Origin: Cladochytrium replicatum | Lineage: Eukaryota > Chytridiomycota > Chytridiomycetes > Cladochytriales > Cladochytriaceae | DNA length: 64,000 bases | Assembly: GCA_025526935.1 (NCBI GenBank) | Contig: JAHLKD010000131.1 | Span: 50,226-114,225 of the forward strand | Direction: 5' to 3' | Shown here: positions 1 through 64,000 of the stretch, piece by piece | Layout of the letters: each line of letters begins with the position of its first letter | Position numbering within the stretch: the first letter of the stretch is position 1 | Notes under the pieces: generated by a model | Database searches by the model: none | What the model saw: the letters and a program-made list of their open reading frames with translations, nothing else | What the model was told of the DNA's origin: nothing | Translations under genes and position numbers: made by a program

Positions 1-1255
1 CCATAAAGCTGTTATATACAATTTGCCTCATACCGGTTCTGTTGGTCTACCAAAAACTCTGCAGTTCCCGCGTTCCTGTACCCAACGTACTTTGCAAGTT
101 TCACTGCATCGTTCAAAATGGCTGTTCTGACCTCCTCCTGTAATCCAAAAAAAATGAGCAAGGGGCATATTTCAAAAGTTTTGCTATCTTCCGCACCGGC
201 AATCTCAAAGCAGGGCCCATCTCGACAACTTTCTGGTGACGGCGCTGAACAGAACAGTCGCGCTCAAACAGGTGAATCACATTCCCAGCGCCGTCGGCAA
301 GGAGCTGCACCTCGATATGGCGAGGGCGGTCAAGGAATCTCTCCAAGAAAACAGTTCCGTCACCAAACGCGGCCAAAGCTTCGGAACGCGCTCGCTCAAA
401 CATCAACGGCAACGATTCGTGGTCTCGTACTACACGCATTCCACGTCCACCACCTCCCATCGCAGCTTTGATGAGCACGGGAAGACCGTGGGTTTTGATG
501 AACTCTTCCGCCTGTGCAATGGACGTAACAGGGCCGTTGCTTCCGGGAACAACAGGCACTCCGGCTTTGATGGCTGAAAATTGGCAAGTAAATATTCAAG
601 ATGTGAAGGAAACAGAGAATCGAATGTTTCCATACCCATGTCTCTGGCTTTCGTTTTGTCCCCGCATTCTTCAATGACGGAAGGAGATGGCCCGACAAAA
701 GCAATGCCGGACGCTTCAACCTTTCTGGCAAACTCTGCATTTTCAGACAAAAATCCGTATCCTGCAAAATATACAAAAATCTTCAGAATGCATCGCTATA
801 TTAATGCAAGTCCAATAAACCTCCGACCTGGGTGAATAACAGACACTCCGCGGTGCTTTGCGATGGAAATAATCTCGTCTATCGCAAGGTATGCGCCAAT
901 GGGAGAATACTGGCCTTCCTTTCCAATCTGGTATGACTCATCCGCCTAAGGCAGCAGAATTATTTGCACTGCAATGTCATTACACTGTCCAGTAGCCACC
1001 AACCTTGTAGCGGTGCATGCTCAAACGATCCTCGTGCGCGTAGAGCGAGATGGCACGGAGTCCAAGCTCGTGGGCCGAACGAATGACTCTGATAGCGATC
1101 TCACCACGGTTGGCAACGAGGAGTGGGCCAAGTTTTGTGTCCTCCTTTCCAACGATAGCCACGCCGAGTTCCCGAATGAGCTTTTCAGCCTTTGAATCAT
1201 TGATGCTGTCTGTCCCAACAGCGGTTTGCTTCAGGGTGGGTGCGATGCCACCCAT
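1..1255 (-). CDS. PYC: Pyruvate carboxylase, N-terminal part (cut by window edge)
   Basis: Biotin-dependent ligase that carboxylates pyruvate to oxaloacetate (anaplerosis). Only the N-terminal biotin carboxylase half is present. The first ATG in a good context is at 1255 (a GTG two codons earlier is not needed). Exon 1 carries [20 protein letters not shown] and [12 protein letters not shown]-type sequence; a GT-AG intron (about 946-1008) follows the RYK codons. The next exon gives [20 protein letters not shown], and later exons give [21 protein letters not shown] (ATP-grasp loop) and [15 protein letters not shown]. The exon at the edge encodes [15 protein letters not shown] and ends at a donor near position 30. 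At least five introns are inferred. The order and spacing match pyruvate carboxylase better than acetyl-CoA or propionyl-CoA carboxylase (HEDR.SMHRYKADE and the PVVPG loop). The carboxyltransferase and biotinyl domains lie outside the window. Confidence 0.93.
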
Positions 1256-1516
1256 TGTCACCCGATAAGAGCAGAGAGGGGGTCAAGGGGTCAAAGAGAT
1301 AGAAAAGCAAAACAAAACAAAACACACAACACACACAGGATTGAAGAATGATACTAGGATGATGATCTCTGAGAACACACAGATCAGAATCAGATTTGGT
1401 ATTCTGTGGGGTCTCTAATAGTGCTATTTTGAGTTATATTACACGATTTGAAGATCAGATCACTACTCACCACACATAAAGACTGAGCGACCAAATGACC
1501 GTTAAACTCAAGAAGG

Positions 1517-1590
1517 TAAGTTTAGATAACCACCCTCACAGCGGACCACTCGACCCATTCTGAGGGGCTGGGCCATTTAAATGTACCCGA
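1517..1590 (+). repeat. Dispersed short repeat, copy 1
   Basis: Shares the phrases AGATAACCACC, CGGACCACTCGA and CCATTTAAA in the same order and similar spacing with the stretch at 3132-3212. The middle portion differs. Copies are in the same orientation about 1.6 kb apart. Confidence 0.55.
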
Positions 1591-3131
1591 AAATACATCA
1601 CAACACTAATACAATGATGTGCAATAATGTCTTTACAATCTGAACAACTATTTGCTTTTATTACATGCAAGAAAGACTAGGCCCACCTGTGATGCGAGTG
1701 TTCTTATTATGACAAAATGTCAAGGCATCCCAGAGTGAACCGCTCTATTTCAAATGGTAGGTGTCATTGAGCATCATTTCGATAAAAATAGGTATCTTTT
1801 CTCCCGGGTTGGTGCCGTGGATGTGAAATCCGTACACAAACATCGTTGATATCAGCTTGATTTGGCGAGAGCTGGCCAGATCAAACCAAAATCGCATAGC
1901 AGATTGGATCGTAATGGACGTATTAGATGGGCTATCAAGAATATAATACATTCCAGGCTGTAGAAATGTGATGCAAAACTGTTTTATTATGCTACAGAAA
2001 GGTTCTCAATAATTAGGGCTATGAAATTGGTGCGTATTCAATGATGCAGGTTGTTTACGATATTAGGGAGCTCGCCCACTTCACTAGGGACAGTGCCGTA
2101 CTTTGCATTTTTAACATACCGCCAGCTTAATCTTTTTCTTGTGGATGGTTGTGTAATGGTGTGCGGGCTACTTGAAGTATAGAAGCATAGTTCTCAGTGG
2201 AGCGGGGCTGCGTTGCTTTTGCTGGCTTTCCATTGGCGGACTTGTTATGCCTTTTTCCATTAGTTGGGATGCGTGACATATCTAGTTGGCACGGGTGGTA
2301 TATCGGATTGTTTCTTGGCGTTGGAGGGAACAGAGGTTGTAGCTGTTTCTGGAACGTTACGGTCCATATTGATTCAGGTCTGTGTGATTGGTACGGGCTT
2401 CTCTGTGTCGCTAATATGCTTCTTCATCCTCTTTGTGTTCTTTTTAGACTCCTTGCTCGACTTCTCGTGCCGGGTAGACAGCGGCCTCCAGTGACAATGC
2501 TTTGGCGAACAGAAGAGGCGGCTTTGGTGGGAGCAGAAAGCTCGTCCGTGATATCCTTCCTTCTGATGTCAATGGTCACTTGCTGTTTCACAGTGGCTGT
2601 ATTGGCTACACTTTCTGATCTGCACTTTGGTCTGATTCGATAGGTGAAGAGGTTTCGAGAGGTTCTTCACGCTGTCCAATGGGACCTGTTTCAACGATTG
2701 TGGGAACAGATCTGATCCGAAACGTCAGCAAAGGTTTTCGAAAGAAAAGCTGGGTTAATTTGCTGCATAGTAGGGTTGTGGTAATCCAGAACTCAGAATC
2801 ACTCAACTGCAGCACCAGAACTACAGGAATGGCGTTTCGAGGGGTAACGATCGTCGCATAAATGTCCTTGTTTGAGAATGATTTCAAGCAATAGATTCGC
2901 TGTGGAGCTAGCTACCCGTGCTAATGTCGGCGGGTGGTCGTGCATTTAACATGTGGAACATCAAGGCACAGAACGAGCTGATTTTCATTAACTCTTCTTA
3001 AGTTGCTGAGCTCAAACTGGCCACAACGAAGTTAATCACGAAATGTGGGTCAAAAGGAATTGAATTGTAACGCTAAATATACAAAAATTTGAATGGTCAA
3101 AGACTGTACGGCGGGTTGGAAAGCTTAGACA

Positions 3132-3212
3132 GGTTAAGTTCAGATAACCACCATAACGACGGACCACTCGATAAGCAACGGGAAGGAGGTCCATTTAAAG
3201 TATCCGGGTGGG
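3132..3212 (+). repeat. Dispersed short repeat, copy 2
   Basis: Second copy of the element at 1517-1590, with the same ordered phrases (AGATAACCACC, CGGACCACTCGA, CCATTTAAA) and then a CCGGG-like end. It lies about 300 bp from the 3' end of the protease gene. Confidence 0.55.
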
Positions 3213-3517
3213 GGCAAGCGGGGGTGGTTGGGAGGGGGATGAGTGCTTATCCACCTACCACCAGGCCATTTCATACATCAACCACTGATTGTTAAACAGA
3301 CGGGAAATTCCTTGAACCCAACCGAAACAACTGCCGAACCCTGATGCTGATTGATGGCAAAGCAGTGGAGTGTGTATGAACATGTTATCTGTCTATTGAC
3401 CATTTTTTTTTTGAATCAGTGCTATGCTTTATACCAACAGTAGAACATGATCCATGATGCAAGCAATCACCGCATGTGAAAACAATTGATGTAGTTAGTG
3501 TGTGTGCAGATGCCTTT

Positions 3518-6500
3518 CTAGTTCACAGTGAGAAGGGGAAGGTCAATCAGCTTAGGAGAAACTGGAGCAGTGTCCTCGTTGAACGCCTTGGCCCAAGTGA
3601 GCTGAAGAGACACAACGTAGCTGCCGGGGGTCAAAGTCTTGCGGGCCTGGGTCGCCTTATCGGTGTATGTAAGGTTCCAGTTCAGCGTGTACTCGAAGAA
3701 AGTGCCGGTGGCGTCGTTCGAGTTGCGGCTCAATTCGACCTCGCTGAGCGCAGTGCCGATCACTTCGCGGGTCTTCCCGTCGAGGAGAAGACCCTCGAAC
3801 TTGGCGGCGGGAACGATGAGACGGAACTTGGCGGCGAGGTTTGACAAGCTTGCGAGAGTTCCCTGGACAGGTGCCTCGGTGTCTTTACCATCCACAACCC
3901 AAACTGCGGAGAGAATAAAGATCAGTCATTTAAAACTGGAGAAATCGATTGGTGGTAACTTACGAGGGGATTCGTCGGTCCAGTCAATGTTGCGGCGGTC
4001 GCCAACCAATCCTGCGAAGGAAACGGTGTTGGTCACCCCGTTCGCTCCAACGCGGAGCCATCCGGACACGAGGATGATAGACTTGTCTTGGAGGGTATTC
4101 TCGACAACGCTGGAGCTGGGGGTGAAGTTGACCTTGACGGTGGCAGATGCACCAGGTGCAAGCTCAACCTCAGCAGTGGCGCTGGCGGCACTCCCGCCGA
4201 CGGAGAAGGTAACAGGGAAGTCAGCATCAGAGTATCCAGGCTTGTTCGAGTTAGAAACATCGACAATGAGCGCAGCCTCGCTAGAAAGTGACACTTTCTG
4301 AGCGACGCTGTCGTAGTTCTTGATGGTGATCTCGTGGCTCTGGGCGCTCTGGAAGGAACCGAGCGCGATCTTTCCGGGACTGGCAACGACGCGAGTGCCG
4401 AGGAGCTGGGGGACCTGGATCAGACCGCTTCCTTGCAGGAGGGCGGTGTCGAGGAACTCGCTGGTGCTGAAAGTTAGTAGCTTGCCGGCGTTCTGGAGAC
4501 GAGTTCGTACGAACAACGGGTCGGTGCTGAAGAGCTCCTTGAGAAGAGAGGGGGAGTCCGCACGACGAGCCAAACGGCCGTACGCGGGGGTGGGTCGGGG
4601 AATGCACTTGACGGGGGAGACCGTGGCTGAAGTTCCGGGAGTGGTGGTGATATCATCACCGCCAATGGTGGAGTAACCGCCACCAGCCGTCACGGTGCTG
4701 GTAATGACGGTTGAGGTGGGGGGTTGGTTAGCTCCAACGATCTTGGCGTAGTGTAGGTAAAGCGCGAGAATACCAGCAGTCTTTAAGAAGATACTATAAT
4801 CAGCTTGCGGCATACCGCAAAATGACAATCCAGACTTACATAAGGGGTTGCCATTGACGTTCCGGAGAGAAGACCGAAGCCACCTTTTGCAAGGGGAAGA
4901 GTAGACAGAATGTTAGTGCCAGGGGCCGCGACATCGGGTTTGAAGCTGAGGTCGGGACCAGGACCCCACGAGGTGAAGGTTGCGACGTTGACAGGCGACA
5001 CGACCGACTTCGAGTCTTTACCATCGAAGGCAATCTTGGATGTTCCGCTGGTCTTGAGGAGAAGAGTTGCCAAAGCAGAACCGGCCTCCGCTTCCATGGT
5101 GTACACGGGAATAGTGATTCCAGTTGAAGGGTCGGCAGCAAAGTTTTGGAGGGCGGGGAGAGCGCTCAAACCGTCTGAATGGAGAATTAGCAAATTGAAT
5201 CAATTACACTGGGCTGATGACTCACGGTTGTAGATGATGAGAGCAACTGCACCAGCCGCCTGTGCGTTCAGAATCTTCTCGTTGAAAGCGCAAGTGCCAC
5301 GGCGGATGACGAGAACCTTGCCCGTAGGGTTAGTGGCAACACCAACTGCGTTTGCAGTTCCAGTGCATCCGTCGGCGTTGCTCGCGGTGCCAGCAGCTGG
5401 AGCAGCCAAAGCGTTCAAAACGACATCTCCATCGAATGCAGCGTTGACGGGGGTATCGTCGTAGACGGTCAAGTCAAACTTGGTGCCGGCAACGGTGATA
5501 CCACGGGTGCGGACGGTCGCAAAGTTGCTTGTGGCGGCAACAGCGATGGCCCGTTCAGCAATAGCGGGGCTGGAAGATTGCCAAACTCCATCACCTGCAA
5601 TTTATTAAGAATCCTTGTGTAACTTAATCGATGAACAGAACTCACCCTGAGCGTTTCCTTGGGCAATGGCGAAAATAATCTTTCCGGTAGCGATAAGGCT
5701 GTCAATAAGATCGACGTCCAACCCGTGCTTTGAGAATTGTCAGTAAACCAAAAGGGGTGTAAATTCCCACACTTACAGGGAAACCTCCGTCGCCTCCGAG
5801 TGACATGTTGATGATGTCCATTCCATCGTCGAACGCACGCTGGACGGCCTTGATGATGGTAGCGGTGTCGACACCACCCTCACAACCAAAGATACGATAT
5901 GCACCGAGAGTCACATCGGGGGCCACACCCGTGAAAACAAAGGTGGAGGTTGAGTTAGCCGCGACGATACCCGCAACGTGAGTTCCGTGACCATTGCAGT
6001 CCATCGGGTCTGGGTCTTTAGAACAATTCGCTTCAGCTTTCATTAACAGTTACTCATTGCAAGCGCAAAATACCAGGTTTGGGAACTGCGTTGTCGGTGC
6101 TTCCATTATAGTCATCACCGACAAAGTCGAATCCATAAGCAACCTTCGCGGTAGGGAACTTTGTGCCACCGCCAAGGGCAGGGTGTTTCCAGTCCACACC
6201 AGTGTCGATAATTCCGACTTTAATGCCCATTCCAGAAACACCAAACTTCTTGCGTGCCTCGAGCACACCCGTGAGTTTGTGAGCAACGTTCGCGTCTGTG
6301 ACAGAATCGTCGCCGGCAGCGATGGCGGTCGGCCTCTTGGGTCCTGGGATATACTTGTCCTCGTAGACGCGGACAACTCCCGGAGCTTTTTGGAGTGCCT
6401 CGATGTCCGCTTGCGAAGAAACAGGGACCTTAACAAGAAGAATGGTTAGGCGATTGTTGAAACATGATATCGCGATCACATACAATAGCAGCGATGAAGT

Positions 6501-6690
6501 CGGCAGCCGGAATCTGCACAATCTCAGCGGCAGCTGTGCGACCATTCGAAAGAACAGGGAGCGTAAACCGACCGGATGCGTGAGCGGCAGAGTCAATTTT
6601 CACAATAACCTTTCCGGACCTGCCGATGGCGATGGCCTCGGCAATACCGGCGCCCGCGGCGATGATGAACGACAATCCCAAAAGACGCAT
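3518..6690 (-). CDS. Secreted subtilisin-like serine protease with PA domain (S8A)
   Basis: Secreted endopeptidase. The chosen ATG at 6690 opens a signal peptide ([15 protein letters not shown] then AEAIA) and an I9-like propeptide ending near VVRVYEDKY. Catalytic motifs: Asp in [13 protein letters not shown] (about residue 144), His in [12 protein letters not shown] (about residue 204), Ser in [14 protein letters not shown] domain ([16 protein letters not shown]...GAVALIIYN) is inserted between His and Ser, as in Vpr-type or cucumisin-like enzymes. Eight exons are inferred. The intron after ATPY uses the acceptor TTCTTAAAG, restoring the expected [16 protein letters not shown] helix. Then comes a Ser/Thr/Gly-rich linker ([14 protein letters not shown]) and an Fn3-like C-terminal region. 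No GPI signal is obvious. Minus-strand TTTATAA near 6825 could be a TATA element. Likely a nutritional or substrate-degrading protease of a saprotrophic fungus; the substrate is unknown. Confidence 0.93.
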
Positions 6691-8334
6691 GTTCTATTGT
6701 TGGCGTTTATGGTCTATGCTGATTTTCCCTCTGCTAGTGGTGATCATGCTGGTTTTTAACCTCCTCAGTGACGCAAACAACAATTTGTAGACAATGAAAT
6801 TTTTATCTTCTCAGCGTGGGGTCGTGTTATAAACAGGGTAGAAAGCCAATTCATCGGAGGTGAATATCTGCGCAATCATACAGGTTTATTAAACTTCCTA
6901 GACATCATTGCGTGCGAACGGACGGACTAGGCAACCTCTTTCCACTACGTGTTCCAGCACGTTAGAAGACCAGTTCCCTTTTTCCCCCAATCCCAATCCA
7001 TGATGTGTTCAAATTGTATTGAAATTTTGCTCGGCGTGATCCTAACACGCGCCACACATAATTTTCAAAGAACCACCAATTTCCCACGACACTGTCGCAT
7101 TGTTTTCATGGGAGCAAAAAACAACAATTCAACGATCATTCGATCACAATCGCCGGTCAGCAACTTTGGCCGGCTGATCTTGCTTGCGCGTCCCCGCATC
7201 AGCAAGCGATGCCAACGTGGTGTAAAGCTTTCCAAACTCGGGGCTGAGCGTGTCCTCAATTTGAAATGTCGGCCACCTCCCCACGTCCAGTTTGCTGCTC
7301 AACATCATCGCCTGCTGTTACTGCTGCAAGAGCAACTTTTGCAATACAGCAGAGGTAATCCTGCGGACTTGAGCTTTTGCTTGGAGACGTCTTTGAGCTG
7401 TCCCCTCCAAGGCGGCCGAAGAGTCCTCCAAATCCCCCCTTCCTCGCACTCCTTGGACTCGTCTGCGCCTCCCAAGTGGCCCGCCTTGATGCATATCCAT
7501 TCCATCTGGGCCTAGGCCTTACCCAGGTTCAAATCTTGGTCCGGATTGGCCACGTCCAAATTGATCAGCTAATCCGGTCGCATCCAAACGCCCTGAGTGA
7601 CAGCCGTGGCCGCAACGTCGGCCATCATGGTCATCCTCCACGCTCTTCAAAAACTATCTGCAACCCCTTTTCGTATGCGGCTCGAAACGGAAGAAGGCAA
7701 TGAATCGGTTCCCGACCTGAATAAGTGACTGAATAAACGTATCCGCAATTACCTTATGCCGGTCGAGGCAGGACAACTTTAAAAATGGTTAAAATGTAAC
7801 GGCCGATGGGACCAACCCCAAAGCTGTATCGGTCTTGAGCTTTTATGACGAAAATGGGACCTTTAATTCATTGATCATCAATTTCGAAGACTTGATGAAC
7901 ACTTATAGCCACCCGGGGTTTTTGGGATTCCATGACTGATTCTGTTTGCCAGCCATGAGGAGACTCATCCACAAAAGATGACACCCCAAATCACACCTCT
8001 TGTCTTTCTTTATAAATCAAAAAGAAAGCGTTCCAGTCTTCCTCAAGCAAGTGCGTACCATTCGGCAACGTCAGCTTGGCGAGAATTAGCGTTCGACTGA
8101 AAGAAATTACATTAACACTCTCTGCACGCGCTGTTCATCGGCCTCAGTTGGTTCTAAATATTGTTGAGCGAGCGATGCACGGGTCTATGTCAAACTCCAC
8201 AACCGGGATGTATTCGAGATGTCGCTACTGTTGCGTGGCGAGTGGGGCTTGGCAGGAGGCACTTTTGAACTCTTGAGGACACCCGAACCTTAAGGAACGC
8301 GTGCTTGCAGAAATCACACTCAGAACAGACGGGA
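6691..8334. other. Intergenic region with possible decayed coding sequence
   Basis: No intact gene recognised. On the minus strand about 7200-7730 has protein-like pieces in shifting frames (for example ADTFIQSLIQVGNRFIAFF and MADVAATAVTQGVWM), interrupted by stops, with a CTG/CAG-rich patch near 7310-7350. It reads like an old gene remnant but the family cannot be named. The remainder should hold the divergent promoters of the protease and the CatSper-like gene. Confidence 0.35.
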
Positions 8335-11300
8335 ATGGAGCGCACGCTATTCGTAGCTACTCGTGAGAGCGATCCTTTGTGCACGACGCGTCGGTTGGTT
8401 TTTCTGATCTCCGTGATCCTCGCTTTAACGTCGTCGGCATATTCTCTCACGATCGAGCCCAGTCTGAATCTGTACTCGAAGAGCGACAAGTTTCTGGTTG
8501 GAAGAGGTAAGCGAGTGCCAACATCCTTGTGTGTAATATCTCACAATGATTCCTGGGCAGAGGTTGTGTTTGATGCCGGGCTTACGCAGCTGGACAGAAC
8601 TTTGCAAGATGCAACCTACTACTTTCTCTTCCAATTTGGAGAACGGAACATTATCGGAGAGCCTCAATTTGTGATCGTGCCCTCCGCTACTCCTCCACGA
8701 GTGAACTTCACGTACACTACTCCAGGTATCAAGCAAGCCAATCTCACCGTCAGCGACACTCCCTTCACGTACTTTGGAACTCCTACTCCTTTCGGAATCA
8801 CGTCAGAAGGAAAAGCTGCGCCAATGAGAATGACCACATTTGAGGTGCTAAAAGCTGATGGTATGCGTTTTTGGTGATGCTGTTTTTTGGCATATTGATG
8901 ACCAGAAAAATCTTAGCTTGCTTTGATTTCGACCTCTTTGTCGACTGGAATGGTGGAAAGGTTGACACAGGAGATATCATTCCGTACAGCGGTGATTCTG
9001 TTCGATTCTATTTGACTGTTGTAGACAATGCCCACGAAACAAATGTGCTTTCCACTGAGGTTCTTACTCATTCATTCGAGAATCTTGGAGAGAGCCCCAT
9101 TATTGTACTCTCTAACCGGACAAATGAGTACACTATAAATATGGCCATCGGACCGAGGGTAAGTTCCATAATTTGACAGAAATCAGTGCTTAGGTGTCTC
9201 TCTCCAGAATGAACCATCGCACTGGGTTGCCGAAATTGATGGCTCAATATTTGAAAGCGGAGTTCCAACTATTGCCGCTATATATTCTTCTGGAACTTAT
9301 CTAAGCACTTGTGGAATAGCTCAAACAGTGGTGGATGTAAGTGTCCCTTACTTCAATGCCATTCAGCTGGGATATGCTTTGCCGGTGAGAGACTTTTATA
9401 ATGATTTGAATTGTATTTGACCACACAATCTTCAGTCTGTTTACTCTGATAATTCTTTGTACATATCAACTCTACCTGACAGCCTTCAAATTGCAGAAGA
9501 TCACTGCTTTAGGAAGCAGGGTATGATGCTATTTATTCAGAGCTCAATGAATAAAATTGAAACAGGTGCAATTGCTGCCTTTTCGAGTGATGGATTTGAC
9601 AATCAGATTCTCTTGCAAAACTTGAAACTGGATGCAAGTGGGACTCAATCAGGGCCTTCTTCTGTTTGTAAAGGACTTTCAGTAGAAGAGTGTTCAAAGC
9701 TCAGCATCTTTCAGGCAATCATAGTCAACTTGTCAGTATTCTGTGTGACAAACATGGGCCTTTTTATAAGTAACGTTGCACCACTGTACACACCAAGACG
9801 TCAAGAGGGGACATTAACAAAAGTAAGCTTCCCAAGCTTATCTGGATTTCCTTCATTTGTGTCAGGTGAATCAGACTGTTTTGGAAGCAGCAGTAAGCTC
9901 TATGTTGGATATCAATCAACATCCACACTAAATACAGTTAAAATTGTTGTCTCAAACACAAAACTGATTGTTCAGAATCAATTTGAGTTTATTTTGAATA
10001 TTGAGCCAATATCATTCCTTGGACCTGAGTACTCTGTTGTTTCTGTTGTCTACGACTATGTAAAGGGTACACATCTTGCATTAGTTGGAAAGTCATTGGG
10101 AGCACCATCTAATATTTGCTCTCTGGGGACATCACCATGTGCAGTTATTGGTGCAAAAATTATTGCATTTTCGGCGAAATCAGCTGAAGTATACTTCTCT
10201 TTTTTGCCAGCAGCTGTACTTACCGGACTGAGTTTCCATGCAAACGCTTTTGATCTGTTTGCATATGGAGACTCCCTCTGGCAATCTAGTAATGGTGGAT
10301 CTAGTTTTGTTGAACTCTTCAGTATTGTTCAGCCAACATCCTTCATCAGTGAGGTTTTCATTGTGTTCAAATCTACAAATGAACAAAAGGGATATGGCCT
10401 GCAAACCAATTTAGGAAAGTCCTGTTTTGGAAGAGCGGGAACGTTGGACCTTGTTGTCGTGAATAAGGATGAGGGTAACCAACAGACAAGAGAGTCAATC
10501 TACTTTGATGAATTGGGAGCAATGTATAGAATTGTATTAGACATTTTCAAGGTCAAAGAAAGTGGACAAGCATCTATTCGCCGAATACCAGTTCCTGTTA
10601 CCTCACTCCTGACGGTTGCTGATTTCTCTTTTCCATCAAGCCTCATTCCAATTCCTTTAAGTAATGACAAACTATTACTGAGGACATATCCAGAGAGTGT
10701 CAATCGGTTTTATGCACAATATTTGAGTTACATCATTTCTCAAACATCACAGGGATCCAGCGGAGGTTGTTCAGTTACAGATATTCTTTACAATGGACTT
10801 GTGGCAGAATGTTTAACAGTAGCACCATTTGTTCAAGAAACCAAAGATAACAGCCCTGCTCTAAACTACGGCCTAACAGTTGATGGCGTGGTGACGTACA
10901 GTGTAATTTCAAATCCCCAGAAATTGAATGCCAATATGGAGCCAGTCACATTTACCTTATCTTCTCAAGACACATCTGTAGTAATACAAATTGGGTGGCT
11001 CTTGACGGATATTGGAAAGTCTATCACTGTGAACTTAGGATCCTTTATTGTAACAGGCATTTTAAATTCAACAACTGCAACTGGATTATCAGTGCGAGGA
11101 CCTGTGTCAAAAATAAACAATCTGGCTAGTGGATTGTGGAAAATTTATGACCTTCGAAGTTACAAAGAAGATGCAAAGACATTAAGTCAAACAGTCACAA
11201 TCACAAATTATGGTATAAATCTCTTCAGAGTTACTGTTGATGCTGGATACGTTACGTTTAAATCAGACTGTAAAATAGGGTTTGCTTTGTTCAATCTTGA

Positions 11301-12953
11301 TCACAACTGACTACTCTTGAAGTTTTAGGGATGATATTTGGCAATGATCCATTTGCTGGACAAATTGTGCAGGTTATTGACTCAAACAACATTATTGTTG
11401 CTAAGACTACAGATCTGTTTCCGGTTGGAATATCTGGAGCTGAAAATTGGAAGCTGTTTGGCATAACTGACTTTAATGTTTCCTCTCCCTATCCACAAAT
11501 AGATTCTAGAGTATGTGTGATTTACGCTATATTTTCAAGTGCTAAACAAGAATTGCCAGAATCGACCTTGGCAAATGAAGCTTCAAACATGTCAATGGAA
11601 AAATTTGGACTCAAATGCTAGTGACTCAATTCTTTATCTGCCTTACTACTCCAATGTTTCATTTCAGGCTGAAGTTCAAACAGATCCAACAAACTTGCTT
11701 GCTGCAGCTAATCCCCCACAATTAAAAGTTGTGATCTACAATCCAGCATTGTACAATTACAGCATTTCTGGGGAGCTAGATGTACAAACAGGCGATTCTT
11801 CTGTCAATATTCTATTGAAAGATATTGGAAAGGAGGTACAAATATATAAATATATGAATCCAATAATCATATGATTAAAGCTTAAGATTACTTATCAGGG
11901 AACAAGTATCATAACTTGGAAGCCAAATGTACTGTCAATCTTGTGTCCATCATCTGCAAAACCAATTCGAGTTATCAATGGATGTCCACCATCGCGGTAC
12001 ATGGCTAATACAGAAAGCCCCTTAGGATTGCTGGTCCAAATCATGCCATACCTTATTGGATCAATTGAATTAATTCAGTCGCTACCTGTAAGTATTGACA
12101 AATGTGCAAACCTGCATTTAAAGTATTCTACTCATAGTATAACTATCGACCACCATCTCCTCTTGGCGTTGGAGTGCCAACATCAAGTAACATATATAAT
12201 GCAGCACCAGATCAACCCCGTTTTCGGAATAGATATGCAATATCACAGCAAACTGGACAATACAAACAATGTTTGGGGGCTCAAACACAAAGTCGGTGCA
12301 ATTGTACAGATGAAGACAGAACGTCTACATCAGTTTCAAAGTCAGACTGTATATCTATGGTAAAGCATTTCACTCAGGTTGACAAGACCCTGACCATTGT
12401 TTGAAGGTTAGACGTGTGTTGAGTGAGAAGAAGTTTATGCCTCAGTTCACAATTTACCAAAGCGGATTTGACCCAAGTGCACTGACAAACAGATATTCGC
12501 TCATTGAATTAAACAACAGAACTGATTATTGTCCATCTTGTAAGTCAAATTTGATTCATCACACTAAGCGTCTCACTCTTTTGATAAAGCTGTCGCAAAT
12601 TGCAAAGATCCAGCCCAGATAGCAAAGGCAATTATGAATCCTCTTACAGATACAATTGAGTGGGAGGTGAGAGTTGCAGTATCGCCACAAAGACATAACA
12701 TTCATTTTGATTTAGGGTCCAGAGTTGTACCATTTCCGTGCTCAGGTAATAGAGGGTGAATACTGCCTTCTAACAACTGAGTTTGTTGTAAGTACAAAAT
12801 ATCAGTAGAACATTATTCAATCTAAACATTTTTAAGGTATATGTTGTGGTAAACCCACCTCGAACAACGATAGTAGTTGGGGTCATGTCATTAGCAGCAG
12901 TTGTAATCTTTATCTGGTTCTTTGTTACATATCTAGCATATAGCTTTGCATAA
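8335..12953 (+). CDS. CatSper auxiliary subunit-like membrane protein (beta/gamma/delta/epsilon family)
   Basis: Large single-pass type I membrane protein, over 1,200 residues after splicing. It has an N-terminal signal-anchor (LVFLISVILALTSSAYS), a very long beta-rich ectodomain, and one TM near the C-terminus (TIVVGVMSLAAVVIFIWFFV) before a short tail and stop at 12951. The ectodomain end matches my knowledge of CatSper accessory subunits in order: VINGCPPSRYM, a CLGAQ...CNCTDED cysteine cluster, RYSLIELNNRTDY, EWEGPELYHFRAQVIEGEYC then TTEFVVYVV. About a dozen exons are joined by GT-AG introns, the largest spanning about 9435-11285. The first intron (8507-8560, 54 nt) is in frame and stop-free, so retention would still give a protein. 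Alternative start at 8305. In animals these proteins surround the CatSper Ca2+ channel in the sperm flagellum; here the likely place is the zoospore flagellum. Which subunit it resembles most is undecided. Confidence 0.7.
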
Positions 12954-12998
12954 TTGTGCTTGTTTTCATAATATATTATGTCATCAAAAATATTTAGC

Positions 12999-13284
12999 AT
13001 GAAAGAAAACGCTAAAATTAACAGCATAGCCCTCCATGATCAAGAAAGTGTTGCAGCTAGGGAAGCCATCGACAAAGGAATTGAAAATATGCTGGATTGA
13101 AGACATTTTGAAAGAAAGGTCAATAAAAGCAAAGCAATGGGAGGTTCTGCAGAAGATCCAGGATGGTTTGAGTGTTTTTGCGGTTATACAAAAGGCCATC
13201 AAGGGTCTGGATATCCAGCACTTCCACTTGTTATTCCAATGAGTCTTCTTTCCCACGGGATAATAATCGGCGATGTTTTTGTTT
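12999..13284 (+). other. Coding-like tail downstream of the CatSper-like stop
   Basis: From the ATG at 12999 the frame equals that of the preceding gene (both start at positions divisible by 3). It reads MKENAKINSIALHDQE...AIDKGIENMLD, then a TGA, then continues protein-like (GWFECFCGYTKGHQGSGYPA) to a stop at about 13282. A plausible acceptor (ATATTTAG) precedes the ATG, but no GT donor with matching phase was found after the TM segment. It may be an extra cytoplasmic-tail exon joined by a non-canonical intron, or the decayed tail of the subunit. Confidence 0.3.
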
Positions 13285-14322
13285 GATTTTACTTTTGTGC
13301 ACTAGTTGTTACACAGCACCTCATAGAACGGGTTCCTTTCAGCCATCATGTCGCTAAACGGACCCCGTCATGCTCACTCTTGGGCTTGAGCCATCCCCCC
13401 ATCCACGAGCGGGTTCCAAAACCGCAGTTGCATTGATTCGGTAACTTTTTGACGTTGCGAGACGGAACGCTCGCCGGAACAGAGCGCCCAGACCGTCGAG
13501 CCGTTGATCATCTTTGGATGTTGAAATCTTTATTTGGTGCTGAGCTGGCTTTTTGGAGTACACAGCTGGCTTACACTTGTGGATCCGTCTGAGAGCGGCT
13601 CCAGTATCGCGGGCTCCTCTGAGCGGGATTGGAGATACCACATCAGCCATCGAATCCCGATCCTAAAACGACGCCTACGAATGAAACAATAGAGGAAATT
13701 TGTGTTCTAAAGAAGCACACACATATCTGATCAGGTGAAACCTCTGTGGTCGCACGCCTTTGCTCGCGCTTCGGGGTCGCCGTCGCAGCAGATCAGCGAT
13801 TGGAACGCCATGCCCTCTTGCAAAGGTCGAAGGGGGAGGGCCCTTCCAGCGCGCAGATCTCGTTTGTTGGGCACTTCAGCCTGAGAGAGACTTTGTGGGG
13901 CACAATTTTATGGAGGTTACCTGGAGGAGGGGGAAGCCTAGGAGACAGTCGTCGAGAGTGAGATCGGGTGCTCAGATCTGCCCTCCAGCCCAGACCCGAA
14001 TGTCTTCTTCCAGTTGTGATGCTTTTTGATCTCATGTGATTTGTTCTATCTCTGTATATCTCTGTAGAAACAAACTCAAAAGAAACGTTTGACACATAAA
14101 ATCCCATACGCAAACTGAAAAACTTAAGAAAAACACATATGCTGCGTTCGGAACAGAGCCTGAACTAAAAGAAGAGGAAGAGAGCTATTCCTTGCCGCAG
14201 CAAGAATGGACGGAAAGAGCAGTGTAAAAAAGAGTTACTCTCGCTGAGGGGCAATCATCGCTTTACTCTCGCGCCTAGCGTGAGTACAAGGCGATTCGCC
14301 CCAAAAGGATAACACTAGTGCT
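13285..14322. other. Intergenic region; only unsupported ORFs
   Basis: Contains a 98-codon minus-strand frame (13354-13650, starting MADVVSPIPLRGARD, basic) and overlapping ORFs around 13750-14110. None shows a domain or splice support. Composition is fairly GC-rich at 13600-14000. The septin 3' end and its UTR occupy the right border. Confidence 0.35.
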
Positions 14323-16106
14323 TTAACCGCGTCGGCCCAAAGCCAACTCTTCGACCTCCTCTTCGAGCTGCTTCACCATCCTGTGTTGCTGCTCAAGGTC
14401 CTTATTCAGCCTGTCCCTCTCCGCAATTAACTAGAACAGATTCACGTGAGAACTTGACGATCCACCCCAGTCCGACATACCTGCTGCTCCCACTTTCGGA
14501 ACCTGGCTTCCTCGGACCTGACTTGGTCCGTGAATCGTTTGCGGAGCTGGTCTTCCTCCGCTTTCATGCGCGACTCGAGGGCTTTGCGCGCACGAACGAC
14601 TGGGTCGTCGTCGGAGCGGCCCTCGGATGCGAGCCTCGAGGAGCGGTAGTTCTCGTAGTGAGTGTCCTCAGTAGTGCCGATCAGATCGTTCATGTGGGTA
14701 CTACAGGATATCAGCAAAAATAATACGGAAATCGGTGGAACGTACCGGATAAGGAGGTTACGGAGTTTGACAAAGTCGCAGTGGGCTTCGTTCTCAACTA
14801 TATGAAGGATCTGTTTGATTTTTTGATGGCATAATTTTTGGTTGGCTACCTTCAGCAGCACCCCAGAGGTATTGGCGTCCACGGACCTTCTTTCCGCCGA
14901 CGTCGATGTCGGTGTCGCTTCCGATTACCGAGAAGGGCATAGCACTCTAGAATGGGTATATTCAGCATAAGTGAATCCAAAAATCAATCCGGCTGCCCTC
15001 AACTTACCAGGGTGCTAACGTTTCGTTTGGTGCTCTCTTCGTCGTCCGACAGCGTTGGGGGAGCGAAGACCTGGATACCGTGGTGTGAGATGGCGTCACG
15101 AACACGGTCCTTGAATGCAAGAATGTCGGTGGGTGTGAGAGTGTCCGCCTTTGCGATGATGGGGATGAGGTTGACGCGGGTGCCGAGCTGCTTCATCACT
15201 TCAATGTCCAGCGGACGGAGACTGTAGTAGGGCAAAGGTCAGAAGCAGAGTTCACAAGTATTGTGACGTGGAACCATGCATGACATGGCAATAAAAGAGT
15301 GTTCACACCCAAGAAACGACCACCACGACTGTTTTGTATCGTCTGTAACGTGCAACCATGCATGACAGCATGCTGACCGCATGACAATAAAAGAGTGTTC
15401 ATACCCGCAAAAACCCCAAGAAGCTACCACCACAATGGATCGCCCCGACCGTTTTGTATCGTAAACCACAAAGTATCGCTTCCACTTGCAGTACACACTC
15501 CCCCACCAAATTTGGTTTCCTCCGTCGATGTTCCTCTGTCGCACCAGATACTCACTTGTGACCGGTGGGCTGGATAAAGTACAAGCAGACATGAACGCGC
15601 ATGTCGTCGGGGTTCTTCCTGTTGGGCCTGGACTCGTGCTGCATGTAAGCGAGGTGTTGTTCGTCGATGAACTCGACGATGGGGACCCAGCAGTCCTGGT
15701 TGTTGACGTAGTCGCCAAAGCCTGGGGTGTCGATGATGGCGAGACGGACGTTGAAGCCCTTCTCCTCGATGTCAGCCCGGACAACATCGATCTGGACGGT
15801 GCGTTCGAGCTGCTTCTTGAAGCGGTCCTCCGGCTTTTTGTATTCTCTGAGAAGGGTAGTGAAGAGGGTGTTGATGAAGGTAGTCTTGCCCAGACCGGAT
15901 TCACCTGTAGCGAAACGGAAGGTCAGAAATGGAGCGACACTGTACGTACAGGTGCTTTGTAAAATACCAACAACCATGACGGTAAAGTTAGTGCCCTTCT
16001 TCGAGACCAGCTTGTGACGCTGGTTGGGCAGGTTCGCGATGCCAACCTGAGCAGGGGTGGTGGTAGCGCCAGGCATGTCTTGTCTGGTGCTCAAGCCCAA
16101 GTCCAA
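14323..16106 (-). CDS. Septin, C-terminal coiled-coil type (Cdc12/AspC-like)
   Basis: GTP-binding filament protein that forms rings and scaffolds at the cell cortex and at flagellar or division sites. The start [13 protein letters not shown] at 16106 leads into the septin N-terminus [17 protein letters not shown] (polybasic region). After a ~62-nt intron comes P-loop [15 protein letters not shown], then [13 protein letters not shown] (G3), [24 protein letters not shown] (G4, AKAD) and PFSVIGSD with RQYLWG (septin unique element). The C-terminus is a charged coiled coil ([32 protein letters not shown]) ending ALGRRG. Seven exons; the third-from-last junctions CTG|GTAAGT and GAA|GTAGCC keep frame. 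The ~330-nt intron 2 holds an internal duplication. [10 protein letters not shown] and the long coil favour the Cdc12/AspC group over Cdc3 or Cdc10, but this is a by-eye placement. Confidence 0.93.
15261..15462. repeat. Imperfect direct duplication inside septin intron 2
   Basis: Two units (about 15261-15341 and 15343-15462) share ACCATGCATGACA, CAATAAAAGAGTGTTCA and GTTTTGTATCGT in order. The second unit has extra sequence inserted. They lie wholly within the 330-nt intron, the longest of the gene. Confidence 0.7.
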
Positions 16107-16483
16107 GTTTATGATAACGGTAGTAGTAGTGAGTCAGTCAGTCGGTCTGTCCGTGCCCGCAATGAACCAGTCAGCAACATATTACTATACACGCCACACA
16201 GCTCTTAACACTGCAAATTTGCATCGTCGCCTGCCCCTCCCCAACCTCTAAAAACCATCACCGCCACCCCTCAAAACCAGCACCACCTGCTGCTATCTCG
16301 CTCTCGCACAGATCAGATCCACCCTCTCTCTCGGGTACTGCTACTTTCCACTTCTCTTTCGCTTACTGACCGTCTCTCTCTCCCCGTATTACCTCGTTTC
16401 ACCGCCACTCCGTCTATCGCTCCAATCGCTCCGCGTCTTAAAACTCCCTCTCGACCACAGTCCCTCCCCTCTCTCACGCACAA
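16107..16483. promoter_or_regulatory. Divergent promoter region, septin / 14-3-3
   Basis: 377 bp between two divergent start codons. Strongly pyrimidine-rich on the plus strand near the 14-3-3 ATG (runs of CTCTCTC and CCCCTCC at 16310-16480), typical of leader regions of highly expressed fungal genes. No TATA box was evident. Confidence 0.45.
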
Positions 16484-17748
16484 ATGGCTGACAAAGGTAC
16501 CTGAGCGTTCCGCCTTTTTGCTTTGTGAGCTGGATACATGCATGTTTGGGCACTTTGGCCACCTAAAAGAGATCACCGCGAGATCTGGGCTTGTCACTGT
16601 TTTCGTGTCTTCCAAGCGTAAAAATTAATGTTTTTGATATTTAGTCTTCGGCTCAATGATACAGTTGTTCATTTTGCTCTTTTCTGACATTTTTTTTCTC
16701 AGACCAGGTTTACATGGCCAAGCTTGCCGAGCAAGCCGAGCGATATGACGGTAGGGGCGAGTGAGTTAAAGGATTACACCGGGTTCTCACCCTTTTTTTT
16801 CCATTAGAAATGGTGTCATACATGAAGGTGCAGATCTTGCCTTATGGCGAGGTGATCGCTTACTCACCATATTTCTCTTTCCCGCACTTCAATCTTCTAG
16901 GAAGTTGCCAAGGTATTCTTGAACATTTATCTCGTTCCTCTTTAGCTGACACCTCAAATCAATTTCAGCTTGGTGTTGAACTCACTGTCGAGGAGCGAAA
17001 CCTGCTCTCTGTCGCCTACAAGAATGTCATCGGTGCCCGCCGTGCTTCCTGGCGAATTGTCTCCTCCATCGAGCAGAAGGAGGAATCTAAGGGCAACGAG
17101 GGTCAGGTCAAGAAGATCCGCGACTACCGTGCTAAGATCGAGAACGAACTCTCTGAGGTCTGCCTTGACATCCTCAACGTCCTCGACGAGCACCTCATCC
17201 CCGCTGCTGAGGCTGGCGAGTCCAAGGTCTTTTACTACAAGATGTGAGTTTTAAAGTCATATCCAACTTTTAAAAGTGCCTTATCCGCTTCGATATAACA
17301 GGAAGGGTGACTACCACCGCTACCTCGCCGAGTTCGCCACTGGTGACAAGCGAAATGAGTCTGCAACCCATGCCCACGACGCTTACAAGAGCGCTACCGA
17401 CATTGCCCAGACTGAGCTGGCACCCACCCACCCCATCCGCCTTGGTCTTGCTCTTAACTTCTCCGTCTTCTACTACGAGATCCTCAACTCTCCCGACCGT
17501 GCTTGCCACCTTGCCAAGCAGGCATTTGACGACGCAATCGCAGAGCTCGACACTCTCAGTGAGGAGTCGTACAAGGATTCGACCTTGATCATGCAGTTGT
17601 TGAGGGACAACCTTACTCTCTGGACATCCGACCTCCAGGACGGTGAGTACATTATTATTTAAGTTTTGATTAGCTTTCTTACGACGTATTTGTTTAAGCT
17701 GAGGGCGAGAAGGCCGAGGAATCAAAGGAGGAGGCTGAGGAGAAGTAA
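16484..17748 (+). CDS. 14-3-3 phosphoserine/threonine-binding protein
   Basis: Dimeric adaptor that binds phosphorylated client proteins in signalling, trafficking and cell-cycle control. Exons join to [20 protein letters not shown], then EMVSYMK, then a 12-nt microexon EVAK (16901-16912), then [19 protein letters not shown], the family signature. It continues with [51 protein letters not shown] and the second signature [18 protein letters not shown]. The phosphopeptide pocket residues (K in AYKN, RR in [10 protein letters not shown] in HRYLAEF) are all present. The C-terminal tail [15 protein letters not shown] is acidic as usual. Seven exons. The start at 16484 gives a 13-nt first coding exon ending ACAAAG|GTACC. 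Ortholog of yeast Bmh1/2. Strong codon regularity suggests high expression. Confidence 0.97.
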
Positions 17749-18240
17749 ATGGACACTCTTAGATTGCCCACAACCAACACAGTACAAACTCAAACAATTT
17801 GAGCACTGTCGAATACAATCCGGTTTACCCTATCCGTTCAGAGTTGGGTTATTCTTGAAGTGGCACTCCTTTTTCACCTTTTCTTCCGTTTTATGTGTTC
17901 GAGGCAAGATGTGTGTCTACTTTTAGTTGATTCCTCTGTTCTTCTACGCGGCCACTTCTAGATCTCCCATTCTTTTCTCGGAGAAAGTAAGACTTCTTTT
18001 GTGCTTGGGCATGTGTTCATCTTTAACAGTAAATATACCGGTTTTTGTTTTTTCAACAAAGCAAAGGCGGGATTGTTTTTGTTTTGTTCTGTTCTGTGGC
18101 GAGTTTGTGTGCAGAGAGAGTGTATTTTTATCAGGAACTGGATTTGTGAAGCCGAACCTCTTTTTCCTTTGTATCTTTGGACAAAATGCGAAAAAAAAAT
18201 ATCAGTAATTTTGTTTCCTGAACAAACCCGTGGCTGAATC
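17749..18240. other. 3' UTR / spacer between 14-3-3 and DYNC2LI1
   Basis: About 490 bp, T-rich on the plus strand with several TTTTGTTT runs and an A-run near 18190. Holds the 14-3-3 terminator and the promoter of the following same-strand gene. No ORF of interest. Confidence 0.5.
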
Positions 18241-20295
18241 ATGTCTGCAAACCAGAAGCTTGGATCAATCGGATCAAGCCTGGATGAATTCAACACTGAA
18301 GACCGACCTCCCTCAGATGGCACGTCTCAGCAGCAGCAGCAGCAGCCCAAGAAGCAGAAACAGAGGCCATCAAACGCCGACGCGATCACGTTGGGAGGGA
18401 AGAAGGATCTGTGGACCCTGATTCGGGAGCACAAAGCACGCGACCAGAATGCTGAAAGTACAAACACAGGGCTCAGCGTGATCGAAGCGTGATCTCTCCT
18501 CAAACACTATTCACAGATGCTCGGTTGGACACGGTGCTTTTCTTTGTTGGGAGCAAGGGTTCAGGAAAGTCCACGATCGTGCATCGGTTCATGGATAAAG
18601 GTACGTCGAATGTAACCATTAATTGTTTCAAGTCTCACCAAGTTGTATTGGAGATGAGGCGCCAACGCCAACGGTGGGTCTTGAGTACAAGTAAGCATAG
18701 GTTGCACACTGGCAAAAATTGAAAAAGCAATGCCCCATATTTTTAAAAGCTACGGAAGGAGGACTCGAGGTGTGACGGCGATCAAGGACGTCGTCCACAT
18801 CTGGGAACTTGGTGTGTCACACACGCTCATGCAAAAAGAACTGCTCTGATCCTCTCTCTCGCTCTCCAAACCAAAAGCGGGCGGCACACGCATGTCGCAG
18901 CTCATCAACGTCCCTCTGAACGAACAAAACCTCCACAACACGAGCTTTGTCCTCGTCCTCGATCTCAGCAAGGTAACCACTACGGAAACCCCCAAAAGTT
19001 TCTCATGAAAACACACATACGAGCCCGAGAGCATCGTCCCGACGACCGAGGCATTGATGAGCACCATCAACGCGAGGTTCGAAGCCCTCTGCCGCTCGCT
19101 CGAGTCCCGCGGTTCCAAGCGGCCCAAGAACCTCCGGGCCGCCGCCGCGAAAAAGTACGCCGAGAGCCCGGATCGGGACACGTTGCCCCCGAACTCGCCC
19201 TGCGCGGTCCCGCTTGTATTCATCGGGAGCAAGTACGACGTCTTCAAGGGTTTCGAGCCGTGAGTAAAGAAATTTCTTCTTGTTTTGGAGTTAAATGTTT
19301 TTTTTGCAATTCTTGTTGTGTTCAGGGAGACGAGGAAGAGGGTGTGTAAGACTGTGAGGTACCTCGCGCACGTCCATGGCGCATATGTTGTCTTCACGGC
19401 GCATAAAGACGAGAACCTCGTCGCGAAGGTAAGCAAGAAGAAACGAAAAGGATAGCATTGATTGTTTTAAGAAATGAAATTAATTTTTTGCCTATTTTGG
19501 GTAGTGTCGACAGCTTTTGATACTGCATGCGTTCCGGCAAGGGTCGGTGAAGGGGATGAGCGTCGACCACGGAAAGCCGTTGCTCGTGTGTCCAGGTATC
19601 AAACAAAGTTCAAAAACCGGAGTACTTTTTTTGAGAACAGTTTTTGTAACAGTTGTTTTTTTCGTTTGCTGTAGGGAACGACACGTTTGCGTCGATCGGG
19701 ATCGCGCCGACCGAGTCTGTGGCTGCGCGGGCTGCGCGGGGCGGCGACGTCGTGGATGCGTCGGCCGGAGTCGGCGGTGTCGCGATGGGGTCGGTGAGGA
19801 CCTGGATGGAGTGGAGGGACGAGTTCTCGCGGAATTTCCCGTGGAAAGGTAATAAACAAACGCTATCTTCCGGGACTTTTCGGGAGGGACTTATTCTGCT
19901 TTACTTTAGAGGAAACGCTGGAGAGACCCGATCTGTCGAAGTTTCCTGAGCCGGCGATCGATGCACTGTGCGAGCAAAAGTAGTAAGTACACTTCGAATT
20001 TTGCTCTCCTTTTTTCTTTTCTCCACTTGTGTGTGTGTTTTGTGTGTTTTGATGCCCCGATTTCTTTGTTTTTTAAAAGCCGAGAACTGGAGAGGATGAG
20101 GAAGAATAACCAGAGGAAGGCACAGCTTGGGCTGGATCAACTGAAGAACGGTGGTATGAACGCGCCTAGTGGAAAAGCTTATTCGAGAGCAAAGTAAGTC
20201 AGGTTGGCGTGTGTAGGCAATGTCGTCGAAGTGGCACTGACACGCATTCGTCGTGCAGGGCGGCGGGTATGGATGTGCCTGACACCCTAGTGTAA
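18241..20295 (+). CDS. DYNC2LI1: Cytoplasmic dynein-2 light intermediate chain (IFT retrograde motor)
   Basis: Subunit of dynein-2, which drives retrograde intraflagellar transport and so is needed for cilium assembly. The start MSANQKLGSIGSSL is followed by a Gln run (QQQQQQ) and KDLWTLIREHK. The Ras-like domain has Walker A FFVGSKGSGKSTIVHRF, then PTPTVGLEYNYGRR, VVHIWELAGGTRMSQL, FVLVLDLSKPESIVPT and the late strand LVFIGSKYDVFKGFEPETRK, followed by CKTVRYLAHVHGA. This order is specific to D2LIC rather than dynein-1 LIC. The C-terminus has FPWKEETLERPDLSKFPEPAID and a basic helical tail ending MDVPDTLV. Ten or more exons, all GT-AG; the introns at AAAG|GTACGT and TACAA|GTAAGC keep frame. 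It is 103 bp tail-to-tail from ODAD3, another ciliary gene. The Ala-for-Gly change in WELAGG (usually ELGGG) comes from a splice join. Confidence 0.93.
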
Positions 20296-20398
20296 TAAAT
20301 TTGGAAAATAACTCTTAGCTGCTTTTTTTCAACTGTGTGTGTATAATGAAACAAATGGGTGTTACAAAACGGGCAGACGACTCACAAACAATTGTCAC

Positions 20399-22565
20399 TC
20401 AATCCTCGTCGTCGTCCTCCTTCGCAGTGCGCTTCTTCTTTGTCTTCTTGGGCATCTTGGTCTTGAGCCGGGCGTTGATCATCTGCGTCGTGAGCTTCTT
20501 GATCGTTTCGCGATCAGGGACATCCCCGTACTCATCGTCGTTCTCCTCGTCGTCTGGTACAGAGTCATCCGTGTTGTTAGAAAAAACGACCCAACAAAAT
20601 CAAAAATGTCTTTTTTTGCAATGCTTACCGTCGTCTGCTTGCTCTTCGAAGTTGACCGGGCGGAGCTTTACGCGCGTGTTGTAAGGCGGGAGTGAGCTTG
20701 GGTTGACTTGGAGGATGCTCATGGTCTCCTGTGGTTGTTGCGCGGTCGCGGCGGCAGGTGTAGGCTGCTGTGGGACAACCAAGAAAGTGAAAAGCTCATT
20801 TTGGTTAACATGCGTTGATGCATTACCTCGGGAAGCTCCTTGCCTTGGAGATTCAGAATGAGCATCTCGAGTTTGCGGATGCAGACATCCAGCACTTTGG
20901 CGACGGTGTCGTCCGACATTGGAATCGACAAAGTAGTCCTGTCGGGCTAAACTCACCCCCACACAGTCAGAGAAAACACGATGGTCTAGGACAGATCACC
21001 CTTTACCAGATGGATGTTTTCAAGCTTATCCGCCAAATGCTGCACTCCCGATTTAGCGTTCCCGACTAGCTTTGCCACTCTCTCGTACTTCATCCTCGCC
21101 TCTGCCATCTTCGCCTCCGCGTCCTCCACGTGCCTCTGAAGCTCCTCGACCATCCGGCGCGAATACGCCTGCTTGCTCTCCCCCGAGTACCGCAGCTCGT
21201 CAAACTCGCCCAGCACAGCGGCTTTCTTGAGCTTGAGCTCCGCGATCCGGGCCTCGTTCTGCTTCTGAAGCTGCGCGAGGTGTGTGTGGGTGTCGCCCTG
21301 CGCCTGGAACTTGGCGATCACCTCGTGGATCGCGGAGACACCGGTGGCTTCTTTGATCAGACGCATCGTTTCTTCGTACTCGGCCATCTTTTTCTCGGTC
21401 GCTTCGTCGTAGTGCTCGCGAGAGGCGTCGTTGGAGGGGGTGAGATCTTTGGTGAGATCGTCAAGCTGGAGGGTCTGGAACAATCCGAATCATGGATGGG
21501 GGCCGGTATTTGTTTTAGTCGTTTGAGGGGAAACATGTGTGGATACATGCTCATAAACGCACCTTTCGATCAAACTTGTCGTTGATCTCCATCTTTTGTT
21601 TCACCATTTCCTTGCGGACTAGAAGCTCACGCTCGCGTTGTTTGCGTTCCTCGTTGACTTGTTGCTCGAATCTGGCCAGCTCAGCCTTCCACGAATACCT
21701 TTAATCCCAGCTTCTACATATCCCTGTGTTTTTCTTCACCTTTGCAACCTCCTTGGCATGGTTTGCGTCCTTGGACATCATTTCGAGCTCTGCCGCGTCC
21801 TGTCTCTTCGACTTTAGCGTCTTTTCAAAGTTTGCAAGCTGATTATCAAACGAAAGTCGCTCTTCCTGGAGCCGTTTGACGATCTGCTCATATGTTTTGC
21901 GAATCGATTGTGCTTCGTTGTACTTTATCATTGCTTTATCTAAGCGGTTCTCCAGCATTCGGATTTCCTTGAAAAGCCATATGATCGATCAGCTTTCCGT
22001 GTGTATGTATATACTGTGAAAAATTGCGTTTTGATTTACTTTTGCCTGGGGAGAATCCTGCAAGTTCGATTTCACCATCTCTGCCTCTCGCCTCAGGTCA
22101 GCCAGCTGGTCCCTCATTTCCCCGAGCTTCTCTTCCTTGCTCCTAGCCTCCGCCTGAAGCTCGTCGTAGCGCTTGTGGATTTCGCAGATCTTCTGGTCAA
22201 AGCGCTCTAATTCGCTCATCACAAGCCTGTTGCTCTGCATATCGATCTCATTCTGTGAAGATTTTATAACTTCAGATTTGAGTACTTGTGACGAAGACTT
22301 TAAACCTTCTTGAGCCGAGCGATGGCTTCACTGATGTCTCGATTCTGATGACGGAGGCGTGTGATCTCTTCCTTGTTCTGGCGAATCGCCCATTGACTAG
22401 TCTCATAATAGGCTTTTCTGTCACCCTCTGGATGTTGGGATCATTTTCAATACAATACAGAAAGCAGATCAAAGAGCACCAAGACCTACCCAAGAGCTCA
22501 AAACGCAGTTTCAAGTCCTGTAGCTCCTCATCAGCGACCGTAGCCTTGTCAAACTGCCTCATCAT
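20399..22565 (-). CDS. ODAD3: Outer dynein arm docking complex subunit 3 (CCDC151/ODA10-like)
   Basis: Long coiled-coil protein needed for attachment or assembly of outer dynein arms on axonemal doublets. The start MMRQFDKATVADEELQD at 22565 is followed by LEGDRKAYYETSQW (hallmark of the CCDC114/CCDC151 family), AIRQNKEEITRLRHQNRDI, long heptad helices (MQSNRLVMSELERF, EIRMLENRLDKAMIKY), then YEETMRLIKEATGV...EVIAKFQAQGDT and ELRYSGESK, which fit CCDC151 better than CCDC114. The C-terminus has YNTRVKLRPV, then DVPDRETIKKLTTQMI and a Lys-rich end with an EDDDED tail. Around ten exons; the intron at 21719-21772 uses the acceptor GGAAG so that AK|AELARF is in frame. IFT74/IFT81 were considered and do not fit. 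Its presence implies outer dynein arms, hence a motile flagellum. Confidence 0.88.
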
Positions 22566-22654
22566 CTGGTGTTTGTGCTTCGATTTCTGTGATCCAGTGT
22601 CAGTCGTGGCTTGAGGTAAAATTCACCACCACGTCGAATTAACACTTCGATACG
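22566..22654. promoter_or_regulatory. Compact bidirectional promoter, ODAD3 / SLY1
   Basis: Only 89 bp separate the ODAD3 ATG (22565, minus) from the SLY1 ATG (22655, plus), so promoter and both 5' leaders must fit here or overlap the genes. No TATA box. An ACCTCAAG/CTTGAGGT-like segment is at about 22610. Confidence 0.6.
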
Positions 22655-25348
22655 ATGGGGACGTTGAACCTGCGCAATGCACAGAGAGGTAAGTTGGGGA
22701 AGCACATAAAATACATCCTCTTCATTTAAATTCAGTTTTGATTTAATTACATGCTGTCTTTCTAGATGCACTCTTCCACATGTTGAATTTCAATGAGCGC
22801 GTAACAGCAAAAGACAGCGATCCGAGTTCCGTGGCGGTTTCTGAGCCGATATGGAAGGTGCTCATTTTCGATCATTCGGCGCAGGAGATTATCTCGCCGC
22901 TGGTGAAAGTGAGCGACCTGCGGGAACAAGGAGTGACAGTTCATATGTGAGTGGACGAAAATATTGGGGCGATGCGGACGCGAGCCAGAGAGAAAAGTGC
23001 GCGGGATAATGCTGCTGTATTTCCGACGGACTTTTGTGTCTGTGCAACGATTGAATGCGTTTTGGTTGGTCCAGGCCATTGAATGCGGAGCGACATCCCA
23101 TTCCTGACGTTCCGGCGCTTTACTTTTTCGAGCCGACGATCGAGAACATTCACCGGCTGGGTGATGTATGTCACACGAGAAGAATGTATTGTGGAGAGCT
23201 TGATATGCAGAACTTTGTAGGATTTAGCAAAAAAACTTTACGACACATATCACATCAACTTTACGAACGCCATTTCCCGTCCTTTGCTGGAGGAATTGGC
23301 CGGCGTCGCACTTTCTTCCAACGCTACAAGTCAGATCGGACAGGTATGGTCATGTCCCTTATGGCCTCAGTTGCGTTAACTTCCGTGTTGCTGCGGTTAC
23401 AGGTGTTCGATCAGTATCTCAACTACGTCTCATTAGAGCAAAATCTGTTCACCCTCAACTTGCCAAGCACATATCAGGTTCTTAACGATCCGACGTCGCC
23501 TGATGCAACGATTGAGTTGCTTGTGAATAAGATTGTAACAGGGCTGTTTTCTGTACTGGTGACTCTTGGTACGGAATTGTGGAGCACAATTGATTCGGTT
23601 CTTATGCCGTTGGTCATCAGGGGTGGTACCAATCATCAAAGCTTCGCGCGGTAACGCGGCGGAGATGGTTGCGAACAAGCTCTATGTGAAGCTACGGGAT
23701 GATTTGCTCAATGCGCGAAATAGTGTGTTCGCGGACGCACCAAACTCAACAACGAGACCAGGTAACCAAGGGCATATCTCAACAGGCTAACCTGAAGGCT
23801 AACAAATTTTAATAACAGTGCTGATATTATTGGATCGCAACATGGATCTAGCTTCCATGCTCGCTCACACCTGGACATATTCCACCCTTGTCCATGATAT
23901 TCTCGATATGAAGCTCAACAGAATCGTTTTGGTGGGTGCTCGTCTTTTCTTATCGAATACTCGACACTAACATTTGTTTTAGACCGAAAATAATGCGAAG
24001 AAGACTGTTGACATTGACTCCAACGATTACTTCTGGGCAAAGAACGCAGGAAGCCCGTTCCCCGAGGTGGCAGGTAAGCGTGAAGATCACGCATTTTGGG
24101 ATCATTCTCATGAACCTCAACAGAGGACGTTGATACCGAGATTAACCGATACAAGAGCGATGTTGAAGAAATCACCCGCTCGGCAGGTGTTTCCTCCCTC
24201 GAAGAAGTTGTCGACACGTAATGTGATTGAACTCTTCCATTCGAACGTAGCTGACGCATCCCTCTGATCTCTTTAGTGATATGACATCTAATGCGAAGCA
24301 ACTCCAAGCAGCTTTGACCGCTCTCCCCGAACTCACAGAGCGAAAACGATTCATCGACCAGCACATGACAATCGCAACCACGTTGCTTAAATCAATTCAG
24401 GAGAGGCAGCTGGATGTCTTCTTCTCCATGGAGGAGGCTATTACAAAGCAGGTGGGACACATATCTTCATCGACCTATGTGCGTCTAACGCGCTTCCTGT
24501 AAGACCAAAGCCACCCTCCTTGAAGCCATCAAGGACCCCAAAAAACTGCCCGAAGACAAATTGCGGCTATTCCTCATATATTACCTTTCTATCGAGGAGA
24601 TCCCCAGGGAAGATATGATTGAGTATGAGCGCGCTCTGGCGAATGCCGGCTGCGAGCTCAACGCATTAACATATGTCAAGCAGTAAGCTTTCAATTTGCT
24701 TTCAATGTTTCTTTGTCGGTATTGAGCAATCGATCATAGAGTGCGTTCTTTTACGAAGATGACCACCACATCTTCCGTAGTCAACCCGCAGGCATCCGTC
24801 ACGGACGGATTTCTCGGCCGGTTCGGATCCATTGGAAGCAAGGTAGGAAGATAAAGATGATAGAGAATGAAGAGCGATTATGACCTCTCTGTTGCGTAGA
24901 TCACGGGAATCATAGATGTGGGCGTCACCGGTGGGTTCCACGATGTCATTGCAGGGGTGAAGAACCTCCTTCCTTCACGGAAAGAGCTACCAGCCACTCG
25001 TGCTGTCGAGAGCGTTATGGACGGCGCATCATTCGTCGATGACGAGTACCTGACCTTTGATCCTCGACAAGCGCGGAACACTGGAACCAGCGCACAAAAG
25101 TCGGGTACACGGAGCAGAGTCACTTTCACCGAAGCTATCGTCTTTGTAATCGGAGGCGGAAACTATCTGGAATTCCAAAACAGCCAAGATTACGCCTCGG
25201 TGGGTGTGAAATGATGTAAGAAGGAGCTGATCGCTTAGGTTCTTGAACACAGAGATCCGCACCAAAGAAGAAGATTGTGTACGGCACAACAGATCTCATA
25301 ACTGCCAAATCATTGGTACAGCAACTGGGAAGTCTTGCAACGCAATAG
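22655..25348 (+). CDS. SLY1: Sly1, Sec1/Munc18 protein for ER-Golgi SNARE assembly
   Basis: SM-family chaperone of the Sed5/Ufe1 SNAREs in ER-Golgi traffic. The start [11 protein letters not shown] (22655) is followed by [47 protein letters not shown] and [18 protein letters not shown]. Later come the SM core [19 protein letters not shown] with [11 protein letters not shown], then [18 protein letters not shown] and the C-terminal [19 protein letters not shown] with [19 protein letters not shown]. All are collinear with Sly1 rather than Vps45 or Sec1. Many short introns; the last (about 25201-25254) joins DYAS to RSAPKKK. Stop TAG 25346-25348, within 'ACGCAATAGAGCGG'. Sequence around this stop is partly repeated at about 26920-27040. 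Confidence 0.95.
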
Positions 25349-26788
25349 AGCGGCATTTCGTAATTTTCCTTTTGCACTTTGCTTGTAATAGCTGGAATCA
25401 AAAGAATTTTCAACGACTTTCTTCACAGATCAGCTAAAAAAATCGACCGTTCTGCGGGTTGGTCAACTCTCGGTTCTCTAGCCTACCTCGTCCATTCCCT
25501 TCCCTACTCAACCCATTCCGCGTTGCGCTTGACAAGCTTTCTGCCGCTCTCGCACACACCAATTCCAGCTTCTTCACTTCGTTATCGGCAACGACGGCCC
25601 CATGGTCGAGGGTGCTTGATCGTGACTGGTGGCAATATTGTTGTGAATCAAAAGCTCACAAATTATGAAGGAGTAAATACCGATGCTGTTGAACGATTCT
25701 TTGGTGATAAACGGAGTTTCCTGCATGAATAGTCACAATATTAAAATGACGTTCCGACGACGTTGAAGAGTTAAGGCGGACTGCTGTTGACTTTTCAGTG
25801 TTTCGACAAGTGACTTGAGTTGATCGTTCTCCAAGGACAAGTTCGAACAATCCAAGAGGACCCTCTCCCGTTCTTCATTGTAAATTTTTTCGTTGTGGAT
25901 TCGGGAGTTGAGATGCTAAATTGTCAACGAAGGTCATTGAGATGCTCAATTGTCACACGAAGGCATTTTTCTCCTTCTCCAGGATCGAAAGCTTGGCTTC
26001 GAGTTGTTGAATCGGCACTTTGTACATCCACTCTTTTCCTGACCCAGGGGGCAATGGTACAATGAGAACAATATTGTTTTTTAGTCCCATGCATAGTCAT
26101 AACAACCGGCTTGCTCACCTTTGTGTCTGTCAAGCGGGAAAGCAATATTGTCTATGAGGGTAGCTCAGTGTAAATTGAGAGGATCTCCTAATGCTATTCC
26201 TAGAGTTGGACGTCCAGTCCATATCTCCTCACGCACTTTAGTAAAGTTTCAGTTGTGGTTTAACTGGTGCTCAGTTGCTCATATACGGCCATCGATCGTT
26301 TTGATCCTCCCAAGCTGCAAGCTCGAAGACTGGAGGTAAAACCCCATTGTTTATTGTTAAAACTCACATTCTTGAAAAGATATTGTTAAAAGGACGATTA
26401 AAGAAATCTCCAAACTACCTTTGGAAGAACAACTTGAATGTTGACGAATCCAGCATCCTCAAAATCACCATCTTCGGCCGTTTCATCAATATCAACAGGT
26501 AACCGGCCCTTTAAATTAGTGCTTGACTCCTCCAAGATGGCTTCAGTTCCCGATACTTGAAGGAGGAATTTGGAACCTGATTAAACGTCCCATTTTCAAT
26601 GTCCGGGCCATGAAACTGTTGATGTCGGTGCGAACGTAAGGTCGGGGCTTCTATCAGTGCTTCTTTTGCAATTAGAGGCTCCATCACCATCAGTAACCTG
26701 AAAAAGACGAAGGCCATTTGGCGATAGGCAGCCAAATCGAGGTTGCCACTCTTCCTTGATTTCTTCCTCTTCACAGCGTCGAAATCAT
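25310..26788. repeat. Segmental duplication unit 1 (degraded)
   Basis: Contains, in order: the SLY1 3' end (about 25310-25440, similar to 26920-27040); a remnant of the coiled-coil gene at about 25740-26030 (similar to 28100-28380, sharing TCGTTCTCCAAGGACAAGTT and CGAAAGCTTGGCTTCGA); and a ~500-bp block at 26271-26788 (similar to 30451-30950). Frames in the coiled-coil remnant are broken. Read as the shorter, decayed member of a tandem pair. Confidence 0.6.
26271..26788 (+). repeat. ~500-bp direct repeat, copy A
   Basis: Shares long phrases with 30451-30950 in the same orientation: TTTTGATCCTCCCAAGCTGC, CAATGTCCGGGCCATGAAAC, TTGCAATTAGAGGCTCCATC and AATCGAGGTTGCCACTCTTC. Small indels throughout. 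A minus-strand ORF in both copies reads VMEPLIAKEALIEAP and HRHQQFHGPDIENG, suggesting it was once coding. Confidence 0.85.
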
Positions 26789-26832
26789 ATCGAGCGATAT
26801 TTCCACATCAAAGAATCGTGTGCATATGTTAG

Positions 26833-27102
26833 TTGGATAATATCATGCTGGCCAGTCAGATATTGATGATTGCACCACTTCAACAAGGAGACTCTTCATC
26901 AATTAGAAATCGTTTGCGTAAAACCTGGGAGGGCTTGCTGCACAACAGAGCGGCATTTTGTTATGTCCTTTTTTTTTCACTCTTCTTGTACTTGCTGGCA
27001 GCCAGAAAATATATAACGACTTTTTACACAGATCAGCTGAACATTCTAAATACGAAAGTGCAAGGAAAGGAACTTTTTATGAAAACTGACATCCCTAAAT
27101 AG
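26833..27102 (+). other. Short ORF with one TM, partly derived from SLY1 3' flank
   Basis: 89 codons with a hydrophobic stretch (FCYVLFFSLFLYLLAARKYI). The DNA at about 26920-27040 resembles the SLY1 stop region (CAGAGCGGCATTTTGT here, TAGAGCGGCATTTCGT there; both end CACAGATCAGCT). So this ORF is more likely a by-product of the duplication than a gene. Confidence 0.35.
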
Positions 27103-27365
27103 ACGGAAGTATATACAACAAGCGCAAGGAGCGAAATTGTTCAGAAGGAAGAAATGGTATTGTAAATCAAATTGGGTTGGTCAGCAAAAACACGCACACA
27201 AGTTGTCCATGTTTTGGAAAATTGGAGCATAAGTGGGAGCGTCCAGAAGGCAGATAGTGCCGAACAGTAGAGCGACAACAATCAATATGCACAAGAGGGA
27301 GGGAATACTTCAAATCAAATTGTTTGATCTATCCTCGACGAGTTTTAAACATGTTGAACATCGAT

Positions 27366-29018
27366 TCAACGTAAATGGTTGTTTTCTTTGTCCGAATCAG
27401 AGTCAGTGTCGTACCAGATAGGAGCACGTGCGGTCCAGCGGGTATCGGTCGATCCGGAAGATATCTCATTGCTGCCAGGCTTGCGCGAAGTCGTTGATTT
27501 GGCGGTCGCGGTATTTAGAGAGGGCGTGACTGACGATGCGTTTGCGAAAGGGGTCGATGGCGCATTGTTGGGTTTGAAGATGGAAAGCATTGGGGGATCA
27601 ATGTCCATACTAGTAGGGGGGTTGGTTTGGTTGAAGGGGGGCTTGGGGACAGTCTCGTCAATGTCCATTGAATTCTGGCCGTTTCGTTTAAAGGCGAAGC
27701 TTTGTCGGTTTGAAAGGAAACGCTGAGGATTAGCTCGTAATTCCTCGGGAGCCTGCCCCCGTCGAGCAAGCTTCTTGTTTTCCAACTTGAGCGAGCCGAT
27801 CTCCACTTGAGCGGCTCGTAAACGGGACTGGCTGTCTGTCTCGTCAATGTCCATTGAACTCTGGCCGTTTCGTTTAAAGGCGAAGCTTTGTCGGTTTGGA
27901 ACAAAACACTGTGGATTAGCTCTTAATTCCTCGGCAACCTGCGCCCGTCGAGCAAGCTTCTTCTGTTCCAACTTGAGCAAGTCGATCTCCACTTGAGCGG
28001 CTCGTAAACGGGATTGGCTGTCTGTTGTGGCAGTATCGGCCGCCAACTTTTGAGCAATGAGGGTCGCATTCTTGTTCATCAGAAATTGATTCTCGGTCTC
28101 GAGGAACTGGACACGACGTTCCGCTGACGATGAAGAGTTTAAGGCGAGCTGCTGTTGACTTCCCAGTGTTTCGACAAGTGATTTGAGTTGGTCGTTCTCC
28201 AAGGACAAGTTCGAACAATCCTGGAGGACCCTCTCGCGTTCTTCATTGTAGGTTTTTTCATTTTGGGAGATTCGGGAGTTGAGATGCTCAGTAGTCAAAC
28301 GAAGGGCATTGTTCTCCTTATCGATGATCGAAAGCTTGGCTTCGACTTGTTGAATCTGCACTTCGTAATTGGACGATTTCGTACAGAGCTGCTTTTCCTT
28401 GATCGTCAGGTGTTCGATCAGTGCCATCAATCGGGTAACTTCTTGCTAAAGCTTGTCGATCTCCTGTTCCAGTTTTCGGATGTTGTCATTCGAGCCTTTT
28501 TGGTGGGCCGCTTTTTCGATCGTAAGGCTTCCAAGTTCTTTTTCCAAATCTGCGAGGTGAGCTTGGTATTGACTGATTTTTTGTCTGGCGTTCCCCTTGT
28601 CAGACACACAACGAGAATGTTGGAAGTCCGCTTCGCGGCAGTATCGTCTAAGTCGAGTGATCTCTGCCTTGGCGCATCGTTCGCTTTGGATCGTGCTTCG
28701 CAGATCTTGAGTGTTCTTGATGTTCCGGTCCTTAAGAGCTTCCACCGAGTTGGTCAGCTCCTCGAGCTTTGTGCGTGTCTGCTGCTCGAATGTGTAGCAA
28801 GCATGGCAAAGTTTCCCATACTTCAAACAACATTCGGTCCCCTTCATTCGTCCAAAGATCCTGGCCACAAGATACACTAATGGTGCTCCCAAAGTGCATC
28901 CAACTGGACCAGTGACCGTCATCAGCAGGTCAAACGCTGACGAGCCGACGAGAATCGGGAGGTAGATGCACAGGAATGCGATGAGCAACACAGTGCGGAG
29001 ATAGGTGTATTTCTCCAT
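27366..29018 (-). pseudogene. Two-TM coiled-coil protein frame interrupted by one TAG
   Basis: Unnamed family. The start MEKYTYLRTVLLIAFLCIYL (29018) gives two hydrophobic segments (second: TVTGPVGCTLGAPLVYLVA), then a long coiled coil (KLEELTNSVEALKDRNI, LRRYCREADFQ, LADLEKELGSLTIEKAA). A TAG at 28446-28448 falls between EQEIDKL and QEVTRLMALIEHL. The frame stays open on both sides for 551 codons in total, continuing through more coil (NEKTYNEERERVL), a 62-residue tandem repeat (27653-28024), a Pro/Ser/Thr region and an acidic end SDSDKENNHLR. No usable donor lies within ~85 nt upstream of the TAG, so an intron is unlikely. Options are a recent nonsense mutation, a truncated 190-residue product, or a sequencing error. 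A decayed relative lies at 25740-26030. Confidence 0.5.
27653..28024 (-). repeat. 186-bp in-frame tandem duplication (2 x 62 codons)
   Basis: Units 27653-27838 and 27839-28024 are about 90% alike by eye. Both encode DSQSRLRAAQVEI, ARR, EELRANPQ, NRQSFAFKRNGQ and SMDIDET. The unit length is a multiple of three, so the reading frame is kept. Confidence 0.92.
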
Positions 29019-30450
29019 CTTTCTAGTGAAAGAAGAGATTTCAGGTGGTCCATCAAGAGGTGGAAAGGGGTTGGATGGATTTAGAGGAAAACAGAGGAAC
29101 CATTCAGGGGAGTTATGCACACACCTTATAGCGCTTGGCTCACCGCGTCGAATAGGTCGAGGAATGTGACAAGAGCAGCTGGTATTCGATGATGGAAGAT
29201 CTCGCGTGAGACAAGCAGGTTCTGTTATTGCAAGCGCGCTTTGCGTTTCGACGGAGTTCAGCGACGCGTCGCGAGTTGGTCATGAGACACGGCAAGTGGA
29301 CGAAGCGGATGATGTTTTGGGCAAGAAATTATTGGGGATCGGAATTTTGGGGTATGATTGATCTGAACGAGCTCTGGTTTATTAGATGGGTCGGTGCTGG
29401 AACGTTGGAAATAATCTCGGTTGCTGACGCTGGTGTTTACGTGCAGAACAGTTCACGATTTGGTGGTGACTCCAGCAGTTCCTCAGACATGGATGTAAGA
29501 GACCATTAATGTGCGCATAAATAACGATGCTGTTGAAGGAGAGCTTGCGAACAATGGCTGGGCCAATTTGTTGGCGCACTGCGGTCAGAGTGTGCTGAAA
29601 GGCCACCGCACAAGAGTGACCGCTCATGTGTCTATTGTAACCTTTTTGGGATTAAGCCAATGTCCTGTCTCTGGCATTGCCCCGGCTTCATCCGTGTTGT
29701 CTGTGGTGTGGTGTGCTCTCTCGTCGGCGTCTTAGCGTCCGTTGGTTTAGGCTCGCCAATTTCCCACGCGGCTGCCACATGAATGGACGGGTGACTGAAA
29801 AACAATTCTTTTAGAAAACACTGATTCCAACCATATCGATTAAAAAGCCATAATCGCCCGAAATTGAGAGGATAGGCCGGTTGAGATAAAATATCCTGCG
29901 CAATGGAGTTGCATAAATTATTCCATGGCTGTCTTCACTCAAAATAGACGTTGAATGTGAGTTGACAGTATCAACTTGTCACGCAAGATTTTGCCCATAA
30001 ATTTCGGTTCTTCTTCTTTCAATTCGAAGTTGTCGTATCTTGATTGCTCGGGCATTGCAGAACATTGTCTTCCATCACCGACACCTCGTCAGTTGGTGGA
30101 TTGTTGGAGTCTGAAAGAATAGAGACATCCTATTGGGAGGCCTAACGAAAGTGAATAAATTCTAGTACTTCTTGGTTCGTCAGATTTCTCCGGAAGCTGA
30201 ATGTCAAGTAATCTAGCATTTCCTACGAATACAACCTTAAGATTCCAACATTTCTGTTGCACTCCTTCCATAGGAACTCGTGGAACTCCAGGAACCATAA
30301 CTTATGCTTCTGGTAATTCAGGTGACCACCGATCCTCTGTCCAAGGTCGATCTCTTCATAATCGGTTAATCGTATATGGTCTGGTGAATTAACTCACTTT
30401 CTTGCCCTGGTTCACAGACGTAGGTAATTTGTTCATTATCCGTGCAAAGC
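29019..30450. other. Region without a supported gene
   Basis: Upstream flank of the coiled-coil frame. Plus-strand ORFs (29228-29509, 29511-29735) and a minus ORF (29382-29627) overlap each other and show no domain. At 30090-30400 low-complexity pieces precede direct repeat copy B. The proximal part should hold the promoter of the coiled-coil gene. Confidence 0.35.
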
Positions 30451-30950
30451 TCAGTTGCTCATATTCGGCCATCGACATCGTTTTGATCCTCCCAAGCTGC
30501 TAGCTTGAAGACTGGAGGGTAAAACCCATTGTATATTGTAAAACTCACATTCTTGAAAAGATATTGTTAAACGGACGATTAAAGAAATCTCCGAAGGTAA
30601 ACAACTAGAATGGTTACGAATCCAGCATCCTCAAAATCACCATCTTCGTCCGTTTCATCAGTATCAACAGGTAACCGGCTCTAAATTTGTGCTTGACTCT
30701 CCAAGATGGCTTCAGTTCCCGAAACTTGAAGGAGGAATCTGGAACAAGACGCCCCATTTTCAATGTCCGGGCCATGAAACTGTTGATGGCGGTGCGAATG
30801 GAAGGCCGGGGCTTCTATCAGTGCTTCTTTTGCAATTAGAGGCTCCATCACCATCGGTGACCTGAAAAAGACGAAGGTCATTTGGCGATAGATAGTGAAA
30901 TCGAGGTTGCCACTCTTCCTTGATTTTCTTCTTCACAGTGTCAAAATCAT
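30451..30950 (+). repeat. ~500-bp direct repeat, copy B
   Basis: Partner of 26271-26788, with the same phrase order and orientation (see copy A). It closes segmental duplication unit 2 (about 26920-30950), which is longer than unit 1 because it keeps the coiled-coil frame. Confidence 0.85.
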
Positions 30951-31025
30951 CATTTGCCGACGTTAGCCGCTTGAGACAGTGTCAAAATCATCATTTGCCT
31001 ACGTTAGCCGCTTGAGACAGTGTCA
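30936..31025 (+). repeat. 41-bp tandem repeat, two full copies plus a stub
   Basis: The unit begins CAGTGTCAAAATCATCATTT and ends GCCGCTTGAGA. Copies start at 30936 and 30977 and differ at one base (CCGACG / CCTACG). A third partial copy (CAGTGTCA) starts at 31018. Confidence 0.95.
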
Positions 31026-31684
31026 CGCTCTCTGGCATACGGCTTGCAGAGATGCAGCGTGACTTTCCAAACGGAGCATACTATGGAGTGGTATGACATT
31101 TGGCAAGGGCTGTTGACTCTCTGGGCTTAAGTCCAAACTAGGGATCTCGCCGCGACCCAACGGGAAGAAACTTTCAAGTAAGTTGACACAAGCCAAAATA
31201 CTGAAGGCACTGCCATGTTAGTATGAATTACTCTCCAACTCGAGTTTACTAAGCTCTTCAGTGCAAGGCGAATCCACCTAAAGATCGCTGGGTTCATTTA
31301 GCGGCTTCCCACAGTCACTCTATGCTCACACTCCAGCTCAAAGCCTAACACAGTTTGCGAAGGATGAAGACAAACCTGCGAACGTGAAGGAGACGCGCAA
31401 GGAAGCGCAGTTCGGCTGAGTTGGTCCGGCCGGGGAGCTGTTAAAGGTAGAAAACTACTGTGAAGACGCTTGGGCCAGCAGGACGGTACGGCCAAATGTT
31501 GATGTTGATATCGACCTCATACCAGTTTGGATAATGCTGTGATCTTTAGATTCACGGTAAAAGCAGCTGCTGATCTGCTCTTGGCTCCCTGCTTCCGCTA
31601 CATACTGTGATTCTTCCATCCATTGGTTTCTCTTCTTATTTTCTAAAAATCTGTCAACACAAAATTTCATTTCTTCATCCTACG
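31026..31684. other. Upstream region of the CSC1-like gene
   Basis: About 660 bp with no supported gene. Short antisense ORFs only (31298-31495 and 31455-31670, minus). Probably promoter and leader of the following gene; the last 60 bp before the ATG are T/C-rich. Confidence 0.4.
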
Positions 31685-34600
31685 ATGTCTTGGGAGAGGA
31701 ACCTCAACACGACCCCGGTCGACGGACAGCAGATCTTGGCAGACATCATCGCTGCTGCTGTGCGGGATGATGGGGACGATGGAAATCAGGGCGGGGCAGC
31801 GGCCGGAACCACCAGTGTTATCCTCCCCTTCCAGACCTTCGTCGGAATCGGTGCAATCTGTTTCTTTATTTTCTGCCTCGTGCGCAACCATTTCAAGGAC
31901 ATCTACTCTCCACGCAGAGTTCTCAAAAAGTAGGAATCCATTTAGAGGCGTCATGCTGAAAAGGCTGGCTTGGGATTGGAACTCAATCCGCTTGTCCATA
32001 ATAGGGGCCGACCACCCAAGCTTTCGAGCAGCTTTTTGGGATGGGTCTCCGGAGTGTGGAATGTCCGGGAATCCTTCCTTGTCAGCACCGTCGGTCTTGA
32101 CGCTGTGATGGTAGGGTTGCCTCCTACTCGCTTGCCTACTTTGCCTAAACGATCCAACAGTTCCTCCGGTTCCTGAGAACCGGAATCAAGCTTTTCTCCT
32201 TGCTCGCAGTGTTGGGCTTGAGTGTGATTGCACCTGTAAACTTCTTTTCGAATCCTCCTGCCGAGCCGGTCTTTTCGACTACGAAACCTTTCAATGAGAC
32301 AGCTTTCCTGAAGCATATTTCCATCGAAAATGTGACATCCGGATCACCATTCTTGCGGGTACATCTCGTGTGCACATGGCTCTTTTCGATCCTCGCTTAC
32401 GGTTTCCTGGTCGACTACTATCGAGGTCACGTCCAGCTCAAAATGAAGTACGTCGAGCACGTTTTGCGCAAGACAAAACTTTCAAAAATAGAACATCGAT
32501 CCATCATGGTCTACGGCATCCCATCTGAGCTCCGCAACGAAGTCGAGCTGGCGGCTTACTTTGAGTCGCTTGGAATTGGAGGAGTTGAACAGGTTGTGAT
32601 CGTACGAAAGTGGGCTCACTTGCGAGAGGCTGTGATGAAGCGTGCGTATTACCTCACGAAACTGGAACATATGTATTGCCAAGTGTACCGCACGACTCGT
32701 AAGTTTGCCTCTTGGAGCATGCGAAAACCTGGGACCACGCCGCTTCCACCTCCGAATTTCCGCCTCACTGGGTCCTCGATTATGTCTTTCCGCCGAATCT
32801 GGAATTCCATCAAGGGCATGTTCTGTAAACCTAAGACTGAGGAAAATGAACCGTTGTTGTCTGAAGAACCTGCGAGCCCCAGATCATCCCATTACGACGA
32901 GAATGTGTCTTTGGGATTGCGATCAATGATGGACCGTATCGACATGGTGGACGCTCGTCACCGGCCACATCACCGTCTCGGGTTGTTTGGGATCTTTGGA
33001 GAAAGAGTGGATTCGGCGCAGTATTATGCGAAGGAGTACCTGGAATGGGACGCCAAAGTATCCAAGTATCGAAGGACTGCTGATAACTCTCCGGTAACTA
33101 CAGTTGGCTTTGTATCCTTTGAGTCGCCAGAGTCTGCGGTTCGTATTGCCTATTGTTGATTTTCTATTCCAGTCTAATGCTTTCATGTTATCCAGACGCT
33201 CGCTTCTCAAATTCTCATTCACCGTCAACCCTTTGCATGCTCCACTCGGATGGCACCAGAACCTCGTGACATCTACTGGGACAATCTGGCGACCAAAATA
33301 TCTTCCCCGCTTCTTAAGCTCCTTCGAAGCACCGTAGTTCTCTCAGTTCTTGCCATCCTAATTATTTTCTCAACGACCTTCATCGTTGTTATCTCCGCTT
33401 TTCTCTCGTTGGACAGTATTGCGACCATTTTCCCGAGTCTGAAACCATGGATTGATTCGCTCGCCCCAACGACGAAAGATTACATCCAAACAATCGTGCC
33501 ACCCGTTCTCAGTGCAACTTGGACTGGATCTCTGCCGTCAGTGTTGCTCATTGCGACCCAGCTACAAGGGTTGGAAGCTGTTAGCTGGATTGAGATGAGC
33601 GTGCTGTCGAAGTATTCTTTCTATCAGTTTTGGAACATTTTCTTCGTCCCGGTCGCATCGAACTCTGTGCTCAATGTGATTGCAGAATTGATCAAGAATC
33701 CAGGATCAGTAATCGAGGTATGAGTGGATGTGCCCCAAAATTAATGCTTGTCTTTCGTTGATCTTTGTTCGTTTGTTGACAGCTTTTGGGCCGTGGCGTG
33801 ATCCGGGTGCGTCACAACTGTAGGCTATCGTTTCAATGGTTCTCACTCGAACATTTTAGATGGCCATGCCACTCATCAACTACGTCATGCTTCTTGGACT
33901 TGTCGTCTACCCTGCGATGCTTCTGCTTGTGTTCCCGCTTGCTATGACTTGGATGATGCGTGCGCTCCCCTGGAGTGGATTTACTCCTCGAGCGGTGTCG
34001 GATGCGTACTACCCCAGTACCTTAACTTCCATGAAGTGAGTCCCACACTGCGATACAATGGATTATTTCGCTGACCAATGCTAGTTACGGAATCATCTAC
34101 CCTCTTCCCATCCTTGTGTTCATCATTGGTATCGTGTACTCTCCCGTGCAACCTATCATCTTGCCATTCTGCGTCATTTTCTTTTCGATCGCGTACTTTA
34201 TGTTCAAGTACATTTTCCTGTACGTTCACATACCCACATACGAAACGGGGGGTATGCAGGCTCCGATGGCCGTTCGGCGCTGTTTCTGGGGAATGTTTAT
34301 CATGCAGCTCACGCTGATGGGATTGCTCGCGACAAAGTCTACCACCGGTCGTGAGGGCGATCACGGTGGATTCGGCGTAACGCAGCTCACACACGCCAAT
34401 ATCGGTGCAGGGTTAGTGCATTCGCTTTACACAGAGCTCGCGGATGACGGGTTCCGCTGGAATTCTTATGTGCAGATGGTTTTGAGCATCTTGCCGTTGA
34501 CGTTCATCAACTTTGGATTGCTGTGGTGGATGTCGAATGGGTACGACAAGTTGGTCCAGAACACGCCGATGGACTTGGTGGCAAGCGTTGCCAGAGAGTT

Positions 34601-36113
34601 TGGCGGAGCGAAAGGTGCAGGGAACGATGGGCCTGAGGGTCTGCCGTCTCTAAGGAGCCCTCCTGCTCCCATGAGTGCTAGGAGCTCGTGGCTGTGGGAT
34701 CGAGCCATCGGAGCGGCCTCGAAGGAGCTTGGAATCGTCAAGGCGAAGCGTAGAATGACGCAGATTGAATCGGAGAATGCGCAAGGCTCAGGATCTGGAA
34801 AGGAGCCTAGGTCTCGCGGACTCGAGATTGGCGGTGGAGGACCAGAGCACGTAGTCGAGACTGCTGTGGAAGCGATCGCGGAGACGGTTACCAACTTGGT
34901 TGAAGACCATCCTGAGGGAGGTCTTTTGTCTCCTGTTGGCCCGATTGGTTCGGTCCTAACCAAGATTTCGAATGAGGACCCACCGAACCAGCGACCTGAG
35001 GCTGTGCCGACCGACATTCTGTTTGCGGAACCGGAAAGTGATGGTGAAGACGACAGTACTGAACAGGGAAATCCATCGGTTTCGAATGCTGCGGTTGGCT
35101 CCCCTGATGCGGACGATGCGCACTATATCGACATTGGAGGTGATGGTATTGGTGGTCAGGCTCCTGTACTTCCACCTCCCATTCCCCGTATGGCGAGAGT
35201 TCACCTTGAACCACCAATGACCCGTGTTATTGGTGTTCTTGACGCGCCAGTGTCTTCGGCGACTCCCGTTGTGTTTGAAGGAGATGAGCAAGAACAAATT
35301 TGGATTGAGGTACATGCACAGGACCAGTGGCTGAACCGATTCCGAATCGGAACGCCGACGGGCAGAGCATCATCTCATGACAACAAGAAACACCACCAGA
35401 ACAAGCTGCTGTTCAACGCGCTTGGGAACACCCCTGATGCCAACGGAGCGGGGCCGTCCACACCAAAACGGGCCATCACACCTGACGGGTCGACGCCCAA
35501 GCGTGCAAATACCGTAGAGAGCGTCGCCAAAGCCCCTCAACGGCAATCAAGCTCGTCTTCGCTTGCGGCGTCAATCTCATCCATCTTTGCAGGCTCGAAG
35601 AAGCCAGCCACCGATGATCCCGAGTTTCTCCCTCGTGGTGCGCTTACAATGTCTTCGGAAGGCGTGCACTACTACTTTACCAACTTTGACGACCTGCAGA
35701 TCCACACTTACTTGCACCCAGCGCTCATAGGCCGGCTCCCGGTGTTTTGGCTTCCCAACGAGCCGCAGCCCGAGCCGTTGCGCGAAGCACGTGAAGAACA
35801 AGCGAGGGTGCAGAGGGATCTGTGGAAGAAAGTTGTATTGAGGCAGAGGATGGGAGTACGTGCTATGAAGGACGAGCAGAACGGTGAGGCTGGCGAGGTT
35901 GATCGGGATCAGCTTGCGCGAAGGTCTACGGGAGCTACTACGAACAGCGAGGACGGCCATGCGGGAGAAGATGACGATGGGGAGGACGCGAAGACAATGG
36001 CGAGTAAGAAGGCGGCGTCGACGCAGACGTCAAGAAGGCTTTCGATGGTTGTTGGGCATGTGAAGAATATGGCGGATTCGGTTAAGAAGTGGGCACATTT
36101 GCAGCGGGAATGA
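31685..36113 (+). CDS. CSC1: CSC1/OSCA/TMEM63-family osmosensitive cation channel
   Basis: Plasma-membrane mechanosensitive (hyperosmolality-gated) Ca2+-permeable channel. The start MSWERNLNTTPVDG has first TM FVGIGAICFFIFCLV. Next are WVSGVWNVRESFL and GLDAVMFLRFLR (N-terminal RSN1 region), TM AVLGLSVIAPVNFFS, TM WLFSILAYGFLVDYY, then a cytosolic domain with HRSIMVYGIPSELR, VVIVRKW and VGFVSFESPESA. The pore region (DUF221) follows: PRDIYWDNLATKISS, VLAILIIFSTTFIVVISAF, IPTYETGGMQAPMAVRRCF and MVLSILPLTFINFGLLWWM. The long hydrophilic tail (about 500 residues) ends near HPALIGRLPVFWLPNE, like the phm7_ext motif. Introns at 33143, 33718, 33810 and 34035 restore frame. The first junction (after SPRR, near 31918-31966) is not resolved: the consensus donor and the frame of GLELNPLV disagree. 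No other gene overlaps. Confidence 0.92.
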
Positions 36114-37712
36114 AGTGTGAGAGTGTGTTGTACTGTTTGGCTTTTTTTTCATATTTGTGTTCAGTAAAACTATATTCCAGTGACCGACATAATACGACCC
36201 ACACACTCCCTTAGCCCTAACACTAGTCAATTGCCGAAGTGATCAGATTGTACGAAAAATCTGTAAATTCAAGAAGGGCTGCATCAAACTATAGGAACGC
36301 AATTCTTTGATGTGTGTTCTCCTGCATGGCGATCAGCGGCTCCAAAGGACGGGGACCGGTGGTGGTAAGAAAGATGTGACCCAGGCTAGCAAAGACTCCT
36401 TCATTGTCTGTGAAGATACCGCGGGTCAGGCTAACGGTACGGTTCGACGAAAAAGAGTGTACTTACTGAAGCCAACGAGCGGAGTCTTGGCATCGACAGA
36501 TGGAGTAGCAACATCCTCATCGGAAGCGATTCCATATCGTCCAGCGCTCGCCTCCGTTAGGATGCTCGTACCCTCCGTTAATCTCTCGAAGCTTACGCGG
36601 ACCATGATCGGTTGCAAGTTTTGTTCCATCAACGAAGCAGTTCCCGGCCGCAGAGGTCCTCTGGGTGTCCACAGATACTGTGTTTGGTGTCTTGCCATGA
36701 AAAGGGAGGAAGTGGATCCACGATCTAAAGCGTCTGTCTGTCAGCATTGACCATTTTCGACTTGTAACAACGAACATGACGCCATCCGAGCCCTTTCCCA
36801 GTAATGGTAGTGACGTACGGAAGGATTAAGCTTTAAGTATGTTGGATCAAGAGTTTGAAAACCTGCCTTTCTACCAGCTATTCCAAACGACAAATGAGAG
36901 TTCCTCAGCGGGACCATCGTTGTTTTCGGTTCGCGTGGACTGAGTCTGCATATTAGGGACTCCCCTGACACATGCGAGCTGAGTGCTTCGCGCTTCTCCT
37001 CTGCACCTCCAGACTGGAAACCCGGGGGTAACTGGCTCAAAGACCGTGTCCAATACAATCCTGCTGAGCAAAACAACCGTAGTGGATCCGCTTCGTGAAG
37101 ACTCTGAAGCCGAGAATCGACAAAGTTCGCTTTGGCTGCAGCTGCAGTGGTCTTTAGGGGCGCAACAGTCGAGTCCGGAATCAGGATGCCCGAGGCGACG
37201 TGAGTGATGAACGGGAAACCTATCGGATGTCATCCACCTCGAGCAGCTCCGTAGCCCAATCCTTCAACACGTCGACCACCACTGATGTTTGGATGGCGGA
37301 GATGGGCAGGCCGGTTAAGCCGGGGCAAGTCTATTCAAATTGCGTCCTGGTGTTGGGTTCACTAAAGGCCAAAAGGAGAGGCCATCCGACAAGCGATCGA
37401 AAGTTGTAAGGAATTCTGATGCCACTTGGGACACACCCATGGATGTATCAAAATGGCAGAGGCATTCAAGAAGGTCACAAAGGATTCAGATTCAAGTTAC
37501 AACTTAAAGTGAGAAGTCACGAAATGGTCGTGAAAGAGCTAAGCAATCAAAACTACAGGCAAAACGTTGTGCAGTTGAAGCAACAGAGTTATTGTGTAAT
37601 GTCACAAAAGATTTAGAATGAAGTGACAACTTAACAGAGTGAGCAGAATGTTCATGCAAATAAACAAAACGACAACTGGCTGTGTGGTAGAAGAAAAGAT
37701 GTAATATAGTGA
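36114..37712. other. Gene-poor region; possible unrecognised minus-strand exons
   Basis: Minus-strand frames at 36426-36698 (FERLTEGTSILTEASAGRYG) and 36871-37233 (FEPVTPGFPVWRCRGEA) are protein-like, but no family is recognised and no gene model holds together. The CSC1 terminator is at the left edge. Confidence 0.3.
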
Positions 37713-37904
37713 TTAAAAATCGCAGAAAGATGCTTGAGCTGTTCTTCTAATCCGGAGATCCTATCGGCTGCCAAAACGCCCAACAAATCTAGCTGCCGGG
37801 GAATTTGCCAAGTGTGCAGGGAGCAGTTCTGCGCTGCCAACGTAAATGGAAAGGTGTTTTTATGCAGCATTTGCGCCGAGCTTGATCGTTTTCGTAATTC
37901 TTAG
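37713..37904 (+). other. Cys-rich ORF, zinc-binding-like cluster
   Basis: Open frame with no ATG needed upstream (exon-like) reading CLSCSSNPEI...SSCRGICQVCREQFCAA then FLCSICAELDRF. Spacing C-x3-C-x2-C-x4-C-x10-C-x2-C looks like a zinc-binding module (RING/FYVE-like spacing, not assignable). It ends at TAG 37902-37904. Upstream and downstream exons were not found. Confidence 0.3.
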
Positions 37905-38050
37905 TTGAGGAACTCCAACACGTGTGGCAAGAGTTCGAAGTTTCCCGATTCTTGTTTGCTGATGAAGTTACGTGGTTTTATGTTCCCAAGTCGGTTATTC
38001 GCAGATATTCGTGCTGTTAGTTCGATGCCAGTCAAGGCTCGACAAGGTAG

Positions 38051-38538
38051 GTTCTGACTGTTTCTGTACTAAAGCTCATTCGAAGGCAACACCACCACAT
38101 CCTTACGGAGGAGGTGTGCACATCTCTACACGCACTGTCCACGTACCTGGCATGTACGTTGACGGAGTTAGCGCTCGGAAGTAGGGCAATCTTGACTTTG
38201 AGCATGCGGTATGAGCTCTAGCTTGTGTGATAACTGAATCTTTTACGAATCTTCAGCATTCAATAGGAGGGCATGAGCTTAAGCAAAAGTGTCAGAAAAT
38301 GTAACCACCAATCTCCTACCATCATGTAGCGATCAAGATTGTCCTACTATCGACAAACACCATACATAATGGTCCCATCCAACCGTTGGCCGTTGCACTT
38401 ACAACCTACAGGAACGCTATTTCCGTTCAACGTACACGCCAGGTACGTCGACAGTGCGAGTGTAGGTGTGCAAGCCTCTCCGCAAGGATGTGGTGGTGTT
38501 GCTTTCGTTGAGCTTGAACGCAGAAACAGTCGGAACCC
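38051..38538. repeat. Inverted repeat, ~115-bp arms with ~257-bp spacer
   Basis: Arm 38051-38165 reads GACTGTTTCTG, AACACCACCACATCCTT and CACGTACCTGGC...GTACGTTGA. The reverse complement of 38423-38538 reads the same phrases with roughly 80% identity. Both arms also encode similar peptide pieces in opposite orientation. Confidence 0.8.
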
Positions 38539-38821
38539 GTTGTTGAAGAACTTGGCGGCCAGAGATCCGAAAGATTAACTTGTCCGAGGAGTCCCGAGGA
38601 GGAACCGACTCCCTGCTCAGTGTTTCCTGAAAGCGCGGTAGCACCGTGCCCCAGTCCAAACCGGATCGATAAAGCGTGGAGGGACGAGCCCCGCTGGGCT
38701 GCTGGTCGGGATCGCATGAGCTTCGATTCGACCACCCCGCACTCCACAATCTCCTCCTCTTCTGCAGAAAATCATCATCTATTCCACCGGGAGCGGGCTC
38801 GCATGCGGCCGAACAAGATGA

Positions 38822-39455
38822 TTAGTCATTCCAAGTAGCAAAACGGAAAGGAAACCACTTATGGTGCTTTCCTTTTGTCGATTTCTTCTCAGCTGCTGCA
38901 GCACCTGTGTTCCCGTCATCATCCTCAACATCGCTGCCGCTCCCAGACTCGCTGTCCGAATCACTCCCGTTGATGCTCGCTTCCTCCCCCTCCTCATCAC
39001 TGCCGTCCTCCTGGCTGGACGTCCCGCTCGAGCTGGAGTCCGTTGAGTCGGTCCCGCTAGTGTCCGAACCCGTGTGCGAACCCTTCAAAATCCATGTTTC
39101 TGAAACCGAACAGCGAAAAGAACTAAATCATCGAGCAAAGTGAAAAATAATGAATGGAGATAAAAGGAGCGGCTCAATCCCATCGATTACGCGAAAACCA
39201 ACTGTCAAACGAAGGTTGTTGTTCGAAGATCTGTGTCCCCCGGCCCCACTGGAATCGCGCTTACCTTCTTGTTTCTGCCGGATTGTATGACAGAGTGAAT
39301 CCGGCAACGAGGAAAACTTTCGCTGCGACGCTTCCGCGGGCGACCGCTTCTATGATGTATGTGAAGCAAGGTAGGTTCAAGGATGGTGCTATGTGCAAAT
39401 CCGATCGCGGGGAAAGCGCGTCGGAACTTGAAGTCATGCGAGCACGACCCGACAA
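38822..39455 (-). CDS. Possible acidic Ser/Asp-rich protein, 1-2 exons
   Basis: The 3' part (39088 to 38822) is a Ser/Asp/Glu-rich frame (TDSSSSGTSSQEDGSDEEGE) ending in a basic segment KGKHHKWFPFRFATWND and a stop. An upstream frame (39455 to 39265) starts MSGRARMTSSSDAL and ends at a good donor (AAGAAG|GTAAGC), but the phase of the join (acceptor TTTCAG at 39101) does not keep the acidic frame. So either the model or the gene is wrong. Nothing identifies a function. Confidence 0.25.
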
Positions 39456-39932
39456 GAAATGAATAGAAGGAATTGGAATTGGAGGGAAGCAGAAGTTCGA
39501 TTCTTATTAAAACAAGGAAGCAATGTAGAGTACGGGAATTGTGGATACTAGCACCGACGGTCGATACGATAGTGAGCCTCTCGAATGAAAGGAAATGCTG
39601 TTGCGGTGGTTGCAGTCTGGGTTAACTCATTGTCCGTGTTGCTTTGTGCTGATCTATCCTTCACTGATTATAATAAAGTTCATTCAGGGTTGATGATGTC
39701 ATAAGAATCATGTTTGAGAATATTGCCCATATTTGGATAGCTTTATTTGTGTTTTCTATCTAGTCGGTAAAGCCCGGCTGTGGGCAGTGCCCTATGAATA
39801 ATATTAAGGAATCTTGAAATTGGTGATGGGACCATAACCAGAATCACTTATTCATAGAGAACAAAACGCTCAGCTCTTTGGCGTTGTGGGTCACTTTATC
39901 TTGTGAGACGTGACACGAATCTGTTACCATGG
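39456..39932. other. Spacer without a recognised gene
   Basis: About 480 bp, AT-rich in its right half. No ORF worth listing. It contains the 3' end of the methyltransferase gene at its right edge. Confidence 0.4.
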
Positions 39933-41380
39933 TTACTCCGAGATACTCTTTCTAGGCGCGGGCTCCACACTTACAAATTCCGTGTACATTCTGCTGGCAC
40001 CTGCGTCCTCAAAGTAGGCGTCGACTCTGTCTTCCCAATCTTTGGCAGAAATTCCCAGCGCAGCGGCTACAAACGGCTGGACTGCCATAAACACCATCCT
40101 CATATCGACCTTCCACAGCTCGCCGACATAACCTCCCCAACCGATAGGCGCTTCCTTTCGCAGCTCTTGAACCTTTTCAAACTGAGCCTCGTTGCGTACC
40201 ATTTTCCCCAGATTTTCGGCTTGGTAAACTCAAAGTTAGTGGATCACACATTATGGTAAGGAAAAACAAGCTCAGGCTTACGAATTTTCAAGTCTATCCC
40301 CCTTGCATTGAAGAGTTCAAGGATGAACTTCCACATGTCTCTGTCACGTTGGTTCTTAGGCTCGTGGCTCAAGAACTCTCCGCCAAGCTGTCGAAAGCCA
40401 AAGATGAAGTGGTGTGCAAGAGCTACTATCTTTACATACCTCAGTGAGGTCAGCCACTCCTCCTGGCTTCAATACCCTCGCTATCTCCGAAATAACATGA
40501 GGCCATTTTGCTACTGGGATACCGGATACCAGCATGCGCTGATGAACTGCATAGTAGGAAAAGGAAGCTTTTGATCATCGCCATTTCAATATAGCAGAGC
40601 GTTCTATACCATAGTCAAACGAATCGTCCTCGACTTCAGGATTAGATGCTTGGTTCAGTACGAGTGTGGAGAGATTGGAATGATCGGACTCACATGGCAG
40701 TCTTTCTAAGACGTTGGCCTGCATCAATGCGATTTTGTTCTCGGAAAGGTCTTTGAAGGTTTCCGCCCATTGTGTGGTAATGAGATCCTGACATATGAAA
40801 TGCCGGTCATCACCTTCGTAAAATATCGCAATCACGTTTCCATACCACTCCAAAATATGTTCCGTTCGGAAAATCACGGTGCATCTCTGCTAGCCAGATT
40901 CCTGTTCCGCAACTGTCCCACGGTCGTAGCAAAGTTCAGACTACGGGAATGTAACGGCCGCTACTTTTGCACCCACCCGATATCGAGGACTCGAAGTCCC
41001 TTCTTAAGCTGCTCTTCTGTGACGCCGGAGTAGTTAGGTCCACCAAACATTTCGCGGAAGAGATGGTGTTGGAGATTGAGGCGCGATCCTTCCAACAAAT
41101 CGGCCTGAGATAGAAAGGAGATAAGAATAATCTTCTTAAGAATGGATTTTTCAAGCATAGAAGGCAAAAAGAATGCTCACCGGAAGGACATATGGTGCTT
41201 TCTAGTTGGAAAGAACGTCAACAGATTGCTAAAACTGCATCAAGAAAACACAACCTTCTCGGCATGGAACGTCCGGCCGCCATCTTGATCAGCACTTGTT
41301 GCAATCCAGTTGGCTGCAGCACTGGCGTCCAGAGCTGCATTTCTGTTCGGATCTTCTGTTGTCGAGCAAAGGTTACCCAT
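39933..41380 (-). CDS. Class I SAM-dependent methyltransferase with lipidation-type N-terminus
   Basis: Exons join into a Rossmann methyltransferase of the fungal TAM/UbiE-like type. The start MGNLCSTTEDPNR at 41380 is preferred over 41533 because MGNxCS is a classic N-myristoylation plus palmitoylation context. Exon 1 ends HAEK. A 21-nt microexon (41181-41201, KAPYVLP) follows, then ADLLEGSRLNLQHHLFREMF, then motif I assembled across an intron (VLDIG|CGTGIWLAEMH), VDLITTQWAETFKDL, NVLERLPC, DDSFDY|VHQRMLVSGIPV and ISEIARVLKPGG. The C-terminal part (PIGWGGYVGELWKVD) ends PAPRKSISE. The substrate is unknown. Such proteins in fungi are often near secondary-metabolite genes, but nothing here suggests a cluster. 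Confidence 0.85.
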
Positions 41381-42304
41381 CGAGGAACGGTGTGTGATGA
41401 AAATTGGTCGCGGCTGGGACGATAAATTTTTTGAGGTGCCGCTTCGCTTTGTTAGAATACCAACATCAGAGATCAAGGACGTGCTTTCGTTGACCGTGAT
41501 GAAAACAGCTAGTCTTGATAATCGATTGAGCATATTTGATTAGTTCACTGCCTCTTTCACGTCAGTTGACCGGTTTTGCAAAATGACGTTCGTGCACTGG
41601 ACACAGCTCCAAATCAGCCTGGTTACGGAATGAGCCTGGATATATCGATCTCTCTGACTTATATCTGTGGGACTTGGTTTGGGTTGTTCGCAACGTGAAC
41701 AATCGTGTTTCCAGTTTCATTTATTTGTGCTTTTAGGAAGTGCAACATAATATCACGAGGTCAACTCCAACGGCTAATGTTAAGAATGATGATGCAACGC
41801 AATCAGGGATCCTCCCGCAAGGTTGCAGGCAGGCACAGTAACGCTTTGTATTCCTGGTCGACAGAAAAGGTTCAACTAAAGAACACAAAGCGCTATATTC
41901 CAACTCGTCAAAGTTCTAAGAAGAAAAAGGAGAACACAAATGAAAATCAAACACAGAAAGTTTTGTAAAAAAAGGGCAAGTCCATAGAGAATGAGGCCAA
42001 GCACACGAAACAGTTCCCGCAAAATACACAGGTTTTGCGTTGACCGGACTGTCAAAAGGACAACAGGGGAGCTGTCGCCCATACTACCATGAAAAACAAA
42101 GAGAGAAAAAAGGAGCCAACTTTCCAAGCACATCTAAACCCAAAATCTATAAGCAACTAATGATAAAATAATAGCTAAAGCGTACATATCTGAAAGATGG
42201 GAAGAAGAAAAAAATGGGAAGAAATTTCAGACATCGGGAGTAGAGAGGAGAAAGAAGACGGGATCTTAAAACTCTCCCAACCCGGTAACAATAAAAAAAA
42301 CTTC
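41381..42304. other. Spacer between methyltransferase and PP2C
   Basis: About 920 bp. ORFs on both strands around 41705-42133 mirror each other (Lys-rich plus, Leu/Phe-rich minus), as A-rich sequence does. No gene supported. It holds the PP2C 3' UTR and the methyltransferase upstream region. Confidence 0.4.
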
Positions 42305-42841
42305 TCATAACCAATCGAACCGCACCACAATGTTTGTAGTGTTGTCATCCAAACATTGTCGGTCCATTCCCTCCAAGCTGGCTTTGGTAAGATGGTCGCT
42401 CGCTTTCCCAGCGTCCGAGTGCTTTGAAACGATCTCCACGACGGCTTGGACAGCAAGGCCGTCCCAGAGTCCATCTGTGCCGAGGACGAGGAACTTATCG
42501 TTGCGGGTAATGTCGAAGAACCGGACATCGGGCTCGGAGAGGACGCCGAGTTTAGTTGCAACGGAGTCCCCGAGCGATCTGCTCACGACCAGTCTGGACG
42601 ACAACCATTCAGACAGCTGGAACAAAAAGTAACACCCGCCCGATGCTTACCCAGGATATGGCAGGGTTCCCTTGAAGATTCTCAACGGTCCTAATTTTGA
42701 TGTGCAAAGTCAGCATTTTACAGGTCGTATTGCACCGGGTTGGTCAACTCACCATCTTTCTGGCCAGCTTGCAGCTGCTCCACTCGTGCTCCTTTCGAAA
42801 TGAGACGGTCGTACTCGTTCTTGCTCGCGCAAGTATGATCG

Positions 42842-42900
<59 letters not shown>

Positions 42901-43547
42901 CATTATCAACCATTCTCTAAACTTAAGAAGATCGCCCAATCTTACTTTGTTAATTGAACAGCCTGCCAACCGCTCTCCACCCGCCTTCCCAACGCAATCC
43001 TGCTGTCTCCGACGTGGGCAATGATCAGCCTGCTTCCATGGATAACAGCGACTCCGGCAGTAGTGCCAGACATGTATGTGTCGACGTTGGGGCTCTCGGT
43101 CATGCGCTCGTGGACGGTTGCGAAGACGGATTTTAAGGTGGTCTCGGGGTCGCGGAAGAAGCTGTCGCGGAGGGACGAGAGAACTTCTACGAATGCTCGC
43201 TTTGCAAACGCCGACGCCTTCGCACCGTCCGATCCTGTCGGATGACAAGGATGGTCATGATTCATTAGCAGATAAAGCGACTCATTCTCGCCAGAAAAAA
43301 ATTACCATGGCCATCAAAGACGGCAAAGAGGGTACAGTCCGCGAGATTGAACATGTTCTGATGCACCAGAGCTTCGTCCTGCTGATGTGGCCGCCGACCC
43401 ACGTCGGTACTCGTACCCACCTGCAGCGTCAACCGAGCTGCTTTTTTTGGGGGGGTAAAATGGAGTGAGATGGGGAAGCAAAGGATTTGCTATTTGGTTC
43501 CCAACTAACTGACACATACGCTGCCTCATAGGCGATATTTTCGCCAT
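42305..43547 (-). CDS. PP2C-type Mg/Mn-dependent Ser/Thr phosphatase
   Basis: Metal-dependent protein phosphatase of stress or signalling pathways. The spliced frame reads MAKISPMRQPRLTLQVG, STDVGRRPHQQDEALVHQ, TLFAVFDGHGGSDGAKAS (metal Asp/Gly motif), YMSGTTAGVAVIHGSRL, IIAHVGDSRIALGRR, WQAVQLTNDHTCASKNEY, VVSRSLGDSVATKLGV, FLVLGTDGLWDGLAVQAV and the last metal motif CLDDNTTNIVVRF. All catalytic motifs are intact. The start used is the ATG at 43547. An upstream in-frame start at 43760 would add a strong TM (LAFVLLVAVVVFVVVVTFL), making a membrane-anchored form. One intron contains a ~54-bp (CA)n microsatellite. It runs in tandem with RPN9, about 90-300 bp upstream depending on start. Confidence 0.92.
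42844..42897. repeat. (CA)n microsatellite in PP2C intron
   Basis: About 26 uninterrupted CA units. It lies in the intron between QLTN and DHTCASK. On the transcribed strand it is (TG)n just before the acceptor TGTAG. Confidence 0.97.
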
Positions 43548-43847
43548 TATTACCGCCTTGATATGATTGGTAAAGCGGAGAAAGGTGACGACGACGACAA
43601 AGACGACGACGGCGACGAGCAGCACGAAAGCGAGATGCACAGTTTCGGCGACCACGGTTACGTTGTTGATGCAAAGGTTTTGGGTTTGTGAGTTCGTATT
43701 TCGTCTTTCTGTTTGTGTGAAACAAGCCAACCAAGCCGGCTGGGGTCTCGGAACACCCATTATTGGCTTATTTTCTTACTTTGCTACACTGCGTTTATTA
43801 ATGCCAGGCGATTCGATCTCGTCCTGACTAAAAATTCGATACTGCTT

Positions 43848-45269
43848 TCACTGCACAAACAGTTCGCCACCCTCCTCTAGTTCCAAGTTCACAACCCCAT
43901 CCTTGACCTTTACACTCCAGTCTGCCAAGCGAGAGTGAAGCGTCTTGATCTGTCCCTTGTCAAGCACGCGCGGCTGGACCCACGAAACCTACACCATAAT
44001 GAGGATTTGTGACCAATGGCTTCAGAGTTATACACGGCATACCTCAACGATCCCATCCACCTCATCTATTTTTCCCTTGAGGAGCCCAAGACTCAACGCA
44101 CGCATGACAAGGTGCTCGACTTCATCCCGTGTCACCCGTGTCTCCTGCGAGATTGTTTGGAACTTCGTCTTCGACCGCTCGTCCTTTGACTTTTTGAAGA
44201 ACGATTCAACCAAAGTCATCAGGCATAACTTTTGCCGCAAAAGAGGCTGGGCATTGACTAGCAACCCGTGGCCAAGGAACCCGGGAGATTTAGAAATCTT
44301 TTCGTATGCGTCCATGTCACCAGTGTTGAAAGCGAAGAGAAGATGACGGAGCCACTCGGATGGGGTACCCGTTAGCGAATCCAGAACTGGGTGCATCAAC
44401 TTTATAACAACGAGGATCAGCCGTTCAATGAAACAGAAATCCAACAATTTTAAGCATACCAACTCTCCAAAGTTGTACAGTCCTTCTCCCAAGAGCGCAC
44501 TAATCGCAAGGTTTTCTGCACGCTCTGTCTTCTCCTGTGCAGAGAGATCGTCCAAATTGACCGAGGAAAGGTAGAGGAGAGCGTTGTGGTAAAACTGTTG
44601 GTACATGACTTTGGTGCGATAGTACTCCGCTGCGACGCGATAGTACGATGCAAAGATGATGGGATCCGATAGAGACGGGAGAGATTCAAGGATCTTCTCG
44701 CACTGGTCCATCGCCGCTTTGCATTCGTCGACTGCTCCGGTGACCAGCTGGTAGTGAGCTGCTTCCATGGTTGCAGCGACGTACGCTTCACTGTTTTCAG
44801 AGGTTCGCTCTTTGATTTTTGCAGCCTGGCCCGTGAGGAAGGTCAGAGCCTGCTTCGGGTCTGCAACAATCGAATTTTGGATTTACCATCACCCAGCACA
44901 AACCATCGATAGATCCTACCTGGCATCACCCTGCTCACACGAGTAACGAATTGAACCAGACTCGACTGGTTCAACTTGTCCTCGAAATCCACGACAAAGT
45001 TCTCATATACTCCGATCAACAGCGGTCCTGCGCTCGGCTGGACGACAAAGGATTCCAATGCCAGTGTCAGCTGGTGCCAGAGTCTTTAAGAAAGCAGCGT
45101 CAGACGTGTAATGTTCAGACTTGTGCCATTGTCTGGTGATCACTTTTGCTCACTTTCTGTCGTAGTATTCCTCGAATTTAGTAAAGTAGTCTCTCAGTTC
45201 TTGCGGGGCTGTCGCACGCTGCTGCCCGAGGTATCCACCCACATCGCGATCCACGTCCATGGCAACCAT
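43848..45269 (-). CDS. RPN9: 26S proteasome regulatory subunit Rpn9 (PSMD13)
   Basis: Lid subunit of the 26S proteasome, with a PCI domain. The start is at 45269 (MVAMDVDRDVGGYLG; second Met at 45260 possible). It continues ELRDYFTKFEEYYDRK, LWHQLTLALESFV, GVYENFVVDFEDKLNQ, VAATMEAAHYQLVTG, KVMYQQFYHNALLYLSS, AISALLGEGLYNFGELV, LDSLTGTPSEWLRHLLFAFN, LCLMTLVESFF and the PCI winged-helix VTRDEVEHLVMRALSLGLLK. The end is SWVQPRVLDKGQIKTLHSRL, then a short acidic tail to the stop at 43848. Six or so exons. Divergent from TOM70 across 231 bp. Confidence 0.95.
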
Positions 45270-45500
45270 TATTTCCGAGTTTACTGTTGGGGGGGTTGGG
45301 TGCTTGCGCGTTTGTGCTGGGGGTTGGAGGCAATGCTCTGTAGAGTTTTAACACCATAATGCTAATATTCCTAAATATCCCGACAATGCAGCAAAACAAC
45401 ACTCCAATGTAGCTATCCCTTTCTTCGTATTTTCGATTATTCTTGCTATTATTTCTCATCTTTTCTCGACTACTTGTCCACGTGCCATCTCTCCTTCCAA
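45270..45500. promoter_or_regulatory. Divergent promoter region, RPN9 / TOM70
   Basis: 231 bp between divergent ATGs. AT-rich core (AATGCTAATATTCCTAAATA region at about 45358) and a C/T-rich stretch before the TOM70 ATG. No obvious proteasome-type GGTGGCAAA element was seen. Confidence 0.45.
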
Positions 45501-48120
45501 ATGTCCGACGTCCCGGAGACTTTCTTCTGGACGCGCCATTGGAAGTCGATCCTAGCCATAGGGACAGCGACTCTCGTCGCTACCGGAATCTTTGTCGCCC
45601 TGCGTCCCAAGAGTTCGCCACCCCCAGCTAAAAAAACTCAAAAACGGGTGAAGCCAAAGGCTGCAACCGCTACGGCAACGGCCACTCCGACCCCTGTGTC
45701 CCCCCCGCCTGCAGGTAAAGGTCATTTCGTTCTGTTACCAGTGAGCCAAAATTCTTTGTGTTGTAATTGTTTGGAAACACCGACCATTTTCCTCACCCAA
45801 TTGCATTAATTAAGATCGACCAAAGTATCCCGCACACCTCTTCCCTGAAGATCTGAAATCTCTCCGTCCCGAGGTGAGCTATTATTTCTTGTTTTTGTGA
45901 GAATGGGGAATCGCTTCCAAACTGATACTTACCTTGATGGGATACTGAAAAGGATCGTGCAAGACTCGCAAAGGAGGCGAAGGACCTCGGTAATACTTTT
46001 TACTCGAAGCGGATGTATGCAGATGCCGCCGCTTTATACTCACAGGCGATCGTCCTCCGTCCCGACGCTGTATACTTTAGCAACCGAGCTGCCTGTTTTG
46101 CCAATCTGGTAAGCGCTGTGAGCGGCCCAGCGAATATCAAGAATGTCGGTGATTTGACGTGGCCTCGTTTTGCCTGTGGATTTAGAACGACTACGAAAAG
46201 GTTGTGGAGGACTGCACCGAAGGTCTGTCGGCATAATTTCACTTAAAACCAAAATTAGACGTTGATCCTCCTCTTCTCACAGCTTTGACGCTAGACCCGA
46301 AGTATGTAAAGGCCATGAACCGACGTGCTGGGGCCTACGAGGCTCTCAACCGACTAAACGACGCTTTGAATGGTGCGCGAGAATGAAATCAGGTCCATAC
46401 TGAATTTCTAAAATGGTCTTTCTAAGATTTTACTTCTGTATGCTTCTTGGAGGAATTCAAAAATCAGAACACGATGGACGCAACGGATCGTGTGTTGAAA
46501 GAAATCGGAAAACAAAAATCTGTTGCCGTGATAAAGGCAAGGCAACATTGATCCGACATCACTTTTCCTAACGCGTCCACTAGAGCAAGCAAATTCGGCT
46601 ACCATCGGAAGCGTTTATTCTTGGTAAAATTTGTTGCTGCACCGCTGGAGATCACAGAGCTCATGTATCGTGCTTTAGCTTACATGGACTCATTCCGTCA
46701 AACGAGCGTTCACATTCCCATTTTGCTTGGATTCGAACCGAAAACCGAAGGCGATAAGAAGCTGCAAAGTTCCCTTGCCCACATTCGCGACCGTCAGTAC
46801 AGCTTGGCTGCTGAGGAATGCGAAGAGTCTGTTCGACTGGGACTTAGCAAGCAGTTTGCTGGTCTAGGCTACAACATCCGTGGAACATTTTCATTCTTGA
46901 AAGGCGATGGTGAGCCTTGGTTTAACTTGAACAACTGTATTCCCTCACTCTAAGGGAACTTTCACCCAACTAGCCTCTGCAGCACTTGAGGACTTCAACA
47001 AAGCCGTTGAAGTGGACGAACACAATGTCAACACTCTCATTAAGCGTGCCTCTGTCTTTATGGAGCGCGGCGACCTCGAGCGCGCCGTGGAGGAATTCAA
47101 CCGCGCCGAACAGGTGAACCCCGAAGATCCCGACCTCTTCTACCACCGCGGTCAGGTCCGTTTCCTGACGAACGATCTCGTTGGCGCCGCGGAGGACTAT
47201 GAGAAGGCTCTGTCTCTCGACAACACGATGGTGTACGCCAACATCCAGCTCGCTGTCGCGCAGTACAAGTTGGGCAACCTCGGCGACTCTGATGTGACCT
47301 TTACAAAGGCCCTGCGTAGATTCAAGAACAGCCCGGAGGTGTGCAATTACTATGGCGAAATTCTCGTTGATCAGGGCAAGTTTGAAGAAGGTAACAGGCT
47401 TGTGATATATTTCGGACCCGTTCACAATAACTGTTATGCATCCTATAGCAGAAGGAATGTTCGAAAAGGCTTTGCAACTCGACAGCAAGTCTCCCCTCCC
47501 ATACATTAACAAAGGTGCGTAGAAACAGTTTATTTTGCAAAATATCAAAGCTCATCTCATGAAATCGAATAATCGAACAAAAAAACAAAATGATCGGCAT
47601 ATGACATTACGAATAACAAAAACAAACAAAAAACAGCAATTCTGCAATTGCAATGGAAGAAAGACTACGACGGAGCAATCGCCCTCTGCAAGGAAGCTAT
47701 CAATGTAGACCCACTCTGCGACATTGCTTTCGTTCAGCTTGCACAGCTCCAGCTCCAGCAAAACAAGATTGAAGACGCGGTGCAAACATGGGATCAAGCA
47801 ATCGCGATTACAAGGACGGAGCCAGAGATCATCACCGCCATTTCGTGCCGCGAGGTAGGTGCAACGGAAAGGAAAAACAACTACTTCAAAAGGCAGTGGG
47901 GTGAACCGAAAAGAAAGAAGAAACCACCTGCACAACCCCCATTCGCAGTTGCCACACCCCCACTAACATTCCGCCCTCTCTCAAAATCCATTACTTCTCA
48001 TTCCTTTTGTGTGTATGTATATCTGATCATTCTGTTTTCAAAAAGGCCGCCGCAGCACAGTTGTACACGCAAACGCACTATCCCGATGTTGTCGAGTCGA
48101 TCAGGAGTAAAATGGTCTAG
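45501..48120 (+). CDS. TOM70: Tom70, mitochondrial outer-membrane import receptor
   Basis: TPR receptor for carrier preproteins delivered by Hsp70/Hsp90. The N-terminus MSDVPETFFWTRHWK has a TM anchor (SILAIGTATLVATGIFVAL), then a Pro/Lys/Ala-rich linker and a TPR clamp with NTFYSKRMYADAAALYSQAI, YFSNRAACFANL and YVKAMNRRAGAYEALN. The middle part (RLPSEAFILAYMDSFRQ) and C-terminal TPRs (FNKAVEVDEHNVNTLIKRAS, DLFYHRGQVRFLTND, QLDSKSPLPYINKA) end [10 protein letters not shown]. About fifteen exons. One intron (46537-46583, 47 nt) is best read as GC-AG, because only that join gives RLPSEAFIL in frame. The TAG stop (48118-48120) shares CTAG with the KIN1 stop on the other strand. Confidence 0.94.
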
Positions 48121-50955
48121 AGTCGAAGGATGTCGAGGATGTCTTGAACAATTTTCTTGTACTGAAAAAAGTTGAAAATGCGGGATTTGAGTTTTTCTTT
48201 CCATACATAACTTCGTTTGAACAAACCTGCCAAGCGTCGCCCGAGATCCTACGGAATCGGACACCGTGGATTTTGGAAAGCAGCGGTACCCTCACGATGT
48301 TAACTTCGAAACGTATGGAAGGTGACAGATCACCGTCGGTGTCGATGGAGGGATTTCTCGACTGCTGAGAAACACCGACCATATGGCGCGCGTTGTTTTC
48401 CCTGCTACGAATAGAAGGCGAATGCCGCGGTGACCAAGACCCAGGCGACATCTCCGGGTCCGATAGAGGCGACACGTAGTGGTTGCTTCCTGCGTCCCCG
48501 TTACCAGACCCAAACTGACAGTCCAGTCCCCCATTGAACTCATGCACCGAGATCCGCAGCGCGTCCAAAGACCGCAATAGCGACTCCCGAATCTCCGCCG
48601 GCGGTTTCGTAGAGGTGTTGAGCACCGCAAACAATCCCCGCAGCTGCACCGTCTGGATGTTCTCATCCGCCCGTCCCAGTCTCGGGGACTTCGCACCTAC
48701 CTCCGGCGTCCCACCATTCGTACCGCGATCGCTCCCCATTCGTCGATTCGATCTCAACGACGTCGCAAGGACCGTCCTGCTCCCCTCCGTCGCACCCCCA
48801 TCCGCCCCACCGTTCCTCGTATCCCCACCCCGCGGCACCGACTGCTTCCTCGAAGCCACAAGATCCGTCCCACCTGAAAGCCTCTCCCTCGACGTCACCG
48901 ACGCAAGCCTCGTCCCGCTCGCCCACTTGAGCACAGAAAACGGCCCCTCGCGCACGTTCGCGACCGACTGCGACCGGCTCCGGTTCACCCCGCCCCCACC
49001 GTCACCGTTCCCATTCAACTCCGCAACCCGCCGGTTCTTGTCCCCCGACGCCGCTTGCCGGAGCCGCGAGTTCGGGTTCGCGTCGACCGAGAACGCCATC
49101 ATCCCACTGCTGTCGTCGTCGTTCGCCAGTGCGCCGAGCGGGGAGACGGCGGAGTACGACTGGATCGCGCGGGTGGTGGCGGGGACCGGCGTCGAGGGTC
49201 CGGATTCCACCATGTAAGAACGCGCCGAGGGCATTGTCGCCGGACTGATCGGCGCTTGGTCCGCGAAGCTGGACGTGTAGCGCTTGGACGTGTCGATCGC
49301 AGTGAGCCCAGGCACGGCCGATCCTCTGTGCACCATGGACCCACCCCCCGTGATCGCATGGGCCCCCATGGAAGTGTCGTTGATGAGTTTCTCTTGGATC
49401 AGGTAATAAATACTCAGCACGGGCGAGCCGAGCAGGATCTGGTTCGTGATGATGGCTTTGGCGTACTGCCGCATCACCTCCCGCTCGAGCTGGGCGACGA
49501 TTTCGTCTTCTGTGCCAAACTCGAATGCGCGCATGAAGGAGATGATGGTGGGGTTGAGCGGGATTAAGGGTGGAACGCGCTTGGGGACAAAGTTGGGGGG
49601 TGGACAGTCGAAGCCTTTTACCATCCACGTGTGCTGTTTGACTTCGTCCATTGTGGCTCGCTCTGCTGGGTTAGTTACCAGCATTCGCGAGATAAGGTGC
49701 TTGCACTCTGAGTTTGTCGGGTTAGTGTTGGAAGCGAATGTAAAGATGACAAAACTTGCCAGGGGTTAAATAGGCGGGATACTCGACTTGACCTGCTTTG
49801 ATCTTCTGGTGCAATACTTGCATGCTAACGTCGTCGAAGGGGACTCGACCAGACACAAGAACAAACATGATCACACCCTGCTAGAGGTTTCAGAACACAG
49901 AGCAAAGTCAAAGAGGAGTTCACTCACCAAGCTCCATATATCGATCTCGGGTCCCGTGTATGCTTTTGCGTTGAGCAATTCGGGGGCAGCAAAGTAAAGG
50001 CTGCCGCAGAATGTGTTGAGCTGTTTGTCTTCGGAATAGTAATTACACAGTCCGAAGTCGATCAATTTGATGTTTCCAGTTTTGTCGATAAGCACGTTCT
50101 CTATTTTGAGATCCTAGAATCAAACAAACTTAAATCATTGGGAGAGAAACGGGACGCAATTGACAAACCCTGTGAACAATCGAGCTCAAATGGCAGTACT
50201 CTGTTCAACGGATTAGTTCAAGCCTTGATTTGAAGTGTGAAATCATACTAACCGACTGCTGATGTCAATTGACGCATAAACTTTCTTGCATTCTTCTCCT
50301 TCAATCGCCCGTGTGCAAGAATGAAATCCAAAATCTGACCGCCATTCACAAGTGAGAAAATGAAATAGTAGTGCTTGTTTGAATAATACACTTCGTGGAG
50401 CCTAAACGTAAGAACATTTAGCGCCCTCACAACACATTACACCCCCCCACGTCCCAAATTCATATGCGGCGTCTTTGTAATAAACACATACGTGACAATG
50501 TGTGGATGGTTAAGGAGTAACATGGTGGCGGCTTCACGCAAGATGCGAGTTTCATATGCGGACGGTTTTCCATTCACGCCGTTGAAGAAAGACCGGTCCA
50601 CTGTCGCCAAATCCAACAGAACAGGGATAGTCTCCGGGCCCTCGTCGACGTCCTGTGCATTTTTGCTTCCCGACGATTTCTCTTGCCGTGGGATGATCTT
50701 GCAGGCGTATTTCTCTCCTGTCACGACGTGCGTTGCGACCTTTACTTTACCGGAACTTCCTTTACCGAGTGTACGCGACAGACGGTATGAGCCCACATGT
50801 GGAATTTGGGAGCGAGATGGGCTCGAGTGGGAATGTGGGACGCCGGAAGCCGAGGAATGTGAGGAGGCATAGTGTGGGACCGAGCTGACAGGTTGGTAGG
50901 AAGACGCGAGAGAGCTCACGACATTGTTTGGATTTGGAGACAGAGAGTCCTGCAT
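48117..50955 (-). CDS. KIN1: Kin1/PAR-1/MARK-type Ser/Thr kinase with KA1 domain
   Basis: Membrane-associated polarity and exocytosis kinase. The start [13 protein letters not shown] (50955) leads a Ser-rich N-tail. The kinase domain has a Gly loop [12 protein letters not shown] (about 63-74), Lys in YACKII (86), a ~40-residue insert before alphaC ([17 protein letters not shown]), then [18 protein letters not shown], catalytic [36 protein letters not shown] and PEIDIWSLG. After the kinase come a long Ser/Arg-rich linker and the C-terminal KA1 lipid-binding domain: [20 protein letters not shown], then RISGDAWQ spliced to [14 protein letters not shown] and TAG. The last splice (TGGCAG|GTTTGT ... 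TTTTCAG|TACAAG) is required to complete KA1; read-through would replace it. Convergent with TOM70, overlapping by 4 nt at the stops. Confidence 0.94.
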
Positions 50956-51473
50956 GGTTTGGAAGTACTACAGCGGGCACCGATTCCAGTCAATGGGTGG
51001 GGGAGAGTCCCTCAGAGAAGAGTCTCGGTCAGGCCTGTGATGATAAGGCGCGGGGGACAGACAGGGAAAGCAACAGGAAGATTTGGCACGTGGAGAAAGT
51101 AGCCATCCACATAGGCAAAAGAGCACAGGGAGACTAGGGAGACAGCAGTTACTCGTATTGAAAGAGAAGAAGGGCTACAGACATTATACAGAGGGCAGCA
51201 ACACGGCGCCCACAGATCAGATCGACAGCCATCATCACAGATATCTAATACAAAAGACGGTGAACAATTTACTCTGGAAACAGAATGTCACGTGCAGGTA
51301 CAGGTATCTGATTGGACATCCAACGTCCAGGGCTGTGCATTGCTGCTATATTAAAGATTAAATTAATGAATTATTATTACGTGTTATTATTATGATTATT
51401 AATACAATACGCTATAATATTGTATTGTTAAATGTGCAACCCGCGACTGGAGTGAATATCACCACAATTTCAA
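50956..51473. promoter_or_regulatory. Divergent promoter region, KIN1 / CATIP-like
   Basis: 518 bp between divergent ATGs. G/A-rich on the KIN1 side (51000-51130) and very AT-rich at 51355-51430 (TTAATGAATTATTATTACG region) on the CATIP side. No motif was assigned, and ciliary-type regulatory boxes were not checked quantitatively. Confidence 0.4.
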
Positions 51474-52985
51474 ATGGACATCGGCGCGGAAACCCAATCA
51501 ACCCCTGCATCTGCACACAACTGCAGACCCACTTCCGCTCCGGGCTCCGATTTCACCATTGTTCTCGCTCGCGCACAAGCTCTGTGGGCAGCTACATCCG
51601 TCGAAGGCAACTTTGATTGGGAAGAGAGCTCTTTCCGCGACCTGATCAAGCCGATTCCCGTGGGTGATCCACACTTGGTGAAGCCGACCGAAGAAGCAAT
51701 CGAGCTTCTCAAGCGCTATAGTGAGTATCTCCAAAGTTCACAACAGTTCATATTGATCAGACATCTTCACGCAGATACACTCAGAAAAACAGGATTCATC
51801 AAGGAGGACCTGCATTTGGTGGCGCTGAGTGGGAGCACACCCTCCTATGGGAAAAAATGTTTGGAGATTCGCGAGGGAGTTTTCCGAGATATCCCTGTCT
51901 ACGTTGTCGATTCATTCTGGGAAGTAACCGAATGCGCACAGACCGATGAGAATCAAGGGAACATTGTGTGTCGGCGATCACTTACTGCCTATGTTGGTCC
52001 AAATTTCGAGACTTATTCCCAAACTATCCGAGAGGAACGCCAGGTCGCAACCGAGTCTGGACCTCAAGGAACCACGTCCGTATCTGAGATTATTACGGGG
52101 GAGGACGGTATTGTTGTTGGAGAGAAGACAACCGGCGCCGTCGAAACGAACTGGGTGGTGACTTTCAAAACCAATAAGCTCACTGGATTTCTTTTCGAAG
52201 GTTCTATTCTTTGAATTTGTCTCTCTTTAACTCACCAACTTGATAAGGTTCAATGGAAGTTCTAGCTCGTGTCCTCGCGCAGGAAAAAACTCAGACTGAT
52301 ATATCTGGATTCGTTGGCGTCTTTCCGGGCGGCCAAGTTTCGCGTGTTGCCCTCGCAGTCGACGAGCGCACCTTTAGAGTCCCACATCATCGTCAACCAG
52401 TCCACGTATTCGCCGTCCGCCAGCGCGCTGCTGTTGCTCATGTCTTGCCAGTTCCAGCGGAAAGAAACGAAGATGACGAAGACGACAGTTGGGAGGAAAC
52501 CAACAAAGAAGAAGGGATGGAAGTTAACAAACCTACAGGTGTTGGGAGTTGCCCCGATTACGCAGAATCATACTTTCTGGGCGACGGAGCCTGCTTATTC
52601 AGTTACCGTCCAGAATTTCCATACATCTGCATCGGGATGGAAAAAGAAGGTATGCTTTCTCCGGAGATCCGGTGATGAAGCATAATAAAAACACTAATCA
52701 GATCCTGGAGACGTCGAAACAGACATCTTACAGTCTTCTGACTTTGGATCCAACATCGAGCTCAAATCGGAGTACAATATGAACAAGGTTCTTTACAAAT
52801 GATGTCAAGGGATCGAAGGCTGATCTCTTTCTAAGAGCGAAATCTCGAAACAGCAGGAAGAATATTGCTCTTCGCACCCCGAATTGCAAGAGATTCTGTC
52901 CGACTATGTCCAGCTCCTCCTGCACCGCAAACCTGCTGATGTGTACACATTCACGCACGAAATGTTCAACTTTGTTGGCTCATGA
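51474..52985 (+). CDS. CATIP: CATIP-like protein (ciliogenesis-associated TTC17-interacting)
   Basis: In animals CATIP links TTC17 to actin and is needed for cilium formation. The start MDIGAETQSTPASAHN (51474) leads to DFTIVLARAQALWAATS and ELLKRY; an intron follows, then LRKTGFIKEDLHLVALSG, VYVVDSFWEVTECAQ and CRRSLTAYVGPNFETYSQTI. A second intron gives GFLFEG|SMEVLARVLAQEKT, then SGFVGVFPGGQVSRVALAV, an acidic insert (NEDDEDDSWEETNKEEG), YFLGDGACLFSYRP, then DPGDVETDILQSSDFGSN. A last exon reads PELQEILSDYVQLLLHRKPA and DVYTFTHEMFNFVGS. The EGS..LLxRVLAQxK segment and the RII-like EILSDYxQLLLxRKPxDVxxFT end are what I recognise as CATIP. Central conservation is weaker. Four or five exons. 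Confidence 0.68.
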
Positions 52986-53057
52986 AAAGTCAAACAATAA
53001 AATGTCTTTTGCTCAAAGCAACCAAAGTGTCCGTTAAACAATTACCTATCCCCCAGC

Positions 53058-53720
53058 TGATGCACCTTGTTGCTGAACTTTGAGCTGGATGACACGCTCC
53101 TTCCCTGCACACACGTCGTCGTCCGCATCGACGGCCATGGGTTCCACAGGCTCTCCAAAGAGCACTCCTTTGCCAAACCCAACCACGACCGTGCCCTCAA
53201 GCTGATGTACGCCGCGGCCGTAGCGGTCATGAACGAGTTCAAAGACGTTGTTATTGCATACAGTGAAACAGAAGAGTACAGCTTTATATTTAGCAACGGG
53301 TGTCAGCTGTACAAGCGTCGGTCCGCAAAGATATGCTCCTTGGTTGTGAGCTTGTACACGGCAAGCTACTGCGTGAACTTGGCCGAATTTCTTTTGGGAT
53401 TTACCGATGAAATAGTCGGACGTACTGTGATGTCCCCAACGGACAGATTTGAAAGTTTACTTAAACCGGAGGCAGTAATGAGCTCAAAAGATATCTGCCT
53501 GAAATACTCACTAATAGTCTTTGGCAGTACAACACCGCTGTTTACACACAGTACAGCATCGATCACAACGGGCTCCCAGCACTGGAAAGGGTCGGTACTT
53601 TATCGAGAAGACGAGATGAAGGTTGAGCAGGGACGGAATGGGGAGCCAGTGACACGGCATGTCGGTAATATCGGAGATGTCTTTTGGACAATGAATCCAA
53701 ATATATTGAGCAACATATGA
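53058..53720 (+). pseudogene. Thg1-like tRNA(His) guanylyltransferase, decayed copy
   Basis: Resembles Thg1, the 3'-5' polymerase that adds G-1 to tRNA(His). Present: FELDDTLLPCTHVVVRIDGH, GFHRLSKEHSFAKPNHDRAL and NEFKDVVIAYSETEEYSFIF. The first metal Asp (RIDG) is kept, but the second motif reads SETEEYSF where SDE(F/Y)SF is expected. The middle of the family (HINNLYNT region) is not readable in any frame. The C-terminal INYN...RKGSxLYR-like end appears split: DHNGLPALE in one frame and HWKGSVLYREDEMK in another. There is no ATG in frame: a TGA precedes the first conserved residues, and no upstream exon with the usual KYEYV start was found. Read as a pseudogene or a strongly divergent copy. 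Confidence 0.6.
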
Positions 53721-53780
53721 GCCATGTCCGCAATCAAACCGCAACAACGAAAATGATGGGGAATGTAGTTTCACACACGT

Positions 53781-56063
53781 TCACTCCACATCCATGATTT
53801 CATCGGCCTCACGCTTCTTCAGCCGTTGTGCCTTCGCCACCTTCTTCCTCGTCGACTTCATCGATTTTCTTGCGTTTCGATTGATTTGTGGGTTAAGCGC
53901 ACTCTCATCTTCGTCGACATCCGGCTCTTCATCCACTCGCTGCTTCGCGGCCCTCTTTTTTTGAAGAATGACGATCTGTGGTGCTGCAGTCTCTTCGATC
54001 AGTGTCGGAGGAACCGAATCCTCCTCCATTCCCTCTTGGTCGTCTTCCATATCTTCAACATCGCTTACACACAAAGACTTTAGAAATATCCAAACTCCAC
54101 CAAGAACACGATTACCTTGTTACGTCGTTCGCTTCATCCGTTCGGTCAAAATCGATCACAGCTGGTTCAGAACTGTCGACTGCAATCATTTTCAAGTTCA
54201 TTTCAGCTTTTCCCTTTACCGAGCTCAGTAAGTTTGACTGGTCTGCTTCCAAGTCTGCGATGCTGAACTCCTTGCTCCACTTCTCTACAATAGATGCGGT
54301 GATCCGGTTCGTTGCTCGCTTGGGAGGGAGTGTGTAATACGGAATTCTTCCAGCGTACCAGTCCTGCAGAATGGCTCGTGCTGAGTTGGCGACATCTGGC
54401 AACCCACCCTTGAGAGAAAACTCAACAATATGTCTCCTGATTTTAACAGTGCACGTACCCTCTTTAACCTTCCACGGACTCTTGCGAATTGCACAAGAAA
54501 TTCTCGTGCATTGGTAGTTGGAGGGATTCCGTAGATTTGCTGGAGCTGCTCATTATGACAGCGAGAAAGAATAAACTCCACTAAAAGCAGAAATGATAAG
54601 TGTGCGAACTAAAAAGTTCAGCAAAGTGATAGCAAAAAACAGGGTGCGGGTCAACGACTTAAATTTCAAAAATCATAAAGAATTTCACGATTTGCAAAGT
54701 TTCATCATTCCCAACCTCGCTCCGTCAAAATCGACGGGGAGCTCAAGACATTCTTAAATGAGAAGCAGAAAGGCACTCACCGGGTACGATTGGATCGTCG
54801 ATCTGCTCCACTTTCACACAGTTTCTCAGCAGGACACTCGCGTCGTTCGATTTTTCCGAGTTTTTGCTGAAAACGATACCGGGGCAATCGAGCAGACGAA
54901 TGTTCTTGTCCAAAAGAATCTCCTGTGTTGCTTTGGTGACTCCCGGCGTTGCGCCGACGTTACACACTTTGGACCGTTTGAGTGAGTTGATGAGACTGGA
55001 TTTACCAACGTTGGGGAACCCGATGACGCCGACAGTGATTGTGCTTTTAACGTTCTGATTCCGACTGTAGTTCTTCAAGAGCTTAATGAGCGTGTCGGCG
55101 CCTGTCGGGCCGTTTTACTTAAGCTACCAGTGCAGTGATATAACAGAAACGACAAACCTAGAGATTCGCTGCTGTTCAGTAAACTCTCGGAAGCCTTCTT
55201 GGCAGAGATCTTCGACTGGCCGAGGTTGTCGCGCTGTTGCTGCGTCGAGGCCTTGAATGCCACAGTAGGAAATTCTTCCCGCAGGTATTTCAGCCAAGCT
55301 TCTGATATTTCCCGGGGTACCAAATCTGAGTTAAATGGTGAGAGGTTGGGTAAACACAGACTTTGAGTGTGCTTCCTACCGATTTTATTTAGAATCAGTA
55401 TAATTCGTTTGTTCGCTCCCGAGTTGAGGATGAGCTCTTCAATCTGTTTAGTCCGGCAACCCAATGGATCCCTCGCATCGAGAACTTCCAGGATAACGTC
55501 TGCATTTTGAACGACCTTCTTAAATTCTCTGTAGTACGCTCGTCGAGAGTTATCGGCCACCACGGTTGTACGTTCTTCCTCTCGTTCTGCGAGGACCCTC
55601 TGACTTGCCTCGAACGCAGCCGACTTACGATCCGCCTCGATCGCCATCTGGGCCATACTATTCTTAGCCTTCTTCTGCTTCTTTTCTTCTTCCCTCTGAG
55701 GAGAGCAACAAACAAGTCAAACTACGCGCAAGGCCAAACACGTATGTGAACATACCTGTCTCTTTACTTCCTCGACTTGCTGAAGAAGTTTATCCTTGAA
55801 CGGGAACATGTTCGGAATCCCGGGATCCTTTTTGAGTTCTAACGATATTAATCAATGGCTTTCAAATTGTGGTCCTTGATGGGACAACTCACTTGAACGG
55901 CTGGGGTTCTTTTTTGCCTCTTTCCGAAGCTTTCTGTTGTGTTCCGCCACCCGCTTCTGGATCTTGTACTTTTGAGCCCCAGAAAGACGCTTGCTCTTCG
56001 CCTCTACATTTGAAGATAAGCTGGATTGTCCAGAATATTGGCCCACTTACTCTTTGGAACCAT
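53781..56063 (-). CDS. NUG1: Nucleolar circularly permuted GTPase, GNL3/NUG1/Grn1 family
   Basis: Ribosome-biogenesis GTPase of the 60S pathway. The ATG at 56063 gives [19 protein letters not shown] via an intron, then a basic nucleolar N-domain ([18 protein letters not shown]) and a coil ([18 protein letters not shown]). GTPase motifs come in permuted order: [31 protein letters not shown] (G4), then [17 protein letters not shown] (G1), [12 protein letters not shown] (G2) and [10 protein letters not shown] (G3). The C-terminal part has [18 protein letters not shown] and [13 protein letters not shown], then an acidic stretch ([15 protein letters not shown]) and a basic end ([16 protein letters not shown]). 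Around nine introns. The stop lies 60 bp from the Thg1-like remnant. Confidence 0.93.
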
Positions 56064-58097
56064 TTAAGAAAAGCTGTCAGAAATTGATTGTGGCTTGGTG
56101 ATTTTTTTCTCCACTGAAAATCTGTGTGGCACATATTTATGAATAATTAGCGAATGTCAAAGTGGTGAGTGAATTGGTTTTTGGGTGTGTTAAGGTGTTG
56201 TGTAATGTCATTCGAACATTAAAATTGAAACCTGGCTATGTTCCCCTCCAGTTGATTGATTAGTGGTTTGAGATGTGCGATGCCTGGTAAGGGGACTGAA
56301 AAGCGTGCAGGTAGTCATGAGGATGTCGGTGGAAGCACTTCCAAGGCAAGAAAGAAGTTGAAGTCCTCGAGCATCCACAATTCAGGCGGGTTTTCGCAAG
56401 TTTAATCAACTCTCTTGCACTTATGGTTCTTAAGAGGCAACCTGGGGTACAGACATAATGGTCGCAAAGGGACCGGACCACTGCTGTTGATAATGTTTTA
56501 TTGAAAATTTTGCTAGGCTGGCAAGAAGGAAGAAAGCGATTCCACAAAGGAGGGAGATCCCAACCTTGTGAGAAGGGGTCAATCGATCAGTGTCCTGCTT
56601 TGTTCATGTATGTTTGTGCTCTTGGAGAGGATCTCTTTGAGAAGACATATGGGGCTGTCGAGACTGCCAGACAGTGTCTTACTGGAGTGGTTGGTGGAAA
56701 CTCTCCTGTGCATTCATATTGGCGTCAGAAGAGTTGGCTGAGATACTCCTTACTCTCCAGGCAACATCTTATTGGTTTAGATTCCTTCAGGCTTCCCAGT
56801 TTGGTCTGTTGCAGAACTTGATAAAAACACAATGTTCAGGCAAATTTGAGGATAGTCGAGTCTTTCTTGTGCGCGGCATCACCAGAAAGATTGTGTGGCA
56901 GTACGTCCTGTTTCCAGTGGTTGATCTCGACAATAATGAGATATCCCCTGTAGCCTGGAAAGATTGACTTCGACCTGGCACATTGGTTTACATCATTTTG
57001 TCGTACAACCGATTGGATTGGTACACGAAGGAACATACCAGTTGCAATGTCGAATTTGAGATTCAGACTGTCCAGATCCTTCACGATCCTATCACTGTTT
57101 TGCAGGAGCAGGAATCAACGGTAAGTGTGACAAAGACAACAGGTTATCTTGGATACAGCAGCCTCTGGGTGAATGATCTGGAACAGTCTCTGCATTGCTG
57201 AGAACTCGAGATCATGGATTGGACTGGGCAATGGTCTCTTTAATGGAATGGAATGTCAGTTCAGCATTTTTAGTAAGGTTCAGCACAGTCCAAAGGCTGC
57301 AAGCTGGCCTGCCACCGAAGAAACAAGACACCAACAAAATGTACTATACACTATTAACTGCCCCAAAAGAAGAAATTGACGCTCCACCAACCCACGCCTT
57401 AAATATCCATAATAAGGGGTTTCAAACTAGCGTGTCTAGAGCACTTAAAATATATTTAAAGCAGGTTGAAACAGCAACCACCAGCGCTGTCAAAATTTAA
57501 TGCGTCTCATGAGGTGTTTTAAATTTGTGAACGTGCCAGACATATTGTAAGCGTGCATAAGCAGCACAAAATCACCACACCGCCTCAGGTATGTCTGCCC
57601 AATCAAGCTAGCCCACCTCTCATTTGAAGCAAACTGATCAATCGTCAAGCACAATGCCTAAGGATATCATCCCCAATCTCCAACCTCCAGTTTTCACTGG
57701 CCAAACGCTTGCAGAGTTCGATTTACAGCACGTTACTGCTTATGGTGGATTGATGGGACAAGCTGGGACTTACTTGGAGAGCCCCCTGATTGCAAAATCC
57801 ACTGAATTTGTGCCGGAACTTGAACCTGCGCGCCTGCAAGCTCCTGGAGCCAATGAGGAGCATGCTGAATTTGATTGTGAGCTCAAACTCTATAATGAAA
57901 TCTGTGCAGACAACATGAGGGGTCAGCAGAATTATCGAGTGGAAATGCAGATCAGGCTCAACAGGGATTCAACAACGTTGCAAACTCTTGCCTGATCCAA
58001 TGTTTTGATGCACGACAACTTCGACCTGTTCTGAAGTTCCCAAACGCTTGTGATCACAGTAAGGAACTCCGAAAAGTGTATGCAGCGAACCACCAAG
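56064..58097. other. Unassigned region with fragmentary plus-strand ORFs
   Basis: A frame starting MPGKGTEKRAGSHEDVGG at 56281 ends after about 42 codons. A second (56674-56967) reads EILLTLQATSYWFRFLQ and WQYVLFPVVDLDNNEISP. A third (57195-57500) reads PPTHALNIHNKGFQTSVSRA. A fourth (57624-57995) reads MPKDIIPNLQPPVFTGQTLA. They share strand and spacing and might be exons of one gene or a decayed element, but no domain is recognised. The next element begins at about 58098. Confidence 0.3.
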
Positions 58098-58164
58098 TGT
58101 TGAACAAAGCTGTGGTCTGGATCCTCAGGCTGTATTGATTCAATCAAAATACTAAACACAACCA

Positions 58165-59416
58165 CTCAGTCATTAGATATTTACAACCGAGAGTGTCACT
58201 CAATCGATTGTATCTTTCTGCAAATGCTGAAGTTGATATCCCATTGAAATAAAGGTGAGTTGTATGGATATCGCCAGTCGGTCATTCAAGATAGTATATA
58301 AAGTGAAGACTGACTGACTAGCCCCAACGAGCCCCTGTGTTTAAGGAGTAACTGTCGGGTAGGATTATAACCAACAAAAACTCCCTCGTGGAACGTAACA
58401 TGAAAGTATTCACCTATTGTGTTTGTCCGAAAATTGAATGCTATGACGATCTTCAGGTCTTCACCCTTGTATCCGAGAAACAGACCTAGTTCAGACTTGT
58501 CTCGGATTCTGCGCTCCAACCTTTGTTTGTGTGAGATCCACAAACTAACGAGTGTTCCAAAGGCATATATAGTTGCCAGATCTATCCGCCTGTCAAGGTA
58601 AGCACAGTACGGAATCGCATTCACAGCTGAATGGAAAGTAGTGTTCTTGACGACCGCAGCGTATAGGATGGAGAGTTGCACAAATTGAAGTGTTCGTGGT
58701 AGTCCAGCTTGTAGCAGCATCGCGTCCGACATATGCTTTATCGATTGTATATTCCGCTCTGATAGACCATCAAGTTCCTTTACTGACGGAGGAGCTGGGT
58801 GGACGTGGATGCGAGGAATCTTGGTATTGCACCATTGGATCAACCGTTTCGTAATCAATTCTCCTGAATCAGAATGTAGTTCAGCAACGTGTAATGGGTG
58901 ATTTTGATTCTCCATGTTGAATTATAAGTTTTCTTCATAAAAGTTTTGTTTAGGAGAAAAGAACTTGCAGTGCAAAAAGATATTACCGACTGTGAGTTTA
59001 ACGGAACGTGATGGAAACTTGATGGAATGTGCAGGATTTTATGTTGGGGAAAGTTCTAGCACTTTGGATTGATTTAAAAGCGGAGCTCATGCCACTCAAT
59101 ACACTCGAAGATCTTCCACTCAATCCTCCAGTCTTTAAAACCCAACACTCCAAATCAGCGATATGTCGAATCATACTATCCACCGCATCACTCTTTAGAT
59201 TCAGGAAGTAGATTGTGATGAAACGAGGTTGTTCGTCGACAATGATCTGCCAATATCTCTTCTTCTGTCCGTCGTAGACTAAACATACGACATCGGAAAA
59301 CAGACGGAAAAGTTTCCTCGGAGCTCGACTTATTGTAGAATAAATCGGCTTCTGCTTCAGCTTCGTGCGACTACAGACCAAACAATTCTGCATAATTGAT
59401 TTGTTGACAAGATTGA
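58165..59416 (-). mobile_element. Ty1/copia element fragment with internal deletion
   Basis: Head-to-tail relative of the element at 60332-64000. It has the integrase core (HSDSGELITKRLIQWCNTK, KELDGLSERNIQSIKHM) running to GYNPTRQLL, which then joins directly to LKHRGSLGLVSQSSLYILS. The ~2.1 kb carrying reverse transcriptase and RNase H in the other copy is therefore missing (junction near 58341). An extra ~240 bp (about 58912-59153) splits the integrase after IRHIAD. The zinc-finger end (QNCLVCSRTKLKQKP) is at the right limit, where similarity stops at about 59416. The 58165-58340 stretch matches 60340-60519. Not autonomous. Confidence 0.9.
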
Positions 59417-59489
59417 ATATATCTCTCTATTTGAGAGAATAATGGTTATATTAGATATTTCCATATATCTATAGCCACAGGTTAATTAT

Positions 59490-59908
59490 AAAAGCCGAAA
59501 CGACAGTATATTTGAATTGTTTGCACAATTCAAAGAGCCTGTGGCGATATGAGATTTTGGGTGGCTGTGGCGCAAGAGCGTGATTGGAGAAACACGAAAC
59601 TCTGCACATACACAGATCAACCTGTCGAAGTTTGGTTTGAGGGATCCTCAGGTTGTGTGTGTTGTTAATTCACGGGTTAATGTTGCTAAGAGATGAATAA
59701 AGAAGATTGCGAGTCACAAGTGCTAGCACAAGATGTTGAACAAAGCTGTGGTCTGGATCCTCAGGTTGTGTGTGTTGCTAATTCACGGGTTAATGTTTCT
59801 AAGAGATGAATAAAGAAGATTGCGAGTCACAAGTACTAGCGCAAGAGAATGCTCCTTGTGTGTATCGCCACAGGCTCCTTAAATAAGTGTACTGTCGTTT
59901 TGGCTTTT
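59490..59908. repeat. Inverted-repeat structure (~420 bp) with an internal tandem duplication
   Basis: The left arm 59490-59550 (AAAAGCCGAAACGACAGTA ... AGCCTGTGGCGATA) matches the reverse complement of 59861-59908 (AAAAGCCAAAACGACAGTAC ... AGCCTGTGGCGATA). Inside, a ~92-bp unit beginning GGATCCTCAGGTTGTGTGTG occurs at 59642-59733 and 59755-59846. The 32-bp stretch at 59734-59765 also occurs at 58098-58129, next to the deleted copia copy. Confidence 0.8.
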
Positions 59909-60331
59909 CCTTCCGGAAGATCTGGATCGAAGCAATAAGGTTTGACTCTTCTTCTCACAGGCGTAGCAAAGCATAATCATGCTAAGCTGTGCGTGAGATC
60001 TAGCTCTCCTCAACAGGATTGTTCTCACACATGATTCCCACGAACGCGTTAATCATATGTAAACCTTTGCTGTGATCTGATCCGGGCTTCACTTCTACAA
60101 GTGGATGATAGAAAAGTAATGACAGTTTACTATACCTATGGCTGCAATAAATATAACCCATGAAGAAATAACCGGAGGTATCCAAACTCGTAATAGATCA
60201 TCATCTATATGCTTTAGTTCAATAGTTAGAAATGTTGCTCAGTGAAGAGTGACATTTCTGTATATCGGGCGTTTGTGTTTTTGTACTATCAATGACTGGA
60301 TTGGCCAAGTCCATCAATCGAAATACTTAAC

Positions 60332-63300
60332 ACACCCCCTCAGTCATTAGATAGGTACAACCGAGAGTATCACTCAACCGATCATAACTTTCTGTAAATG
60401 CTGAAGTTGATATTCTATTGAAATAAAGGTGAGTTGTATGGACATCGCCAGCCGGTCGTTCAAGATAGTATATTAAGTGAAGACTGACTGACTAGCCCCA
60501 ACGAGCCCCTGTGTTTAAGGTATAATTTACTTCCAAGAGGTTTAGTTAAGATGTCCGCGATCATATCAGAAGTATCCATATGGTGTAACTCCTGATGTTT
60601 CTGTTCAACTTGGAGATTCACAAATCTCTCGCGAACGTCCATGTGTTTGGTCCGTTTGTTGTTGAACAGATTGTTTGCGATAGACTCGGTGGATTGATTG
60701 TCTTGCCATAAACGGAGCGGATTGAACGACGTAATTCCAATACCCGTCATAAGATTTTTCATCCACTTCATCTCACGCGATAGTTCGTTCAGCGCATACA
60801 GTTCGGCTTCCGACGACGAGGCTGCAATAGTCTGTTGTCGAATCGACTGCCAACTGATTGCCGCATTAGCGAACATTACCACGTAACCGGTTCGTGAGTA
60901 TCTATCTGCATCGCCCGCCCAGTCTGCATCGGCATAACCTTGTGGGTTGTTAGCCGAATCAAACATGTAGAGACCGTCGGGTCTTAGCATCGGAGACGTG
61001 ATACCAGTCCGTGTATAGTGTAAACCGTAATCCCAAGTACCGAGTAAATATCGTTGTAATCGATAGAGAGCCTTTGATTCTGACTGTCGAGGATCAATCT
61101 GATGTTGTGCCAAAATATTGACTGCGTATGAAATATCCGGTCGTGTCTTAGTCGCCACGTACGATATCTTCATTAACATTGATCGAAATTGTGTTGCCTC
61201 GGCATCGGACAGTGTTGGTGTGGTCTCATCAAAGATATATGATTTTGACATCGGTGTTTTGGTCGGTTTGATGTTGGTACCCCATAAATTCGCTTCTTCG
61301 AGAATCTTCTTTACGTACAATGCATTGCTAAGGAAATATCCTTCCGTTGTCTGCAATAACTCCATTTTCAGAATCCATTTCGCCTTCGAAGTACTGCCTA
61401 CTGTGAACGAAGTTTCCAAATCGGTCTGAAACCGATGATATGCGTTTGGATCTGTGGAAAAATGTAGTATATCATCGACATGAACGGTAGTGTGTTCGCG
61501 GGTATTATTTGTTGGATTGTATCGCCAGAAATGACAGATGTCTGCAATATTCCGCACGAAACCAACACTGAGATATTGTTTCCAAAGAGTTTTGTACCAT
61601 TCTCGAGCTGCCTGGTGTAGACCGTACAGACTTTTGATAAGTCTGCAGACGATGGGTCGATTCTGGAAATCTACTCGTCCGAAACCATGAGGGAGTTCGA
61701 CGTAGTTCTCTTCTTCCAGTATCGCATTGAGATATGCACCCTTGATATCAAACTGGAATATGATCATGCCGACTAATGCTGCTAATGCAATCAGAAAACG
61801 GATCGTGGATGTTTTCGTAACTGGAGAATAGGTTTCATCGAAATCCAATCCTTCAATCTGTGAAAATCCTCGTACGACCCAACGTGCTTTGAATCGAGTA
61901 ATATTGCCATGTTCGTCAAGCTTATATGTGAAAACCCATTTGCCCGATAATAAATTCCGTCCATCAGGTAAAAACGTTTCGGCCCAAGTATTGTTGCCGA
62001 CTAGTTGTGTAACTTCCTCCTTCATCGCCGCTAACCAGAATGGAGCCTCATCGGATCGTGATAAAGCCTCACGAAGAGTCTTTGGTGCAGTCCGTATATT
62101 TCCATTCGCAATTGGTTGTGTTGGATATGAGGAATCGGCCTTCAGGGTCCAATCGATATTAGGAACGGACCGGGTAAACAAGGAATTTTGTTTCCTTTTG
62201 GCGTTCGACAAATTTGCACTTGCTTGACGTTTTCGTTTTCTTGCTGCATATGCTTCGTCGACATCTTCTCCAATGAATTGAAGATCACTTTCGAGTTGTG
62301 CATCATATTCCTCTACAGGAGATACGGAAGACAAATTCGGAGATTCTTCAGTAATGGATTGTGGAGTCGATAAATCAGCATTTGGATCATAATCAGCATC
62401 GTCTGGGTCATCATCGTCTAGTCCATGTAAATGTTCAACAACATGCATGTCACCGGCTTCTTCTAAGCGGTAATATATGGGGTCGTCGTTTATATCCTCA
62501 TCGATTTCTTCGTCTGCAACGGTAGAAATCGGGAAATTGTCTGAGACAAACTCAACAGTCGTCTCTTGCACCCCCTGATCCCCGGTTGGTATTTGATCAA
62601 CATCGAAATATGTCCCGGCCTTCAGTGGATATTGTACCGTAAGATCGTCGAGTAACTGTCGGGTAGGATTATAACCAACAAAAACTCCCTCGTGGAACGT
62701 AACATGGAAGTATTCGCCTATTGTGTTTGTCCGAAAATTGAGTGCTATGACGATCTTCAGGTCTTCACCCTTGTATCCGAGAAACAGACCTAGTTCAGAC
62801 TTGTCTCGGATTCTGCGCGCCAACCTTTGTTCGTGTGAGATCCACAAACTAACAAGTGTTCCAAAGGCGTGGATAGTTGCCAAATCTATCCGCTTGTCAA
62901 GGTAAGCACAGTACGGAATCGCATTCACAGCTGAATGGAAAGTAGCGTTCTTGACGACCGCAGCGTATAGGATGGAGAGTTGCACAAATTGAAGTGTTCG
63001 TGGTAGTCCAGCTTGTAGCAGCATCGCGTCCGACATATACTTGATCGATTGTATATTCCGCTCTGATAGACCATCGAGTTCCTTTACTGACGGAGGAGCT
63101 GGGTGGACGCGAATGCGAGGAATCTTGGTATTGCACCATTGGATCAACCGTTTAGTAATCAATTCTCCTGAATCGGAACGTAGTTCAGCAACGTGTAATG
63201 GGTGATTGCGATTTTCCACATCAGCGATATGTCGAATCATACTATCCACCGCATCACTCTTTCGATTCAGGAAGTAGATTGTGATGAAACGAGGTTGTTC

Positions 63301-64000
63301 GTCGACAATGATCTGCCAATATCTCTTCTTCTGTCCGTCGTAGATTAAACGTACGACATCGGAAAACAGACGGAAAAGTTTCCTCGGAGCTCGACTTATT
63401 GTAGAATAAATCGGCTTCTGCTTCAGCTTCGTGCGACTACAGACCAAACAATTCTGCATAATTGATTTGTTGACAAGATTGAATGCATCCGGTTCAACCT
63501 TGGGCATTTTGATGTTGAGCTTCTCTGCCGTTCGAAAGATTGTCCGTAAGTGGATGTGACCAAACTGCTGGTGTAACTTTGCAAGTTCGTGTACTGTCAC
63601 TGGCGATAAGTTGGTGCTCACTCCAACTGTATCTTGAGATGCTCGTTGACATTCATCATCGTTCGTTTGACGAATGTTGTTGTCTGACATTACATCGAGA
63701 CCCATCGCGTGAGAAGATCGTACACCGGACGTAAAGTCCATCGACTGATCGAGACCTTCTGCGGATACCGCTACTGCTTTAGCTCGTTGAGCAATCACAT
63801 GCCGCGGTTGGTGGAGTTCCGACGGTACTAACATCAGCATAGAGATAGTACAAATCTCTTTCCCGTCGCCCAATAATAACGTGTTCATCCGTATCACCAT
63901 GCGTGAGGATAACCTTGTCTTGGTGAAACTCACAATGTCCCCGGAGTCTCCAATGATACTACACACTGATGCAAGTGTGTCTTCGAGATCAGGAACATAA
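60332..64000 (-). mobile_element. Ty1/copia LTR retrotransposon, 3' part (runs off the window)
   Basis: Contains one long pol frame and, 3' of it, a purine tract on the minus strand (CTGAGGGGGTG, about 60331-60341) followed by TGTTAAGTATTTCGATTG. This is the expected PPT and 5' end of the 3' LTR. The LTR would continue leftwards from about 60332; its outer end was not located. Gag, protease and the 5' LTR lie beyond 64000. Confidence 0.92.
60460..64000 (-). CDS. Copia-type Pol polyprotein (integrase, RT, RNase H), 5' end missing
   Basis: Frame open from the window edge to the stop at 60460, more than 1,170 codons. The edge reads YVPDLEDTLASV, the usual segment after the aspartic protease, so the true start is outside. 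Order: integrase zinc finger (LHQQFGHIHL, NCLVCSRTK), integrase core with ELRSDSGEL and LSERNIQSI (D and E catalytic positions), a hydrophilic linker rich in Asp/Glu, RVT_2 (WLAAMKEEVTQLVGNNTW, KARWVVRGFSQIEGLDFDET, QFDIKGAYLNAILEE), then TVHVDDILHFS (HVDD where YVDD is usual), and copia RNase H (GYADADWAGDADRYSRTGYV, AASSSEAELYALNELSREMK, RTKHMDVRERFVNLQVE). It ends SQSSLNILS. No stop or frameshift was seen, so it may be recently active. Confidence 0.95.
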   Translation of the reverse strand, partial: YVPDLEDTLASVCSIIGDSGDIVSFTKTRLSSRMVIRMNTLLLGDGKEICTISMLMLVPSELHQPRHVIAQRAKAVAVSAEGLDQSMDFTSGVRSSHAMGLDVMSDNNIRQTNDDECQRASQDTVGVSTNLSPVTVHELAKLHQQFGHIHLRTIFRTAEKLNIKMPKVEPDAFNLVNKSIMQNCLVCSRTKLKQKPIYSTISRAPRKLFRLFSDVVRLIYDGQKKRYWQIIVDEQPRFITIYFLNRKSDAVDSMIRHIADVENRNHPLHVAELRSDSGELITKRLIQWCNTKIPRIRVHPAPPSVKELDGLSERNIQSIKYMSDAMLLQAGLPRTLQFVQLSILYAAVVKNATFHSAVNAIPYCAYLDKRIDLATIHAFGTLVSLWISHEQRLARRIRDKSELGLFLGYKGEDLKIVIALNFRTNTIGEYFHVTFHEGVFVGYNPTRQLLDDLTVQYPLKAGTYFDVDQIPTGDQGVQETTVEFVSDNFPISTVADEEIDEDINDDPIYYRLEEAGDMHVVEHLHGLDDDDPDDADYDPNADLSTPQSITEESPNLSSVSPVEEYDAQLESDLQFIGEDVDEAYAARKRKRQASANLSNAKRKQNSLFTRSVPNIDWTLKADSSYPTQPIANGNIRTAPKTLREALSRSDEAPFWLAAMKEEVTQLVGNNTWAETFLPDGRNLLSGKWVFTYKLDEHGNITRFKARWVVRGFSQIEGLDFDETYSPVTKTSTIRFLIALAALVGMIIFQFDIKGAYLNAILEEENYVELPHGFGRVDFQNRPIVCRLIKSLYGLHQAAREWYKTLWKQYLSVGFVRNIADICHFWRYNPTNNTREHTTVHVDDILHFSTDPNAYHRFQTDLETSFTVGSTSKAKWILKMELLQTTEGYFLSNALYVKKILEEANLWGTNIKPTKTPMSKSYIFDETTPTLSDAEATQFRSMLMKISYVATKTRPDISYAVNILAQHQIDPRQSESKALYRLQRYLLGTWDYGLHYTRTGITSPMLRPDGLYMFDSANNPQGYADADWAGDADRYSRTGYVVMFANAAISWQSIRQQTIAASSSEAELYALNELSREMKWMKNLMTGIGITSFNPLRLWQDNQSTESIANNLFNNKRTKHMDVRERFVNLQVEQKHQELHHMDTSDMIADILTKPLGSKLYLKHRGSLGLVSQSSLNILS

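What the first reader, a model, noticed from the sequence alone, without database searches (positions are those of the whole stretch)
8335..12953. CatSper auxiliary subunit-like gene in a fungal genome
The large type I membrane protein ends with the ordered signature I associate with CatSper beta/gamma/delta/epsilon: GCPP, a Cys cluster, IELNNRTDY, GPELYHFRAQV...YC, then one TM. CatSper is known mainly from sperm flagella of animals, and I recall only scattered reports from flagellated fungi. An auxiliary ectodomain subunit here implies a CatSper-type Ca2+ channel complex in zoospores or gametes. The ectodomain N-terminal ~700 residues look divergent and may be new.
Basis: partly seen in the sequence, partly recalled or inferred. 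Interest (0 to 1): 0.85.

Follow-up and report, generated by a model that had tools for sequence, protein, structure and literature searches.

The report
CatSper beta subunit gene in chytrid
This is the chytrid fungus version of a protein that forms part of the calcium channel of animal sperm tails, and the same fungal genome carries likely genes for all four pore proteins and two other partners, so swimming fungal spores may use an old form of the same channel.

The parts
8335..12953 (+). CATSPERB (CatSper beta subunit) gene, 14 coding exons, 1319 aa
   Evidence: Spliced; Pfam PF15149 4.7e-43; PDB CATSPERB 2.2e-29; tree
8335..8442 (+). probable signal peptide / N-terminal hydrophobic segment (about aa 1-36)
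   Evidence: hydropathy windows above 1.6 starting at aa 15 and 20-22
8491..8760 (+). PKD-like N-terminal domain (aa 53-124, spliced)
   Evidence: Pfam PKD E 0.077, 13.4 bits, below cut-off; aligns with PKD domains of P0096, P0007 and P0099, which are above cut-off
9520..10689 (+). beta-propeller region (about aa 326-700; limits approximate, by analogy with P0095)
   Evidence: Pfam CATSPERB_2nd at aa 543-651, E 0.0012, below cut-off; propeller in the model of relative P0095 at its residues 195-627
10948..11166 (+). CATSPERB head-domain match (aa 787-859)
   Evidence: Pfam PF22830 E 9.5e-5, 22.5 bits, below cut-off 27
11170..11498 (+). second head-like module (aa 861-950, spliced), in all non-animal rows aligned and one starfish, missing in five other animals
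   Evidence: 14 of 19 aligned rows have it; profile-profile probability 88 to the first module
12064..12941 (+). CATSPERB C-terminal domain (aa 1106-1316, spliced)
   Evidence: PF15149, 147.8 bits
12141..12350 (+). conserved core NYRPPS...KQC...CNC...DC (in exon 10), missing from the public gene model
   Evidence: 15 residues within aa 1115-1184 identical in 19 of 19 rows; comparison with P0001
12858..12923 (+). C-terminal transmembrane helix (about aa 1289-1310)
   Evidence: hydropathy maximum 2.86

Best explanation
The gene is the C. replicatum orthologue of CATSPERB. SHOWN by sequence: membership in the CATSPERB family; a single CATSPERB_C locus in this assembly; a type I layout with a large ectodomain and one C-terminal TM; and sequence candidates in the same genome for the four pore subunits, gamma and epsilon. 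INFERRED: the products assemble as in animal sperm. Four different 6-TM subunits would form the pore, with filter residues D, D, E and D for CATSPER1-4, while beta, gamma and epsilon form an extracellular canopy that stabilises the complex and its delivery to the flagellar membrane. In zoospores (or gametes) the channel would admit Ca2+ on depolarisation or alkalinisation and so change flagellar beat and steering.
Against: No expression, location or current data. CATSPERD was not found (no positive control). EFCAB9, CATSPERZ, TMEM249, TMEM262, SLCO6C1 and ARMH2 were not tested. Whole-chain scores of four-domain Cav/Nav channels exceed the CatSper scores for each of the four pore candidates, because the repeats are summed; single stretches were inspected only for C27 (one chain, at most 67 bits) and C83 (two chains, at most 63 bits), not for C65 and C101. 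The pore models are partial and spliced by hand; the gamma and epsilon genes were searched exon by exon, and the epsilon PDB match covers only 48 residues in its best stretch. The window protein's own head and propeller matches are below Pfam's cut-offs.
Confidence: 0.85

Rival explanations
1. The gene is a CATSPERB orthologue, but the complex is reduced or altered in this fungus (three ectodomain subunits, no delta, Glu in the CatSper3 filter), so its gating and selectivity differ from animal CatSper.
For: One CATSPERD/E C-terminal locus only, whose PDB match is epsilon; no CATSPERD propeller match; CatSper3 filter TAEGW.
Against: Absence of delta rests on family searches without a positive control; the CATSPERG propeller family also gave no match although a gamma gene is there, so such negatives are weak. 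PMC5362262 states that delta appears later in evolution (passage), so a canopy without delta may simply be ancestral. Glu is still acidic.
Confidence: 0.4
2. The gene is a relic: conserved in sequence but not part of a working channel, or used at the cell surface outside the flagellum.
For: PMC13358043 says CatSper components are not universally retained in flagellated fungi (passage); the second gamma-like copy at C56 looks decayed.
Against: The 1319-aa frame is intact, the core residues invariant in 19 rows are kept, and pore, gamma and epsilon candidates are present.
Confidence: 0.08
3. Contamination or recent transfer from an animal.
For: None found.
Against: 13 short introns, a septin and a subtilase in the same window, chytrid nearest relatives, and animals on their own branch with 100/99.
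Confidence: 0.01
4. It belongs to another auxiliary subunit family (gamma, delta or epsilon) rather than beta.
For: The families share a distant fold: 7eeb_F, 7eeb_G and 7eeb_H follow beta; Pfam CATSPERD-E_C matches 5 of 12 scanned beta relatives weakly, below its cut-off.
Against: Only beta families and chains of CatSper match the window protein by sequence; separate gamma and epsilon genes exist in the genome.
Confidence: 0.02

Closest known systems
CATSPERB (mouse, PDB 7eeb_E and 9ubw_E; Pfam PF15149, PF22830, PF21548)
   Different: N-terminal PKD-like domain and a second head-like module; 13 short introns; low identity (32% in aa 1061-1290 and 13-21% in most other segments to the marsupial P0013)
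Chytrid CATSPERB proteins in databases (P0002-P0005, P0094-P0096, P0112)
   Same: Same family; 28-32% identity in the best local alignment for the seven compared (P0112 was not)
   Different: P0002-P0005 and P0094 have no residues at the PKD-like region in their public models; the P0095 model stops before the TM
Fungal flagellar atlas, Kossakowski et al. 2026 (PMC13358043)
   Different: The main text does not hold the words CATSPERB or Cladochytrium; its supplements could not be read here
Early-eukaryote CatSper (Cai, Wang and Clapham 2014; not held, recalled; cited in PMC5362262, passages)
   Same: CatSper complex predates animals; the search set of PMC5362262 included Allomyces macrogynus
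   Different: No Cladochytrium gene is described in the passages I saw

Membership tests
CATSPERB | CATSPERB_C domain above the curated cut-off | tested here: met
   147.8 bits against 27, E 4.7e-43
CATSPERB | Best match to beta rather than gamma, delta or epsilon | tested here: met
   Only beta among CatSper chains at E up to 1; the other two matches were Mediator subunit 28 at E 0.1-0.9
CATSPERB | Head and propeller domains | tested here: inconclusive
   Window protein: head 22.5 and 2nd domain 18.6 bits, both below 27. Of 12 relatives scanned, head passes in 6 (P0002, P0003, P0004, P0007, P0096, P0097) and 2nd in 4 (P0003, P0004, P0007, P0099). Model of relative P0095 matches mouse CATSPERB
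CATSPERB | Type I topology with one C-terminal TM | tested here: met
   hydropathy; weaker internal peaks at 368-377 and 509
CATSPERB | Phylogenetic position with other CATSPERB | tested here: met
   29 rows; no gamma, delta or epsilon outgroup was included
CatSper channel complex | Four distinct pore subunits CATSPER1-4 | tested here: met
   one candidate each by best CatSper chain; Cav stretch control for two of four; no channel tree built
CatSper channel complex | Acidic filter residue (T-x-D-x-W) in each pore subunit | tested here: met
   TFDNW, TFDQW, TAEGW, TQDGW; one is Glu, not Asp
CatSper channel complex | Gamma and epsilon ectodomain subunits | tested here: met
   partial exons only
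CatSper channel complex | Delta subunit | tested here: inconclusive
   No PF15020 match; the search had no positive control
CatSper channel complex | EFCAB9, CATSPERZ, TMEM249, TMEM262, SLCO6C1, ARMH2 | not tested
   no reference sequence or family at hand
CatSper channel complex | Physical assembly and Ca2+ current in the flagellum | not testable with these tools
   needs experiment

The most novel reading that the evidence does not exclude
Zoosporic fungi run an ancestral, simpler CatSper: a full four-subunit pore under a beta-gamma-epsilon canopy without delta, with a PKD-tipped beta subunit. In Blastocladiomycota the CatSper3 filter Asp has been replaced by Ser, giving a three-Asp channel with altered selectivity. 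CatSper would then be a general opisthokont (or older) flagellar steering channel, not a sperm invention.
Probability: 0.4. Interest if true: 0.6.

Novelty: new member of a known kind. Interest (0 to 1): 0.4.

Why it matters
[quoted passage not shown] The chytrid Spizellomyces punctatus has been transformed (PMC7213984, abstract start in listings); whether it has CatSper was not tested here. A chytrid genome with candidates for seven core subunits (CATSPER1-4, beta, gamma, epsilon) makes it possible to ask by gene removal in a suitable chytrid whether CatSper steers flagella outside sperm. The corrected gene model also restores the most conserved part of the protein, which is missing in the public record.

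Tried and rejected
Second CATSPERB copy: the only other PF15149 match in the genome (C35:173961, E 0.2) lies at a locus whose frames read by eye as a leucine-aminopeptidase-like protein; rejected as chance.

Ion_trans matches: the 19 matched stretches lie at 15 loci; I translated all 15 (part of the output was cut). Four were kept as CatSper candidates. By eye, L002 and L009 read as HCN/CNG-type, L011, L013, L016 and L022 as K+-channel-like, L014 and L017 as ankyrin/TRP-like; these readings were not tested. L019 was tested and matches KCNT1 (SLO2-type) channels, E 2.7e-28. L018 and L021 were not resolved. The first look passed on only 25 candidates, so further channels could be missed.

First structure model (public model P0001, mean pLDDT 55.7) was too poor; its top hit was still CATSPERB, but I do not lean on it. 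The VIA list tests mainly model residues 195-627; nothing is concluded from families missing there. NCBIfam gave nothing for P0001.

Two gamma-like genes as a beta-gamma-gamma-epsilon canopy: set aside, because the C56 copy looks decayed, although it still gives a CATSPERG_C match of 35.7 bits.

Literature not reached: Cai 2014 and Cai and Clapham 2012 are not held. Searches run. Supplements could not be read.

Tree and alignment choices: searches gave 39 different proteins; one search used 28 of them plus my window model, and left out P0001, P0010, P0011, P0012, P0014, P0015, P0018, P0107, P0109, P0110 and P0113 (the window's own public model, and vertebrates). Searches used 18 of the 39 plus the window model. 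One search used all 75 hits. One search used the C83 model, whose last junction was wrong (see below).

Full report
WHAT IS THERE. Window 8335-12953 (+) holds a gene of 14 coding exons separated by 13 introns of 45-59 nt, all GT-AG. The product is 1319 aa with an N-terminal hydrophobic segment, 11 N-glycosylation motifs, 23 Cys and a C-terminal TM; weaker hydropathy peaks at residues 368-377 and 509 are the only others above 1.6. The window lies at C131:50226-114225 of a 50.5-Mb assembly. The best protein hit, P0001, is a hypothetical protein of Cladochytrium replicatum on a contig of 114225 bases, the coordinate at which the window ends. P0019, a C. replicatum protein on a contig of 205822 bases, covers the C101 channel model at 100% identity, and C101 is 205822 bases long. 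I therefore take the organism to be C. replicatum, order Cladochytriales.

THE PUBLIC MODEL LOOKS WRONG IN PLACES. P0001 (1184 aa) agrees with my model over most of its length but drops several stretches and reads exon 10 out of frame, losing NYRPPS...KQC...CNC...DC. Against 10 relatives the best-hit bit score is higher with my model in 10 of 10 cases: for example 433 against 288 for P0095, 417 against 229 for P0096, and 171 against 89 for P0009. In an alignment of 19 rows, 15 residues of that core (aa 1115-1184) are identical in all 19. There is no RNA evidence for either model here.

WHAT IT IS. Pfam CATSPERB_C scores 147.8 bits, E 4.7e-43; the head (22.5 bits) and second domain (18.6 bits) are below their cut-off of 27. 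PDB sequences: CATSPERB 9ubw_E E 2.2e-29 and 7eeb_E 2.5e-29, and no other CatSper subunit at E up to 1. Two database searches gave CATSPERB relatives in fungi, protists and animals: 18 hits at E up to 1e-3 and 28 at E up to 1e-10, 39 different proteins; both scored only the nearly 8,000 candidates sharing most words, so counts are lower bounds. Eleven are fungal: P0001, P0002, P0003, P0004, P0005, P0009, P0094, P0095, P0096, P0097 and P0112; the printed names of P0002 and P0004 are cut before the organism, and I count them as fungal by tree position. P0002 and P0004 already carry a CatSper beta family name. A tree of 29 rows parts the 11 animal rows from the other 18 by a branch of 100/99; the 11 fungal rows plus one unnamed metagenome protein form a set with weaker support, 93/96; the window sits in a set of 8 rows (7 fungal, and that metagenome protein) with 97/97. 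Several long branches are of unsure place, and the metagenome protein that pairs with the window (98/90) is itself one of them.

THE REST OF THE COMPLEX. From 19 Ion_trans matches I found four single-domain channels and spliced them by hand. The best CatSper chains, among the 60 best matches shown of 131-151, are: C83 (L010) CATSPER1, 138.1 bits, filter TFDNW; C65 (L020) CATSPER2, 191.6 bits, TFDQW, with CATSPER3 and CATSPER4 at 70 and 63 bits; C101 (L012) CATSPER3, 166.2 bits, TAEGW; C27 (L015) CATSPER4, 128.0 bits, TQDGW. In all four searches some four-domain Cav/Nav chains rank higher in total because their repeats add up. Where I looked at single stretches they scored at most 67 bits (C27, one chain) and 63 bits (C83, two chains); I did not look for C65 and C101. 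C101 is confirmed by the 75 CatSper3-type hits; the other three models score much lower against that set (best 100-119 bits, against 359 for C101 with its best non-self hit, in which C83 had a wrong last junction). CATSPERE: C1:268836-269532 (-), Pfam CATSPERD-E_C 42.7 bits; PDB epsilon E 2.2e-8, best stretch 48 residues, delta not among the three matches. CATSPERG: C32 (-), Pfam 34.7 and 29.8 bits in two exons, PDB gamma E 2.5e-9, with photosystem chains next at 0.004. A second gamma-like locus on C56 is a duplicate (71-80% nucleotide identity in eight pieces) whose aligned pieces carry many stops, one of them within what is an open C-terminal exon in C32; I built no gene model of it and take it for a decayed copy. 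CATSPERD and CATSPERG propeller families gave no match; as a gamma gene is present despite that, this kind of negative is weak.

MECHANISM. Shown: sequence membership of beta and the presence of sequence candidates for CATSPER1-4, gamma and epsilon. Inferred from the mouse complex, in which four different pore subunits are accompanied by single-TM subunits with large extracellular domains (PMC12638846, passage): the same assembly in the zoospore flagellar membrane, giving Ca2+ entry that tunes the beat. Gating by voltage and alkalinisation is carried over from animal CatSper by general knowledge. Ca2+ influx is required for gamete chemotaxis in the fungus Allomyces, and it is unknown whether the mechanism is comparable to that of animals (PMC4685582, passage).

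KNOWN OR NEW. PMC13358043 (passages only) lists CatSper subunits among orthogroups specific to flagellated fungi, not universally retained, with 4 of 107 non-minimal groups carrying Ion_trans. Many fungal proteins are named CatSper3 in databases. So this is a new member of a known kind. In the five literature search listings and the passages I opened I saw no paper describing a fungal CATSPERB or the Cladochytrium complex; most subscription papers, and all supplements, were not searched.

SIDE RESULT. In the 75 CatSper3-type proteins the filter residue is D in 62, S in 7, E in 5 and V in 1. All seven with S are Blastocladiomycota: two Paraphysoderma, two Blastocladiella, Catenaria, Allomyces and Sorochytrium (three species looked up; Blastocladiella and Allomyces by recall). 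These seven are all the hits whose shown names I recognise as Blastocladiomycota; 'CatSper3' is their best relation to the query, not separately tested for each.

Noticed in passing
P0023, P0024, P0025, P0029, P0033, P0035, P0049 (CatSper3-type proteins): The filter Asp of CatSper3 is Ser in all seven Blastocladiomycota sequences found; the other named fungi keep Asp except C. replicatum, which has Glu.
   Followed up: partly
L030 (C56:116500-125500) against L031 (C32:116000-125500): A segmental duplication with the gamma gene; the C56 copy carries many stops in its aligned pieces and looks decayed.
   Followed up: partly
window 12138-12359 and P0001: The public protein model reads exon 10 in another frame and lacks the family's invariant core.
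   Followed up: yes
window 11170-11498 (aa 861-950): A second head-like module, present in the non-animal CATSPERB rows aligned and in a starfish, missing in five other animals.
   Followed up: partly
L019 (C4:778500-785500), 1713-3155 (-): A SLO2/KCNT1-like K+ channel exon in the same genome (E 2.7e-28); SLO-type channels partner CatSper in animal sperm (recalled).
   Followed up: partly
window 4783-6049 (-): Subtilisin-like protease exons (Pfam Peptidase_S8) with a PA domain between them.
   Followed up: partly
window 15552-16133 (-): Septin gene exon, 150 bits to Pfam Septin.
   Followed up: partly
P0065, P0069, P0083, P0067, P0102: CatSper3-type proteins in Paratrimastix, Aduncisulcus and Chara and a CATSPERB in 'Eukaryota sp. 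TZLM3-RCL' point to an origin far older than animals and fungi.
   Followed up: no
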